DNA from: Acidobacteriota bacterium | GTDB taxonomy: Bacteria > Acidobacteriota > UBA890 > WLXD01 | NCBI GenBank assembly: GCA_029263335.1 | Contig: JAJCXS010000128.1 | Span: 1 to 56,335 of the forward strand | Length of the DNA stretch: 56,335 nucleotides | Reading direction: 5' to 3' | Shown: positions 1-56,335 of the stretch, in pieces | Layout: every line of letters begins with the position of its first letter | Numbering within the stretch: the stretch's first letter is position 1 | Program-made: the position numbers and the translations under genes | The notes under the pieces: model-generated | The model's database searches: none | Told to the model about the DNA's origin: nothing | The model's input: only the letters and a program-made list of their open reading frames with translations

Positions 1-798
1 GTCGGTCAGCATGTCTCGCGCCGCGCCGACGACCTGCGCGAAGGTGAGGAACTCGCCTCGGCCGGAGCCTCACTGCAGCCCAGCCTGGTGGCTGCATGCG
101 CGGCTGGCGGGATCAGCGAGGTGGACGTGTGGCGGCGGCCGCGGGTGCTCGTTGCTTCCAGTGGAGACGAGGTCGTGCCGGCCGGGGCAGGGCCGCTCGA
201 GCCGGGTCAGGTTTACGACTCCAATGCCACCGCGCTCACCGCCCTGTTGCGGTCGATGGGAGCGGTCGTCGAGCGCACCCCCATCATCCGCGATGAGCGT
301 CCAGCGCTGCGCACAGCCCTGACCGAGACGGATGCGGACCTCGTGGTGACCATCGGGGGCACTTCGGTGGGACGGCGAGACCTGGTGTCGGATGTGGTCG
401 AGGAGGTGGGCTCCGTCTACCTGCACGGTGTGGCCGTGCGTCCGGGCAAGCCGCTACTGTTGGCTCACATCGATGGCCGTCCGCTCATTGGGCTGCCGGG
501 ATTCCCAACCAGCTGCCTTCTCATGGCCTATGTAACCGTCAAGCCGCTCATCGGACGGCTGGGTCACTTGCCGGCCACCGATCGGCAATGTGCGGCGACC
601 ATCGCGACTGCCATAGCCTCGCCGCGCGGTAAGACGCACTTTCTGCCGGTGCGTGTCGATGACGCCGGCGTCGCGACCCCGACTTTCACCTTCTCGAGCG
701 CCGTGTCCAGCATGGCGCACGCTCACGGCTGGATCGAAATTCCCGCCGATGTCGAGACCCTGGCCGCGGGCACTACCGTCGAGATAGCGCTCTACTGA
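1..798 (+). CDS. moeA: Molybdopterin molybdenumtransferase MoeA, 3' part (5' end outside window)
   Basis: The reading frame is open from base 1, so the gene begins before the window. MoeA inserts molybdate into adenylated molybdopterin to finish molybdenum cofactor. Visible family features are the linker ending in PSLVAACAAGG, the RPRVLVASSGDEVV strand, the VVTIGGTSVGRRD motif of the MoCF-binding domain (canonical GGxSxGxxD) and the LPGFPTSCLL motif. The C-terminal domain IV follows and ends at the TGA at 796-798. The ATG at 88 lies inside the conserved linker and is not the start. The gene runs convergently into the CorB-like gene and overlaps its last 7 bases. Confidence 0.93.
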   Translation, partial: VGQHVSRRADDLREGEELASAGASLQPSLVAACAAGGISEVDVWRRPRVLVASSGDEVVPAGAGPLEPGQVYDSNATALTALLRSMGAVVERTPIIRDERPALRTALTETDADLVVTIGGTSVGRRDLVSDVVEEVGSVYLHGVAVRPGKPLLLAHIDGRPLIGLPGFPTSCLLMAYVTVKPLIGRLGHLPATDRQCAATIATAIASPRGKTHFLPVRVDDAGVATPTFTFSSAVSSMAHAHGWIEIPADVETLAAGTTVEIALY

Positions 799-2051
799 TC
801 GGGTCCCGCATGCCCGTCGATCCGCACCAGGTCAATGCGGTTGTGGCTCGCGCGGCGGACGTTAAAGGTCAGGTCGCCGTGCTGAATGCGGCGACCGGGG
901 CGGGGGATTTCGCCGCTGATCTCCATGATCAACCCGGCCAGCGTGCTGCTGTCCTCGGCGGAGAGGTCGAGATCATAGCGACGGTTCAGCAGGCTAATCG
1001 GACAGGTGCCCTCCACCAGCAGGCTGCCGTCCTCCATCTCGATGATCTGGGGAGATTGCGGCGCATCGTGCTCGTCCTCGATCTCGCCGACGATCTCTTC
1101 GAGCAGGTCCTCGAGCGAGACGATGCCCTCGACGCCGCCGAATTCATCGATCACCACCGCCAGATGCTGCCGGTGGTGGCGCAGCATCCGGAGCAGGGTT
1201 TCGAGCGTGGCCGTTTCCGGAATGTATAGCGGCCGTCGCATGATCTTCGCAACCTCCAGCTCGGCAATCCGGTCCCAGTATTCGAACACGTCCTTGGAAT
1301 GGAGCACTCCGACGATGTCGTCCAGGTTGTCTCCGAAGACCGGCAACCGTGTTGCACCCGAGCTGCGAATCGCCGCCACGATCTCGACCGGCGCGGCATC
1401 CAGAGCCAGCGCGCTGATCTGCGTGCGCGGGATCATCACATCGGCAATGGTCGTCTCGGTGAGACGGAAGATCGAACTGAGCATGCGACCTTTTTCGCGG
1501 GCGATCACATGCTCTTCCTCGCCGATCTGGAGCATCCCCTGAATTTCCTCCTCGGAGACACTCGGGCCGTCCGTGCGGCGTCCGATAAAGGGTCGCGTGA
1601 GGAGGCTGGCAACGAATGAAGCCGCGGCCGCAAAGGGATGCAGCAACCACACGATCGCGCGGATCAGCGGCGCGACAGCCAGGGATAAGGACTCCGACTT
1701 GCGTGCTGCCAGCGACTTCGGCGCGATCTCCGAGAGAATGAGAATCGTCGCCGTCATGATGAAGGTCGCAGCCAGGACGCCACTGTCACCGGCAACTTGG
1801 ATAGCGATGGCCGTCGCCAGCGAGGAGGCCGCGATGTTCACGAAGTTGTTGCCCAACAGAATCGCGGAGAGTAGCCGTTCCGGATCGGCGAGCAGCTTGC
1901 GCAAGACAATTGCTCGATGATTGCCCTGCCGTTCCAGGTAGCGGAGCCGGTAGCGACTCACGGTCATCAACGCCGTCTCCGCGCTCGAAAAGAAGCCGGA
2001 GAGCACGAGCAGAACGACCAGGCCAATGATTGGACTGGTCAGATCGACCAT
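792..2051 (-). CDS. CorB/HlyC family membrane protein (DUF21 plus CBS pair)
   Basis: This 419-aa protein has the standard architecture of the family. An N-terminal DUF21/CNNM membrane domain (about residues 1-175) begins with hydrophobic segments and the motif FFSSAETALMTVSR. A CBS pair (about 195-315) contains MIPRTQISAL and RLPVFGDNLDDIVGVLHSKD. A CorC_HlyC C-terminal domain (about 330-410) completes it. Family members are tied to Mg2+/Co2+ export or homeostasis. The older name hemolysin is misleading. It is encoded opposite moeA and has no visible operon partner. The substrate cannot be read from the sequence. Confidence 0.9.
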   Translation of the reverse strand: MVDLTSPIIGLVVLLVLSGFFSSAETALMTVSRYRLRYLERQGNHRAIVLRKLLADPERLLSAILLGNNFVNIAASSLATAIAIQVAGDSGVLAATFIMTATILILSEIAPKSLAARKSESLSLAVAPLIRAIVWLLHPFAAAASFVASLLTRPFIGRRTDGPSVSEEEIQGMLQIGEEEHVIAREKGRMLSSIFRLTETTIADVMIPRTQISALALDAAPVEIVAAIRSSGATRLPVFGDNLDDIVGVLHSKDVFEYWDRIAELEVAKIMRRPLYIPETATLETLLRMLRHHRQHLAVVIDEFGGVEGIVSLEDLLEEIVGEIEDEHDAPQSPQIIEMEDGSLLVEGTCPISLLNRRYDLDLSAEDSSTLAGLIMEISGEIPRPGRRIQHGDLTFNVRRASHNRIDLVRIDGHAGPDQ

Positions 2052-2269
2052 TGACGTGCCTCCACGGCACTATCGGGCATCGAGGAGCCTCCACCAGTAG
2101 TTCGCCCACGCGGACCCCACCGCCGGCAAAAAGCGAGGATAACACCGCTCACCAACGACTCGGCCTTAGTGCTACATTTGGCCGGCACGCCGCCGCCTTC
2201 CGGCGCATCGCAACCCCTCTCCGCGCACTGCCCGCGCGCCATCGCGTTTCACCATTCGGAGTCCTTCGC

Positions 2270-3118
2270 TTGACCGACACCATCCGCTCCGGCGAACACG
2301 TCCTCTTCCTTCTCGAGGACGGCAAGACCTTCCTCGTACGTATGGAGCCCGGCCAGCGCCATTCGACCCACCGGGGCTCGGTGGATCACGACGACATCAT
2401 CGGCCGCGAATGGGGTGACGTGGTCCTGAGCATGTCGGGCGGGGCCCTGTCGCTACTTCGCCCGCGCGGCATCGACCGCATGATGAAGGTCCATCGCCGG
2501 ACCAACATCATGTATCCCAAGGATGTCGCCTATCTGATCGCGGAGATGGACCTACAGAGTGGCGATCGGGTGATCGAGATCGGCTGCGGTTCCGGATCGA
2601 TGACGCAGGCGCTCGCGCGCGCGGTATCGCCCGGTGGGCAGGTGATTTCCTACGATCGGCGACCCGAGTTCCTCGAGCTTGCGCGGGATAACTGTGCCGT
2701 TGCTGGTATTACCGATATCGATTTCCGCGAGCGACAGGCAGGCGACGCTCTGGAACCGGGGGTCGATGCGGTGTTCACGGATGTCCCCGAACCATGGGCC
2801 GAGATCGCCGTAATCCGCGATGCCCTGCACGGGAGCGGACGCTTTGCCGCGGGCATTCCTACATTCAACCAGGCGGAAAAGCTCGCCACGGCTCTGGACC
2901 ACTACGGGTTCGGCCTGATCGAAACCGTAGAGATCCTGCGACGATCGATCCTGGCGCGCGCCGGGAAGACACGACCGGCGCACCGAATGATCGGCCATAC
3001 GCAGCTACTGACGACGGCCGTCAAGATCAACCGCGCGGAAGCGGACAGCGAGGCGGCCGAGCCGGGCGCAGAGCCAGAAGGGGCCGACAACGAAGGCGCC
3101 GAGAGCAGTCATGACTGA
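2270..3118 (+). CDS. trmI: tRNA (adenine-58-N1)-methyltransferase TrmI
   Basis: SAM-dependent methyltransferase that makes m1A58 in the tRNA T-loop. An N-terminal beta domain (GEHVLFLLEDGKTFLVRM) precedes the Rossmann fold, with SAM loop EIGCGSGSMT and catalytic-region motif TDVPEPW, which matches the DxPEPW signature of TrmI. The frame is open from 2030, but the first 80 residues look non-coding. I place the start at the TTG at 2270, 7 nt after a GGAGT ribosome binding site (2258-2262), giving 282 aa. A Glu/Ala-rich tail closes the protein. It overlaps nth by 8 nt, so the two are probably translationally coupled. Confidence 0.9.
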   Translation: MTDTIRSGEHVLFLLEDGKTFLVRMEPGQRHSTHRGSVDHDDIIGREWGDVVLSMSGGALSLLRPRGIDRMMKVHRRTNIMYPKDVAYLIAEMDLQSGDRVIEIGCGSGSMTQALARAVSPGGQVISYDRRPEFLELARDNCAVAGITDIDFRERQAGDALEPGVDAVFTDVPEPWAEIAVIRDALHGSGRFAAGIPTFNQAEKLATALDHYGFGLIETVEILRRSILARAGKTRPAHRMIGHTQLLTTAVKINRAEADSEAAEPGAEPEGADNEGAESSHD

Positions 3119-3749
3119 CGCGGAGCGAGCGGGGGAGATCCTCGCCTGCCTGCAACAGTCGCATCCCGACGCCCGCGTCGAGTTGGATTTTGACACCCCC
3201 CTGCAACTTCTGGTGGCCACCATACTCTCGGCCCAGTCGACGGATCGGCGGGTAAACCTGGTCACGCCGGCGCTGTTCGAACGCTACGCGGACGCGGACG
3301 CGCTCGCCGCAGCCGATAGCGAAGAGCTCGAGGAACTCATCCGGAGCACCGGCTTTTTCCGCCAGAAGGCCAAGAACCTCAAGGCCTGCTGCCAGATCCT
3401 GATGCAGGAGCACGGTGGGGACGTGCCGTCGGACATGCCGGCATTGACCGCACTTCCCGGCGTGGGAAGGAAGACCGCCAACGTCGTGCGGGCCGTCGCC
3501 TACGGTCTTCCCGGAATTACCGTGGACACCCACTGCAGGCGTCTCAGCAACCGACTCGAGCTCAGTGGCCAGAACGATCCAGTGAAGATCGAGCGCGACC
3601 TCGAGCAGCTGTACCCGGAGTCAGCGTGGGCGGATGTCTCCCGTCTCTTCGTCTGGCACGGCCGCTATGTGTGCAAAGCGCGTACACCCGACTGCGGCGC
3701 CTGCGGTCTGCAGGATCTCTGCCCGTGGTTTAGCGCCCAGTCCGTCTAG
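3111..3749 (+). CDS. nth: Endonuclease III
   Basis: A 212-aa bifunctional DNA glycosylase/AP lyase for oxidised pyrimidines in base excision repair. The helix-hairpin-helix LPGVGRKTANVV carries the catalytic Lys, and VDTHCRRLSNRL carries the catalytic Asp. The C-terminal [4Fe-4S] cluster loop is complete (Cys-x6-Cys-x2-Cys-x5-Cys in CKARTPDCGACGLQDLC). Length and motif spacing are normal. Its start lies within the end of trmI. Confidence 0.96.
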   Translation: MTDAERAGEILACLQQSHPDARVELDFDTPLQLLVATILSAQSTDRRVNLVTPALFERYADADALAAADSEELEELIRSTGFFRQKAKNLKACCQILMQEHGGDVPSDMPALTALPGVGRKTANVVRAVAYGLPGITVDTHCRRLSNRLELSGQNDPVKIERDLEQLYPESAWADVSRLFVWHGRYVCKARTPDCGACGLQDLCPWFSAQSV

Positions 3750-3857
3750 CTGCTCGCCAGCATCGTCCTGAGTGCGACCAGGCTCAGTTCCTTGGGGTTC
3801 CCACGGACGAAGTGCGCCCGCAGGCGATCGTGCGCCGGCACCGAAATTATCTCTTGT

Positions 3858-3879
3858 ATACCGTAATTATGTTCGGTAT
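3858..3879. promoter_or_regulatory. Dyad ATACCG-N10-CGGTAT upstream of the lexA-like gene
   Basis: A perfect 6-bp inverted repeat with a 10-bp AT-rich spacer. It sits about 48 bp before the start of the LexA-like regulator. It overlaps a possible promoter, TTGTAT (3855-3860) and TATCCT (3877-3882) with a 16-bp spacer. It is unlike the heat-shock operators CIRCE and HAIR. A repressor operator is inferred from position and symmetry. Confidence 0.5.
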
Positions 3880-3882
3880 CCT

Positions 3883-3895
3883 GGGAACTGTTCCC
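3883..3895. promoter_or_regulatory. 13-bp palindrome GGGAACTGTTCCC
   Basis: A perfect palindrome around a central T, 31 bp before the ATG of the LexA-like gene and 3 bp after the first dyad. The half-site GAAC/GTTC resembles the SOS-box half-site of Gram-positive LexA, but the spacing is 1 bp rather than 4. It is a candidate autoregulatory operator of the downstream repressor. A single GGGAAC half-site recurs at 8176-8181 before lon. Confidence 0.5.
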
Positions 3896-3926
3896 GAAAC
3901 AACCGTCAGTCCTTGTTGTCAGCGTC

Positions 3927-4562
3927 ATGACCAACCTCACGAATCGACAGCAATCGATCTACGAGTTCATCGTTGAGCAGGTCCACGCGCGTGGTCTGCC
4001 CCCGACGTTGAAAGAGATCGCCTCCGCTTTCGGCCTCAGCTCGGCGGCCGGGATTTCGGATCACTTGAAGGCCATCGAACGGAAGGGCTTCATCCGGCGC
4101 CGCCCGGGTGTGTCGCGCGGTATCGAACTGCGATCGTCCACCGGAGAAGTTCCCGTCAGAGCTTGCACCGTGCCGGTGATTGGCCTCGCTCCGGGGGGCG
4201 GGGGAGTTCAGCGATCGGGAGCGCCCCGCGTCGCCCTCGATGTACGTTGGGCCGGCGCGGAGTCGGTAGCGTTTCAGGCCGCCACCGATCAGCTGTCGCA
4301 CCTCGGCATCCTGCCGGGCGACCTGCTGGTTGCCAGCGCTGGATCTCCGGCCGCGGCCGGTGACCTGCTCATCGGCAGGCAGGGTGAACGCATCGCGATC
4401 CTGCAGGTCAGTCGTGGTCGGCACAGTGCCGCCCCCATAGCTGGCCGGATCGACCCGGCCGCTGACGTTCGCGTCTACGGCCGTGTCGTCACCGTGATCC
4501 GGACGCCGCGGCCGATATTCAAGCCGGTCCCCAATCGCCAACAGCGCCAACGCAGGAGCTGA
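3927..4562 (+). CDS. LexA-like transcriptional regulator lacking the self-cleavage residues
   Basis: A 211-aa protein collinear with LexA. Residues 1-70 form a clear LexA winged helix ([49 protein letters not shown]), and residues 82-190 follow the S24-like domain. Aligned without gaps to E. coli LexA, catalytic Ser119 is Gln122, catalytic Lys156 is Leu159, and the Ala84-Gly85 cleavage bond is Gly90-Gly91. No lysine occurs between residues 54 and 198, so no alternative general base is available. Recognition-helix residues also differ from E. coli (N41 to A, E44 to S, E45 to D). It ends 2 nt before clpB and follows two dyads. I infer a non-cleavable repressor of the chaperone/protease block rather than the SOS regulator. 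Confidence 0.85.
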
Positions 4563-4564
4563 AC

Positions 4565-7198
4565 ATGCGAATCGACAAGTTCACCGTGAAGGCCCAGGAA
4601 GCCATCAAGGTCGCCGAGCAGATGGCCCAGGAGAGAGGCCACCAGCAACTGCAGGGCGCGCATCTACTGATGGCGTTGTTGAACCAGGCCGAGGGCGTCG
4701 TGCGCAGTTTGCTCGACCGTCTCGGCATCGATATCGCCGCGCTCACTTCGGCCACAGAGACTGCTCTGGGGCGCTTGCCGACGGTGCAGGGTGGCAACGG
4801 CGAGGTTCATCTCGACGCCGAGGCCAGCGGTGCGCTGCAGGCTGCCCAGCAATCGGCCGATCAGCTACAGGACCGGTATGTCTCCACCGAGCACGTCCTC
4901 ATGGGACTGCTCGCGACGAAAGGGCCCGGCGCGGCGCTGCTGGGTGCCAGCGGCGTCACGCACGACGAACTACTGAAGGTGTTGCGTGATATTCGGGGCA
5001 GCATGCGCGTAACGGACCCTACTCCGGAGGAGAAGTACGACGCCATCGCGCAGTACGGGACGGACCTCACGGATCGGGCGCGAATGGGGAAGCTCGATCC
5101 TGTCATCGGGCGTGACGAAGAAATACGCCGACTCACGCAGGTGCTGTCACGGCGAACCAAGAACAACCCCGTCCTGATTGGCGAACCCGGCGTTGGCAAG
5201 ACGGCCATCGCTGAAGGTCTGGCGCAGCGCATCGTCGATGGCGATGTCCCCGAGGGGCTGCGTGGCCGGCGCGTTGTCAGCCTCGATCTGGCGGCCATGC
5301 TCGCTGGCGCCAAGTACCGCGGCGAGTTTGAAGATCGGCTCAAAGCGTTCCTGCGGGAGGTCGTCGAGTCGGGCAACGTTGTCCTCTTCATTGATGAACT
5401 CCACACGGTGGTCGGCGCGGGCAGTTCCGAGGGCGCCGTCGATGCCTCCAACATGCTCAAACCGGCTCTTGCCCGTGGTGAACTGCACGCAATCGGTGCG
5501 ACGACGCTGAATGAATTCCGCAAGTACATCGAGCGCGATCCGGCACTGGAGCGTCGCTTCCAGCCCGTGCTGGTTGCAGAGCCCGATACCGAGGACACGA
5601 TTTCCATCCTGCGTGGGCTCAAGGAGCGCTACGAAGTGCATCATGGCGTGCACATCCGCGATGGCGCACTCATCGCCGCGGCCACCCTGTCCGACCGTTA
5701 CATTGCCGACCGATTTCTGCCCGACAAGGCCATTGATCTGGTCGACGAGGCGGCGGCCCGTCTACGCGTAGAGATCGATAGCATGCCCGCCGCTCTCGAC
5801 GAACTGGAGCGCCGGCGGCGGCAACTCGAGATCGAACGCGAGGCCCTGCGCAAGGAGCGTGACGACGCATCACGCGAGCGCTTGTCGATCCTCGAGGACG
5901 AGCTTCGGACCCTCATCGTCGAGCATGAGGCGACCCGTCGACGCTGGAACGAAGAGGTGCGGCAGGTGCGCTCGATTCAGGAATGCAACCGCGCCATCGA
6001 AGATGCTCGCGCGGGCGCCGAGCGCGCCGAGCGTGACGGCGATTTGGCCAAGGCGGCCGAGCTGCGCTACGGCGTTGCCCGCGACAGGGAGGCGGAGCTG
6101 CGCAGCGCACGCGCGCGACTCGCAGAGATACGAGGTGACGGCGAACCAATGCTGCGCGAGGAGGTTGTTGCTGAGGACATCGCCGCCGTCGTGGCCCGTT
6201 GGACCGGTATTCCCGTGAGCCGGCTGTTGGAGGGCGAAGTGGAAAAGCTCCTGCACATGGAGGCTCGCCTGCACGAGCGGGTCGTGGGGCAGGACGTCGC
6301 TGTCGAGTCGATCTCCGACGCCATCCGCCGCGCACGGGCGGGGCTGCAGGAGGCAGGACGCCCGTACGGATCCTTCCTGTTTCTTGGGCCCACCGGAGTA
6401 GGAAAGACCGAGCTGGCCAAAGCACTCGCCGAGTTCCTCTTCGACAGCGACGAGGCCCTCATCCGTCTCGACATGACCGAGTACATGGAGCGCCATGCGG
6501 TAGCTCGCATGATCGGCGCCCCTCCGGGCTATGTCGGACACGAGGAAGGCGGTTTCTTGACCGAAGCAGTTCGTCGGCGGCCCTACTCAGTGATCCTTCT
6601 GGATGAGATCGAGAAGGCTCACCCCGATGTGTTCAACATCCTGCTGCAAATCCTCGACGACGGGCGACTGACCGACGGCAAGGGTCGCACGGTGGCCTTC
6701 GCCAACACGGTGATCATCATGACCTCCAACCTCGGAAGTTCGCACCTGGCGGCGCCCGAGGTGGAGGATCGAGAGCAGGCAAGAGATGCCGTACTCAACG
6801 AGGTCCGTCAGGCCTTCCGTCCGGAGTTCGTCAACCGCATCGACGACATGGTTGTCTTCGATCCACTGACCAAGAAACAGCTGCGCGCCATCGTATCCAT
6901 CCAGCTGCGGTTGGTGGGTCGACGCATGGCTGACCGCGGCCTTGACCTGGAGGTTTCCGACGCGGCCGAGAGCATCCTCGCGGAGCGTGGTTTCGACCCG
7001 GTGTACGGTGCCCGACCCCTGAAGCGAGCGATCCGCCAGCTGCTGGAGAATCCACTGGCCCAGGCCATCCTCGCCGGCGAGTTCACCGTCGGTGGTACCG
7101 TCCACGTCGATGCCGATCCGTCGGCGACCATGTTGGTATTCCGGGGCAGCCCGCCGGCAAGCAGCACGGACTCCGGAATGATGAGGGAAGGAACGTAA
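4565..7198 (+). CDS. clpB: ATP-dependent disaggregase ClpB
   Basis: An 877-aa hexameric AAA+ chaperone that, with DnaK/DnaJ, extracts polypeptides from aggregates. In order: N-domain (about 1-150), AAA-1 with Walker A GEPGVGKT at about 206-213 and Walker B VLFIDELH, a coiled-coil M-domain (about 410-530), AAA-2 with GPTGVGKT at about 608-615 and [16 protein letters not shown], and a C-terminal oligomerisation domain. The M-domain separates it from ClpA/ClpC. It starts 2 nt after the LexA-like gene and ends 3 nt before the J-protein gene, so co-transcription is very likely. Confidence 0.97.
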
Positions 7199-7201
7199 CC
7201 G

Positions 7202-8143
7202 ATGGCCGCGCGCAAGGACTACTACGCCGCTCTCGACGTCGGCAAGAGCGCCAGCGACGACGAGATCAAGCGGGCGTATCGCAAACTCGCCCGCAAGTGG
7301 CACCCCGACGTCAATCCGAACGATGCGGCGGCGGAGGATCGTTTCAAGGAGATCTCCGAGGCGTACCACGTGCTCGGCGACGAGAAGCGGCGCAAGCAGT
7401 ACGACCAGGTCGGCCCGGAGGCCTTCGCGCAGGAGTTCGACCTGTCCGACTTCGGCGATCAATTCGGCAGTTTCTTCCGCGGCGGCGTCAACATGGGAGG
7501 ACAGGGGCGGAGTCGCCAGGGCGATTTCGGTATGTTCGAGGAAATCCTCGGTGGCCTAGGTGGCGCGAACTTCGGTGGCGCTCGCCAGCACCGCCCTGGA
7601 CCCACCGCAGGGCGCGATGTCCGCGTGCCGTTACTGCTGACGTTCGTCGAATCGGTGCAGGGGATCGACCGCACGGTCGCCTACCGGCACGGCACCGGGA
7701 CCGCCCGCACCCGCGTTCGCATTCCCCCCGGGGTCCAGAGTGGGGCGACGATCAAGGTACGCGGCGAGGGCGAGCCATCGCCTGGTGGCGGCCCGGCTGG
7801 TGACTTGCTGTTGAACGTCTCCGTCCAGCAGCACCCGCACCTGACGCGCCATGGGAAAGACCTGCGCGCCGACGTTCCGATCACCATGTACGACGCGGTC
7901 CTCGGCGGGAAGGTCTCGGTTCCGACCGTCGATGGCAACGCGACGATCAACCTGCCGCAAGGAACGCGCGGCGGGCAGGTATTTCGGCTTCGCGGCAAGG
8001 GCGTCGTCAAGGCGGGGGGAAAGGCAGGAGATCTGTTGGCGCGCATGGTGATTCAAGCACCCACGGAGATCGACGCCGAGCTGCTCGCGATCATGGAGCG
8101 ATTTCGGGCCGACCACCCCTACGATCCGGCCGACGAAGATTGA
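7202..8143 (+). CDS. CbpA-type J-domain co-chaperone
   Basis: A 313-aa DnaJ-family protein. The J-domain (about 4-70) contains the HPD motif in KWHPDVN. A Gly-rich linker (about 85-130) leads to the C-terminal substrate-binding beta domains (TAGRDVRVPLLLTFVESVQG onward, about 135-300). The four CxxCxGxG repeats of DnaJ are absent, making it a class B (CbpA-type) J-protein. It would stimulate DnaK ATPase and pass substrates to the ClpB-DnaK system. It starts 3 nt after clpB in the same transcription unit. Confidence 0.92.
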   Translation: MAARKDYYAALDVGKSASDDEIKRAYRKLARKWHPDVNPNDAAAEDRFKEISEAYHVLGDEKRRKQYDQVGPEAFAQEFDLSDFGDQFGSFFRGGVNMGGQGRSRQGDFGMFEEILGGLGGANFGGARQHRPGPTAGRDVRVPLLLTFVESVQGIDRTVAYRHGTGTARTRVRIPPGVQSGATIKVRGEGEPSPGGGPAGDLLLNVSVQQHPHLTRHGKDLRADVPITMYDAVLGGKVSVPTVDGNATINLPQGTRGGQVFRLRGKGVVKAGGKAGDLLARMVIQAPTEIDAELLAIMERFRADHPYDPADED

Positions 8144-8255
8144 GTTCATCCCCGACCGCGCGGCACACCCTCGCCGGGAACGCCAAAGCGCCACATGTCG
8201 CGGCGTGTCTCGGGGTAGCATTTGATGCCCGACGCCCTCCTGACGAGTACACGCG

Positions 8256-10739
8256 ATGACTGATGATCGAAGCCGAGACCTCGAGGCTGAAATCCGTGCC
8301 GAGCTAGCCCGTGCTGACGAGGCACCGTTCGATCTGCCGGCCACACTGCCCGTGGTGCCGTTGCGTGGCTCTGTCCTGTTCCCGTCTGTCGTTCTACCGA
8401 TCCTCGTTGCCCGAGAGTCGACACGTCAGCTGGTGGAAGAGGCTCTCGACGCCGACCGTGTGATCGCCGTGGCGGCGCTACGCGACGCCACCGTGGAGGA
8501 ACCGAAGCCCGAGCACCTGCACGGTGTCGGTTGCCTTGCGCGCATCGTCAAGGTGCTGCGCCTGCCAAACGGCAACCTGAACGTGATCGCCCAGGGCCTG
8601 GTCCGGATCACGATCGGCGACACCGTCGCCGAAGAGCCCTACATTCGCGCCCAATGCGAGCCGCTCGACGTGCCCGAAACCGAGCCGACGGTGGAGATCG
8701 AAGCGCAGATCGCCAGCACGCATCGCCTGCTGCAGCGACTGATGGAGATTTCTTCGAGTCTGCCTGTGGAACTCGATTCGATGGCCACCGCCGCAAGAGG
8801 TCCCGGTGAGCTTGCGGATATCGTCGCGGCCAACGTCGGATTCAGCCAGGACGAGCGACAGCGGCTGTTGGAGACGCTACATCCCGCCGAACGCCTCACC
8901 GTCCTGCTCGAGGTATTGAGCCACCGGCTCCAGGTGATCGAGCTGTCGCGCAAGATTGAATCCGACGTCCAAGGGGAAATCGATCGAGGACAGCGCGAGG
9001 CATACCTGAGGGAACGACTGCGGGCGATCAGACGGGAACTCGGCGAGGAAGAAGACGACGCCGAGATCGAAGAGCTGGAAAAACGCATCACCAACCTCGA
9101 CATGCCGGAGCCGGTCGAGAAGGTGGCCCGGCAAGAGCTCGATCGCCTTGCCCGCATGTCTCCGGCGGCAGCCGAGTACCACGTGTTGCGATCATACATT
9201 GACTGGCTGCTCGACATGCCGTGGGGGACGTTCACCGACGACAACCTCGACCTCCGTGCGGCAGCAGCTCAACTCGACGCCGACCACTACGACCTGAAAA
9301 AGGTCAAGAAGCGGGTCATCGAGTACCTCGCCGTGCGCAAACTCAAACCGGAGAAACGAGGACCGATCCTGTGTTTCATCGGGCCTCCAGGGGTGGGGAA
9401 GACCTCCCTGGGAAGATCCATCGCAGGGGCGCTGGGACGGGAGTTCGTGCGGCTCTCCCTGGGAGGCGTGCACGACGAGGCCGAGGTGCGAGGCCATCGC
9501 CGGACCTACGTCGGCGCCATGCCTGGCAGGATCATCCAGGGAATCAAGCGGGCAGGCTCGATGAATCCCGTCTTCATGCTCGACGAGATCGACAAGGTAG
9601 GCCAAGACTTTCGCGGCGATCCCTCGGCAGCGCTGCTCGAGGTGCTCGATCCGGAGCAAAACGACACCTTCTCGGATCACTATCTCGAGGTAGATTTCGA
9701 CTTGTCGCGTGTGCTCTTCATCGCCACCGCCAACGTCCCCGAGGACATTCCGGCCGTATTGCGCGATCGCATGGAGATCCTCGAGATCCCCGGCTACACC
9801 GCCGAGGAGAAGGTCGAGATCGCCCAGCGATACTTGATGCCGCGGCAACTCGACGAGCATGGATTGACCTCGTCCTTGCTGGACCTCGACCCCACGGCCA
9901 TCGCTGCCATCGTGCGCGACTACACCGAAGAAGCTGGCGTCCGGGGACTGGAACGGGAGATTGCGACCATCTGTCGTGCCCAGGCGCACAAGGTGGCGGA
10001 ATCCATGGATGATGACCACGAGAGGCCCGCCGGCATCGTCGTGCGACCCGCCGATCTTCATGGCTTCCTTGGACCGGTCAAGTTCTTCACCGAAGTGGCC
10101 GAACGAACCGCTGTGCCTGGTGTCGCGGTCGGCCTGGCCTGGACACCCTCCGGCGGTGACATTCTCTTCATCGAAGCGACCCGCATGCGCGGCAAGGGCG
10201 AGCTCCAGCTCACCGGACAGCTCGGCGACGTGATGAAGGAGTCCGCGGTCGCCGCCCTCTCGTATCTGCGAGCGCGAGCGGAGGAACTCGGCATCGACGA
10301 CAGCGCCTTCAAACGTCACGATGTCCATATCCACGTGCCCGCGGGGGCTACGCCAAAGGACGGGCCCTCCGCCGGCATCACCATCCTGGTGGCCCTGGCG
10401 TCGATCTTTACCGGCCGCTCGGTCGCCTCGGACCTCGGCATGACGGGCGAGCTGACGCTGCGCGGGCTGGTGCTGCCAGTGGGCGGAATCAAGAACAAAG
10501 TCCTGGCCGCCCGGCGCGCCGGGTTACGGCGAATCGTCCTGCCGACGAAGAACGAGAAAGATCTCGAAGAGCTGCCCGCGCAGGTGAGGGAAGGGCTGGA
10601 ATTCCACTTCGTCGATCGGGTCGATGAGGTGCTGGATCTGGCGCTTACCGGCGCGCCCCCTGCCCGAAGGAAGCAAGACGCGGCGAGCGCACGACGCAAG
10701 CCGGCGCGTCCCAAACGCCCCGAAGCTCCGCCGTCGTAA
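8256..10739 (+). CDS. lon: ATP-dependent protease Lon
   Basis: An 827-aa LonA-type protease that degrades misfolded and regulatory proteins. The N-terminal LON domain (about 28-220) starts at LPVVPLRGSVLFP. The AAA+ module has Walker A GPPGVGKTS (about 378) and Walker B VFMLDEIDKV. The S16 protease domain has catalytic Ser in PKDGPSAGITI and Lys in GGIKNKVLAARRAG. The C-terminus is a basic Ala/Lys/Arg-rich tail. A 112-bp gap separates it from the J-protein gene; it could be read through from clpB or have its own promoter. It is convergent with rarA, 29 bp away. Confidence 0.97.
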   Translation: MTDDRSRDLEAEIRAELARADEAPFDLPATLPVVPLRGSVLFPSVVLPILVARESTRQLVEEALDADRVIAVAALRDATVEEPKPEHLHGVGCLARIVKVLRLPNGNLNVIAQGLVRITIGDTVAEEPYIRAQCEPLDVPETEPTVEIEAQIASTHRLLQRLMEISSSLPVELDSMATAARGPGELADIVAANVGFSQDERQRLLETLHPAERLTVLLEVLSHRLQVIELSRKIESDVQGEIDRGQREAYLRERLRAIRRELGEEEDDAEIEELEKRITNLDMPEPVEKVARQELDRLARMSPAAAEYHVLRSYIDWLLDMPWGTFTDDNLDLRAAAAQLDADHYDLKKVKKRVIEYLAVRKLKPEKRGPILCFIGPPGVGKTSLGRSIAGALGREFVRLSLGGVHDEAEVRGHRRTYVGAMPGRIIQGIKRAGSMNPVFMLDEIDKVGQDFRGDPSAALLEVLDPEQNDTFSDHYLEVDFDLSRVLFIATANVPEDIPAVLRDRMEILEIPGYTAEEKVEIAQRYLMPRQLDEHGLTSSLLDLDPTAIAAIVRDYTEEAGVRGLEREIATICRAQAHKVAESMDDDHERPAGIVVRPADLHGFLGPVKFFTEVAERTAVPGVAVGLAWTPSGGDILFIEATRMRGKGELQLTGQLGDVMKESAVAALSYLRARAEELGIDDSAFKRHDVHIHVPAGATPKDGPSAGITILVALASIFTGRSVASDLGMTGELTLRGLVLPVGGIKNKVLAARRAGLRRIVLPTKNEKDLEELPAQVREGLEFHFVDRVDEVLDLALTGAPPARRKQDAASARRKPARPKRPEAPPS

Positions 10740-10768
10740 GCTGCCGTTGACCGCCCCGGCAGGATGCC

Positions 10769-12169
10769 CTAGCTGTCGGTATCCTCAGCCGCATTTCCTT
10801 CCCGCTGTCCGGCCTGACGCAATCGCGCGCGATGAAGGCGCATCGACTCCACGCGGCGGGCAAGCCACGTCTCGGCGCCGTGCTCGACTGCGGTAAACAG
10901 CTGCCGGCCGGCGAGCGCATCCGGGAGACACTCCATGGCCGCCACACCCGTCTCGGCATCGTGGGCGTATTCGTAACCCTCGCCATACCCGTCCGCCCGC
11001 ATACGCGGCGTCACGGCATTGCGAAGGTGCATGGGCACTGGGAGACTCCCGCTTTCGCGGATGGCAGACACCGCAGCGTTGTAGGCGCGGTATGCGGAGT
11101 TACTTTTCGGCGCCGCCGCCAGATAGATCGCAACCTCCGCCAGGACGAGTCTCGCCTCGGGCATTCCCAGCGTTCGCACGGCCTGCACTCCGGCCGCTGC
11201 CACCGTGATCGCCAACGGGTCCGCCAGGCCGACATCTTCGCTGGCGGTTACCAACAGCCGTCGAGCAACGTAGAGCGCATCATCACCGGCCTCAAGGAGC
11301 CGTGCCAGCCAATAGACCGCGGCGTCCGGATCGCTGTTGCGGATACTCTTTTGCAGCGCGGAGACCTCGTTGAAGTGTTCCTCCGCGCCGTGCCGCAGAA
11401 ACGGACGCTGCAGGGCTTCGGCCAGGTCCGTTTCCGAGACCTCCGTTCGTTTCCCTAGCGCCGCCCGCTGCACCGCCAGCTCGAGCGTACCCAGGGCGGC
11501 CCGGGCATCTCCATGGGCCGATGCAGCGAGCTGGGTCAGTACCGCTCCGCTCACGGTTGCCCCACTGCCGGCCAGTCCGCGCGGTCCCTCAGTTTTCAGG
11601 GCACGATGCAGCACAACGAGCAGGTCATCGGCGGTCAGCGACTCCAAGCGAACCACCCGACAGCGCGACAGCAGGGGAGCGATGACCTCGAACGAGGGAT
11701 TCTCGGTCGTTGCCCCGATCAGACAGACCGCGCCGCTCTCCACCCACGGCAGCAGAGCGTCCTGCTGGCCCTTGTGGAATCGATGAATCTCGTCGACGAA
11801 CATGACGGTCTGCGTCCCGCCGTGCTGTTGTCGAACCGCCGCGGCCTGCGCCGTCTCACGGATCTGCTTGACGCCCGACGAGGTGGCCGACAGCTCCACG
11901 AGCGTCTGCCCGGCGGCTTCGGCAAGTACACGCGCCAGGGTCGTCTTACCGCAGCCCGCGGGGCCGCAGAGAATCATCGACGCGAGGTGGCGATCCTCCA
12001 CCAGTCCACGCAGTAGATGGCCCGGGCCAATAAGATGTTCCTGCCCGACGATCTCATCGAGTGTTCGGGGACGCATGCGCTCAGCTAGAGGCGCGGCCGG
12101 CGAACTGCCCGCCGTCGAGCTGGCTGGCGAGGCGTCGCCGAAAAGATCTCCGCTGTGTGGTGGCTGCAT
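10769..12169 (-). CDS. rarA: Replication-associated recombination protein RarA (MgsA)
   Basis: A 466-aa clamp-loader-like AAA+ ATPase acting at stalled forks. RMRPRTLDEIVGQEHLIG opens the core, with Walker A GPAGCGKTTLA, Walker B MFVDEIHRF and sensor 1 IGATTENPSFEV, all typical of RarA/WRNIP1. The C-terminal domain has SEDVGLADP and the late helices of the family. The first 28 residues are a Ser/Ala/Pro-rich leader, and a later start is possible. It is divergent from the Sua5-type gene. Confidence 0.94.
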   Translation of the reverse strand: MQPPHSGDLFGDASPASSTAGSSPAAPLAERMRPRTLDEIVGQEHLIGPGHLLRGLVEDRHLASMILCGPAGCGKTTLARVLAEAAGQTLVELSATSSGVKQIRETAQAAAVRQQHGGTQTVMFVDEIHRFHKGQQDALLPWVESGAVCLIGATTENPSFEVIAPLLSRCRVVRLESLTADDLLVVLHRALKTEGPRGLAGSGATVSGAVLTQLAASAHGDARAALGTLELAVQRAALGKRTEVSETDLAEALQRPFLRHGAEEHFNEVSALQKSIRNSDPDAAVYWLARLLEAGDDALYVARRLLVTASEDVGLADPLAITVAAAGVQAVRTLGMPEARLVLAEVAIYLAAAPKSNSAYRAYNAAVSAIRESGSLPVPMHLRNAVTPRMRADGYGEGYEYAHDAETGVAAMECLPDALAGRQLFTAVEHGAETWLARRVESMRLHRARLRQAGQREGNAAEDTDS

Positions 12170-12319
12170 TGGCGAACGCTACCACCCGCCCCCGGGCCAA
12201 CGCGATACATTGGGCCCTTCGATCTGTGCCACGGTCCATCAGCCCTTCGCCCCCCGCAACTCGGCCTTGTGCTACCAGAGGAGCGACGGACCTCCGGCGG
12301 AACGAGGAACTGCGCGTTC

Positions 12320-12958
12320 ATGCACACCTGGCAAACAGATGCCGACGCGACACCGGGAGCCTGGCTTCGGGAGGTTGTCGAATCGCTCGAAGCTGGCGGT
12401 GCCGTCGCGCTCCCGACCGATACCTTCTATGGCCTGGCGGCCGACAGCCGCAGTAGCGCCGGAATCGATCGTGTTCTGCGGCTCAAGGGGCGCCCATCCA
12501 CGCATCCCCTCCTCTTGCTGGTGCACAGCTGCGCTGCCGCCAGGCGCGTGTCGCCAGCAGCGGATGCCCGCCTCGAAGAACTCGCTGCCGCCTTTTGGCC
12601 TGGCCCCCTCACCGTCATCTTGCCGGCGACCGAAGGATTCCACGAAGCCTTGCTCGGACCCACTGGCGGGATCGCCGTGCGCGTTCCGGACGCCGCGGCA
12701 CCGCGCCGGGTCGCACAAACCCTGGGCGCGCCCATCACCGGCACCTCGGCGAATGTCACCGGAGGACAGCCGCCGCGAGCGGCCGACGTCATCGATCTGG
12801 ATGTGCACCTCCTGAGCGGCATCGTCGATGGCGGGACGTGTCCCGGTGGCCTCGCGTCGACGATCGTGGACCTGACCACCACCGTGGCGCGGGTCGTTCG
12901 AGCCGGCGCAATTCCCGCGGAAATCGTCCGCAAGAGCTTGAACGGGGGGCTGGTATAA
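12320..12958 (+). CDS. L-threonylcarbamoyladenylate synthase (Sua5/YrdC/YwlC family)
   Basis: A 212-aa YrdC-domain protein that makes threonylcarbamoyl-AMP from Thr, bicarbonate and ATP, the first step of tRNA t6A37. Motifs: AVALPTDTFYGLAAD, LKGRPSTHPLLLLV (the KxR..KP-type loop), FWPGPLTVILPA, and ITGTSANVTGG. It ends after the YrdC domain, so it lacks the Sua5 extension. The frame is open upstream to 12155, but that part reads as non-coding. ATG 12320 puts the start 25 residues before the first YrdC motif. Confidence 0.88.
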   Translation: MHTWQTDADATPGAWLREVVESLEAGGAVALPTDTFYGLAADSRSSAGIDRVLRLKGRPSTHPLLLLVHSCAAARRVSPAADARLEELAAAFWPGPLTVILPATEGFHEALLGPTGGIAVRVPDAAAPRRVAQTLGAPITGTSANVTGGQPPRAADVIDLDVHLLSGIVDGGTCPGGLASTIVDLTTTVARVVRAGAIPAEIVRKSLNGGLV

Positions 12959-12959
12959 T
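12954..12959 (+). promoter_or_regulatory. Perfect -10 hexamer TATAAT before miaB
   Basis: TATAAT spans the end of the Sua5-type gene. No good -35 lies at 16-18 bp. The same 11-mer, TATAATTCGCC, occurs at 29148-29158 in the leader of the gene at 29253. Confidence 0.45.
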
Positions 12960-13009
12960 TCGCCTCCCCGGCGGCCGCCAAGAAGGTTCGCACCGCCACC
13001 TGTGCGCCC

Positions 13010-14446
13010 ATGCGTCGAGATCTCCTGATGTTTGAAACCACTAGACCTCCCACCTCCGCAGCCACCGAGGCGAAGACCGCGCCCAGGTACTGGATCAAGA
13101 CCTACGGCTGCCAGATGAACGTCCATGATTCGGAGAAGTACGCCGGATTGTTGGCCGAGATGGGTTATGTCCCGGCGGCGAGCCCGGAGGATGCGGACGT
13201 GGTCCTGGTCAACACGTGCAGCGTCCGCGAAAGGGCCGAGGACAAGCTGTTTTCCGAACTGGGACGTCTTCGCATTCTCAAGGAGCAGAATGCTGGCGGT
13301 TCCAATGGGGCTGCGAAGGAAATCCTGGTCGGCGTGACCGGCTGCATCGCGCAGCAAAGAGGCGACGAGATCATCGAGCGCCAGCCTGCGGTCGATTTCG
13401 TCATCGGCACTCGGGCCATTCAAACTCTGCCCGAAGTCCTGGCGGATGTCCGCAGAACGGGCGATCCGTGCGTGAACACGCAGGACCTGGTGGACTTCGA
13501 GGCGCAGGGTGTCCGCACCGATACGGTGCGCGCGTTCGTGACCATCATGGAGGGATGCAACAACTACTGCTCCTTCTGCATCGTCCCGGCGACCCGCGGC
13601 CTGGAGATCTACCGACCAGCGAGCGCGATCCTCGACGAGATTCGCGGACTCGGCCTGCGCGGGTACCGGGAGGTCACGCTGCTCGGGCAGAATGTCAACT
13701 CATGGGTGGATCCGGATAGCAGCATGGAGTTCCCCGAACTGCTGTCGGCCATCGACGAGTCGCTACGTCGGACCGCGCGCGAAGACGGGCAACCCGGCGT
13801 GGAGCGCGTTCGCTTTCTGACATCGCACCCCAAAGACCTGTCGCCGCGCCTCATCGAGGCCATGGCGTCCGGGCAGAGGATCGCCAGGCACCTTCACCTG
13901 CCGGTGCAGTCAGGGTCGACGCGCGTCCTGCGCGACATGAACCGTCACTACACGGCGGCGAGCTATCTCGAACAGGTTGCCGCGCTTCGCGCGGCGGTAC
14001 CGGGTGTCGGGCTGTCGACGGACCTGATCGTCGGGTTCCCCGGCGAAACGGATGCTGACTTCGAAGCCACCCTGGAGTTGGTCCGTCAAGTCGAGTACGA
14101 CTCGTTCTACTCGTTCGAGTATTCGCCGCGGCCCGATACCGCAGCCGTCACCCAATACGACGACGACGTGCCGGCCGAGACCAAGAGAACAAGGCTGATC
14201 GAACTGCAGCGAACCGGTCAGAGCATCCAGGAACAGCGAAATGAAGCCTGGGTCGGACGCGAAACCACGGTCTTGGTCGATTCGTTGAGCCGCAGGTCAG
14301 ACGAAGATGTATCGGGACGCACGTCGTCGAATCACATCGTTAATATGGCCGGCGACGCCGGATTGATCGGAAAGTTGGTAGACGTCCGAGTAACGTCACA
14401 CGCAGCGCACAGCGTGTACGGCGAGATCATCGGCGTACCGCACTAG
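13010..14446 (+). CDS. miaB: tRNA-2-methylthio-N6-dimethylallyladenosine synthase MiaB
   Basis: A 478-aa radical-SAM methylthiotransferase acting on i6A37 of tRNA. The N-terminal UPF0004 domain holds three Cys for the auxiliary [4Fe-4S] cluster (KTYGCQMN, VNTCSVRE, VTGCIAQQ). The radical-SAM core has CxxxCxxC in EGCNNYCSFCIVP. A C-terminal TRAM domain spans about residues 400-475. The start could be ATG 13010 or ATG 13028; the intervening MRRDLL is not conserved-looking. With the neighbouring t6A gene it makes a small tRNA-A37 modification cluster. Confidence 0.95.
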   Translation: MRRDLLMFETTRPPTSAATEAKTAPRYWIKTYGCQMNVHDSEKYAGLLAEMGYVPAASPEDADVVLVNTCSVRERAEDKLFSELGRLRILKEQNAGGSNGAAKEILVGVTGCIAQQRGDEIIERQPAVDFVIGTRAIQTLPEVLADVRRTGDPCVNTQDLVDFEAQGVRTDTVRAFVTIMEGCNNYCSFCIVPATRGLEIYRPASAILDEIRGLGLRGYREVTLLGQNVNSWVDPDSSMEFPELLSAIDESLRRTAREDGQPGVERVRFLTSHPKDLSPRLIEAMASGQRIARHLHLPVQSGSTRVLRDMNRHYTAASYLEQVAALRAAVPGVGLSTDLIVGFPGETDADFEATLELVRQVEYDSFYSFEYSPRPDTAAVTQYDDDVPAETKRTRLIELQRTGQSIQEQRNEAWVGRETTVLVDSLSRRSDEDVSGRTSSNHIVNMAGDAGLIGKLVDVRVTSHAAHSVYGEIIGVPH

Positions 14447-14458
14447 CGGGAGAGTGCC

Positions 14459-14938
14459 GTGCAGACCCGAATGCGAATCAGCGGGCTAATGGTGGACCCC
14501 GTCACCAACATGCCGATCGTGATCCTCAAGGACGATGATGATCGTCATGTGCTTCCGATATGGGTGGGGGTGTTCGAGGCGAATGCCATCGCTCTTCGGA
14601 TCGAAGAAATCGTGCCGCCACGCCCCATGACCCACGATCTGCTGCACGACGTGGTTTCGACGTTCGGCGCCGAGGTTCGGCGGGTGATCATCTCCGACCT
14701 CCGCGACAATACCTACTACGCGCTCGTCGATCTGCAGGTAGGGGAGGAGAACCACTCGATTGACGCGAGACCCAGCGACGCCCTGGCACTTGCCTTGCGC
14801 GCCGGGGCGCCGATCTTCGTCGAAGAAAGTGTGCTGAAGCAGGCCGAGAACAGCTCTGAGCAAGGTTCGGAGGCGGAGCGACTGCGCAAATGGTTCGAAG
14901 GACTCGATCCTGAAGATTTTTCTAAGTATGAGATGTAA
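14459..14938 (+). CDS. Bifunctional nuclease-family (DUF151) protein
   Basis: A 159-aa protein with the DUF151/BFN fold. Motifs: VDPVTNMPIVILKDDDDRHVLPIWVGVFEANAIAL near the N-terminus, RPMTHDLLHDVVSTFG, and SIDARPSDALALALR. Plant BFN1-like members were described as RNase/DNase with a C-terminal UVR motif. Here the C-terminus is a short acidic tail (RLRKWFEGLDPEDFSKYEM). The start is GTG 14459 after GGGAGAG, with an ATG at 14471 as an alternative. It sits 12 nt after miaB, so co-transcription is likely. Confidence 0.85.
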   Translation: MQTRMRISGLMVDPVTNMPIVILKDDDDRHVLPIWVGVFEANAIALRIEEIVPPRPMTHDLLHDVVSTFGAEVRRVIISDLRDNTYYALVDLQVGEENHSIDARPSDALALALRAGAPIFVEESVLKQAENSSEQGSEAERLRKWFEGLDPEDFSKYEM

Positions 14939-14979
14939 ACTCGCACCAATAAAGTAAATTCATGTCAACATTTTGTGAA

Positions 14980-15108
14980 AGGTTGCAGCCCTCGCGCGAC
15001 TCTGGTTTAGTTTGGCCGTTGCCGGCCGAGGAGGGTCGGAGAGGCGACAGCAACACGCTTCCGCCATCCGGCATGTTGATGTCTCGGCAAGCAAGAACGC
15101 TGCAACCT
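14980..15108. repeat. 10-bp inverted repeat flanking the parA leader
   Basis: AGGTTGCAGC at 14980-14989 and its exact reverse complement GCTGCAACCT at 15099-15108, 109 bp apart. The second arm is 14 bp before the parA ATG. An AT-rich stretch (14948-14980) precedes the first arm. Long-range symmetry in a parA leader fits an autoregulatory operator bound by ParA or ParB, but this is inference. Confidence 0.35.
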
Positions 15109-15122
15109 GGAAAAGCTCGTCA

Positions 15123-15899
15123 ATGAAAGCCGCTGGTCGAGGCCATGTGATCTCGGTAACGAACCAGAAAGGCGGAGTTGGCAAGACCACAACAGCGGTG
15201 AACCTGGCAGCCGCCCTTGCAATGAGGGGCCACCGTACGCTGTTGATTGACCTCGACCCTCAGGGGCACTCGAGCATCTCGTTCCTGGAAGCCGCAGAGA
15301 TCGACGGTTCCATCTACGACGCGCTCATCGAGGCCCAGATCGGCATCAAGGATGTGATCTACGGTGCCTCCGTAGACAACCTGGATGTCGCCCCCGCGCG
15401 CATAGGCCTCGCCAAACTCGAAATCAAACTGTCCGGCGAATTCGACGGTCACTATCGGCTCAGAGACAAGCTGGCGGCAGTGGCCGAAGACTACCGGTTC
15501 ATGGTCATCGACACGCCGCCAACGTTGGGACTCCTGACGATCAACGCGCTGGTCGCATCGAGCCACGTGATCGTGCCGATCCAGTCGTCCTACCTGGCGC
15601 TCGAAGGCACTGACGACCTCCTGGACACGATTCAACGAGTCCGCCAACGAGTGAACCCGGATCTCGACTTGCTGGGCGTACTCGTGACGATGCTCGATCG
15701 CCGTACCGTGCTCGGCCGCGACGTCGTACAGCAGGTGCGCGACGTATTCGGCGACAAGGTCTTCGACACCATCGTCACCAGAAACGTGCGGCTGGAGGAG
15801 AGCCCCGCGTACAAGGAAGCGATCTTCACCCATGCCCCAAAGTCAACGGGGGCCGAACAGTACGCGAAGCTCGGAGAGGAGGTACTGGCGCGTGTCTAG
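15123..15899 (+). CDS. parA: ParA-type partition ATPase
   Basis: A 258-aa deviant-Walker ATPase. The P-loop is NQKGGVGKTTTAVN with signature Lys16, followed by LLIDLDPQGHSS and MVIDTPPTLGLLTINAL. This is the compact chromosomal (Soj-like) form without an N-terminal HTH, so it would act by patterning ParB-DNA complexes on the nucleoid. The frame is open from 15012, but the first 37 residues look non-coding. ATG 15123 starts just ahead of the Walker strand. It overlaps parB by 8 nt. Confidence 0.93.
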   Translation: MKAAGRGHVISVTNQKGGVGKTTTAVNLAAALAMRGHRTLLIDLDPQGHSSISFLEAAEIDGSIYDALIEAQIGIKDVIYGASVDNLDVAPARIGLAKLEIKLSGEFDGHYRLRDKLAAVAEDYRFMVIDTPPTLGLLTINALVASSHVIVPIQSSYLALEGTDDLLDTIQRVRQRVNPDLDLLGVLVTMLDRRTVLGRDVVQQVRDVFGDKVFDTIVTRNVRLEESPAYKEAIFTHAPKSTGAEQYAKLGEEVLARV

Positions 15900-16767
15900 C
15901 AGACGAGGGCTACCGACTACGGCGCGCATGCGCCACGACTCGCATTTTGTCGAGGAACTGGCGACCAGCCAGACGGACGCGATCGGTCAGCGCATCCCGC
16001 TTGACCAGATCCGCCCCAACCACTCACAGCCGCGGCAGATGTTCGATGGACTGGAGGAACTGGTTGCCTCGATCGAACGCGTGGGAGTCCTCGAACCCCT
16101 ACTGGTAAGAAGGTCCGAGACGGGCTACGAGATCATCTCGGGAGAAAGGCGGTACCGCGCGTCTCGCGCTGCCGAACTCACCGAGGTCCCATGCATCGTC
16201 ATGGACATCGATGATCAGCGCGCCCTGGAAATCGCGCTGATAGAGAACCTGCAACGGCAGGATCTGTCCCCGTTTGAAGAAGCGGAGGGACTCCAAGCGC
16301 TGATTGACCAGTACGGATTCACGCACGATGAGGTCGCCGAGAGGATCAGCAAGTCGCGCACCAGCGTGACCGAGAGCCTGCGCCTGATCGACATGCCCGC
16401 GAGCGTCCGAGCCATCCTTCAGGAAGGCAACGTCCGGTCGAAGTCGGTCCTGCTGGAGTTGTGCCGAGTGGAAACTGCGGAACAAATGGAGCTACTCGCC
16501 CAGCGAGTAGTCGATGAAGGCCTTACCCGCGACGACATGAGGCAGCTGCGCCGGGCCCCGAGCCCGGAGCAAGAAGAGCAACCCGAAGCGGAGGAGGCGG
16601 CTGCCCCGCGACAGGCACCAGCACCGCCGAGGCGGATGACCTACCGCTCAAAGGCAGGCATCACGGTGACCGTGTACCTCAAGTCCGATGAGGTTTCGCT
16701 CGCGGACGTAGAACGGTCACTGCTCGAGGCCATCCGCGAACTGCGATCGCACGGCCTGCCGGACTGA
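15892..16767 (+). CDS. parB: ParB/Spo0J-type chromosome partition protein
   Basis: A 291-aa CTP-dependent DNA clamp. The N-terminal ParB/sulfiredoxin domain contains IPLDQIRPNHSQPRQMFDG, the CTP-binding motif SGERRYRASRAA and the ALIENLQRQDLSPFEEAEG box. A central HTH (FTHDEVAERISKSRTSVTESLRL) should read parS. A Pro/Glu-rich linker leads to a short C-terminal dimerisation region. The start is GTG 15892 with GGAGAGGAGGT at 15873-15883, inside parA. No canonical parS (TGTTTCACGTGAAACA type) is seen nearby; a different 16-bp palindrome lies 31 bp downstream. Confidence 0.93.
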   Translation: MSSRRGLPTTARMRHDSHFVEELATSQTDAIGQRIPLDQIRPNHSQPRQMFDGLEELVASIERVGVLEPLLVRRSETGYEIISGERRYRASRAAELTEVPCIVMDIDDQRALEIALIENLQRQDLSPFEEAEGLQALIDQYGFTHDEVAERISKSRTSVTESLRLIDMPASVRAILQEGNVRSKSVLLELCRVETAEQMELLAQRVVDEGLTRDDMRQLRRAPSPEQEEQPEAEEAAAPRQAPAPPRRMTYRSKAGITVTVYLKSDEVSLADVERSLLEAIRELRSHGLPD

Positions 16768-16797
16768 GTAACAGCCCGCCTGGCTGTCAGGGCCGAA

Positions 16798-16813
16798 GGT
16801 CGGCGCGCCGACC
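16798..16813. promoter_or_regulatory. 16-bp perfect palindrome downstream of parB
   Basis: GGTCGGCGCGCCGACC is a loopless perfect palindrome 31 bp after parB. There is no T-tract, so it is a poor terminator. It has the length of parS but not the sequence. A divergent ParB site, another operator, or chance in GC-rich DNA are all possible. The rest of the 279-bp gap to 17047 shows no gene. Confidence 0.4.
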
Positions 16814-17046
16814 ATAGCTCTGAAATCACTTTAGGTTCGCCAGGACTGCGAGGCCGGGGCCGACAACGCAGGGCAACACCGCAGTCAACCCGCGACCCGT
16901 CCCTGCCGGGCCGGCGAGAACGTGGCCGGCAACCGGGACCGGCGCCCCAGGACGATCCCATCCCAGAGGTTTCTTCACGGTTGGAGCGAGTCACTTCGCG
17001 TCCGGCGGCAAGGGGGCGCCGTGGCGACGACCACCCTGGGGGCCAC

Positions 17047-17565
17047 CTAGCCTGCCTGCGGGCCGAGAATAGCGATCTCACGCTCGACCACTGCCGCACC
17101 GGCCTCGGTAAGGCGATACTCGTAGGCCCTCCCACGACGGCGACGATCCACGAGGCCCCGGGCACGTCTCAGCGCGTTGCTCACGTTGGTCCTGTACACA
17201 TGGGTAGCGCGCGCACGCTCTACCAGGAAGCGCTCGATCTCGGCGGGGGTCATCCATTCGACACCCATTTGGGTAACGACGATCTCGAGGGTGATGAGCG
17301 CTTTCTCGAGCAGCCGGCCCGGACCGGACAACGCTTTGACATACGCCCCGAGGTCGATGCCCACCCATTCGGGAGCTGCGGGAGAGGCCTCGGTAGCACT
17401 GTCCCTGCGGCGCTCAGACTCCGCACGGTCAACGCCACCCCCCAGCAGGGCGGAGAACAAGGGCACCCGATACTCCGCGGGCACTCGGTCTTCGATGGCG
17501 CCGATGAGGACCAGGGCCCTCGAGATCTCGTCGTCGTGTCCGGGCTGCTCCGGTATTGAGCTCAT
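17047..17565 (-). CDS. Winged-helix protein of unknown function
   Basis: A 172-aa protein I do not recognise. The last 75 residues (GVEWMTPAEIERFLVE, then VYRTNVSNALRRARGLVDRRRRG and AYEYRLTEAGAAVVEREI) look like a winged helix with a PadR/MarR-like wing. The first 60 residues are an acidic helical segment. It lies tail-on to parB and divergent from the gene at 17825 across a structured intergenic region, so it may regulate that region. A partition-accessory role is possible only from position. Confidence 0.65.
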   Translation of the reverse strand: MSSIPEQPGHDDEISRALVLIGAIEDRVPAEYRVPLFSALLGGGVDRAESERRRDSATEASPAAPEWVGIDLGAYVKALSGPGRLLEKALITLEIVVTQMGVEWMTPAEIERFLVERARATHVYRTNVSNALRRARGLVDRRRRGRAYEYRLTEAGAAVVEREIAILGPQAG

Positions 17566-17591
17566 GCCTACTGCCGTCCTATGGATGGTGC

Positions 17592-17600
17592 TGTGGATAA
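17592..17600 (-). other. Perfect DnaA box (TTATCCACA on the minus strand)
   Basis: TGTGGATAA on the plus strand is the reverse complement of consensus TTATCCACA. It is the only such box seen in this intergenic region. It sits 27 bp upstream of the start of the winged-helix gene, about 0.8 kb from parAB. Confidence 0.5.
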
Positions 17601-17624
17601 CCTGTGCCGATCAGTGTCTGAAAA

Positions 17625-17710
17625 CCACCCAGGTAGCCCCCTTTGGGGAGATAACACCGCGAACACTGACTGCCTCATGGTGTCAGGAAGCTAACGCGCC
17701 GCCTGGGTGG
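17625..17710. repeat. Nested inverted repeats between divergent genes
   Basis: Outer arms CCACCCAGG (17625-17633) and CCTGGGTGG (17702-17710) enclose a CCCC-TTT-GGGG hairpin (17638-17648) and shorter stems ACACC/GGTGT (17654-17658 and 17679-17683) and CTGAC/GTCAG (17666-17670 and 17682-17686). The density of symmetry suggests protein binding or an RNA/DNA structure. Confidence 0.4.
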
Positions 17711-17724
17711 GTGTGCAAAACCTG

Positions 17725-17782
17725 TTGGTAACTACAATACGAATTCAATACGATGAAGATATATTAAGCATATAATAGTGGG
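17725..17782. other. AT-rich tract with direct repeats CAATACGA
   Basis: About 58 bp of clearly AT-rich DNA in a GC-rich window. CAATACGA occurs at 17735-17742 and 17746-17753, an 11-bp period or about one helical turn, followed by ATATATTAAGCATATAAT. It could be a DNA-unwinding element, a divergent promoter/operator, or both. Confidence 0.45.
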
Positions 17783-17811
17783 GACACTGCCGCCATGCCC
17801 GCACGGAACCC

Positions 17812-17817
17812 CTATAA
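17812..17817 (+). promoter_or_regulatory. -10 box TATAAT 7 nt before ATG 17825 (leaderless type)
   Basis: The consensus -10 ends 7 nt before the ATG at 17825, and no Shine-Dalgarno is present. Transcription would begin at or next to the start codon. Similar geometry is seen at 32445-32450 and 48414-48419. Confidence 0.5.
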
Positions 17818-17824
17818 TCGGCCC

Positions 17825-18457
17825 ATGAGTGCATCGCGATCGACGCAGCCACAACGGGCTAACCTACGATTCTGCAAGGCTTTCTTCGAGATCGAGGACG
17901 GCCCGGCCACACACGCACGCCTGCTCGCGACCGGCGCGCAGGAACTGGTGGCGCATACGAATCAGCGGTGGTACTTGTGGAATCCACCCGAGGCCGACAC
18001 CGCGCAGACCTTTCTGGTGCGGACCCGGGGCCTTCGACTTGTGCTGGAGGGCCCGGATCCTGCAGCCGTCGGGCGCGCCTGGCGACAGTTGGACGAACAA
18101 CTCCTGCCCGCCGCGCGTGCCCGGGTGGCGGTGGGCGACGATCTTTCGCGGTTTCTGCCCAAACCTCGCCGTAAGACTGCCGATCGTCCGGAGAGTTTTT
18201 CGCCCGAACACGAGGCGCGCGTGCTCGCAGAGTTCCATGCGGCGCTGTGCGTGCGCTGGGCCGATGCCCCCCAGCAGCGGCTCAACGGCATGACACCACG
18301 TGAAGCCGCCGCGGACCAGGCTGGACAGTCGTTGTTGGACGAGCTGCTTCGCCGCATGCGCATTGTCGAGGAGGAGAGGTGCTCTCGGGGTATGCCCGCG
18401 GTATCCGTCGACGCGCTCGAACGCTCCGTGTTTTGCATCGATGACTTGGAGACATGA
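17825..18457 (+). CDS. Hypothetical protein with a C-terminal LNGMTPREAA motif
   Basis: A 210-aa protein. The C-terminal part (about 120-180) reads HAALCVRWADAPQQRLNGMTPREAA followed by LLDELLRRM. This resembles a motif found at the C-terminus of Xre/MbcA/ParS-like and SEC-C-associated proteins (W.d.P...L.G.TPREA), but I cannot assign a family firmly. The N-terminal half has a strand segment (LVRTRGLRLVLEG) then a helix. I choose ATG 17825 because of the TATAAT just upstream; ATG 17795 would add ten residues and place the -10 inside the gene. Its TGA overlaps the ATG of the P1 peptidase (ATGA). Confidence 0.65.
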   Translation: MSASRSTQPQRANLRFCKAFFEIEDGPATHARLLATGAQELVAHTNQRWYLWNPPEADTAQTFLVRTRGLRLVLEGPDPAAVGRAWRQLDEQLLPAARARVAVGDDLSRFLPKPRRKTADRPESFSPEHEARVLAEFHAALCVRWADAPQQRLNGMTPREAAADQAGQSLLDELLRRMRIVEEERCSRGMPAVSVDALERSVFCIDDLET

Positions 18458-19614
18458 AGGCCCTCGCTCGCGCCGCCATCGTCGTCTGCTGTGCGGCCAC
18501 CGTGCCGCTGGCCGGGCAGGAGAGTCATCGCGGGCGAATACGTGACTACGGAGTCGTTCCCGGCGTACTGCCCGCCGGGCCCGAGAACGCGATCACGGAC
18601 GTAGACGGAGTCCACGTTGGTCACACCACGGTGCGATCAGCGCCGACCATCAACACCGGCGTGACCGCCATCCTGCCCCACAGCGGCAACCTCTTCGCCG
18701 ACAAGGTGCCGGCGGCAATCTTCGTGGCCAACGGGTTTGGGAAGTTGACCGGCATCAGCCAGGTGCAGGAGTTGGGCACGCTGGAAACGCCGATCATTCT
18801 CACCGGAACATTGAGCGTGCCCCGAGCGGCCGACGCCTTGATCAGCTACATGCTCGCGCTGCCCGGCAACGAGGAGGTGCGCTCAGTCAACCCGGTCGTT
18901 GGTGAGACCAACGACGGCTACCTGAGCGACATTCGGGCGCGCCCCATCAACCAGGACCACGTTCTCGACGCGATCCGCGGCGCGCGCCGAGGCGCCGTGG
19001 AGGAGGGCAGTGTCGGCGCCGGCACGGGCACGGTCGCCTTCGGCTTCAAGGGCGGAATCGGCACGGCATCGAGGAGGCTGCCGGCGCAGCTCGGGGGATG
19101 GACCGTCGGGGCGCTGGTACAGACCAACTTCGGCGGAGTTTTGCAGATCGCCGGGGCCCCCGTGGGAGTGAAGCTTGGCCAACACTACCTGCGCTCGCAA
19201 CTTGGCGCGCCGCCCCAGGGTGCACTGGAGACACCCGACGGCTCGTGCATGATCGTGGTGGCGACGGACGCCCCCATTGACGCAGCCAACCTCGAGAGAC
19301 TGGCGCTAAGGGCGTTCATGGGAATGGCACGGACCGGGGCGTCGGGCTCCAACGGCAGCGGTGACTACGTCATAGCGTTCTCCACGCATGCTGGCCTGCG
19401 TCAGGGCGAGGTCGGTGGTCAACGGCCGCGCACGGCGCCGTTGCCGACGGCGAGCCTCTCGCCACTGTTTCTTGCCGCCATCGAGGCGGCCGAAGAGGCG
19501 ATCTACAACAGCCTCTTCGCCGCGACCGCCACCAACGGCGCACGCGGTCCGATTGAGGCTCTGCCGATCGACAGGACACTCGAAATCCTCCGCGAACACG
19601 GGCTGAGAGAGTAG
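18454..19614 (+). CDS. P1 family peptidase (DmpA/L-aminopeptidase-D-esterase type), exported
   Basis: A 386-aa Ntn-fold serine aminopeptidase precursor. Residues 1-20 are a signal peptide (ALARAAIVVCCAATVPLAG). The start of the mature chain, RIRDYGVVPGVLPAGPENAITDVDGVHVGHTTV, is diagnostic of the family. The autoprocessing nucleophile region is probably PDGSCMIVVATDAPI, where Ser follows Gly as in DmpA, and ARTGASGSNGSGDYVIAFSTH is the other conserved block. It would be cleaved into two chains in the periplasm and trim N-terminal residues from small peptides. It starts in the stop codon of the preceding gene. Confidence 0.88.
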   Translation: MKALARAAIVVCCAATVPLAGQESHRGRIRDYGVVPGVLPAGPENAITDVDGVHVGHTTVRSAPTINTGVTAILPHSGNLFADKVPAAIFVANGFGKLTGISQVQELGTLETPIILTGTLSVPRAADALISYMLALPGNEEVRSVNPVVGETNDGYLSDIRARPINQDHVLDAIRGARRGAVEEGSVGAGTGTVAFGFKGGIGTASRRLPAQLGGWTVGALVQTNFGGVLQIAGAPVGVKLGQHYLRSQLGAPPQGALETPDGSCMIVVATDAPIDAANLERLALRAFMGMARTGASGSNGSGDYVIAFSTHAGLRQGEVGGQRPRTAPLPTASLSPLFLAAIEAAEEAIYNSLFAATATNGARGPIEALPIDRTLEILREHGLRE

Positions 19615-19760
19615 CGGCCCGCGCTTCGTGTCCCGCTGTCCCTACCGTCAGCACGCCGCATCCGCGCGCTGTCCCCGATGCGAAGCGCCGCGGTGGCCTG
19701 ATAATCTAGGCCGCTAGTCCGGCTGGCTCCGCAGGCCGGGACCCGCAAGGGGGAATCGGG

Positions 19761-20339
19761 ATGGCCTTGGACAGTAGCGTTCTGGTGCTCAACCGGCTGT
19801 GGCAGGCGGTCAACGTCGTCAGCGCTCGGCGGGCGCTGGCACTCGTGTACGTTGGCCGGGGCAGGGCAGTCGGCGACGACTACACGGTCTACTCCTGGAG
19901 TCTGTGGGCGGAGAACCCGCTGCCCGGCACCGGCAGCACGGTGTATGTCAGCACGACCTCGGGGCCGGTACGGATTCCTCGGGTCATCCAATTGCTGGAC
20001 TATGACCGCGTGCCGCGTCCGCGGGTGAAGTTCACGCGATCCAACGTCTACCTCCGCGACCGTCATCGATGTCAATACTGCGGCAGCCGGCAGTCCGCTG
20101 CGGAACTCACGCTCGATCACGTACAACCACGATCTCGTGGCGGCCCGACAACCTGGCGCAATATCGTGGTTTCGTGCTTCGGCTGCAATTCCCGCAAAGC
20201 TGATCGCAACCCGGAGGAGGCCGGCATGCCACTACTGCGCGAGCCGCGCCCGCCGCACTGGCACCCTGCGGCCCTGCTTCGCATCGCGGAAAAGCCGCAC
20301 CCGCTCTGGCAGCCTTTTCTGGGCGGGGTCAGCAACTAG
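19761..20339 (+). CDS. HNH endonuclease
   Basis: A 192-aa protein of the widespread single-copy HNH family. Residues about 90-160 hold the fold: CQYCG zinc pair, LTLDHVQPRSRGGPTTWRNIV with the catalytic His, and CFGCNSRKAD with the second Cys pair. The N-terminal MALDSSVLVLNRLWQAVNVVS is typical of this subgroup. Substrate and cellular role are unknown. Nothing nearby suggests a restriction or homing system. GGGGGAATCGGG upstream supplies a ribosome binding site. Confidence 0.88.
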   Translation: MALDSSVLVLNRLWQAVNVVSARRALALVYVGRGRAVGDDYTVYSWSLWAENPLPGTGSTVYVSTTSGPVRIPRVIQLLDYDRVPRPRVKFTRSNVYLRDRHRCQYCGSRQSAAELTLDHVQPRSRGGPTTWRNIVVSCFGCNSRKADRNPEEAGMPLLREPRPPHWHPAALLRIAEKPHPLWQPFLGGVSN

Positions 20340-20461
20340 CTGGCCGTTGACTGAGGCCATGGGTTCCGGCCGCTCCATGCTAGTCTCGGAGACGCACTCA
20401 TCGAGATGCGTCCGGTCGCGGCACCGTGCCGGGCCTGCCCGCGCCGGCTACGCTCCGACCC

Positions 20462-20491
20462 TGTGAACCGACACCGTGTGAACGGACACTG
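20462..20491 (+). repeat. Tandem 15-bp direct repeat in the leader of the PP-loop gene
   Basis: TGTGAACCGACACCG (20462-20476) is followed directly by TGTGAACGGACACTG (20477-20491), 13 of 15 identical, ending 11 bp before ATG 20503. It may be an operator or a chance duplication. The rest of the 163-bp gap shows no gene. Confidence 0.4.
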
Positions 20492-20502
20492 CACCGATCG
20501 AT

Positions 20503-21549
20503 ATGACCGACGACAAGATTCGAGCACTGGGCCTCATGTCAGGCGGCCTCGACTCCACACTGGCAGCGAACCTCATGCAGAACTTGGGCATCGAGGTGCT
20601 CGGGCTGCACTTCTCAACGGGCTTCTGCGTCGCCGACCGCCACCGCCTGCTGGGCAACTCCAACAACCGCGACAAGCCCTATCGCAACGACGCCCTGCAC
20701 GCCGGTGCCCAACTCGAAGTCCCGGTCGAGATCATCGACATCAAGGACCGCTATCTGCCTGAGGTCGTGCTGCATCCGAAGCACGGGTACGGATCCGGCA
20801 TGAACCCTTGCATCGACTGTCGCATCTTCATGCTGCAGCGCGCCAAGGAGATCCTGCAGGAGCGCGGCTACGATTTCGTCTTTACCGGCGAGGTCCTGGG
20901 GCAGCGGCCGATGAGCCAGCGGAGACCGCCCATGCAGGCCATCGAGATCGAGGCAGGACTCGAGGGACTGCTGCTGCGGCCGCTCTCCGCTCAGGTGCTG
21001 CCAGCGACGATCCCGGAAGAGAGGGGATGGGTAGATCGCAGCAAGCTGTTTGGCATCGTCGGCCGGGGCCGGCACAAACAGATGCAGCTGGCCGACGAGT
21101 TTGGGCTGACCGACTACCCACAGCCCGCTGGCGGCTGTTGTTTCCTGCCCGACGAGAACTACGCGCGCAAGCTGCGCGACCTGCTGACCCACAACGGACC
21201 CGACGTAGACCCTGACGACATGATGTTGCTGAAAGTCGGGCGGCACTTCCGTCTAGGCGACGAGGTCAAGGTCATCGTCGGACGGCACGAGTCGGAGAAC
21301 GACTTCCTCGAGCGCTTCCGCGACGGCCGTGGCAGCGTCTGGCTCGATGCCTTCAGCTCGCCCCTGACCTTGATCGAGGGCTCGCCTTCGGCCGCCGATT
21401 TGGAATTCGCGTGCCGGATCACGGCTCGCTATAGCGCCGGCCGAACCGAGGCCGAAGTTCCCGTGCGATGGCGGCTGGACGGTCAGGAGGGACAGTTAGT
21501 GGTGCGGCCCCTCAGCGAGGACCGTCAGCTGGACGAGATTCGGATCTAG
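20503..21549 (+). CDS. PP-loop tRNA thiouridylase-like protein
   Basis: A 348-aa ATP-pyrophosphatase of the ThiI/MnmA-related group. The N-terminal PP-loop is SGGLDST (residues 13-19). Two Cys pairs are conserved in style: Cys103/Cys106 in GMNPCIDCR and Cys212/Cys213 in PAGGCCFLPD. The C-terminus lacks a THUMP domain and has a PTR/NFACT-R-like strand region (RHFRLGDEVKVIVGR). It probably adenylates a tRNA base for sulfur insertion. The target base is not readable. The TusA-like gene 18 nt downstream is the likely sulfur donor. Confidence 0.8.
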   Translation: MTDDKIRALGLMSGGLDSTLAANLMQNLGIEVLGLHFSTGFCVADRHRLLGNSNNRDKPYRNDALHAGAQLEVPVEIIDIKDRYLPEVVLHPKHGYGSGMNPCIDCRIFMLQRAKEILQERGYDFVFTGEVLGQRPMSQRRPPMQAIEIEAGLEGLLLRPLSAQVLPATIPEERGWVDRSKLFGIVGRGRHKQMQLADEFGLTDYPQPAGGCCFLPDENYARKLRDLLTHNGPDVDPDDMMLLKVGRHFRLGDEVKVIVGRHESENDFLERFRDGRGSVWLDAFSSPLTLIEGSPSAADLEFACRITARYSAGRTEAEVPVRWRLDGQEGQLVVRPLSEDRQLDEIRI

Positions 21550-21567
21550 CGGCACGACAAGGCGATC

Positions 21568-21900
21568 ATGAACTCCAAGCGCGGCTCGGGCAGCCTGCGA
21601 GGCTACGTACACGGCATTCTCGACCCGGCGCGCCTGGTCGAACTTGTCGACCACTGCGACGTTGTCGTCGAGGCGCGGGGGACGTTCTGTCCAGAGCCCG
21701 TGATTCGCATGCAGAACGCGGCGGCACTCATGTCGCCCGGACAGGTGGCAATGGTCGTGGCCGACGATGCTGGCATCGAGATCGACCTGCCGGCGTGGTG
21801 CATCAGCACACGCAACGAATACCTTGGCGTGTTGCGCGAGGAGCGCTTCTTGCGCGCGTTCATCCGTCGGGCGCCCGCGCGTACGGCCGATCAGGACTAA
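21568..21900 (+). CDS. TusA-like sulfur-carrier protein
   Basis: A 110-aa protein with the SirA/TusA fold. EARGTFCPEPVIRMQNAA carries the sulfur-accepting Cys41 in a CPxP motif, and GQVAMVVADDAGIEIDLPAWC supplies the second strand-helix unit. TusA proteins pass persulfide sulfur to thiolation enzymes. Being 18 nt downstream of the PP-loop gene, it probably serves that enzyme. The N-terminal 30 residues are an extension beyond the usual 75-80-aa TusA. Confidence 0.85.
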   Translation: MNSKRGSGSLRGYVHGILDPARLVELVDHCDVVVEARGTFCPEPVIRMQNAAALMSPGQVAMVVADDAGIEIDLPAWCISTRNEYLGVLREERFLRAFIRRAPARTADQD

Positions 21901-21928
21901 GCCGCGGACCGCACCGCGGGCCCGGCGC

Positions 21929-22240
21929 CTAGCCGTAGTGGTAGGTCACCCCGTAGCCGCCGCGGGGGTTGTTCCAGGTCGTGTAGCGCCGCGTCACCTG
22001 ACAGGTGCCGCACTCGAGACAGTCCTCGTAGTTGACGATGCAGCTGTCGTCGTCGAGGTTGTGCTTGAACACCTGCGCCGGACAAATGAACAGCACGGCC
22101 TTTTGCGGGTCGGCGCGAAACGCGTCCTGGTCGACGCTGATGTGGCTCTCGTCGGCAAAGCGTCGCTTCACCAGCGCGAGGCGCTCCTCCAGCGACATGT
22201 GAACGTGAGGCTTCAGGTATGCGCGAACGTCAATTGACAT
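21929..22240 (-). CDS. fixX: Ferredoxin-like protein FixX
   Basis: A 103-aa iron-sulfur protein paired with FixC. The C-terminal cluster motifs FICPAQVF and DCLECGTCQV match FixX and the FeS domain of ETF:quinone oxidoreductase. ATG 22240 follows a GAGGAG site and gives the natural N-terminus MSIDVRAYLKPHVHM. It is 7 bp downstream of fixC, so co-translation is likely. Together they would feed ETF electrons to quinone at the membrane. Confidence 0.9.
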   Translation of the reverse strand: MSIDVRAYLKPHVHMSLEERLALVKRRFADESHISVDQDAFRADPQKAVLFICPAQVFKHNLDDDSCIVNYEDCLECGTCQVTRRYTTWNNPRGGYGVTYHYG

Positions 22241-22247
22241 GAACTCC

Positions 22248-23552
22248 TCACAGCATCGTCTTGCGCGCACGCCACATCTGACGCGCCGCCTTGAAGAAAC
22301 TCACCTCGTCGCGAATCGTCTTCCACAACTCCTTCAGTACGTCGTCTTTGGGGGTGTCATCGAGCGTGAAGTAGCGCCGCACCAGACGGATCGCGAGGTC
22401 GGGATATTCGTTCACCATCTCGCGATTCTCGAGCAAGAAATGCACCGTGTCGCGGTACCGCTTGAGATCCTTCATCACCCAGGAGTCCTCCAGGCGCTCG
22501 CGATACTCAGCCAGCCGGGCCTTGGAGAAATCGTTGGCTTTGCGGGCCGACAGCACAGCCTCTGCGGCCGCCACACCTGAGGCCATCGCCAGGTTGGTCC
22601 CTTCGTGGTGAATCGACGGGTTCACCAGTCCGGCACAGTCCCCGATGAGCAAGAGTCCGTCTTCGTACAGATCCGAGAGTGCGTCGTAGCTATCCTCGGG
22701 GATCATCTTGGTGGCGTACTCGACCGTCTCGCCACCGCGGAGCAACGGCGCGATCATCGGATGAGCCTTGAAGTCGTCGAGCATGTCGTACGGAGCGATG
22801 TTCAGGCGCAGGTACTCCTCGATCAGGCAGCCGACGCCCACCGACAGACTGTCGTGGTTGGTATAGATGAAACCGGAACCAACCGTTCCCTTGACCGCAC
22901 CGCCGAAGTACTCGAGAGCCATCCCCTGACGACCCTCCAGGTGAAACCGGTCTTCGATGATCTCCGGAGGCAGGGCAATGACCTCCTTGACTGCGTTGAC
23001 GCGATTGCGGGGCCCCATCTGCGGCCGGAATCCCGCGCGTTCGGCAAGCAGTGCGTTGGCCCCCTCGGCGAGAATCACGACATCGGCCTCAACGTCGCCG
23101 TCCTCGCGGCCGGTCCGCACCCCCCGGACCTTGCCTTGCTCGACGATCAACTCCTCGACGTTGGTCTCACAAATAATCATGGCACCGGCTTCTTCGGCCT
23201 GTTCGGCAAACCACCTGTCCCATTTCGAACGCAACGCCGTGAACGTGTTGTTGAAGGGCGGCACGTCGAACTTCGCGCTCTTCAGGTCGAGACCGATCTG
23301 TGTGTCCTCGTCGAGCGTCAGCCAACGGCGGTTGACGATGTGCCGTTCGATGGGGGCGCGTTCCCAGAACTCGGGCAACAGGTCGTTGACCACGCTGGTG
23401 TAGAGGATGCCGCCGAACAGGTTCTTGGCGCCGGGAAAATCGCCGCGCTCCAGAACCAGTACCTCCACGCCTTCGCGGGCAAGCACGAGGGCCGCGGCGG
23501 CGCCCGCCGGACCGGCGCCAACGATTACGACTTCGAAGCGCTCATCGGACAT
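22248..23552 (-). CDS. fixC: ETF:quinone oxidoreductase flavoprotein FixC
   Basis: A 434-aa FAD protein. The N-terminal dinucleotide fold is VVIVGAGPAGAAAALVLA, followed by LERGDFPGAKNLFGG, typical of FixC. The FAD-ribityl motif is GLLLIGDCAGLVNPSIHHEGTNLAMASG. It acts with FixX as a membrane-bound acceptor of electrons from EtfAB. The partner etfAB genes are not here but 27 kb downstream. It is divergent from the VWFA gene across 86 bp. Confidence 0.93.
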   Translation of the reverse strand: MSDERFEVVIVGAGPAGAAAALVLAREGVEVLVLERGDFPGAKNLFGGILYTSVVNDLLPEFWERAPIERHIVNRRWLTLDEDTQIGLDLKSAKFDVPPFNNTFTALRSKWDRWFAEQAEEAGAMIICETNVEELIVEQGKVRGVRTGREDGDVEADVVILAEGANALLAERAGFRPQMGPRNRVNAVKEVIALPPEIIEDRFHLEGRQGMALEYFGGAVKGTVGSGFIYTNHDSLSVGVGCLIEEYLRLNIAPYDMLDDFKAHPMIAPLLRGGETVEYATKMIPEDSYDALSDLYEDGLLLIGDCAGLVNPSIHHEGTNLAMASGVAAAEAVLSARKANDFSKARLAEYRERLEDSWVMKDLKRYRDTVHFLLENREMVNEYPDLAIRLVRRYFTLDDTPKDDVLKELWKTIRDEVSFFKAARQMWRARKTML

Positions 23553-23622
23553 GGTCAGTGCACTCTCTCTGCAGCGTTAGCGGGCCCGCGTTTAGGCCCA
23601 GATTCCAGAACGGTGCAATTGC

Positions 23623-23628
23623 TATACT
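23623..23628 (+). promoter_or_regulatory. -10 box TATACT before the VWFA gene
   Basis: TATACT lies 10 nt before ATG 23639 with no Shine-Dalgarno in between. This implies a leader of only a few nucleotides. No strong -35 is seen. Confidence 0.4.
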
Positions 23629-23638
23629 CGATTCCATC

Positions 23639-26425
23639 ATGAGCGTGCGCAAGCGCACCGGCAATCGAGCGGCCGCAGCCGGATGCGTATTGTTGCTCGC
23701 CGCGTCCCTTACCGGGGCGGGGCAGAGCACACCCCAAGCGGCCAAACTGCGCTTCTCCAACGCGCCAATCACTCTGGAATATCCGGAGACCTGGCGCGAT
23801 TGGGCGATTTCCCTGGCTGCCTATGCGGACGCGGCAGCGGCAACGCTCGAGGAGATCATCGGCACCCCGATTCCGGCGGGTACGATCCGATGGGAACCTG
23901 GGAGTTCCGGGCCGGGCACGAGCGCCGACGGAATCGTGGAGGTTAGCGCCCGCAACGGCGAAACGCTGGTGACCATGCGCACCAACGTCCCGCAGATGCT
24001 GCAGGACTTCGGTGCCTCCTATGCCCTGGGCTATGGGCGGTGGCTTGGAACCTACGTCGTGGGCAGGGTGGCGATGGGAGCACCAGGGCGTAACGCACCG
24101 TGGTGGACGGAAGGTGCCGCGTTGTACCTGACCGAACGACTGTTCCGCGAATCGCAGGCGACCACTCCCGTGCTGTACGGCATCGAGGGCAACTTCACGC
24201 GCGCCGCCCAGAGCCGACGACCAGTGGACCTGTCGGCAGATCCGCTCAACGACGCGGCCAGAGGCAAGGCGTACGCTACTTTCAAGCTCCTCGAGGCGAT
24301 TTACGGCGCCGACACCGTGGCGGCGGCAATCGGCCAGCTCGTCCGGCAGCCCTCCTCGGACCTCGTCGCCATCGTCAACGCGATTGGGCGTGAGCGGCAA
24401 CCGGACCCGGACCAGACTCTGCGGGACTGGCTGGTGCCAACGGTGAACATCGACGTCGGCCTCGAGAAGGTCGCGCTGCGCGACGGCAATGCGAGGCTGC
24501 GCGGCAAACTGCGGCGGCGCAGTCCCATCGCGATTCCCGTCACCGTTGAGGCACGCTGCGCCGACGGCGCGTTCGCCCAGCATGTAGTGGCAGCCGGCCT
24601 GGAGGATCAGGATTTCGAGATGGACGTTCCGTGTGAGCCGGTGGCCGTCCTCGTGGATCCGCTCGGATTGATCCCTGACGTGAATCGTTCCAACAACCGC
24701 TTCGGCTTCGGCGACGCCGAGCAGATTCGACGGTTCTTTGCCTTTGATGATCGTTTCTCCGTCGGCGAGCTGGAGTTCTCGGGCGAGATCACCCTGGATG
24801 AGGCGCAGCAACGCCAGGAGACCTTCCGCCTACGGCTGACCAACCACACCGATCAGACGACGGGTCTCGGCGTCCTGGTGAGTGCCGAGTGGGTTGAGCG
24901 CGCGGAGCGCCAGCAGCGGGCTTTCTTCGTCGATCTGGCTGCGCATGAAACACGCGTCATCGAGGAAGCCATGGCGTACCCCAACCGCGGTACCGGCCGC
25001 GCCCGTGTGACGGCGCGGTACTGGGAAGCAGCCAACATCGACGATCTCACCGGCAAGCTCGTGGGCACCGACCCCGGCACAATCAGCTCCTACGTCCTGC
25101 TGCGTGAAGCCCCCGAAGCGCCGCGGCGAGCCCGGCGCGGCATCTACCTGCGGCCACCGACCATCGCCGCGGCGGAAGGCACCGTGGTAACCGACAGTGA
25201 TGCGGTGTCGACGGAGCCGGTGAGCAGAACGGCGGGGGACGCCGATAACGGCACGGCCGCCATCGATTCCGAAGCCCTGGTGGCAGGCGACGCAGCGGAC
25301 ACACGCCTCGGCCTGCGACTCAGCTCGCCGCGGCCGGACACGGTCCCCATTGGCGATGTGAATCTGACTGCGGTCGTCAGCGGAAGCGAAATCGCGAGCG
25401 TTGAACACGTCGATTTCTTCGTCAACGACATTGACGTGGGTCGCGTCGAGACTTCGCCCTACCGGCTGCCCTACACGTTCCCGGAGGATGAGCGTGTTTT
25501 CGTGATCCGCGCCGTTGCCGTTGGTGGCGAACGCATCGCGTCCACGGAGCTCGTGCTCGACAGGGCATCGATCTCGTTTGGCAGCACTGTCAACCTGGTG
25601 ACCGTGCACGCGACAGTGCGCGACAGCGCCGGCCGCATCATCCGCGACCTGACTCCTGACGATTTTCGCGTGATCGAGGATGGCGTGGCACAGGAGATCG
25701 ACCAGTTTGATTTCGGGGAAGTGCCGGTGTCCGCAGCGCTGTTGTTGGACCAGAGCAGTTCGATGATTGGTGGCGGCATTCGTGCGGAGCGAGCCGGCGG
25801 CGGGAGGCTTGTCGAGTCTCTCGTCAGCGACATCAACCGCGCCATGGTGCTGGGCTTCAACGATCGTGTGTACATGTACTCAGACTTCACTCACGACAAG
25901 GAGATCCTCGCAGAGGCCCTCGAGGCCATCGACCCGGATGGCTCGACGGCGGTTTTCGACACCCTGGCCGAGTCGATCCGCAAACTCAATCGACGCTCGG
26001 GAAAGCGCGCGCTTATCGTTCTGTCCGACGGGCTCGACACGCACAGCGCCTTTGCCTACGAGGACGTACTCGAATACCTGCGCCAATCGGAGCCGCTCGT
26101 CTATACGGTGGGTGTGCAGTTGATGCATGAAGGAACGGAACTTGGCGATGCCAGCGGCGACGTGAAACGCGGCGTCGACCAGCTGCGCGCCTTTGCGGAC
26201 GCCACGGGTGGCGCGGCGTACTTTCCGCTGCAGCTCGAGGAGCTCGAAGAGATCTACGGGCTGATCGCCGACGAACTCAACAGCCAGTACTCGATCTCGT
26301 ACTATCCGAAGAACGTCCGCTACGACGGCGCCTTTCGCGCCATCCGTGTGGAGGTTCCCGGCAGGGCGGGGGCCTGGGTTCAGGTGCGTGAGGGCTACTA
26401 CGGCGTGAGGCCGGACGGGCGCTGA
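23639..26425 (+). CDS. Exported VWFA-related (Acidobacteria-type) protein with an N-terminal peptidase-like domain
   Basis: A 928-aa secreted protein. Residues 1-27 form a signal peptide. Residues about 40-280 resemble a gluzincin peptidase: APWWTEGAALYL matches the glutamate-helix motif (EGxA), but the HExxH helix is replaced by FGASYALGYGR, so it is probably inactive. A CARDB-like beta region (about 290-360, ending PDVNRSNNRFGF) and a long linker follow. The VWFA-related domain starts at about 650 (VNLVTVHATVRDSAGRIIRD; LTPDDFRVIEDG), with MIDAS DxSxS in DQSSSM from Asp704 and LSDGLD. The last part (SQYSISYYP) is typical of the TIGR03436-type family. The function is unknown; envelope or secretion roles are guesses. 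Confidence 0.82.
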   Translation: MSVRKRTGNRAAAAGCVLLLAASLTGAGQSTPQAAKLRFSNAPITLEYPETWRDWAISLAAYADAAAATLEEIIGTPIPAGTIRWEPGSSGPGTSADGIVEVSARNGETLVTMRTNVPQMLQDFGASYALGYGRWLGTYVVGRVAMGAPGRNAPWWTEGAALYLTERLFRESQATTPVLYGIEGNFTRAAQSRRPVDLSADPLNDAARGKAYATFKLLEAIYGADTVAAAIGQLVRQPSSDLVAIVNAIGRERQPDPDQTLRDWLVPTVNIDVGLEKVALRDGNARLRGKLRRRSPIAIPVTVEARCADGAFAQHVVAAGLEDQDFEMDVPCEPVAVLVDPLGLIPDVNRSNNRFGFGDAEQIRRFFAFDDRFSVGELEFSGEITLDEAQQRQETFRLRLTNHTDQTTGLGVLVSAEWVERAERQQRAFFVDLAAHETRVIEEAMAYPNRGTGRARVTARYWEAANIDDLTGKLVGTDPGTISSYVLLREAPEAPRRARRGIYLRPPTIAAAEGTVVTDSDAVSTEPVSRTAGDADNGTAAIDSEALVAGDAADTRLGLRLSSPRPDTVPIGDVNLTAVVSGSEIASVEHVDFFVNDIDVGRVETSPYRLPYTFPEDERVFVIRAVAVGGERIASTELVLDRASISFGSTVNLVTVHATVRDSAGRIIRDLTPDDFRVIEDGVAQEIDQFDFGEVPVSAALLLDQSSSMIGGGIRAERAGGGRLVESLVSDINRAMVLGFNDRVYMYSDFTHDKEILAEALEAIDPDGSTAVFDTLAESIRKLNRRSGKRALIVLSDGLDTHSAFAYEDVLEYLRQSEPLVYTVGVQLMHEGTELGDASGDVKRGVDQLRAFADATGGAAYFPLQLEELEEIYGLIADELNSQYSISYYPKNVRYDGAFRAIRVEVPGRAGAWVQVREGYYGVRPDGR

Positions 26426-26430
26426 GCGAA

Positions 26431-27528
26431 GTGCGCACGCCGTCACTCGTCCTAGCCCTCGCGTCGTTGGGCATGGTGGCGCTCGTCGGCACATTGGAGG
26501 GCTCGCCCGGTTCGACTTGGCCGGGGGCTCAAGAGCGAGGGCCATGGGCGCCGACGACCGAAGAGGTTCAGCTGGCCGACGAGGTCCGCGTGCTGCTGAA
26601 TGACGCCCGTGACGAGGCGGCGCTGCCCGTCCTCGGCCAGCACCCTCTTCTGGACCGCTTCGCGTACCAGCATGCGCGCGAAATGGCCACTCGCGGGTCC
26701 GTGACGCACCACTCGCATTGGTACGGCATGAGCACCAGCACGCGCTTCAAACTCGCTTTCCCTGGCGTCTATCAGTTCGGCGAAAACGTCGCCGTCAATC
26801 GCCGACCCCAGGAGCTACACCGGGCCCTGATGGAGAGCGCCGGTCACCGGCTCAACCGCATGGACCCTGCGTTCACGCACGTCGGCCTCGCCGTGGCGCG
26901 TGCCGGAGACCACCAGGTCTATCTCGCCGAGGTGTTCGTGCGGGTTGCTAACGAGAGCGCGCTAGCCGAAATCGATGTTCTCTACACGGAACTTCCGCCG
27001 CCGGCGTTACCGCCAGACGAGCCGAACTACGGCGAGGTGAGGGGAGAGACCGTCCGTATCGGCCGGCCCCGCGAGGACAATCCTGAGTTCTGGACCCAGC
27101 GCGGTATCGATGCTTTCAATGGCGGCCGCTACGAAGAGGCCGTCGGTTTATTTCAGCGGTCGATCGAGATCGACTCGACCTACGAGTACGCTTACTACAA
27201 CCTCGCGCGCGCGCATCTCGCCAACAGCGAGCCCGGGCCCGCCCTCGAGATCCTGCAACGACTGACCGAGAAGGACCCGGACGACGCCGATGCATGGAGT
27301 AGCACCGGCACGGCTCTGCTCCTGTTGCAGCGAGCCGACGAAGCCGTGGACGCCTTCAGCGAGGTTCTGCGTCTCCGGGCGCGGGACGCAGGGAGCTGGT
27401 ATAACCTCGGCCTTGCGCACGAGATGCAGGGTAGCCTCGACATCGCTGAACGTGCCTACCGTCAGGCACTACACGTAGATCCCGCACTGACTGAGGCGGC
27501 CGCCGCGCTCGCACGCATCACACGTTGA
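26431..27528 (+). CDS. Exported CAP/SCP-domain protein with TPR repeats
   Basis: A 365-aa protein starting at GTG 26431, 5 nt after the VWFA gene. An N-terminal hydrophobic signal is followed by a CAP domain (about 45-175: LLDRFAYQHAREMATRG, THHSHW, FGENVA, SAGHRLNRMDPAFTHVGLAV). The His/Glu positions of the CAP cavity are present. Three or so TPRs occupy about 220-360 (ALEILQRLTEKDPDDADAW, AGSWYNLGLAHEMQGSLDIA). Bacterial CAP proteins are often linked to the cell envelope, and the TPRs suggest a scaffold. It probably works with the VWFA protein. Confidence 0.82.
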   Translation: MRTPSLVLALASLGMVALVGTLEGSPGSTWPGAQERGPWAPTTEEVQLADEVRVLLNDARDEAALPVLGQHPLLDRFAYQHAREMATRGSVTHHSHWYGMSTSTRFKLAFPGVYQFGENVAVNRRPQELHRALMESAGHRLNRMDPAFTHVGLAVARAGDHQVYLAEVFVRVANESALAEIDVLYTELPPPALPPDEPNYGEVRGETVRIGRPREDNPEFWTQRGIDAFNGGRYEEAVGLFQRSIEIDSTYEYAYYNLARAHLANSEPGPALEILQRLTEKDPDDADAWSSTGTALLLLQRADEAVDAFSEVLRLRARDAGSWYNLGLAHEMQGSLDIAERAYRQALHVDPALTEAAAALARITR

Positions 27529-27553
27529 ACTGGTAACCATCCGAGGCGAGAAC

Positions 27554-28036
27554 GTGGGAATCCGGGAAGATCTCCTGAAGAAGGTCGCCGCCGAGATCAC
27601 CGAGCTCGAGCGGGAGCTGAAGGTCGACCTGCCACGGCAGCTGTTCGAGGCTGCCGCCCATGGCGACCTCAGCGAGAACGCCGAGCACGAGGCCGCCAAA
27701 GACCGCAAGGACACCGTCACGGGATTGCTCCTGAAGCTCTACGAGCGGCGACAGGGCATCTCGAACATGAACACGCAGCAGATCCCGCACGACTCGGTCG
27801 GCTTCTGGTCGACCGTCGAGGTCCTCGATCTGGACAACGACGAGGAAATGACCTACCTGCTGGTCTCGCCCGATGAGTCGGACCCGAAGAGCGGGCGAAT
27901 CTCGATGACCTCGCCAATCGGCCGCGCGCTCGCGGGCTGCCAAGACGGCGACGAAGTAGCGGTCGAAACGCCGCGCGGCACGCGCAATTACGAGGTTCTC
28001 TCGTTCACGACCATCCACGAGGCACAAACGGACTGA
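27554..28036 (+). CDS. GreA/GreB-family transcript cleavage factor
   Basis: A 160-aa protein starting at GTG 27554. The N-terminal coiled coil carries the acidic tip AAAHGDLSENAEHEAAK, the motif that enters the RNA polymerase secondary channel and activates transcript cleavage. The C-terminal FKBP-like domain has SPIGRALAGCQDGDEVAVETPRG. The length matches GreA (about 158). The loop between the domains (SPDESDPKSGRISMTS) fits GreA better than GreB. Confidence 0.88.
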   Translation: MGIREDLLKKVAAEITELERELKVDLPRQLFEAAAHGDLSENAEHEAAKDRKDTVTGLLLKLYERRQGISNMNTQQIPHDSVGFWSTVEVLDLDNDEEMTYLLVSPDESDPKSGRISMTSPIGRALAGCQDGDEVAVETPRGTRNYEVLSFTTIHEAQTD

Positions 28037-28040
28037 GACC

Positions 28041-29102
28041 GTGACCAACGTGCAGGCCGCGCGAGCAAGACATCGCGAGCCGCCTCTGGCGGCCTCCGTG
28101 AGTCCTGCGCGCCACGGCGGCCCGCTGCTCGTCGGCCTGGTCGCCATCTTCGCGCTGGCCAGCGCCGCCACCGCGGGCTACGTGATCATCGAGGGGTGGA
28201 CGGTTCTCGAAGCCGTGTACATGGTGGTCATCACCATGAGCACCGTCGGTTTTCGTGAGGTTCACCCCCTCAGCCCCGCCGGACGAGCGCTAACAACGGG
28301 ACTCATCCTGACGGGGGTTGCCGCCTTTGCTTATGTGGCGGCGTCGGGGTTTCGACTCATGCTCGAGGGCGAGCTACGCCGCGTAGTAGGGAGACGTCGT
28401 ATGGACAAGGAGATCGCCGGCCTCAGGAACCACATCATCGTCTGCGGCTACGGCCGCGTCGGACAGGAGGTGTGCCGCAACCTGCTGGCCGACGGCGTGC
28501 CCCTCGTGGTGGTCGAGCAGGACGACGAGCAGGTCCGGCTGCTGGGAGAGGAAGGCCTGCCCTTTGTTCGTGGCGACGCGGTCGACGAGAACACATTGCT
28601 CGAAGCGGGCCTGCGCCGGGCGCGCGGAGTGCTTCTGACACTGTCGTACGAGGCCGACAACGTGTACGTAACGCTGATCGCCAAGGAATGCCGACAGGAC
28701 ATCCATGTCATCGCGCGAAGCGTTAGCGAGGCAGGGGAGCGCCGCCTGAAGGCGGCGGGGGCCGATCGAGTGGTGTCGCCGGAGCGAATCGGCGCGCGAT
28801 CCATGTCCAACTCGGTTTCCCGCCCCAACGCTGTGGACTTTACCGACATCGTCACGGCCCGAGAAAGTCTCTCGCTGGAGATCGACGAGCAGCGAATCTC
28901 GGGCGAATCTCAGCTTGCCGGCAAGACCATCGCCGAGTGCGAGATTCGTCGTAACTATGGCCTCATCGTCGTCGGGATCCTGACCGCAGACGGCGATATG
29001 CTCTTCAACCCCGAGCCCGGCGCCCGGATCGAAGCCGACTCGACGTTGATCATCCTTGGCGAGCGAGATGCCGTGCAACGTTTCGCCGCGGATGTCAGCT
29101 GA
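28041..29102 (+). CDS. Two-TM potassium channel with RCK domains
   Basis: A 353-aa K+ channel subunit, GTG start, 4 nt after the GreA-like gene. TM1 (about 29-50), a pore helix with filter T68-V69-G70-F71, TM2 (about 84-105), then RCK_N with Rossmann motif IIVCGYGRVGQEV and RCK_C (LAGKTIAECEIRRNYGLIVVGI). The filter is TVGFRE instead of the classical TVGYGD. This variant occurs in bacterial channel relatives and should still conduct K+, but selectivity may differ. RCK domains imply gating by a cytoplasmic ligand. Confidence 0.88.
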   Translation: MTNVQAARARHREPPLAASVSPARHGGPLLVGLVAIFALASAATAGYVIIEGWTVLEAVYMVVITMSTVGFREVHPLSPAGRALTTGLILTGVAAFAYVAASGFRLMLEGELRRVVGRRRMDKEIAGLRNHIIVCGYGRVGQEVCRNLLADGVPLVVVEQDDEQVRLLGEEGLPFVRGDAVDENTLLEAGLRRARGVLLTLSYEADNVYVTLIAKECRQDIHVIARSVSEAGERRLKAAGADRVVSPERIGARSMSNSVSRPNAVDFTDIVTARESLSLEIDEQRISGESQLAGKTIAECEIRRNYGLIVVGILTADGDMLFNPEPGARIEADSTLIILGERDAVQRFAADVS

Positions 29103-29147
29103 CGTGGCCTGTGCCCGGGCAACTCGACACGAGTCGGTGCCCACGCA

Positions 29148-29153
29148 TATAAT
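29148..29153 (+). promoter_or_regulatory. -10 hexamer TATAAT, 99 bp before ATG 29253
   Basis: Consensus TATAAT within TATAATTCGCC, the same 11-mer as before miaB. It implies a leader of about 90 nt for the gene at 29253. No clear -35 is seen. Confidence 0.45.
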
Positions 29154-29252
29154 TCGCCAGCCTTTGAACCCGACCAGCGCGAACTCCTCGCGCTCTGTGT
29201 CTTCCCGCAATCCACGGCAATCGCCGGAACAAGTGTTTATCAGGAGCAGCTC

Positions 29253-30347
29253 ATGGCGCTCAAGAAGAGCCTTACTGATCCCCTGAACTGGTTGCTCCTG
29301 CTGCTGGCCGGTGCCTTCTTCTACTACATCACCGCGGTGCCGTACTTCACCGACCTTTATCTGAAGACACCGCAGGAGATGACGTTCACGGAGTACCTGG
29401 CGAGCCCCAGCCATCCGCGCGAGTTCATGTTGCATGCACTGAGCGCCCCGCCGGCCAGTATCGAGGTCGTCATTACGGGCCTCGAGGTCGTGCACATCGA
29501 CCAGGACTCGATCCTGCTGGTAGACCCGACGATGGGTAGCGCCATGGCGGCACCTGCACCCGCGACAGCGCCGACCGGCGACGAGGCGGCCGGCGACGAA
29601 CAGGCTGCAGATGACGGCCAGGACGACGACGCCAGCGATGTGCTCGATTTCCTGCCCGAGGTCGATACTCCCACCAACGAGATCCTCATCGCGGGGGACA
29701 ACCTCGACCTCTTGCCGCTGACCGTCGGCCAGACCGTGGACATCCAGGTGCACGGCCTGCACGAAACCGCCATCGGCTGGGTGCCGCTGAACCCCAGCCT
29801 GGCGGGCACGGATCAGGAAGACCTCTTCACCAAGGAGCAGCTCGACGCCCTTGATCTGATGAAGGTCCACGATAGCGACAACAAAGTGGACATCCCTTAT
29901 GTCGAGGTCGACGAGATGCGCTTCGCCGACCAGATTCATGCTTTGGGCGAACCGATGACGCTCGAGGAGCTGGCCAACGACACGACCTACATCCAGACCT
30001 TTGCGAGGCTGGCTGGAGGAAGCGTCGACGCGTACAACGTCACCCTGGACGAAAAGCGGTTCGCCGAGCGCGCCCCGTACTTCATCGTCTCGGACGCGGA
30101 CGGTCGCAAGGCACAGGTCTTCTTCAACTCGCGCTTGCTGTCGGAGTGGTACTGGGCGATGGATCGGCTGGGCGGCCAGGATGTGGTCGTGCGCGGCACG
30201 CTGCGACAGTTCACCCCGAGCCAGTTGCGCAACCTCGAAGCGGGAGACAACACTCAGGCGGTCATCGATGGCTACGCGATCCTGTCGCGCGACGGCACGG
30301 TGGTCATCAGCCTGGAGAACCCGCTTGGTGGATTCGGCATCGAGTAA
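29253..30347 (+). CDS. Membrane-anchored hypothetical protein
   Basis: A 364-aa protein I do not recognise. One N-terminal membrane segment (WLLLLLAGAFFYYITAV, about 13-29) is followed by an extracytoplasmic-looking domain. An Ala/Asp/Glu-rich low-complexity linker (about 95-130) splits it. The C-terminal half has a beta-rich segment (DVVVRGTLRQFTPSQLRN, ending GYAILSRDGTVVISLENP) reminiscent of an OB-like fold. It precedes the HD gene by 10 nt. Confidence 0.7.
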   Translation: MALKKSLTDPLNWLLLLLAGAFFYYITAVPYFTDLYLKTPQEMTFTEYLASPSHPREFMLHALSAPPASIEVVITGLEVVHIDQDSILLVDPTMGSAMAAPAPATAPTGDEAAGDEQAADDGQDDDASDVLDFLPEVDTPTNEILIAGDNLDLLPLTVGQTVDIQVHGLHETAIGWVPLNPSLAGTDQEDLFTKEQLDALDLMKVHDSDNKVDIPYVEVDEMRFADQIHALGEPMTLEELANDTTYIQTFARLAGGSVDAYNVTLDEKRFAERAPYFIVSDADGRKAQVFFNSRLLSEWYWAMDRLGGQDVVVRGTLRQFTPSQLRNLEAGDNTQAVIDGYAILSRDGTVVISLENPLGGFGIE

Positions 30348-30357
30348 GTCCAGCACG

Positions 30358-30918
30358 ATGACTCCCAGTAGGGAACGGGCCTGGGCACTGCTCACCGAGC
30401 ACACCCAGAACCTGAATCTGCTCAAGCACGCGCTCGGCGTAGAGGCCGCGATGCGCGCCTATGCGCGTACCTTCGAGGCCGACGAAGAGCTGTGGGGTGT
30501 CGTGGGACTGCTGCACGATCTCGACTACGAGAAACATCCGTCTCTCGAAGAGCATCCGTTCGTGGGAGCAGAAATCCTGCGTGAGAATGGTTACTCGGAG
30601 GAGGTCGTCCAGGCGGTGCTCGGCCATGCGGACCACACCGGAGTGGCGCGCGAGACACAGATGGCGAAAGCGCTGTACGCAGTCGACGAGCTCGTCGGCT
30701 TCGTCGTCGCGGTGGCACTGGTGCGACCGAGCAGATCCATCACCGATCTGCCGATCAAGTCGGTCACCAAGAAGTTCAAGGACAAGGCATTCTGCCGGGC
30801 CATCGATCGGGACCACTTGCGTGCCGGCGCCGAGCAACTGGGCGTCGAAATGCGCGACCACGTGGTGACTGTTGCCGGCGCGCTGGCGGGAATCGCCGCT
30901 GAACTCGAGCTCGCCTAA
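30358..30918 (+). CDS. HD-domain (HDIG-type) phosphohydrolase
   Basis: A 186-aa protein with the HDIG pattern: His24 in LLKHALGVEAAM, His53-Asp54 in GLLHDLDYEKHP, and a third metal-ligand region in GHADHTG. Such proteins hydrolyse nucleotides or phosphodiesters; the substrate is not evident. The start, ATG 30358, is 10 nt after the preceding gene, so co-expression is likely. Confidence 0.8.
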   Translation: MTPSRERAWALLTEHTQNLNLLKHALGVEAAMRAYARTFEADEELWGVVGLLHDLDYEKHPSLEEHPFVGAEILRENGYSEEVVQAVLGHADHTGVARETQMAKALYAVDELVGFVVAVALVRPSRSITDLPIKSVTKKFKDKAFCRAIDRDHLRAGAEQLGVEMRDHVVTVAGALAGIAAELELA

Positions 30919-30966
30919 CGCCTGTTCCCATGCGCCTTGCCGACGCCGTGGGCCAGGAGCTTTGGC

Positions 30967-32235
30967 TCATGCGCCGTCGCTGTCTGCCGCGGCGCGTGCC
31001 TGCGCGATGCCGGAACTTGCGGCGAAGGGCAAGGCGACGATGAACAGCAGGATCATCACCACCTCTGAATCACTGAAGTTGTACTCGAACATCCCCATGG
31101 TCAGAAAAGCCGCCAGCGCCGCCAGGGCGGCGCGCGCCTCCGGCCCGCCTTCTCCGAAGGGCCCCGCGTAGCGCAGCACGCGCCATGCCCCCAGACAGAT
31201 CGACGCCATCAACCACGCCCAGGCGACAAGCCCCAGGATGCCGCGCTCGGCGGCGATTTGCAGGATGTCGTTGTGCAGGTGAGGGTTGGTCTCCTGCACG
31301 GCCCAGTCGACTCGCCACGCGGGGTAGACGCGCTCCATCAGTCCCGGGCCGATCCCGAGCCAGGGGTGGGTCCGGATGATCTTCAAGCCGGTAACCGCCA
31401 TGGCCAGCCGATCCACGTTCGTCGGGTTGTCCAGCGAGAATATGCTCGCCCCGCGGTCGAACAGCACTTCCGGGCCAGCGAGGGAAAGCAACACGATGAC
31501 GGCCACGACCAGAACCACCAACAGGATCGCGCCGTAAGCGGCCCATGGCCGACCGGGCCGCGCGCTCGACGGCGCCTGACCGCGCACAAAACGCGACAGT
31601 AGCCATACGGTGAGTCCCACGGCACAGCCGATCCACCCAGACCTCGTCATGGTCAGGCCCAACAGGACGACGGCACCGATGGCCACGACACGGTGCCACA
31701 GCCAGCCCCGGCCACTCTGCACGGTGAGCAAGAGCGGGATCGCCAGCATGAGCGCACCCGCGTAGGTCATGTAGTGACCGAGCGTTCCATCCGGCCGATA
31801 CGTTCCGGGCATTTCGCCGCGCTGCATTGCCAGGAGAGTTTCCGCCAGGCCGATCAGGATCGCCAGAAGGATTCCCGCACCGAAAACCCGCACGCCGATG
31901 TTGCGCATACGGGGGTGCTGGTAGGCGAGATACGTAACCGGCGGCGCCACCCAAAGGAACACATCGCGCAGTTCCCAGATGCTCTCGACCGGAGCCCGCG
32001 AGGCCAGCGCCGAAACTACGGAAACGCCCCAGAACGCCATCAGCGGAGTGCCCACCAACGAGAACACGTCGCCCGCCGGTCCGCGGGCTGGCTCCGGTAC
32101 GTGGCCGGCGCGATTCAGCTCGGCGCGCAGCCAGTTGGCGCACCACACGACGCCCGCCAACCACAGTGCGGTCTCCGATACGGCGATCGAGACCGACATG
32201 CTGACCGTCCAGAGCAGCACAAGGGCCAGGAACAA
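30967..32235 (-). CDS. O-antigen ligase family (Wzy/WaaL-like) membrane protein
   Basis: A 422-aa polytopic protein with about 10-12 hydrophobic segments. The large loop near the C-terminus contains RTHPWLGIGPG and NPHLHNDILQIAAERGILGL, the signature region of the Wzy_C/O-antigen ligase family. It would join or polymerise glycans on a lipid carrier at the periplasmic face. The TTG start at 32235 is uncertain because the frame is open upstream. No glycan gene cluster surrounds it. Confidence 0.82.
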   Translation of the reverse strand: MFLALVLLWTVSMSVSIAVSETALWLAGVVWCANWLRAELNRAGHVPEPARGPAGDVFSLVGTPLMAFWGVSVVSALASRAPVESIWELRDVFLWVAPPVTYLAYQHPRMRNIGVRVFGAGILLAILIGLAETLLAMQRGEMPGTYRPDGTLGHYMTYAGALMLAIPLLLTVQSGRGWLWHRVVAIGAVVLLGLTMTRSGWIGCAVGLTVWLLSRFVRGQAPSSARPGRPWAAYGAILLVVLVVAVIVLLSLAGPEVLFDRGASIFSLDNPTNVDRLAMAVTGLKIIRTHPWLGIGPGLMERVYPAWRVDWAVQETNPHLHNDILQIAAERGILGLVAWAWLMASICLGAWRVLRYAGPFGEGGPEARAALAALAAFLTMGMFEYNFSDSEVVMILLFIVALPFAASSGIAQARAAADSDGA

Positions 32236-32444
32236 CTGGCCTGCGCCATCGCGGCCGACCCAAGAACTGGCGAAAGCTGGTAGTCGGATCGGATCTCCTC
32301 CAGGGCGAAGGGAAGGCGACGCCCGCGCTCACGATATCCAGTAGCTCTCGCGCGGGCAATCTCTTGCCCGCGTAATCTGCTCCCATGCATCCCGCTGCCG
32401 TGTGGCGCGGCGACGGCCGGCGACGCGCTCGGCCCCCGACCCGC

Positions 32445-32450
32445 TACAAT
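32445..32450 (+). promoter_or_regulatory. -10-like TACAAT 7 nt before the acylphosphatase ATG
   Basis: TACAAT ends 7 nt before ATG 32458 and no Shine-Dalgarno is present, which points to a leaderless transcript. The 222-bp gap between the divergent O-antigen ligase and acylphosphatase genes shows nothing else definite. Confidence 0.45.
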
Positions 32451-32457
32451 CGCGCAG

Positions 32458-32739
32458 ATGGCAACTCGATGCGTATCGCTACGAATTCATGGACGGGTAC
32501 AGCGTGTCTTCTATCGCGCCAAGGCGCGGGCGGCGGCAGTCGGACTCGGCCTGCGTGGCTGGGTCCGTAACCGAGACGATGGTACGGTCGAGGCTGCCGC
32601 GTGCGGACCGTCGGAAGCCGTGGAACAGTACATTTCGTGGTGCCGCCAGGGCCCGCCGGCAGCCCGCGTTGGCCGTGTGGAGGTGCGCGAGATGCTGCCC
32701 GAAGACACCCTTGGCGAGACCTTCGATGTTCGACGCTGA
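32458..32739 (+). CDS. acyP: Acylphosphatase
   Basis: A 93-aa enzyme hydrolysing carboxyl-phosphate bonds such as acetyl-phosphate. The phosphate-binding loop reads GRVQRVFYR against the usual GxVQGVxFR, so one loop Gly is Arg. The catalytic Arg at the end of the loop and the catalytic Asn in GWVRNRDDGTVEA are present. Length is normal. It precedes sppA by 15 nt. Confidence 0.9.
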   Translation: MATRCVSLRIHGRVQRVFYRAKARAAAVGLGLRGWVRNRDDGTVEAAACGPSEAVEQYISWCRQGPPAARVGRVEVREMLPEDTLGETFDVRR

Positions 32740-32754
32740 CAACGGACCCGTGCA

Positions 32755-34494
32755 GTGACCGCCGTGAGACGACGCAGCCCCTGGTTTTGGCTTCTCTTCG
32801 CCTTCATCGTGATGATCGTGATCTTCTGGGGAGCCACGCGTCTTCTCAACCAGCTCCTGCTCGGCGACTCGGCGGCACTCAGCGCCAACAACACCCTCAC
32901 GGTGTCGTTGGCCGGGCCCGTGGTCGAACAGCCGGGTCGACTGTTCGGCGACGAACCCGTCGGCCCGCTGTCGCTGCGCGAAATCGACAAGGCGCTGCGC
33001 CGCGGCGCCGGCGACGCGCGCATCACCGGCGTCGTGCTCCGCGTTGGCCCGCTGCTCACGGGATTCGCCAAGGCTCAGGAGATCCGCTCGGCCATCCGAG
33101 CCTTCCGCGAGTCCGGCAAGCCAGTCATCGCGCGCGTGGAGATCGGTTCTCTACTGGACCTGTACGTTGCCTCAGCCGCCGACACCGTGGTTCAGATTCC
33201 GTCTGGCAACTACCTGCTTGGCCTGGTGAGCCGGCGGCAGTACTACCGCGAGTTGTTGGACACCATCGGTATCGAATTCGAGGCATTTCACACGGGCCCC
33301 TACAAGACCGCCATGTCTGGGTACACGGCAACGGACATGAGCGCCGAGGAACGCTCGGCGATCGAGGCGCTACTGGACGACCTGTATGAGCAGCTCGTTG
33401 CGGACATCGCCGCGGATCGCGAGCTCGAGCCCACCCAGGTGCGCGACGCGATCGACCTGGGCCTGCTCTCGGCACAGGACGCAGTCGAGCACGGCCTGAC
33501 GGACCGACTGGCCTTCGACGACGAACTCACCGAACTCGCGGGCTCCGGCGGGAGCGTCACCGTACGGGAGTACAACAACGCGAATGCCGAACCGTGGAGC
33601 TTCGGAAAGCCGGCTATCGCGCTCGTCCACGTCGACGGCATGATCGTCCCGGGGTCACCCGGAGGGTCGCCCTTTGGCGGCGGCGGCATCGCCGGTGGCG
33701 ATCGCATCGCCGCAGCGTTGCGTGCAGCTCGCAGCGATAACGCCGTTCGCGCCGTCGTCGTGCGGATCGACAGTCCGGGCGGAGCGGTGACGGGCTCGGA
33801 CGTCATCTGGAGAGAGGTTGCTCTTACCGCAGAAGAGATGCCGGTCATCATCAGCATGTCGGATGTCGCGGCGTCGGGCGGCTACTGGATCGCGACGGCG
33901 GGAACTCGTGTGCTGGCCATGCCCGGTACGTACACCGGATCGATTGGGGTAGTGATGGCCCGTTTTCACCTTGCCGGTACCTACGACAAGCTCGGCATCG
34001 GCAACGCCGTGGTGAAACGTGGCAACAACGCGGATATCTTCGTCGACTCGCAGCCGCTCAGCAGCGAACAGCGCGAGCGCCTGCAGGCATCGGTCGATGC
34101 GACCTACGAGATCTTCCTCGAGAAAGTCGCCGCAGCCCGTGGCTTGTCGCGCGATGAAGTCGAGCAACTGGCGTCCGGGCGCGTCTGGACCGGTCAGCAG
34201 GCGCTCGAACTTGGCCTGGTCGATGAACTCGGCGGTCTGCGCGCAGCGTTGAGCGCGGCGCGACGTGAGGCAGGACTCGACGCCGGGACGGACTTCGTGG
34301 TCTCGGTGTACCCGCGCCAGCCCGGATTCTTCGAGCAACTGCGTGGTTTGCTGGCGACGGCCCAAGCAAGCAGCCAAGCGCCGAATTCCGTCGCGGAGGT
34401 CTTGCAGACCCGCTTCGACTGGCTGCGCTGGCTGGGGACGAGTGGCCACATCTGGGCGCTCTCGGATCAGGCCATCCCCTCCGCCGTCCGTTAG
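32755..34494 (+). CDS. sppA: Signal peptide peptidase SppA (long form)
   Basis: A 579-aa membrane-anchored serine/lysine peptidase with two ClpP-like repeats. One N-terminal TM (about 8-30) anchors it. The N-terminal repeat provides catalytic Lys184 (GPYKTAMSGYT). The C-terminal repeat provides nucleophile Ser374 (DVAASGGYWIAT). The pairing across repeats matches E. coli-type 67-kDa SppA. It degrades leftover signal peptides and small membrane proteins in the periplasm. Start GTG 32755. Confidence 0.93.
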   Translation: MTAVRRRSPWFWLLFAFIVMIVIFWGATRLLNQLLLGDSAALSANNTLTVSLAGPVVEQPGRLFGDEPVGPLSLREIDKALRRGAGDARITGVVLRVGPLLTGFAKAQEIRSAIRAFRESGKPVIARVEIGSLLDLYVASAADTVVQIPSGNYLLGLVSRRQYYRELLDTIGIEFEAFHTGPYKTAMSGYTATDMSAEERSAIEALLDDLYEQLVADIAADRELEPTQVRDAIDLGLLSAQDAVEHGLTDRLAFDDELTELAGSGGSVTVREYNNANAEPWSFGKPAIALVHVDGMIVPGSPGGSPFGGGGIAGGDRIAAALRAARSDNAVRAVVVRIDSPGGAVTGSDVIWREVALTAEEMPVIISMSDVAASGGYWIATAGTRVLAMPGTYTGSIGVVMARFHLAGTYDKLGIGNAVVKRGNNADIFVDSQPLSSEQRERLQASVDATYEIFLEKVAAARGLSRDEVEQLASGRVWTGQQALELGLVDELGGLRAALSAARREAGLDAGTDFVVSVYPRQPGFFEQLRGLLATAQASSQAPNSVAEVLQTRFDWLRWLGTSGHIWALSDQAIPSAVR

Positions 34495-34514
34495 CGGGCC
34501 GTGTTGGCACTCTG

Positions 34515-36638
34515 ATGGCACGCCGCTTCGTTCTGCCGCGCCGCTCGGGCAATGTGCCTGAAGTTGACTTCGAAACCGACCTCAACGAGCAACAGCACGC
34601 GGCCGTAACCTGTGACGAAGGGCCCAAACTCGTCATCGCCGGAGCCGGAACCGGCAAGACTCGCACGCTGACCTACCGCGTAGGCTGGCTCCTGTCGCAG
34701 GGCATCGCTGCCGAGAACATCCTGCTGGTGACTTTCACCAACAAGGCCGCTCGAGAGATGGTGGAACGCGTCAGGACCCTCACGCGCCTCGACAACGCCC
34801 GACTTTGGGGCGGAACGTTCCACTCGGTCGGCGCAAGATTTCTGCGGCGACACGGCACGGCACTCGGCTACACCGAAACCTTTTCGATCCTCGACGCGGC
34901 AGATCAGCGCGACCTGCTACGACTGTGTGTCACCGATACCGGGGTCAATGTCACGGGACGCCGCTTTCCCACGCCCAAGGTGCTCGGGGCGCTCATCTCC
35001 CTGCACACCAACACACGTGCGCCGCTCGAGGACCTGGTCGCCGATCGATACCCACAGTTCGTCGACTGGGAGGAAGAGATTCTGGCCATTGCCAAGCGCT
35101 ACATCGTACGCAAGCGCGAGGCCAACGCGATGGACTACGACGACCTGCTGACCCTCTGGCTGAAGCTCCTGCAGGAGGAGCCCGAACTCAAGCAACGCTA
35201 CGGGCAGCGGTTGCGGCACATCATGGTAGACGAGTACCAGGACACCAACATGATCCAGGGCGAAATCGTCGAAGCCCTGGCGGAAGGGAACGGCGGCAAC
35301 CTCATGGTGGTCGGCGACGACTGTCAGAGCATCTATGCCTTTCGCGGCGCTCACTACGACAACATTCTGAGATTCCCCGACCGCAATCCGGGAACGGAGA
35401 CCTTCAAGCTCGAGGTGAACTACCGATCGACGCCGGAGATCCTTGCCCTGACCAACGCCAGCATCAGCTGCAATGCGGACCAGTACCAGAAGGAACTCGA
35501 GGCGCGTCGGCCCTCCGGCATGCTGCCCGCCCTGGTGCCGTGCAACTATCCCGACCAGGAGGCCGGCTTCGTCGTCGAGCGGATCCTGCAGTTGCGTGAC
35601 GAGGGCACGCCGCTGCGCGAGATCGCCATCCTTTATCGGGCCCACTCGCACCGCCTCACCGTCGAGACGTGCCTGCTGCGGGCCGATGTTCCCTACGAGG
35701 TGCGCGGTGGAGTGCGCTTCTTCGAGCAAGCTCACGTGAAGGACGTAACCGCCCATCTCCGTGTCGCGCTCAATCCCCGTGACGAGGTCGCCTTCAGGCG
35801 GGCGCTCCTACTGCAGCAGGGCATTGGCAACGTTACCGCCAGCCGCTTGTGGGGCTCGCTTGCCGCGGCAACCGAGCCCGACCAATTCCTACAGGCACTG
35901 GAGGCAACGGAAATAGCGGCAGCGTTGCCGCAACGAGCCCGCCAAGGCTGGCGGTCGTTCGTCGCGGTGCTACGCGACATCGTCGAGTGTCTTGCCGCGC
36001 CCGAGGCCGCCATCCAGGCAGTAATGGAAGGCGGCTACGAGGACTTGGCGAGGACCCAGTTCACTAACTTCGAGTCGCGCCTCGAGGACCTCGAGCAGCT
36101 CGCCATCTTCGCCGCCCAGTACGACACGCTGGCAGCCTTCCTCGAAGAACTCGTGCTCCTCGGCGAAATGTATGGGCAAGACGTCAAGGGTGGGGGAGAC
36201 GAGGAGCGAGAGCGCGGTGTTGTTCTCTCTACCGTGCACCAGGCCAAAGGGCTCGAGTGGGACGCCGTCTTCTTTGTGCATCTGGTCGAAGGCGCACTGC
36301 CAAGCCCTCGCGCTCTGGATGAAAGCGGAGGAGAAGAGGAGGAGCGACGGATCTTCTACGTGGGAACCACGCGGGCTCGCAGCGAACTCTACCTCAGCTA
36401 CCCGATCGTCCGCCCGGGAGGTGGCATGACCGGCTCGCTCCTGCAGCAGCCCTCACGATTCCTACGGGAGATACCCACGAGCCTGATGGAACCGTGGGAG
36501 ATCTTCGAGGCGCCCGCGAGCCAGGAGCGCACCCCACGGGTCGCCCCGCCACGGCAACGTAGACCCGTCGCCAACGGCACCGCCGACTGGGACCCCAATG
36601 TCGATCCCGTCTGGGACGACGACAGCTACTTCGACTAG
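34515..36638 (+). CDS. UvrD/PcrA/Rep-family ATP-dependent DNA helicase
   Basis: A 707-aa superfamily 1A 3'-5' helicase. Motifs: Q-motif LNEQQHAAV, Walker A AGAGTGKTRTL, Ia TFTNKAAREM, Walker B VDEYQDTN, III GDDCQSIYAFRGA, IV LEVNYRS, V VVLSTVHQAKGLEWDAVF, and VI FYVGTTRARSELYL. The C-terminus is shorter than PcrA and lacks an obvious Tudor-like end. It could be a Rep-like or UvrD paralogue. It starts 20 nt after sppA. Confidence 0.9.
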   Translation: MARRFVLPRRSGNVPEVDFETDLNEQQHAAVTCDEGPKLVIAGAGTGKTRTLTYRVGWLLSQGIAAENILLVTFTNKAAREMVERVRTLTRLDNARLWGGTFHSVGARFLRRHGTALGYTETFSILDAADQRDLLRLCVTDTGVNVTGRRFPTPKVLGALISLHTNTRAPLEDLVADRYPQFVDWEEEILAIAKRYIVRKREANAMDYDDLLTLWLKLLQEEPELKQRYGQRLRHIMVDEYQDTNMIQGEIVEALAEGNGGNLMVVGDDCQSIYAFRGAHYDNILRFPDRNPGTETFKLEVNYRSTPEILALTNASISCNADQYQKELEARRPSGMLPALVPCNYPDQEAGFVVERILQLRDEGTPLREIAILYRAHSHRLTVETCLLRADVPYEVRGGVRFFEQAHVKDVTAHLRVALNPRDEVAFRRALLLQQGIGNVTASRLWGSLAAATEPDQFLQALEATEIAAALPQRARQGWRSFVAVLRDIVECLAAPEAAIQAVMEGGYEDLARTQFTNFESRLEDLEQLAIFAAQYDTLAAFLEELVLLGEMYGQDVKGGGDEERERGVVLSTVHQAKGLEWDAVFFVHLVEGALPSPRALDESGGEEEERRIFYVGTTRARSELYLSYPIVRPGGGMTGSLLQQPSRFLREIPTSLMEPWEIFEAPASQERTPRVAPPRQRRPVANGTADWDPNVDPVWDDDSYFD

Positions 36639-36761
36639 CGCCAGGGTGGCCGTCGCGCGGCGGGTTTTGACCGGCCGTTCGATCGCGTGCTAGCTTGGAT
36701 ATGTGGGGTCGAGCCGGCACCCGTCCGTAGCGACGGGCTCAATGGGGAAGGGGAAAACGAT

Positions 36762-37130
36762 ATGCGTAGCCAACGTTGCAGGGTCCTGATCGTTGTCGCA
36801 CTCGCGTGCGCGGCGCTGCCCGTGGCGGTGCTCGCAACGCAGCAGCTCAAGCTCGGCAAGAGTGACTTCAATTGGAACGACGCCGAGCAAGAGGTCGCCC
36901 ACTTCGCCTGGTTCGCCGAGGTGGTCAACGAATCGGGGCAGGACGTCGAGGTCGAGGTGTCGCTCGATCTGCTCGACGATGACGATCGCGTGATCCACAC
37001 CGATTCGACGCGCAAGATGGCCCCGGCCGGTGCCACGACGCGGGTGGAGAATGAGGGATCGCTGCCCTTCGACGAGGCCGTTGGCGTCGTTTCGTCGCGC
37101 TTCCGCATCGATCCGCTGAGCGACGACTGA
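36762..37130 (+). CDS. Small exported protein with a FxLYD-like beta domain
   Basis: A 122-aa precursor. Signal peptide about residues 1-25 (VLIVVALACAALPVAVLA). The mature part (HFAWFAEVVNESGQDVEVEVSLDLLDDDDRVIHTD) has the look of FxLYD/TRAF-like extracytoplasmic domains that describe a neutral/added-on beta sandwich. It is preceded by GGGGAAGGGG as a ribosome binding site. Function unknown. The frame continues upstream to 36687, but that part is not needed. Confidence 0.7.
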   Translation: MRSQRCRVLIVVALACAALPVAVLATQQLKLGKSDFNWNDAEQEVAHFAWFAEVVNESGQDVEVEVSLDLLDDDDRVIHTDSTRKMAPAGATTRVENEGSLPFDEAVGVVSSRFRIDPLSDD

Positions 37131-37259
37131 GCCTGACGCGCGCCCACCACTGGCCGGCTGGCGGGAAGGCTCCGAGACTGCTATAAAGTCGCGGATGTGG
37201 GCACGTCCAAGATATCCTGACCCAGGCGCTGTTCTCGCGCCTCCGACGCTCCCCCCACG

Positions 37260-38363
37260 ATGAGGACCGCAACCGAAGTCCGCGCCTACTTTCTCTCGAA
37301 CTGGCGTGAGATCGTCCCGGAGATCCTTGTAACGGGGGCGCGCGTGAGCACCGCGCCGGAAGACTCGGCGATGGTGGAGATCGAGCTCCTCGCCCCGACA
37401 GGTGCCGTGCGACGCCTTCTCTGCCTACCGGCGATGTCGGGCGAACCTCGACACGTACGGGGACTACTGCCGCGCTTGCGGCGGCTTGCGCTAACGCCGG
37501 GAGTGGCAGTGCTGCTGGTCGTTCCGCACATGGGCGCGGCCGGAGCCCGGCTCGCCCGCGAGGCCAACGTTGGTTACCTGGACTGCTGCGGTAACGGCTA
37601 CGTACGCTTCAACAGCGTGTTCGTCCAGATCAGCGGTAACCGCAACCGCTTCAGCGAACGCAAACAGATTCGCACGCTGTTTCACGACAAGGCGACCATT
37701 CCTCTACGAGTTCTGCTGGAGCGTCCCGGCGACTGGCTGACCACACGAGAGATCGCCGAGCGCGGCGGCCTCAGTCTCGGATGGGTATCGCAAATCCTGC
37801 AGCAAATGAACACCGACGGTTACCTGGAGAGGAAGCAGGGCGGCGGCTCGCGCCTGGTGCATCCCCAGAAACTCGTGAGCGACTGGCTCGACCAGTACGC
37901 CTTCGAGGTGAACGAGGTGTTTCCGTTTCAGCTGCAGGATGGCGAGCCCGAGCTGGTACTACAACGGCTGCGCACAATCGACGCCGACCTCGCCAAGCGG
38001 TACGCGTTGACCCTCCAGTCAGCCGTCCACGCATTGCGATTGCGCCAGGGTCAACGTCGGCTGCCATTCGACCTGCATGTCTACGTGCCCGACCTCAGTG
38101 GCGATCTCGAAGAGACTCTCGAGCGGTGGCGCAAGGTGCTCGGCCTGCGTCCCGCCGGCCACGGCGCGAACTGTTTCCTGATCAAGCCGGCCTATCCGAA
38201 CGCGGTCTTCTTCGGTGCCCAGGCCAGCCACGGCCTGCGCGCCGTGTCGGATCTGCAGCTGTACCTGGACTTCTTCCATCGGCCGGGCGCGGAACGTGGC
38301 CCGAGTGCAACGACGATCGCGAATCGGCTGCCATTCGGTGTCGCTCACGAGGCCCGCGCCTAG
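37260..38363 (+). CDS. AbiEi-like winged-helix protein (type IV antitoxin-like)
   Basis: A 367-aa protein. The first 130 residues form an alpha/beta domain ending in YLDCCGNGYVRFNSVFVQISGN, a feature of proteins annotated as AbiEi-family antitoxins. A winged helix follows (about 145-210: IPLRVLLERPGDWLTTREIAERGGLSLGWVSQIL). The C-terminal half resembles a nucleotidyltransferase-like/adaptor region. No AbiEii nucleotidyltransferase toxin is adjacent, so it is either a solitary regulator or only family-related. Confidence 0.65.
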   Translation: MRTATEVRAYFLSNWREIVPEILVTGARVSTAPEDSAMVEIELLAPTGAVRRLLCLPAMSGEPRHVRGLLPRLRRLALTPGVAVLLVVPHMGAAGARLAREANVGYLDCCGNGYVRFNSVFVQISGNRNRFSERKQIRTLFHDKATIPLRVLLERPGDWLTTREIAERGGLSLGWVSQILQQMNTDGYLERKQGGGSRLVHPQKLVSDWLDQYAFEVNEVFPFQLQDGEPELVLQRLRTIDADLAKRYALTLQSAVHALRLRQGQRRLPFDLHVYVPDLSGDLEETLERWRKVLGLRPAGHGANCFLIKPAYPNAVFFGAQASHGLRAVSDLQLYLDFFHRPGAERGPSATTIANRLPFGVAHEARA

Positions 38364-38365
38364 CG

Positions 38366-39256
38366 TCAGAACTCCAGCGTCTCGGCGATCTCGACGCCGC
38401 GTGCGGTCTGTCGCAGGCGGGCCGCGACGATCTCGGGATCGTGCTGGAAGACCAGGACGGTTCCGTCCGCGGCGGCCGGCAACAGGAATCGCTGCTTCTC
38501 GGCGAGGGTGACGAGCGGTTCGTTGTCGTAGCCCATGATGTAGGGCCAACGCAGATGCGCTGATGTGGGCACGAGATCGGCAACAAACAGCGCCTGGTTG
38601 CCAGCCACCCCGACCCTCACGGCTTGCATCGCGGGGGTGTGGCCGCTCACCGGAACAACTTCCAGACCGGGATAGAGCTGGGTTCTTCCCTTCACGAGGC
38701 GCAATCGATCCGAGCCCGCCAGCAGGCTGAAGTCCTCGGCCCGAAACGAGCCCGCGTCTTTCATCGTCGGATTGAAAGCCCACTCCCAGTGGCGCTCCTG
38801 CACGTGGTGCAAGGCGGCCGGGAAAGTAAGCTGCAGCTCGTCGGCCGTGTCCCGGTAGGTTGTACCGGCGGCATGGTCGAAATGCAGGTGGGTCAGCACC
38901 ACGTCGGTGATCTGTTCGGGGTCGACGCCGAGTCGGCCAAGCGCTTTGACGACGCCGCCGTCACGACTCTGCACTGCGAACATGTCACGCCGTTTGGCGT
39001 CCCATTTGTCGCCCATCCCCGTGTCGACCAGGACACGCCGCCCCTCACCCTCCAGGTACAGCAATCGGCTCACCAGGGCGATGCGGTTGCGCTCGTCGGG
39101 CACCGCGACGCGCTCCCACAGAGGGCGCGGCACGACACCGAACATCGCGCCGCCGTCGAGGGCGAAGCTGGCGTCGACAATGGTGCGGACCCGAAACCCG
39201 CCGAAGTGCATCTCGCTGGCCTTTCCTGGTTTGTCGGGCATATCGGCGTCAGACAA
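38366..39256 (-). CDS. MBL-fold metallohydrolase
   Basis: A 296-aa metallo-beta-lactamase-fold hydrolase. The zinc motif is THLHFDHAAG (HxHxDH), preceded by VLVDTGMGDKW, with further ligands in VVPVSGHTPAM and FVADLVPTSAHLRW. The pattern fits lactonase/quorum-quenching-like relatives, but the substrate is unknown. I chose TTG 39256 because AGGGAG lies 9 nt upstream; ATG 39241 is the alternative. It follows the DUF2207 gene in the same direction. Confidence 0.85.
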   Translation of the reverse strand: MSDADMPDKPGKASEMHFGGFRVRTIVDASFALDGGAMFGVVPRPLWERVAVPDERNRIALVSRLLYLEGEGRRVLVDTGMGDKWDAKRRDMFAVQSRDGGVVKALGRLGVDPEQITDVVLTHLHFDHAAGTTYRDTADELQLTFPAALHHVQERHWEWAFNPTMKDAGSFRAEDFSLLAGSDRLRLVKGRTQLYPGLEVVPVSGHTPAMQAVRVGVAGNQALFVADLVPTSAHLRWPYIMGYDNEPLVTLAEKQRFLLPAAADGTVLVFQHDPEIVAARLRQTARGVEIAETLEF

Positions 39257-39269
39257 TGAATCGAACTCC

Positions 39270-41045
39270 CTAGAACGCGCCGCCGCCACCACCACCGAAG
39301 CCGCCGCCGGAAAAACCGCCCGAGAAGCCCGAGCCGCCGCTTGATCCGCCTCCGCTACTCCGTGGCTGCGACGCCATCGCCGTGCCCAGGCGACTGTTCA
39401 GGTTGGTCATGTGATTGGTGAACAAGACGACATCGAACGCGCCCGCATGCCGGCCGCGGTACCACTGTGGCGGCTCCCGCAGAAGTCCCGCAAAGGCCGC
39501 GGCCCAGTGGCTGGCAACACCGAGCGCCATGGCATGCGGCAGGTACTTCTCGAAGGTGGTCTCAGGCAATGCCAGTTCCTTGAGCCTGTCTCCCTCGGTG
39601 CGACCAAGAAACTCCTCGAATCCGCGCAATTCCAGGTAGGCAGCGCGCCCGGTGCGCGTTCGGGCCGGCATATGCCACCCGAACAATCCAAGAACCAGAC
39701 TCGTCGCCGGTGCCGCGAAGAAGAAGGCCGGTCGACCCGTAACGCCACCCATCACGGCGAGCCCGACCAACGCCACCGTCGCCAGGGTGATCCACAGAGC
39801 CCGCACGTGGTCGGGCCGGCCCCGGAACAGCCCCAGTGCGGTCAGGTCCGTGTACAGCGCCTTCTGCACGTCGCTGACGTGGCTATAGAACTTCGCCTCG
39901 AGATCTTCCAGCGCGACATCATCGCCCGATGCGAACAGTCCCTCGAAGATCACTTCCTCGTAGCCACGCAGTTCGGCATCGGCATCACGCAGCTTGATCA
40001 GACGGGTGCTCGTGGAGTCCGTGAACCAGCCGTCCTTGGTCTCCTCCTCGATGCGCAGATAGCCACGGACGCCGAGGTCGATCACGGTGGCGACGATATC
40101 GCGCAAATCCACCTTTTCGTCGATGAGCGTCCCCAGCTCCGCCGGGCGGTACCCTCCGGGGGGCTCGTACTGCACGGTCACGGAACGATCGATCGCAACG
40201 TCGCGGCCCCAGCTGCGATGCACGAAGAACATCACGAAGAACACCAGCAAGGGAATTCCCAACGGCCAGTTGTCGGCGAGCAGGTAGGCGACATTGTCGA
40301 ACGCTGTCGGCCGCTGCACGGCGCCCGACGGCCATCCCACGACGACCGTCATGCCCTGACCTGGCTCAAGAGCGCTGTCGGCCTGGAACACGACCTCACC
40401 TGGCTGAGGGTGGCCAATCGTTGCGCCCTCTGCGTCGCTGCCGTACGCGCCAGTGTAGGCGCGCGAATTCACGGGGCCCGCGACGCTCTCGGGAAGTCGG
40501 ACCCGCGCCGTCGCTCGGCGGATGGGCACGTCCCAGCGCTCGCCGGTAACGTTCCAGTAGAGTTCATCGCGCGATTCCGAGAAACCCTCGTCGCCGCTGT
40601 CGAAAAACCGCAACCCGCGCGCCACCCGGTAGCGGATGGTCACCGTTCGCGTGGCGTCCTGCGCGCCGGGCACCCAGACCTTGAATCGGTAGTCGTTACC
40701 GCGGCGCCCAGCCTCATGCTCGAGCACGGCGCCGTTTTCTCCGAGAACTGCAAGCGGCGTAATGCGGAGTTCATAGTCCAGTCCCCATGGCGTGCGATAC
40801 CGCCACGGTATGTCGCGATAGACGCCATTGAAGCTGCCTTCGAAGGCGAACGTCAGACGTTCGGTAACATCCACCTCGCCGTCGGGCTGAACAACGATCT
40901 CGGAGTGGAAGGACTCGACCCAGTACCGACGGCCTTGCGCCTCCTGTGCATGGGCGACCGATTCGCCGAGCGCGACGAAGGTGGCCAGCAGGACCGCGCC
41001 GACCAGGAAACCACGCCGGCCGTAGTCACCGACAAAGTCAGTCAT
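39270..41045 (-). CDS. DUF2207 membrane protein
   Basis: A 591-aa predicted membrane protein. A signal peptide (about 10-35) is followed by the DUF2207 beta region (YWVESFHSEIVVQPDGEVDVTERLTFAF; GVYRDIPWRY), a TM at about 255-275, a cytoplasmic middle part, two TMs at about 420-460, and a C-terminal Gly/Ser/Phe-rich tail (GGFSGGGFGGGGGGAF). Pairing with LemA is common, and the start overlaps the lemA stop by 8 nt. Its role is not known; envelope stress or surface-associated functions are proposed for the family. Confidence 0.87.
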   Translation of the reverse strand: MTDFVGDYGRRGFLVGAVLLATFVALGESVAHAQEAQGRRYWVESFHSEIVVQPDGEVDVTERLTFAFEGSFNGVYRDIPWRYRTPWGLDYELRITPLAVLGENGAVLEHEAGRRGNDYRFKVWVPGAQDATRTVTIRYRVARGLRFFDSGDEGFSESRDELYWNVTGERWDVPIRRATARVRLPESVAGPVNSRAYTGAYGSDAEGATIGHPQPGEVVFQADSALEPGQGMTVVVGWPSGAVQRPTAFDNVAYLLADNWPLGIPLLVFFVMFFVHRSWGRDVAIDRSVTVQYEPPGGYRPAELGTLIDEKVDLRDIVATVIDLGVRGYLRIEEETKDGWFTDSTSTRLIKLRDADAELRGYEEVIFEGLFASGDDVALEDLEAKFYSHVSDVQKALYTDLTALGLFRGRPDHVRALWITLATVALVGLAVMGGVTGRPAFFFAAPATSLVLGLFGWHMPARTRTGRAAYLELRGFEEFLGRTEGDRLKELALPETTFEKYLPHAMALGVASHWAAAFAGLLREPPQWYRGRHAGAFDVVLFTNHMTNLNSRLGTAMASQPRSSGGGSSGGSGFSGGFSGGGFGGGGGGAF

Positions 41046-41598
41046 CGAAACGAGCCTCCGGTGCCCGACGCTCGAGCGGGCTATCCAGTTCGAAGAAGTC
41101 GCGGCGGCGAAAGCCGAACATGCCAGCCACAAGCAGGGTAGGGAACGAGGCCACCAGTGTGTTGAGATCGCGAACCACAGCGTTGTAGTAGCGCCGCGCC
41201 GCCTGCAAGGCGTCTTCGATCTCGGCTAGCTGTCGCTGCAGACTGCCAAAGCGGTCGCTGGCTCGCAGATCCGGATAATCCTCGGCCAGCGCGAACAGCC
41301 CACGCATGGCGGTCGCGAGACCGTTCTCGGCCTGTTGCGCCTCGCCCGCCGGTCCCCCGGAGGAAGTTTGTTGCGCGACAGTCCGACGGGCGACCACTTC
41401 CTCCAGCGTACCCCGCTCGTGGGACGCGTAGCCCTTGACCGTCTCGACCAGGGCCGGCACCAGATCATGACGTCGCTTCAGCTGAGCGTCGATGTCGGCC
41501 CAGGCGCCATCCGCACGACGGCCCAGGGCCACCAGGCGGTTGTAGCTGTAGGCAAGGAAGAACCCGACTGCCAAGAGAGCTGACCCGACCCAAATCAC
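41038..41598 (-). CDS. lemA: LemA family protein
   Basis: A 186-aa protein with one N-terminal TM (VGSALLAVGFFLAYSYNRLV) followed by the LemA helical bundle: GRRADGAWADIDAQLKRRHDLVPALVETVKGY, YPDLRASDRFGSLQRQLAEIED, and RYYNAVVRDLNTLVASFPT. I place the start at GTG 41598 after AAGAAGGGG; the frame is open further upstream, but that part is not LemA-like. It is followed by DUF2207 in an overlapping operon. Confidence 0.9.
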   Translation of the reverse strand: MIWVGSALLAVGFFLAYSYNRLVALGRRADGAWADIDAQLKRRHDLVPALVETVKGYASHERGTLEEVVARRTVAQQTSSGGPAGEAQQAENGLATAMRGLFALAEDYPDLRASDRFGSLQRQLAEIEDALQAARRYYNAVVRDLNTLVASFPTLLVAGMFGFRRRDFFELDSPLERRAPEARFDD

Positions 41599-41639
41599 GT
41601 CGTCGCGCCCCTTCTTAAGCTCGTGGTCTGAAGTCCGGG

Positions 41640-43064
41640 CTAGGCGACCCCGCCTTCCACCAAGGACGCCAGGAACTCGGCGTTGTTCTTGGTCTGATTG
41701 AGCCGCTTGAGCAGCAGCTCCATCGCCTCGTCGGCGGGCACGGCCGCAAGCGCTTTGCGCAGCAGCCACATGGCCTTGAGAGACTGGTCGTCGAGGAGCA
41801 ATTCCTCTTTACGAGTTCCCGACTTGTTCAACTCGATGGCCGGAAAAATGCGCTTGTCCGCAAGCCTGCGCTCGAGAACAACCTCCGAGTTACCGGTTCC
41901 CTTGAACTCCTCGAAGATCACCTCGTCCATACGGCTGCCGGTCTCGATCAACGCCGTGGCGATAATCGTCAGCGAGCCGCCTTCCTCGAAGGCGCGCGCC
42001 GAGCCGAAGAACTTCTTCGGCTTCGCCAGGGCGTTGGCATCGACACCACCTGACATCACGCGGCCTGACGACGGCATGACAGTGTTGTGAGCGCGGGCCA
42101 GGCGAGTCAGCGAGTCGAGCAAGATCACAACGTCATGGCCACTTTCAACGAGACGCCGCGCCTTGTGAAGAACTATCTCGCCCACCGCCACATGGCGAGC
42201 AGCAGGTTCGTCAAAGGTCGAGTACACCACCTCGCCGTTGATCGACCGCTTCATGTCCGTCACTTCCTCGGGCCGCTCGTCGATGAGCAGCACGATCAGT
42301 TTGACGTCCGGGTGATTCTCCGCCAGACCATGAGCAATGGTCTTCAGCAGGATGGTCTTGCCCGCGCGAGGCGGCGAGACAATCAACGCACGCTGACCGA
42401 AACCGAGTGGGCACAGAAGGTCGATGACACGGCCAGCCGGATCATCGCCCTCGCCGCCCTCGACAACGATCTGCCGATCGGGGTGATGCGGTGTCAATTC
42501 GTTGAACAGGCCCCGATCGAGAGCTGAACTCGGCGTGCCGCCGTTTACCTCGTCGATCTGAACCAGCGCGAAGTACTTTTCGCCCGGTTTGGGCGGCCGC
42601 ACGCTTCCCATGATCTCGTCGCCGGTACGCAGATTGAAGCGCCGGATCTGGGTAGGGGAGACGTAGACATCTTCGTCACCAGGCAGGTAGGAGTTGGCCG
42701 CCGAGCGCACAAAACCGTAACCGTCGGGTAGCGCCTCCAGCACGCCGTCGCGGTAGACGAGACCGTTCTTTTCGGCCTGACTGGTGAGAATTGTCTGCAC
42801 GAGCACGTCCGGGGCCAGATCGTCGACACCCTCGATCTCGAGCTCCGTGGCGATGGCCTTCAGGTCCGCCGGCTTGGCATCGAGCAAATCTTCGATCGAA
42901 TGACAGCCCTCCAGCAGCGCTGCTGTTTCCTCATCGCTCGGCGGCGTGAAGTTGGGCTGGCGACGCTGGTTCTGTCCTCCACGTCGCCTTCCGCGTCCGC
43001 CACGAGACCGTCGACGTCCACGCCGGCGCTTGGGTTTTGGCTGCTGCTGCTGTTGCTCTGTCAT
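41640..43064 (-). CDS. rho: Transcription termination factor Rho
   Basis: A 474-aa hexameric RNA helicase ending transcription. A basic Arg/Gly-rich N-terminal stretch (about 8-35: [21 protein letters not shown]) is an insertion seen in several phyla. The Rho N-domain, the RNA-binding cold-shock-like domain ([29 protein letters not shown]) and the ATPase core with Walker [13 protein letters not shown], Walker [18 protein letters not shown] and the Q-loop region follow. ATG 43064 is the natural start; no strong ribosome site is visible. The 291-bp leader up to the cytochrome gene shows no gene and might hold Rho autoregulation. Confidence 0.96.
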
Positions 43065-43355
43065 GTAGTGATCTAGCCCCGAATGGGAGACGAATCGGGA
43101 AGCGCATCCGAAACGGATTCGATGCTGCTCAGGCGATCCGGTAAGACTCCCGGAGAGGCGCGGCAATCCCCGCGCTGGAATCCGGGAAAGTGCAGAAGGC
43201 CGGCGCCAAAAGGAAGGATTAGGGGGCGCCCAGCCCGTTAGGCACATTCTCTTCGCATCGTGCCCGAGCTGTCAAGACCGTTCGTGAACCTGTCCGGCCG
43301 CACCACCGTCGGCACGCGACCAGCAATAGGCCCAGATCGCGCCGGTGCCAACCGC

Positions 43356-43757
43356 CTACGGGCGTTCGCTGGCGAACTCGGCGATGACGTAGGCCGCCAC
43401 GGCTGTGATCTCCTCCTCCAGGAGCAACTCGGCAAAGGGCTCCATCTCGGTATCGCGAATGCCGTCGCTGACGATGCCGGCGACCTGCTCGATGGTCGGC
43501 TCGGCCACGTACAGCCACCGCCCCGAGGTGAGGTCCCGCGGCGCGGTTTCGAGGAATCGGGCCGCGGGGCCGTCACCCTCGCCCTGCTCTCCGTGGCACG
43601 GCTCGCACTGCCCCTGATAGACCTCCTTGCCCAGCGCCATATCCAGCTCCTGTCCGCGGTGCATGCCAGCGGGCGGGGAGACCGCTCCGGCAACGAAGGC
43701 GAACGAGGCAGCCGCCGCCACTGCGGCGACAACGAGAGGCAGGCGAGACTTGATCAC
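43356..43757 (-). CDS. Monohaem cytochrome c, exported
   Basis: A 133-aa class I cytochrome c. Signal peptide about residues 1-25 (LPLVVAAVAAAASFAFVAG). The haem motif is CEPCH in YQGQCEPCHGEQGEGDGPAARFL. The probable axial Met is in RDTEMEPFAELL. A periplasmic electron carrier or a fused-complex partner is likely; no terminal oxidase is adjacent. GTG start at 43757. Confidence 0.9.
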   Translation of the reverse strand: MIKSRLPLVVAAVAAAASFAFVAGAVSPPAGMHRGQELDMALGKEVYQGQCEPCHGEQGEGDGPAARFLETAPRDLTSGRWLYVAEPTIEQVAGIVSDGIRDTEMEPFAELLLEEEITAVAAYVIAEFASERP

Positions 43758-43822
43758 GGTGTAACTCCCGGAAAGCGGTTTCAGAACCTGGCCATTTGAT
43801 CTTCGATCTGATTATGCCAGCG

Positions 43823-45337
43823 TCACCGATCGCGACGCACTGCCGCGCGCACGCGGGCAGCAGCGGCAAGATAGTCACGATCGAAGCGGTCGAGGTCCGA
43901 CGATGTGGCGGCCCGCGCCTGCCGGTCACTCGGCAGTACCACGGCGAACGGCTCGATGGCGCGATGCTCGGGATTCGTCGTCATCTTCCAGAGGGTGAAA
44001 CCGCGCAGACGCGGGAACGCCCCGGCCTCGACGGCGTCGCCCAGGGCAAGCATCGCGTCGACCCGCTCGCCGGCGTCCTGCGGTTGGCTGTCCCAATGCA
44101 CGCACGTCAGGGCGTCCGACCCGCTGGTCTCCAGAACCTCCACACGGTCGTAGGAGTAAGGCCGCACCGTCGCGCCGGCGCTGCGGGTCCAGCCCAACTC
44201 GAGCATCACCAGAGGGAGCTCATCCGCTGCCGCCGTCAGTTGCGATCCGATCTGTTGCCATCGTTCGGCCATGAAGGCGCGCCGTTGGGCGCGCGTCGAG
44301 CCATAGCGCGACAGCGGGAAGTACGCGTTCACCGAGAGAGCATCGAGAGCGTCCCAGAAGCCCACCTGGCCAAACTGGTCAAAATTGCCGCCGTATGTGA
44401 GTGGACCGCCATACGTGACTCTGACCTCGTGAATCAGCTCGCGCCAGTACGATTCATGCAACCCAGCTCTTTGATTCAGACTCTCGACCGACCCGGCCAC
44501 CACCGACGCCCACTGGTGCTGTCGTTCAGCGGACGCCGCCAGCATCGCGGCCAGGTCGGGATACCTGCCACCGTCGAGCTGGCGGAGATCCTCGCCGGCA
44601 CCGTCGCGCAGGACCGCCTCGGCGCAGCCAGCGAGGCGGGCGTTGACCGCGGCGACGCGCTCGGGATCCAGATAGTAGGCGTACAGGTCAGGAATCTCCG
44701 TGACCTGCCGCGTCGACGTCATCGAGTTGAGCTCGTTGCCAATGGCGAACAAGTCGACCTGTTCGGCTGTCGCCAGCGCGGCGCCCCAACGAACGAACTC
44801 GCCGTAGGCGGCAAACCAGTCGGGCACCAGCTCTTGGCGTGGCCAGATCATGCCGTGCCAGAGATGACGGTTCTCCGGCAGGCCGTGCTCCAGGGCCACG
44901 CGCATGACGAGGATCACGCGCAACCCGGCTCGCCGAGCCGCACGGATCTCGGACACCACCCAGGGGGCTTCACGGTCCCAGTACATTGTCGCGCCGTCCC
45001 ACTCCTGCTGCCGGGCGTACAGCGTCACCTGGACCGCGTCGAAACCCTGAGCCACCAGCGCGGCGGCCCAGCGATCGTGATCCGGTTCGTTGACCTGAAT
45101 GCCCGCGAAGAAAGTGGGCAGCTCGACAGACTGCGGCCGGGCCACGCGGCCGACGGCAGCTGCCGAGGCAGCAGTAGCGGTGGCGGCGGGGACCAGCGCA
45201 CGCGCGCCAGTGGAACCAGCGGCGGTCGAGACAGCAGTCGCAGGGATGGCCGTGGCAACGGCCCAACAGGCGAACAGGAGGGCGATTCCAGCAAGGCGGC
45301 CCAACCTGCCACCATTATTACACTTTCTAGTTTCCAT
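43823..45337 (-). CDS. GH113-like glycoside hydrolase, exported
   Basis: A 504-aa precursor. N-terminal signal peptide (about 10-35, GRLAGIALLFACWAVATAIPA) and an Ala/Thr-rich linker, then a TIM barrel with features of the GH113/GTA-like beta-mannanase group. The acid/base is probably Glu in DLFAIGNELNSM and the nucleophile Glu in LPLVMLELGWT. Other matches are WPRQELVPDWFAAYGEFVRW, VTYGGPLTYGGNF and VGFWDALDALSVNAYFPL. ATG 45337 is the start that gives the signal peptide. The substrate is a plant or cell-wall glycan by inference only. Confidence 0.75.
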   Translation of the reverse strand: METRKCNNGGRLGRLAGIALLFACWAVATAIPATAVSTAAGSTGARALVPAATATAASAAAVGRVARPQSVELPTFFAGIQVNEPDHDRWAAALVAQGFDAVQVTLYARQQEWDGATMYWDREAPWVVSEIRAARRAGLRVILVMRVALEHGLPENRHLWHGMIWPRQELVPDWFAAYGEFVRWGAALATAEQVDLFAIGNELNSMTSTRQVTEIPDLYAYYLDPERVAAVNARLAGCAEAVLRDGAGEDLRQLDGGRYPDLAAMLAASAERQHQWASVVAGSVESLNQRAGLHESYWRELIHEVRVTYGGPLTYGGNFDQFGQVGFWDALDALSVNAYFPLSRYGSTRAQRRAFMAERWQQIGSQLTAAADELPLVMLELGWTRSAGATVRPYSYDRVEVLETSGSDALTCVHWDSQPQDAGERVDAMLALGDAVEAGAFPRLRGFTLWKMTTNPEHRAIEPFAVVLPSDRQARAATSSDLDRFDRDYLAAAARVRAAVRRDR

Positions 45338-45455
45338 AAGAATCCTTATCACGAATACCTGACAGGATCGCGCATCCGACTGGGGCTCGTGACGCACCCT
45401 TCCCTCGCGCTCTACAGTTTGGCGGCGATCCCGGCCAGCCCTCCAGCCGCGAGCT

Positions 45456-46736
45456 TCACTCTTCGGCCGCGGGGATGCGCAACTGCTCGCCAACGCGGAT
45501 CAGCGTCCGCCGACCCATGCCGTTGGTGTTCTGAATCGTGGAGATGGTGGTTCCGTAGCGTCGGGCGATGCTCGACAGGTTTTCGCCGCGGCGCACGCGA
45601 TGGGTCACGTACTGCGGCGGTTTCGGCACCTCTCGAACCTTGAGCACCATTCCTTCGGTCAGCGTGTCGTCCCACAACAGGCCGTTGTCCCGCAGAATCC
45701 GCCACGGGCTCGAGTCCAGATCCTCGGCCACCTGCGCGATCGTCTCGCCGACCTGGACCTGATGAACCTCGTGCTCGTCCTCCCACGTCATGGGGATGCG
45801 CAGCACCATGCCCGCGGGCAGTGTCTGCAGATGCCACAGCCTGTTTTCGCCACGCAGATCGTCGAGCGTGACATCCAGCGTGAACGCCACATTGAAGTAG
45901 TTGTCCCCAAATCGAGTCCGGTATTCGAGATGGTCGCCCTTGTTGTCGAACAAACCCGTTCGGGGCGTCGTCGGATAAGCGATGAACTGCCCGGGCTTGA
46001 GTCGCCGGACCGCCAGGTAGGGATTGTGCAGCCGCAGCTGCAGCAGCGGCATGTCGAGGCGAGTGGCGATGGCCCACCAATCCTCGCCATCGGCGACCTC
46101 GGTCAGCATCAGCTGTGAGGCATGCTGACGAATCGAGCGCTCGTGAAGGTCCAACATCGTGCGGAAGTAACCAACGCCGAGCACGTACTGGAGCGATTCG
46201 AGGCGCATGGCACGCCCTCGCCCGACATTCCCGGGACCACCGTTATATGCCGCCAGCGCGTAGTCCTCGCGCTCGAATTGACGGACCAGCTGCCCGATGT
46301 ACTTGATGCCTGCTTCGATGTTCGTATCGACCCTCAGGCTGCGAAACGTCGACGGCATGACCTGAAAGTAGCCCTTCGCGCCCGCCCACGACGTGAGGTT
46401 GGCGTTGCCGCCCGACTCGTACATGCAGGTTGCCCTGGCGAGCGCGTAGTCGACCCCATAGCGGTCTGCGTGCCGGCGAATCTCGTCCTCGATGAGCATC
46501 AGCTTGCGATAGATGCCGAGCATCGCCGGCGAGAAATCGTCCACCGGCAGCAAATCTTCGAACGCCTCCTGGGGTGGCGCTTCCGGCACCTGCGCCAAGG
46601 CCGTGGCGGCAGTGGCTCCCGATATCAGTAGCGCCAAAGCACCGGCGGCGATCCGCTGGTCAACGGCGCTGCGCCCGAACTCGCCCGGCTCGCACGCCGA
46701 CTTCCGTGATGTCGTCACGTTCATTCCTCTCCGCAA
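45456..46736 (-). CDS. Lytic transglycosylase with LysM domains (MltD-like)
   Basis: A 426-aa murein lytic transglycosylase. Signal peptide (about 28-50), then the SLT domain (about 80-200) with the catalytic Glu in CMYESGGN, GAKGYFQVMPSTFRSL and YALAAYNGGPGNV. Two or three C-terminal LysM units bind peptidoglycan (VQVGETIAQVAEDLDSSPWRI; HRVRRGENLSSIARRYGTTIS). The length suits MltD. It is divergent from the M23 peptidase gene, so a cell-wall remodelling pair is likely. Confidence 0.9.
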   Translation of the reverse strand: MRRGMNVTTSRKSACEPGEFGRSAVDQRIAAGALALLISGATAATALAQVPEAPPQEAFEDLLPVDDFSPAMLGIYRKLMLIEDEIRRHADRYGVDYALARATCMYESGGNANLTSWAGAKGYFQVMPSTFRSLRVDTNIEAGIKYIGQLVRQFEREDYALAAYNGGPGNVGRGRAMRLESLQYVLGVGYFRTMLDLHERSIRQHASQLMLTEVADGEDWWAIATRLDMPLLQLRLHNPYLAVRRLKPGQFIAYPTTPRTGLFDNKGDHLEYRTRFGDNYFNVAFTLDVTLDDLRGENRLWHLQTLPAGMVLRIPMTWEDEHEVHQVQVGETIAQVAEDLDSSPWRILRDNGLLWDDTLTEGMVLKVREVPKPPQYVTHRVRRGENLSSIARRYGTTISTIQNTNGMGRRTLIRVGEQLRIPAAEE

Positions 46737-46974
46737 TACCGGAAACTACCGTGTATCGCTGATCTCTGACTCCCCCACCAGGAAGCCCCATTGAATCAGT
46801 CGCGAGCCCTCGGTTTCAATCCCTGATGGCCATCCCACCGTAAGCCCGGGTGCCGGTTTGGCGGCCACTCGCAGAACCCGTATACTAACGCCGCATCACC
46901 CCGCCTGGCGGCCTGGCCCATCTCGCTGGCTGTCCCGAAGGCCCCTGAAACCCCACCCAGCCCTTGAGACAGCC

Positions 46975-48363
46975 TTGAGCCTGAAACTCCGGCTGACAGT
47001 GCGACCCGAGCGCCGCCTGCGTCTGCACTATGTCCCCGAGCAGGGCGTACTGCCAATTCGACGACCCAGGACGGTTCTCGCCGTCCTGTTGGTTGTTTGG
47101 GTCGCGTTGCTGCTGCTGCCGAGTCGGCCGATCTCCTTTCCGTTCCAGGCTGTGAGCTTCCAGACCGTCTCGGGTCCGATTTCTCCGATCCCTGAGCTGC
47201 CACAGCCGTGGCCGCAATCCGTCGCCGTTGACGCTGCCCGCGCGGTCAGCGCTCGCTTCACCAGCGGCAGCACGCTCGACGCCACGCTGCGTGGCGCCGG
47301 GGTCAGTGGCTCCAACTTGACCAGCATGCTCACGGTCCTCAGCGACGCGGTCGACGTGCGACGCATCCGACCCGGACAGGAGTACCAGCTGTACTTCGAC
47401 GCCACCGACGAGCTGATCGGATTCCGCTACCAGATCAGTCGGCAAACGGCATGGTTCGTAGCCCGCGACGACGGCAACTGGGCCGCGTTGCAGGTGGCGA
47501 TTCCCATCCAATCCAGAATCGCGTTCGTGTCCGCGGAAATCGTCGACAGCCTCCACCGTGCCCTTGCCGCGCACGCGCCGACGAATGGCTCGGTCAACGA
47601 TCTGGTCATCAAGGTGGGCGACATCTACGGATGGGACGTCGATTTCCAATACGATTTACGGTACGGCGACCGCCTCGACCTGGTGGTTGAGGAGCGCTTC
47701 GTCGAGGACAAGTTCATCGGCTATGGAGAGATCCTCAGCGCCGAGTTCCGCGTCAACGGCCTCGTGCTGCCGGTGGTCCGTTTCCGCGACCCCGACGGCA
47801 TAGGTTCGTACTTCACGCCGGATGGCGCTTCGCTGCGTCGTGCTTTCCTGCGTTCGCCGGTCAAGCACTCGCGCATTTCGTCGCGTTTCTCGATGCGCCG
47901 CGTGCATCCTGTTACCGGCATAGCGCGCGCACACCGGGGCGTCGACTACGTTGCCGATCCCGGCACGCCCGTACAGGCGACCGCCGACGGCGTGGTCGCG
48001 GAGGCTCGATACGGCGCAGAACCCGGGCGCTTCGTGCGATTGCGCCACGGGGGCTCGTACACGTCCGTGTACATGCACCTATCCCGGATCGAGAACGGCA
48101 TCGCTCCCGGCACCGAGGTCAAGCAGGGTGCGATCCTCGGATACGTAGGGAAGACCGGCAACGCGACCGGGTACCACCTGCACTATGGCCTGGAGCAGGG
48201 CGGCCGCTACGTCGACCCGCTACGACTGCAGTTTCCCGCTGCCGCCCCTGTGCCCACCAACCACTGGGGCCGTTTCGTCGCCCAGCGCGACGAGGTGATC
48301 GAGGCGCTGCGTACCGGACAGGCCAACAGCGCGGCCGCGGTCGCCGGAGCCGGCGGCCTCTAG
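46975..48363 (+). CDS. M23-family metallopeptidase
   Basis: A 462-aa membrane-anchored protein of the MepM/LytM type. One N-terminal TM (TVLAVLLVVWVALLLLPS), then an OapA/LysM-like region (about 60-150, FTSGSTLDATLRGAGVSGSNL), then the peptidase domain (about 320-430) with zinc ligands in AHRGVDYVAD (HxxxD) and YHLHYGL (HxH). All ligands are present, so it should be an active endopeptidase. TTG 46975 is the likely start, with the frame open back to 46858. A TATACT box lies at 46881-46886. Confidence 0.87.
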   Translation: MSLKLRLTVRPERRLRLHYVPEQGVLPIRRPRTVLAVLLVVWVALLLLPSRPISFPFQAVSFQTVSGPISPIPELPQPWPQSVAVDAARAVSARFTSGSTLDATLRGAGVSGSNLTSMLTVLSDAVDVRRIRPGQEYQLYFDATDELIGFRYQISRQTAWFVARDDGNWAALQVAIPIQSRIAFVSAEIVDSLHRALAAHAPTNGSVNDLVIKVGDIYGWDVDFQYDLRYGDRLDLVVEERFVEDKFIGYGEILSAEFRVNGLVLPVVRFRDPDGIGSYFTPDGASLRRAFLRSPVKHSRISSRFSMRRVHPVTGIARAHRGVDYVADPGTPVQATADGVVAEARYGAEPGRFVRLRHGGSYTSVYMHLSRIENGIAPGTEVKQGAILGYVGKTGNATGYHLHYGLEQGGRYVDPLRLQFPAAAPVPTNHWGRFVAQRDEVIEALRTGQANSAAAVAGAGGL

Positions 48364-48413
48364 CCGCACGCCAAACCTCACGGCAGGCAGCCAAACAGGC
48401 GGCCGCAGGCTGC

Positions 48414-48419
48414 TAAGAT
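48414..48419 (+). promoter_or_regulatory. -10-like TAAGAT 8 nt before the ligase ATG
   Basis: TAAGAT ends 8 nt before ATG 48428 and no Shine-Dalgarno is present. With the boxes at 17812 and 32445, this suggests leaderless initiation. Confidence 0.4.
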
Positions 48420-48427
48420 CCGGCGTT

Positions 48428-50059
48428 ATGAGGGCATTGGCGCTCACGTTGGAGAACATCGCCGGACACAGTTCGACGGAGAACAAGGTCCAGGCTGCCG
48501 CTGCGTACCTGGCCAGCCAAGACTCCGCAAAGATTGCGATCGCGGCGCGCTTCCTGGCGGGGACTCCCCTCCCCCCTGGTACCGCTGCGACCAAGGTCGG
48601 GCGCTCCACGCTCGTTGACATCATCGCCGCGTTTGGTGGCGCCGAGCGCAATGCGTTGCTCCGGCGCGCCACCGCACGCGGCGATCTGGGTACGGCAGTG
48701 GCCGAGCTGCTCGAACCCCTGCCCCGCGTCAGCGACGGTTCGCGGCTCCCCATTCTCGAAGTCGCCGAGACCCTCGCGCGCCTGGGCCACGTTGGACGTG
48801 ACCGACGGACCCAACTGCTGCAGGAGATGTTCCGCCAGGCAACGCCAATCGAGGCAAAGTACCTGACCAAACTCCTGCTCGGCAGTTTGCGCACAGGCAT
48901 GCAGGCCTCGCGCGTCGAGGAGGCGCTGGCACTCGCCCTCGACGCCCCGGTAGCGACCATCCGGCGTGCGCACATGCTGCTGGGCGACATCGGGGCAGCG
49001 GCTGAGCGCACGGCCCTGAACGACCTCGACGCAATCACCCTGCGCGCGCACCGGCCCGTGCGGATGATGCTTGCTCACCCCGCCGAATCGGCCGCACAGG
49101 TTTGTGAGCTGCTTCCCGGGGGCGCGATCGCCGAGGACAAGTACGATGGCATCCGCGCGCAGTGGCACCGCGACGACGACACCGTGCGCGTGTACTCGCG
49201 CGCGCTGGAGGATTTCACGCACTTCTTTCCGGAGATACGCAACGTTCCGTGCGATCTACACGGCGAGTGGATCCTCGACGGCGAGGTCGTTGCCTGGGTG
49301 AACGGCCAGGCGATGTCGTTCGCGACCCTCCAGCGACGTCTCGGGAGGAAGCAGGTGCCGCTCACCTTGCTACTCGACGCGCCCGTGATCTTCATGGCGT
49401 TCGACGTTCTGCGCGCCAACAGCGAAGACCTGATCGATGTGCCTTTGCAGCGGCGCAAGCAGGCCCTGAAGGCACTGCCCACGGACGGCCCGGTACGGCG
49501 AGCCCCGTGGAGCGAATTGGATGACGAGGTTGCCATCGGTGAGTTCTTCGACTCCGCCTTGATCGCGGGCAACGAGGGGGCCGTCTTCAAGGACCCGCTG
49601 AGCGAGTACCACCCGGGCAGTCGGGGAAGATCGTGGGTAAAATTGAAGCGGCCCATGGGCACCGTCGACGTGGTGGTCACGGGAGCCGAGTTGGGGCGCG
49701 GCAAACGAGCCGGCATGCTCTCTGATCTGATCTTCGCCGTACTCGACTGCGACGAACTCGTTGACGCCGGGCGCGCGTACAGCGGCCTTACCGACGCGGA
49801 AATCGCGGAACTGACAGCACACTTCAAGGAAAACACGGTGCGCACGACGGGGTCGGTGCGACGCGTGCATCCGGACGTCGTTCTCGAGATCGCCTTCGAC
49901 GATGTGCGCCCCAGCGACCGGCACCCGGCCGGATTCGCGCTGCGCTTTCCCCGCATCGTCCGATGGCGCCGCGATCTGCAGGTCAACGAAATCAGCTCGA
50001 CGGCCGATCTTGCAGAACTGCACGCGCTGGCGCGGTCCCCGACTGTGGGGGCTGGCTGA
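48428..50059 (+). CDS. ATP-dependent DNA ligase
   Basis: A 543-aa ligase with an archaeal/eukaryal-type domain order. An N-terminal all-helical DNA-binding domain (about 1-205) is followed by the adenylation domain with nucleotidyl Lys238 in the KxDG motif (EDKYDGIRAQ) and an OB domain with KLKRP motif V. The motif HGEWILDGEVVAW is motif III. Such ligases in bacteria usually act in repair alongside NAD-dependent LigA. The stop overlaps the next start (TGATG). Confidence 0.92.
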   Translation: MRALALTLENIAGHSSTENKVQAAAAYLASQDSAKIAIAARFLAGTPLPPGTAATKVGRSTLVDIIAAFGGAERNALLRRATARGDLGTAVAELLEPLPRVSDGSRLPILEVAETLARLGHVGRDRRTQLLQEMFRQATPIEAKYLTKLLLGSLRTGMQASRVEEALALALDAPVATIRRAHMLLGDIGAAAERTALNDLDAITLRAHRPVRMMLAHPAESAAQVCELLPGGAIAEDKYDGIRAQWHRDDDTVRVYSRALEDFTHFFPEIRNVPCDLHGEWILDGEVVAWVNGQAMSFATLQRRLGRKQVPLTLLLDAPVIFMAFDVLRANSEDLIDVPLQRRKQALKALPTDGPVRRAPWSELDDEVAIGEFFDSALIAGNEGAVFKDPLSEYHPGSRGRSWVKLKRPMGTVDVVVTGAELGRGKRAGMLSDLIFAVLDCDELVDAGRAYSGLTDAEIAELTAHFKENTVRTTGSVRRVHPDVVLEIAFDDVRPSDRHPAGFALRFPRIVRWRRDLQVNEISSTADLAELHALARSPTVGAG

Positions 50060-50607
50060 TGTTCCCTCCGCGCTCACAGCTGATCGCCGTCATCGGCAGC
50101 GGCAACGCCACTCCCGAGCAAGGTCTCCACGCCAGGGAGGTCGGGCGATCGATCGCCGAGGCCGGATTCACGGTGATCTGTGGCGGCCTGACAGGTGTCA
50201 TGTCAGCTGCCTGCCAGGGAGCGCAAGAGGACGCGAGCAGCGGCCCCGCCCCGCGAACAGTCGCCATCCTGCCCGGCAACGACCCCGACGCCGCCAACCC
50301 GTGGAGCGATGTGTCGATCGCCACCGGCATGGGTCACGCCCGCAACCTGGTCATCGTGCTATCCGCGCGCGCCGTCGTGGCCGTGGGAGGGGAAAGCGGA
50401 ACGCTCAGTGAGATTGCCCACGCCTGGCAAGAAGGCCGACCGATCGCCGCCTACCTGCCTGCTGGAGGGTGGAGTTCACGGGTGGCCGGCGAATGCCTGG
50501 ACGGCAAGCGCAGCGACCGCATCGAACCGATCGCCACGCTCGACGAGTTGCGCGTGTGGCTGACGAGAATCGCCGGCCCCACACCGCCGCCTGGCAGCGC
50601 GAAGTAG
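50059..50607 (+). CDS. TIGR00725/LOG-like Rossmann-fold protein
   Basis: A 182-aa protein related to the LOG/DprA superfamily. Motifs: IAVIGSGNATPEQG at the N-terminus, GFTVICGGLTGVMSAACQGA, and AVVAVGGESGTLSEIAHAW in place of the LOG PGGxGTxxE motif. The family binds nucleotides; no activity is assigned here. ATG 50059 shares one base with the ligase stop, so translation is coupled. Confidence 0.8.
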   Translation: MFPPRSQLIAVIGSGNATPEQGLHAREVGRSIAEAGFTVICGGLTGVMSAACQGAQEDASSGPAPRTVAILPGNDPDAANPWSDVSIATGMGHARNLVIVLSARAVVAVGGESGTLSEIAHAWQEGRPIAAYLPAGGWSSRVAGECLDGKRSDRIEPIATLDELRVWLTRIAGPTPPPGSAK

Positions 50608-50632
50608 GCGCGCCCGAAGCGCGGACGACCTC

Positions 50633-51583
50633 TTACGACTCGAGTTCCGCCAAGAGCGCGGGGACGACCTTGAACAGATCATCGGCGATGCCGTAGTGGG
50701 CATATTCGAAGATCGGTGCCTGCGGGTCTTTGTTGATCGCGACGATGACGTCGCTCTCTCGCATCCCGACGACGTGCTGCACGGCACCCGAGATTCCCAA
50801 CGCAAAGTAGAGCTTCGGGCGTACGGTGATGCCCGACGACCCTATCTGCCGATCATGGGCGACCCAGCCCTGGTCGACGACCGGCCTGCTAGCGCCCATC
50901 ACACCGCCCAGAGCAGCCGCCAGGTCTTGCACGACCCCGAACTTCTCGGCGTCACCCAGTCCGCGGCCGCCGGCAACGACGACATCCGCCTCGGTGATGT
51001 TCTCTTCGCCCATCTCGGCGCGTTCCATGGCCACGAAGCGTGTGCGCGCTGCCTCGGCATCAATAGACGGCTCTACCGTCTCGACGGTCCCCGGCTCGCC
51101 CGCTGCGACGGCGCTGAACGCCGCGCGCTGACATGTTGCCACCGCAATCGAGGTTGTCACGCGCTCACGCGCAACCAATTTGCGACGCAGCACCGAACGC
51201 TTCCCCACGAGACCCTCGTCCCACTCGAGAGCAATACAGTCGGTCATCAGGCCTGCCTCTAACCGGGCTGCCAGAACCGGACCGAGGTCGCGACCGAGCG
51301 GCGCGTGGGGCAAGAGAATGGCCGCTGGCGCGTGCTCCTTGGCCAGCGCGACCACAGCCTGGGCCCAGATGCCTGCCGTGTACGGCTCGAGCGATGGGTC
51401 TTCAACCAACAGGACGCGATCAGCGAACGGGGCCACCTGTTGCGCAACGGTGCCGCCCGGGGCGGAGCACACCACCGCCACGGTTTCATCTCCAACGGCG
51501 CGAGCGGCAGCGGCGAGCTCAGCCGCGCCGCGATGCAGTTGCCCATCCTGGTGTTCGGCTACAAACCAAATCGAACGGCTCAT
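50633..51583 (-). CDS. etfA: Electron transfer flavoprotein alpha subunit
   Basis: A 316-aa subunit. The N-terminal domain (ELAAAARAVGDETVAVVCSA) and the C-terminal FAD-binding domain (GGVMGASRPVVDQGWVAHDRQIGSSGITVRPKLYFALGISGAVQH, SDVIVAINKDPQAPIFEYAHYGIADDLFKVVPAL) are complete. With EtfB it carries electrons from acyl-CoA or other dehydrogenases to FixCX. It overlaps etfB by 4 nt. Confidence 0.95.
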   Translation of the reverse strand: MSRSIWFVAEHQDGQLHRGAAELAAAARAVGDETVAVVCSAPGGTVAQQVAPFADRVLLVEDPSLEPYTAGIWAQAVVALAKEHAPAAILLPHAPLGRDLGPVLAARLEAGLMTDCIALEWDEGLVGKRSVLRRKLVARERVTTSIAVATCQRAAFSAVAAGEPGTVETVEPSIDAEAARTRFVAMERAEMGEENITEADVVVAGGRGLGDAEKFGVVQDLAAALGGVMGASRPVVDQGWVAHDRQIGSSGITVRPKLYFALGISGAVQHVVGMRESDVIVAINKDPQAPIFEYAHYGIADDLFKVVPALLAELES

Positions 51584-52362
51584 AGTGCTCTCTCCTCTTC
51601 CCTCAGAATCCGCACGAGTTCGGCCGCCGTTTCCTCGGCGCTACCTTCGAGCATGCGCGCGAGTTCACGCGGCGGCGGCAACTCCAAACCCAGCGCGGCC
51701 ACGCGAGGAAGTGGCAGCTCCGCAAAACCGAGGTCTGCCGGTGTCTTCTCCACCAGCTCCTTGCGCTTGGCAGCCATGATGCCCTTGAGACTCGGATAAC
51801 GGGGCTCGTTGATGCCGCTCTGAATTGTCAACACAGCCGGCAGCTGAATTTCGACCGTCGAGTGTTCGCCCGCTTCGAGTTCGCGCCGAACTTCCATGGA
51901 GCCCTCCGACGGCGCGGACGTGCCGACGACCAGCGTCGTGGCGGCATATCCCAGCTCCTCCGCAAGCAGCACGCCGACCTGCGCACCGCCGAGATCATCC
52001 GACTCCACGCCGGCGAGAACGAGGTCATAAGCCCCTTCACGCAGGGCTGCGGCAAGCAGCGCAGCCACGCCACTGGGATCCAAGGCGTAGGGGTCGCAGT
52101 CGATGTGGATGGCGTCGGCGGCACCCATGGCCAGCCCCTTACGCAATCCCTGCACCGCACCTTCGGTGCCCAGGGTAATGACGGTGACCTCACCGTCATT
52201 GCTGTCGACGAGGCGGATCGCCTCCTCTACCGCATACAGGTCGTATTCGTTGACCTCGTAACGCAATTGCTCACGGCGCAGATTGCCGTCCCCGTCCAAT
52301 TCGATTCGCGACTGGGGCTCGACAACGGCCTTCATGCAGACCGCAATACGCACTTCCTTCAT
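51580..52362 (-). CDS. etfB: Electron transfer flavoprotein beta subunit
   Basis: A 260-aa subunit. Motifs: NEYDLYAVEEAIRL, VTVITLGTEGAVQGLRKGLAMGAADAIHI, GVESDDLGGAQVGVLLAEELGY and PRYPSLKGIMAAKRKEL. The last motif is the EtfB signature. Whether the complex is electron-bifurcating cannot be decided from these motifs alone. It is transcribed first, ahead of etfA. Confidence 0.95.
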   Translation of the reverse strand: MKEVRIAVCMKAVVEPQSRIELDGDGNLRREQLRYEVNEYDLYAVEEAIRLVDSNDGEVTVITLGTEGAVQGLRKGLAMGAADAIHIDCDPYALDPSGVAALLAAALREGAYDLVLAGVESDDLGGAQVGVLLAEELGYAATTLVVGTSAPSEGSMEVRRELEAGEHSTVEIQLPAVLTIQSGINEPRYPSLKGIMAAKRKELVEKTPADLGFAELPLPRVAALGLELPPPRELARMLEGSAEETAAELVRILREEERAL

Positions 52363-52496
52363 CTCCTGGAAATTCGGCGAGAAGAACCGCAGCTACGGGG
52401 TACCAGCCCGCGCGCCAACCTCGTAACCAGAAGTCTAGCCCGGTCGCCGCCGACCCGCTCACGCCAGCGTCACTGCCGTGGCTGCCCCACAGGAGG

Positions 52497-53009
52497 TCAG
52501 CCTTTGTGAATGCGTTCGAGTCGAGCTGCACGCCGTTCGCGCGACCGTTCGATGCTGGCCTGCTCCTCGTCGGTTGCCGGCAGCAGCCCCGGCACCGGCG
52601 CCGGCCGACCTGCATCGTCCAGGGCAACGAAGGTTACGTACGCGGTGGTCGTATGACGACGGTCTCCCGTGATCGGATTCTCTCCGCGCACGTTCACCCG
52701 CACTTCGATAGAAGTGGCCCCTACTCCCGTTACCTGGGCGTCGAGCAAGATCACATGCCCCATCGGCACCGGCGCCAGAAACGCCACATCGTCGAACGAG
52801 GCCGTAACCACCGGCCGGCGGGCATGGCGCAGCGCGGCCACCGCCGCACAGACGTCGATCAGGTGCAGTACCCGGCCGCCACTCACCGACCCGTGCGGGT
52901 TCGCATCGTTGGGCATGACGATCTCGGTCATGTTCGCGCGCGCGTTGGCCATCGGTCGGGCGTCGCGTGCGCCGCGCTCGTCGCCCGGCAACCCGTCGGT
53001 CTGGTTCAT
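52497..53009 (-). CDS. Acyl-CoA thioesterase, hotdog fold
   Basis: A 170-aa protein of the YciA/BFIT-type acyl-CoA thioesterase group. The motif EIVMPNDANPHGSVSGGRVLHLIDVCAAVAA carries the usual N-x-x-G and Asp of the active-site helix. It hydrolyses acyl-CoA to acid and CoA. ATG 53009 lies in the stop region of rnz (4-nt overlap); a later Met at residue 20 is possible. Confidence 0.88.
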   Translation of the reverse strand: MNQTDGLPGDERGARDARPMANARANMTEIVMPNDANPHGSVSGGRVLHLIDVCAAVAALRHARRPVVTASFDDVAFLAPVPMGHVILLDAQVTGVGATSIEVRVNVRGENPITGDRRHTTTAYVTFVALDDAGRPAPVPGLLPATDEEQASIERSRERRAARLERIHKG

Positions 53010-53908
53010 AGTTCGATCTCCATGAGGTCGCTGGCGACCTCCGTGTTGGCAAAAACGTCCACCGCTTCCGCCAGCAAGGGTCGTGCATCGTGGTAGCGAG
53101 CCGAGATGTGAGTGAGCAGCAGGCGCTCAGCGCCCGCGTCATTGGCCATCTGCGCGGCCTGCGCGGCGGTGCAATGGCCCCGAGCGCGAGCCTCGCGCTC
53201 CAATTCCGTGCCGAATGTCCCGTCACAAATGAACAGACTGCTATCGCGCGCCAGCTGTACCGCCGCAGCGCACGGTCGAGTATCCGCCGTGTAGACGATG
53301 CTACGCCCGGGCCGGCGCGGGCCAAGTACCTGCTCTGGCTCCACAACAGCCCCTGATGCGGCCGTGACCGACTCCCCGCGCTGGAGTCGGCCATAGTCCG
53401 GTCCCGGCGTCACACCGAGCTGTTCTGCCGCCGCGGTGTCGAAACGCCCCGGGCGCTCGTCCTCGCGCAAACTGAATCCGAGCGTACGAACCCCGTGATC
53501 GAGCAGCGCACACGTCAAGGAATGCGTCCGGCCACGGATGACCTCGCCTCCGTCGCTCTCGCGAATATCGAGTGGGTACCCGAGGCCTACACCCTGATAG
53601 CGGCAGATCGCGTTCCAGTAGTCGCGAATCCCGGCGGGTCCACACAGAAGTAACGGGTCCTTGCGGTCGGCGAGTGACAGCGTCTGCAGTAGCCCGACGA
53701 GCCCGTTGATGTGATCACCGTGCAGATGCGAGACACAGATCGCCCGCAGCCGCCCGAAACGCAGGCCGGCGCGGCGCCACTGCAATTGTGTCCCCTCGCC
53801 ACAGTCGAGCAGATAGACGTCGCCCTCGTATTGCACGGCAACGGCTGCTGACTGGCGCTGAAGAGTTGGCAGCGAAGCCCCACTGCCAAGGATTACGGCC
53901 CGAAACAT
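53006..53908 (-). CDS. rnz: Ribonuclease Z
   Basis: A 300-aa tRNA 3'-processing nuclease. LGSGASLPTLQRQSAAVAV, LLDCGEGTQLQWRRAGL and the zinc motif SHLHGDHINGLVGLL (HxHxDH) are characteristic. Later ligands appear in YTADTRPC, CDGTF and LLLTHISARYHD. The N-terminus is intact. No ribosome site is seen before ATG 53908, and the integrase gene ends 11 bp upstream, so its native leader has been altered or replaced. Confidence 0.94.
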   Translation of the reverse strand: MFRAVILGSGASLPTLQRQSAAVAVQYEGDVYLLDCGEGTQLQWRRAGLRFGRLRAICVSHLHGDHINGLVGLLQTLSLADRKDPLLLCGPAGIRDYWNAICRYQGVGLGYPLDIRESDGGEVIRGRTHSLTCALLDHGVRTLGFSLREDERPGRFDTAAAEQLGVTPGPDYGRLQRGESVTAASGAVVEPEQVLGPRRPGRSIVYTADTRPCAAAVQLARDSSLFICDGTFGTELEREARARGHCTAAQAAQMANDAGAERLLLTHISARYHDARPLLAEAVDVFANTEVASDLMEIEL

Positions 53909-53919
53909 GTTCTGAAAAC

Positions 53920-55032
53920 CTAACCTGCTGGATTTGCAGGGGTTGCGTCTTCCGAGTCTTTTTCAGATACCCGCGGAATACCAATTTGCCTCGCACGGAG
54001 CGCCAGACCGGACCGAAGCTGTGCTCGGTCCGGGTGCAGATACCGCTCTGTGATCTTGATCGAGGAGTGTCCCATAACATCGCGAACCTCGGTGAGCGGC
54101 ATCTCGGTTTCGTTGCACAGGAACGTAGCGAAGTCGTGCCGGAAACAGTGCGGGGTGATCTCCTCCGACAGCTTGAGCTTGCCCCGGTCGGCCTTCCACA
54201 GCTCCCAGATCCGGTGCCGACCCCACGGCAGCACGAGGTTGCCGCCAGGCGCGATTGCCAAGAGCCCCTCGGCGAGCTCGGGCACGCCTTCAAGCATGGG
54301 CACGGTGCGCTCCTTCCCTCCCTTTCCGTGGACCCGAACGAACGGCGTTGGCGAACCGTCGAAGACGGCATCGCGGGGCTCCATTCGGACCACCTCGACT
54401 GTTCGCAGGCCCGTCGACAACATGAACAACCACAGCGGGCGGGCCCGCGAGTCGCAGTCGGCAATGATCTGGTCGCGCTCGTCGTCCGTGAGCGCCCGGC
54501 GACGCTGGTCGGGTGCCCTCGGGACCAGGCCGGCGACGGGGTTGAACTCGAGGTAGTCGCCGGACGCCCATTCGAACGCCGCGTGCAGGATGGCCATGTA
54601 TCGAACGACCGACCCTGGGGCGATCTCCGTGAACAGGTACGCTCGGTACCTCTTGAGCAAGGCTGGTGACACGTCCGCGGTTGACTTAACGCCGTAGTCA
54701 TCCAGGTAGCGCTCGAAGCGCCGGAGAGAATTGCGATAACTGCGGTACGTGTCATCGGCCTTCTCCGCCTTCACCGTCTCCAGGAAGGCGCTGAAGAGTT
54801 GCCGGACCACCACCGCTTCCCGGGCCGAGCGGCGCCCGGTTGCGTGCTGCACGATCAGGTCGGCGCAGTACTCGCTCGCCTCGTTTTCCTGTCCGAGAGC
54901 GAACCGTCGGCGCTGCGGCTGTCGCAGTCGACGCATGATCGTCTTCCACCGCCTGCAATTGACCTCGATGCAGGGCTGGCCTTTGTAGGTGCCCGGCGTG
55001 GGTGTCGGGCGAAACGGCGGGATCTTCCCCAT
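53920..55032 (-). CDS. Tyrosine recombinase/integrase of a mobile element
   Basis: A 370-aa phage-type integrase. A core-binding SAM-like domain (about 75-160) precedes the catalytic domain. Catalytic residues: Arg210 (STGLRTVEVV), Lys at about 237-240 (GKGGKER), His295 and Arg298 (HCFRHDF), His322 (MGHSS) and Tyr331 (ERYLH), all present. ATG 55032 follows GGAGGAG (55043-55049) by 10 nt, which outweighs the longer frame to 55110. It reads toward rnz. The HTH gene ahead of it overlaps in another frame. Confidence 0.93.
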   Translation of the reverse strand: MGKIPPFRPTPTPGTYKGQPCIEVNCRRWKTIMRRLRQPQRRRFALGQENEASEYCADLIVQHATGRRSAREAVVVRQLFSAFLETVKAEKADDTYRSYRNSLRRFERYLDDYGVKSTADVSPALLKRYRAYLFTEIAPGSVVRYMAILHAAFEWASGDYLEFNPVAGLVPRAPDQRRRALTDDERDQIIADCDSRARPLWLFMLSTGLRTVEVVRMEPRDAVFDGSPTPFVRVHGKGGKERTVPMLEGVPELAEGLLAIAPGGNLVLPWGRHRIWELWKADRGKLKLSEEITPHCFRHDFATFLCNETEMPLTEVRDVMGHSSIKITERYLHPDRAQLRSGLALRARQIGIPRVSEKDSEDATPANPAG

Positions 55033-55201
55033 AGGTGAACCACTCCTCCAGAACTCGGGGGTGTATGCGCCAGTGCCTTCCGACTTTCCGGGCCCCCGGG
55101 AGCCTACCATCCCGGCACATCTGTGAAACGGTGGACTCTGGAATCTGGAGGTAGTCGGCCGCCTCCGGAACGCTCCACAGTCTTGGCGCCGGGTGTCCCA
55201 T
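54752..55201 (-). CDS. Excisionase-like HTH (MerR/HTH_17) protein
   Basis: The reading frame is 149 aa. Residues 1-56 (LWSVPEAADYLQIPESTVSQM; DGRLPGARKVGRHWRI; LEEW) are a clear DNA-binding excisionase-type domain that recognises DNA next to an integrase. After about residue 57 the frame runs inside the integrase gene (281-nt overlap) and looks like a shadow, but no stop intervenes. Excisionase is the likely role. A frameshift or extended overlap cannot be excluded. Confidence 0.75.
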   Translation of the reverse strand: MGHPAPRLWSVPEAADYLQIPESTVSQMCRDGRLPGARKVGRHWRIHPRVLEEWFTYGEDPAVSPDTHAGHLQRPALHRGQLQAVEDDHASTATAAAPTVRSRTGKRGERVLRRPDRAARNRAPLGPGSGGGPATLQRLPGDGEGGEGR

Positions 55202-55507
55202 CTACCCCGCTGCCTCCCCGCGCGCCGGCTCGAACCAGTGGTAGCCCTGGAAGCTCTTCATCGGCAGCGGCTCGATGGTGTGGTGCTCGGAGTCCAGCAT
55301 GACGATGGCCCCCTCGTATTCGCCCTCGAACCCCAGCACCTTGCGCCACGCCCGGACGGCTCCGTCCCACACGAAGTACACGCGGTCGACCGGTCGCGCC
55401 GGGACTTGCGGCAAGCGCCAATAGATCGGGCCTGGGTGCTTGAACTTCTCGTTCAGCACGTAGCCCTGCGTGAGCTTTGGCACCGTCACTACGATCGACT
55501 CAGGCAT
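55202..55507 (-). CDS. Small element-encoded hypothetical protein
   Basis: A 101-aa protein (FKHPGPIYWRLPQVPARPVDRVYFVWDG; GYHWFEPARG). No family is recognised. A Trp-rich, short, isolated gene of this type is common among phage or integrative-element cargo. It is 8 nt overlapped by the next gene and ends 1 nt before the excisionase-like gene. Confidence 0.6.
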   Translation of the reverse strand: MPESIVVTVPKLTQGYVLNEKFKHPGPIYWRLPQVPARPVDRVYFVWDGAVRAWRKVLGFEGEYEGAIVMLDSEHHTIEPLPMKSFQGYHWFEPARGEAAG

Positions 55508-56198
55508 CGGCCACCTCCCCGCTCTCGCTCCCCTCGTCGTGGCGGGACAGGGCGCGGTCAAGTCGGCAATCCGGGCAGCAGGACTCGTCAGGCAAATAGT
55601 CGCCGCACGGCCAACAGCGCCCCGGGCCGCCACTCCCGCAACGCGGCAAACACCCTTCGCGGGCCTCTCGCGCTGCGTCAACAACGGCTTGCAGCGCATC
55701 CCGCTCGGCCTCCACGGTGCGGAGCTTGTCCTTGATGCGTCCAGGCAGGCCGTGTCGATACGTGTTGCCCTCGCCCATCAACTCCATCAGCGGCATGATC
55801 ACCCGCTCCCAAACACCGGCGTGGGCCTCGGACTCGTTCAGGGTCTCGGTGAGTTGGTTTGACGCCAGTGTTCGTAGGCGCTTCGCCGCCCCTTTCCACC
55901 CCGCGACCTGCCCCCGCAGCGCGGCTATCGTGGCGAGGGCGTCGTCGAACGCCTCCAGTGCTCCAACCGCATAGAGCCCGGCAGGCTGCGGCCGGTACGG
56001 GTGGTCCAGGATGCTCTGCAGGTCCTCCCGGAACTTCTCCAAGCTTGCCTGTGCCGGCACCTCGCCCTGCCTGTCGGCGCCGACGGGGTCATCCCGGTGC
56101 TCGTCTCGCCACTCCCTAAGCTCGTCCAGCGTCATGCCGTACTTCTGCACGAGGTGCGTGGCGAAGTAGCCGTCTTGATAATAGCGTCTCCCGGCCAT
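55500..56198 (-). CDS. Element-encoded hypothetical protein with a Cys-rich C-terminus
   Basis: A 232-aa protein. The first part (RYYQDGYFATHLVQKYGMTLDELREWR) is helical. A central coiled-coil-like stretch (about 150-180: RIKDKLRTVEAERDALQAVVD) leads to a Cys-rich end (CLPRCGSGGPGRCWPCGDYLPDESCCPDC) that probably binds zinc. ATG 56198 follows GGAGGTG; a GTG at 56201 is possible. No family is recognised. Confidence 0.65.
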   Translation of the reverse strand: MAGRRYYQDGYFATHLVQKYGMTLDELREWRDEHRDDPVGADRQGEVPAQASLEKFREDLQSILDHPYRPQPAGLYAVGALEAFDDALATIAALRGQVAGWKGAAKRLRTLASNQLTETLNESEAHAGVWERVIMPLMELMGEGNTYRHGLPGRIKDKLRTVEAERDALQAVVDAAREAREGCLPRCGSGGPGRCWPCGDYLPDESCCPDCRLDRALSRHDEGSESGEVADA

Positions 56199-56335
56199 CA
56201 CTCACCTCCAGTCAGGGCGCTCAGCGCCCGGTTTAGCTCGCGCTCGGCTTGGTCTAGAACTTCCCGCCGCGCCCTGTGATCGGCCTGTGACCCGCCCCCT
56301 GTCCAGTACGCAGCCAGTGCCGAGTTGTGCTTCAG
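56198..56335 (-). CDS. Partial hypothetical protein (3' end only)
   Basis: An open frame enters from the window edge and ends at the TGA at 56198-56200, overlapping the next ATG (TGATG). The visible 45 residues (HNSALAAYWTGGGSQADHRA; VLDQAERELNRALSALTGGE) are helical and unassigned. The tight overlap places it in the same element operon. Confidence 0.55.
   Translation of the reverse strand: MKHNSALAAYWTGGGSQADHRARREVLDQAERELNRALSALTGGE

Follow-up and report, generated by a model that had tools for sequence, protein, structure and literature searches.

The window, a stretch of 56,335 nucleotides, is contig 128 of the genome of an Acidobacteriota bacterium (G000; 4.07 Mb in 310 contigs, 92.7% complete). 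It carries the gene of a LexA-fold regulator, which we term lexA-A, followed by genes of a disaggregase, a co-chaperone and a protease. The features of this locus are, in window coordinates:

3111..3749, + strand: nth, endonuclease III; conserved upstream neighbour, with the operator region between nth and lexA-A
3839..3858, no strand assigned: second, weaker operator-like copy CACCGAAATTATCTCTTGTA; abuts the main palindrome upstream and is identical to it at 14/20 positions
3854..3859, + strand: -35-like hexamer TTGTAT; CTTG invariant in 6/6 promoters
3859..3878, no strand assigned: main operator-like palindrome TACCGTAATTATGTTCGGTA, 20 bp; lies between the -35- and -10-like hexamers and ends 49 bp before the lexA-A start codon
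3877..3882, + strand: -10-like hexamer TATCCT after a 17-nt spacer; TAnnnT at the same place in 6/6 promoters
3927..4562, + strand: lexA-A, LexA-fold regulator without cleavage residues, 211 aa, ATG start (evidence: open reading frame, PF01726, TIGR00498, alignment, AlphaFold, Foldseek)
4565..7198, + strand: clpB, ATP-dependent disaggregase (TIGR03346 above cut-off), 2 nt after the lexA-A stop codon
7202..8143, + strand: cbpA/dnaJ-type co-chaperone gene, 3 nt after clpB
8256..10739, + strand: lon, endopeptidase La (TIGR00763 above cut-off), 112 nt after cbpA

A first-pass annotation had described a LexA-fold regulator fronting clpB and had proposed to look in relatives for the same co-location with clpB and lon. 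We found five orthologues, two from the same genus (G001, G002), one from the same family, f1 (G003), and two from a second family of the same order (G006, G007). Together with the protein of the window genome they form the six-member set used below, a small sample in which the genomes are partly incomplete. All six genes are flanked by nth on one side and by clpB-cbpA(-lon) on the other, with clpB immediately downstream; the order nth, lexA-A, clpB, cbpA is kept in 6/6 genomes, and lon comes next wherever the contig extends that far. The gap of 2 nt between lexA-A and clpB in the window falls within the 2-7 nt seen in five of the genomes and widens to ~65 nt in G003. Being 112 nt past cbpA, lon may have its own promoter. 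A homologue with an intact catalytic dyad in the lexA-A slot of this gene context was not found. Outside the order, none of 21 clpB loci had a LexA-like open reading frame within 1.5 kb (a positive control was recovered), and several carried a cbpA or hsp20-type gene upstream instead. Three further genomes of the order matched neither lexA-A nor clpB; as these are only 72-86% complete, the joint absence says little.

LexA-A is a full-length LexA-like protein, as first described. Residues 1-65 match the LexA DNA-binding domain PF01726 (81.3 bits against a cut-off of 23.7; E 4.5e-23), a cut-off likewise passed by all five orthologues, and residues 1-193 match TIGR00498 (lexA) at 93.7 bits, under the equivalog cut-off of 110.95. 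A Peptidase_S24 domain was not detected in the Pfam search. An AlphaFold model built with the six-sequence alignment reached a pLDDT of 84.5, and Foldseek against the PDB returned LexA structures as the top 12 matches with both domains covered (E ~1e-11, probability 1.0). Whole-chain TM-scores against PDB LexAs were low (0.3-0.4), which a different orientation of the two domains probably explains. Judging from the DNA-binding domain and the two-domain fold, LexA-A is a member of the LexA family by descent and fold. It is not a canonical SOS LexA: the equivalog score, the dyad, the scissile bond and operators at SOS genes are all lacking.

Alignment to E. coli LexA places Q122 at Ser119, L159 at Lys156 and G90-G91 at the scissile Ala84-Gly85 bond, in agreement with the replacements that had been read from the window. 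The register at the serine is anchored by a Gly-Ile-Leu-x-Gly-Asp motif just past this position, and no realignment brings back a Ser/Lys pair. On the basis of these missing residues, RecA-stimulated self-cleavage is predicted to be impossible, and the earlier statement that the protein is unable to cleave itself by the LexA mechanism stands. The accompanying argument from a lysine-free stretch fared less well. LexA-A has lysines at positions 29, 48, 53 and 199 only, so that residues 54-198 are indeed free of lysine, but in four of the five orthologues the same region contains one or two. With a lysine content of 2.4% in neighbouring proteins, a run of 145 residues without lysine has a chance of ~3%. 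We gave this stretch no weight, since it is only mildly unusual by composition and is not conserved.

The loss of the cleavage residues extends to the relatives. In a 70-sequence IQ-TREE phylogeny, the six LexA-A proteins form one clade (support 100/100) that divides by host family. Among 297 sampled genomes of the phylum, the lowest-scoring LexA-A reached 298 bits and anything else 131 bits or less; when genome contigs were searched with the single protein, the only matches were distant LexAs of the cleavable kind from Spirochaetota and Nitrospirota. The dyad lysine is lost in 6/6 proteins (L, L, L, L, V, V) and so is the Ala-Gly bond (GG, GS, GG, AL, AR, AR); the serine position holds Q, E, A, S, N or G, so that one orthologue still has a serine. 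The S24 domain is undetectable in five of the six and under the cut-off in the sixth. Further LexA-like proteins with a damaged dyad (Ser to Asp or Thr, Lys to Arg or a gap) occur in other families of the phylum (L013 in G010 and L118 in G083, both f4; L108 in G205, f43), and autoproteolysis may have been lost several times.

Such losses could also mean that LexA-A is a relic, a LexA copy in decay whose only tie to clpB is co-transcription, and the patternless filling of the serine position together with the fast divergence of the C-terminal domain (22-69% pairwise identity) would fit decay. Against this reading, the open reading frame is intact in two families, the DNA-binding domain is strongly conserved (57-84%), and the palindrome is kept at the same promoter position. 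Between LexA-A and its nearest orthologue, dN is 0.19 and dS 1.32, and the resulting dN/dS of ~0.15 indicates purifying selection where measured. We regard a relic as highly improbable. Most of the C-terminal positions that never vary hold hydrophobic residues, Gly or Pro, which in our reading suits a fold retained without a conserved active site.

We then turn to the promoter. An equivalent 20-bp palindrome is present at all six lexA-A promoters, inside the 17-nt promoter-like spacer, and the abutting second copy also occurs in G001, G002 and G003, all of family f1. The window palindrome has the form CCGT-N8-TCGG. The palindrome of G007, TACTGTAAATTATTACAGTA, has the form CTGT-N8-ACAG, as in the E. 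coli SOS box. A generic promoter and terminator scan scored nothing, with the lexA-A promoter under its threshold, and the promoter call therefore rests on conservation. We searched the six genomes for the operator with up to 3 mismatches, using the reversed pattern as a control. The lexA-A promoter was the single best match genome-wide in G000, G001, G003 and G006; in G002 and G007 it was near-best or shared its score with one other site. Other LexA-A targets were considered and dropped, as the counts of weaker matches were not consistently above the reversed control in the six genomes; among the other sites inspected, none recurred between genomes. The palindrome is an SOS-box variant, and in G007 of the same type, but it serves a repressor without the dyad; neither of the two findings named beforehand as refuting, a restored Ser/Lys pair or a dyad-bearing homologue in this operon with SOS-type operators, was obtained.

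Lying in the spacer of the promoter-like hexamers, the palindrome is placed in a way that fits repression by occlusion. A LexA-A dimer would bind there and block RNA polymerase, and in family f1 the second, abutting site would help binding. From the sequence data, we infer with good confidence that LexA-A represses the operon it heads by binding to this palindrome.

Whether a canonical lexA exists elsewhere in the genome had been raised as a check, and the answer is yes. G000 encodes three LexA copies: LexA-A in the window, LexA-B on contig 156 and LexA-C on contig 170, the latter two passing the TIGR00498 equivalog cut-off (153.9 and 159.7 bits). In the 70-sequence tree, LexA-B (L002 1495-2094, G000:C156) falls with the phylum's main LexA. 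In most of family f1 its lysine is replaced by Gly, its serine position holds Ala, Trp or still Ser, and Ala-Gly is mostly kept; in the sister family it is intact in G006 and G008 and has Lys to Arg in G004, G005 and G007. This range from intact over Arg to Gly makes stages of dyad loss visible within one order, and the stepwise loss can also be read from L041, L045, L046, L044, L047, L049, L051 and L052. As two of the three LexA copies in family f1 are without the dyad, a gene annotated as lexA does not necessarily encode an SOS repressor.

LexA-C is catalytically intact, with Ser, Lys, Ala-Gly and a strong S24 domain (110 bits), and belongs to a clade distant from LexA-A in the same tree. 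Its operator-like palindrome, CAGAC-N4-GTCTG (CAGACATTTGTCTG), differs from that of LexA-A. It lies before lexA-C and dnaE2 (identified through NCBIfam) in G000 and G001, and before a glyoxalase-like gene in G000, G001 and G002; the loci are L148, L145 and L154 (G000), L146, L149 and L152 (G001) and L144 (G002). The gene after lexA-C shows a weak RecA-like similarity and is a probable imuA. By their shared sites, lexA-C, dnaE2 and the glyoxalase-like gene likely form a small SOS regulon with its own operator. An SOS mutagenesis regulon is laid out in this way, and LexA-C thus appears to fill the SOS role. Two kinds of locus were observed besides these: a fourth LexA type in G006 (L043, G006:C427), which has an intact dyad and, upstream, a palindrome of the GAAC-N4-GTTC type, ACTGAACAAATGTTCAGT, and, in two genomes of family f19, a lexA with intact dyad that has a gene resembling Y-family polymerases and a dnaE-like gene directly after it (L169 959-5949 in G028 and L170 4428-9421 in G040).

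These copies bear on the question of whether LexA-A might still be wired to SOS, being removed in trans through heterodimers with the cleavable LexA-C or by a housekeeping protease, so that clpB and lon would be damage-induced. The kinship of its operator with the SOS box, up to the E. coli type in G007, would suit such wiring; moreover, in the case of the LexA-like HdiR, self-cleavage must be followed by Clp action for derepression to be complete (PMC8565304), and IrvR is a reported exception to RecA control (PMC7101444). The scissile Ala-Gly is, however, absent in 6/6 LexA-As, and LexA-C sits in a distant clade and has another operator. We consider a remaining link to SOS quite unlikely.

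Dyad loss, conservation, synteny, the operator-like site and the separate SOS-type LexA together make LexA-A most likely a dedicated, RecA-independent autorepressor of a chaperone and protease operon. The original proposal, a repurposed repressor whose inducer is not RecA-driven cleavage but possibly heat or unfolded-protein load, is thereby supported in part: the dyad is gone, the gene is conserved upstream of clpB, a canonical LexA exists separately, and the conserved operator makes a repressor likely. For a proteotoxic inducer, it is the gene content (disaggregase, DnaJ-type co-chaperone, Lon) that points to it, and we put its chances at about even.

LexA-A would thus be a LexA paralogue that lost autoproteolysis and became the local autorepressor of lexA-A-clpB-cbpA-lon. 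Release would occur without RecA-stimulated self-cleavage, most likely through a reversible loss of DNA binding under protein-folding stress. LexA-A might itself be heat-labile, or it might need chaperones that unfolded proteins titrate away, as with HrcA-GroE and HspR-DnaK. As a whole, this explanation, a cleavage-dead LexA-A acting locally on the clpB-cbpA-lon operon and released by folding stress, appears to us reasonably probable.

Several points count against it. The generic scan did not score the promoter, the set of orthologues is small and drawn from partly incomplete genomes, and lon may be transcribed separately. The genome also has HrcA with a perfect CIRCE element and an HspR-like gene beside dnaK (104 bits against a cut-off of 105), and a third heat-shock repressor is therefore not obviously needed. 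The dnaK, DnaJ-type and HspR-like genes share a contig with hrcA (L179, G000:C175), and no HAIR-like site was found near this cluster by the consensus used. An RpoH match above the cut-off was not obtained in G000. At the locus itself, CIRCE control was rejected because no CIRCE lies near the promoter; HAIR was not found near the promoter either, and LexA-A has no Pfam match at E<=1 to an HrcA, MerR-type or CtsR domain. The idea that clpB was ancestrally controlled by HspR/HAIR across the phylum was also set aside as too weak, as HAIR-like sites (3 mismatches) directly upstream were clear only in two genomes of one family. We tentatively put forward, at somewhat below even odds, that LexA-A represents a novel class of proteostasis repressors: without RecA-controlled autoproteolysis but with SOS-box-like operator geometry retained, this LexA paralogue would serve as the dedicated folding-stress switch of clpB-cbpA-lon, alongside HrcA and the HspR-like protein.

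If true, a repressor of the DNA-damage response would have been put to new use in protein quality control while the same genome keeps an intact SOS-type LexA, which would allow a side-by-side study of how signal and operator changed. How a LexA dimer comes off without being cut would also become a question open to testing.

Compared with known systems, LexA-A shares with canonical E. coli LexA the PF01726 domain, the overall fold and a 20-bp palindromic operator with SOS-box spacing; unlike it, LexA-A has no Ser-Lys dyad, no Ala-Gly bond and no SOS genes at its sites. The proposed role resembles that of HrcA, HspR and CtsR, which are local or small-regulon autorepressors in chaperone operons with an operator on the promoter, and the cbpA-hspR operon of H. 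pylori is a close analogue in layout (PMC6032397). These are, in contrast, unrelated protein families with unrelated operators, and the likeness lies in the layout and the putative operator. Chaperone feedback on the repressor is a known mode of HrcA-GroE and HspR-DnaK (PMC6032397), and C. jejuni HrcA is reported as an intrinsic thermosensor (PMC8533110); by analogy, either could apply to LexA-A. In the open-access literature searched, we found neither a clpB/lon-dedicated LexA that coexists with a functional SOS LexA nor work on LexA and clpB in Acidobacteria; for LexA, clpB and heat shock combined, there were only reviews and unrelated studies, judging from titles and abstracts.

A further resemblance, one in kind, is to LexA of Synechocystis sp. 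PCC 6803 (Sll1626), in which Ala-Gly has become Gly-Gly and the dyad is lost, which is not cleaved, and which regulates salt-responsive genes including hspA (PMC13416735, PMC7567884). Like LexA-A, it is a LexA fold without the dyad and Ala-Gly that acts on non-SOS targets. Its phosphorylation changes under salt stress (PMC7567884, PMC13416735), and by this precedent LexA-A could be a constitutive or slowly tuned autorepressor that sets a steady operon level, adjusted by phosphorylation or another modification to the salt or nutrient state and not to folding stress. Synechocystis LexA is, however, described as a broad regulator, whereas LexA-A has one high-scoring conserved target, the proteostasis operon, and no conserved Ser/Thr is prominent among its invariant C-terminal residues; we hold slow tuning of this type to be unlikely. 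Unlike the Synechocystis protein, LexA-A is one of three paralogues, heads clpB-cbpA-lon as its only evident target, and coexists with an intact SOS-type LexA. A cleavage-dead LexA is already known from Synechocystis; one apparently dedicated to clpB/lon beside an intact SOS-type LexA had no counterpart in the literature searched.
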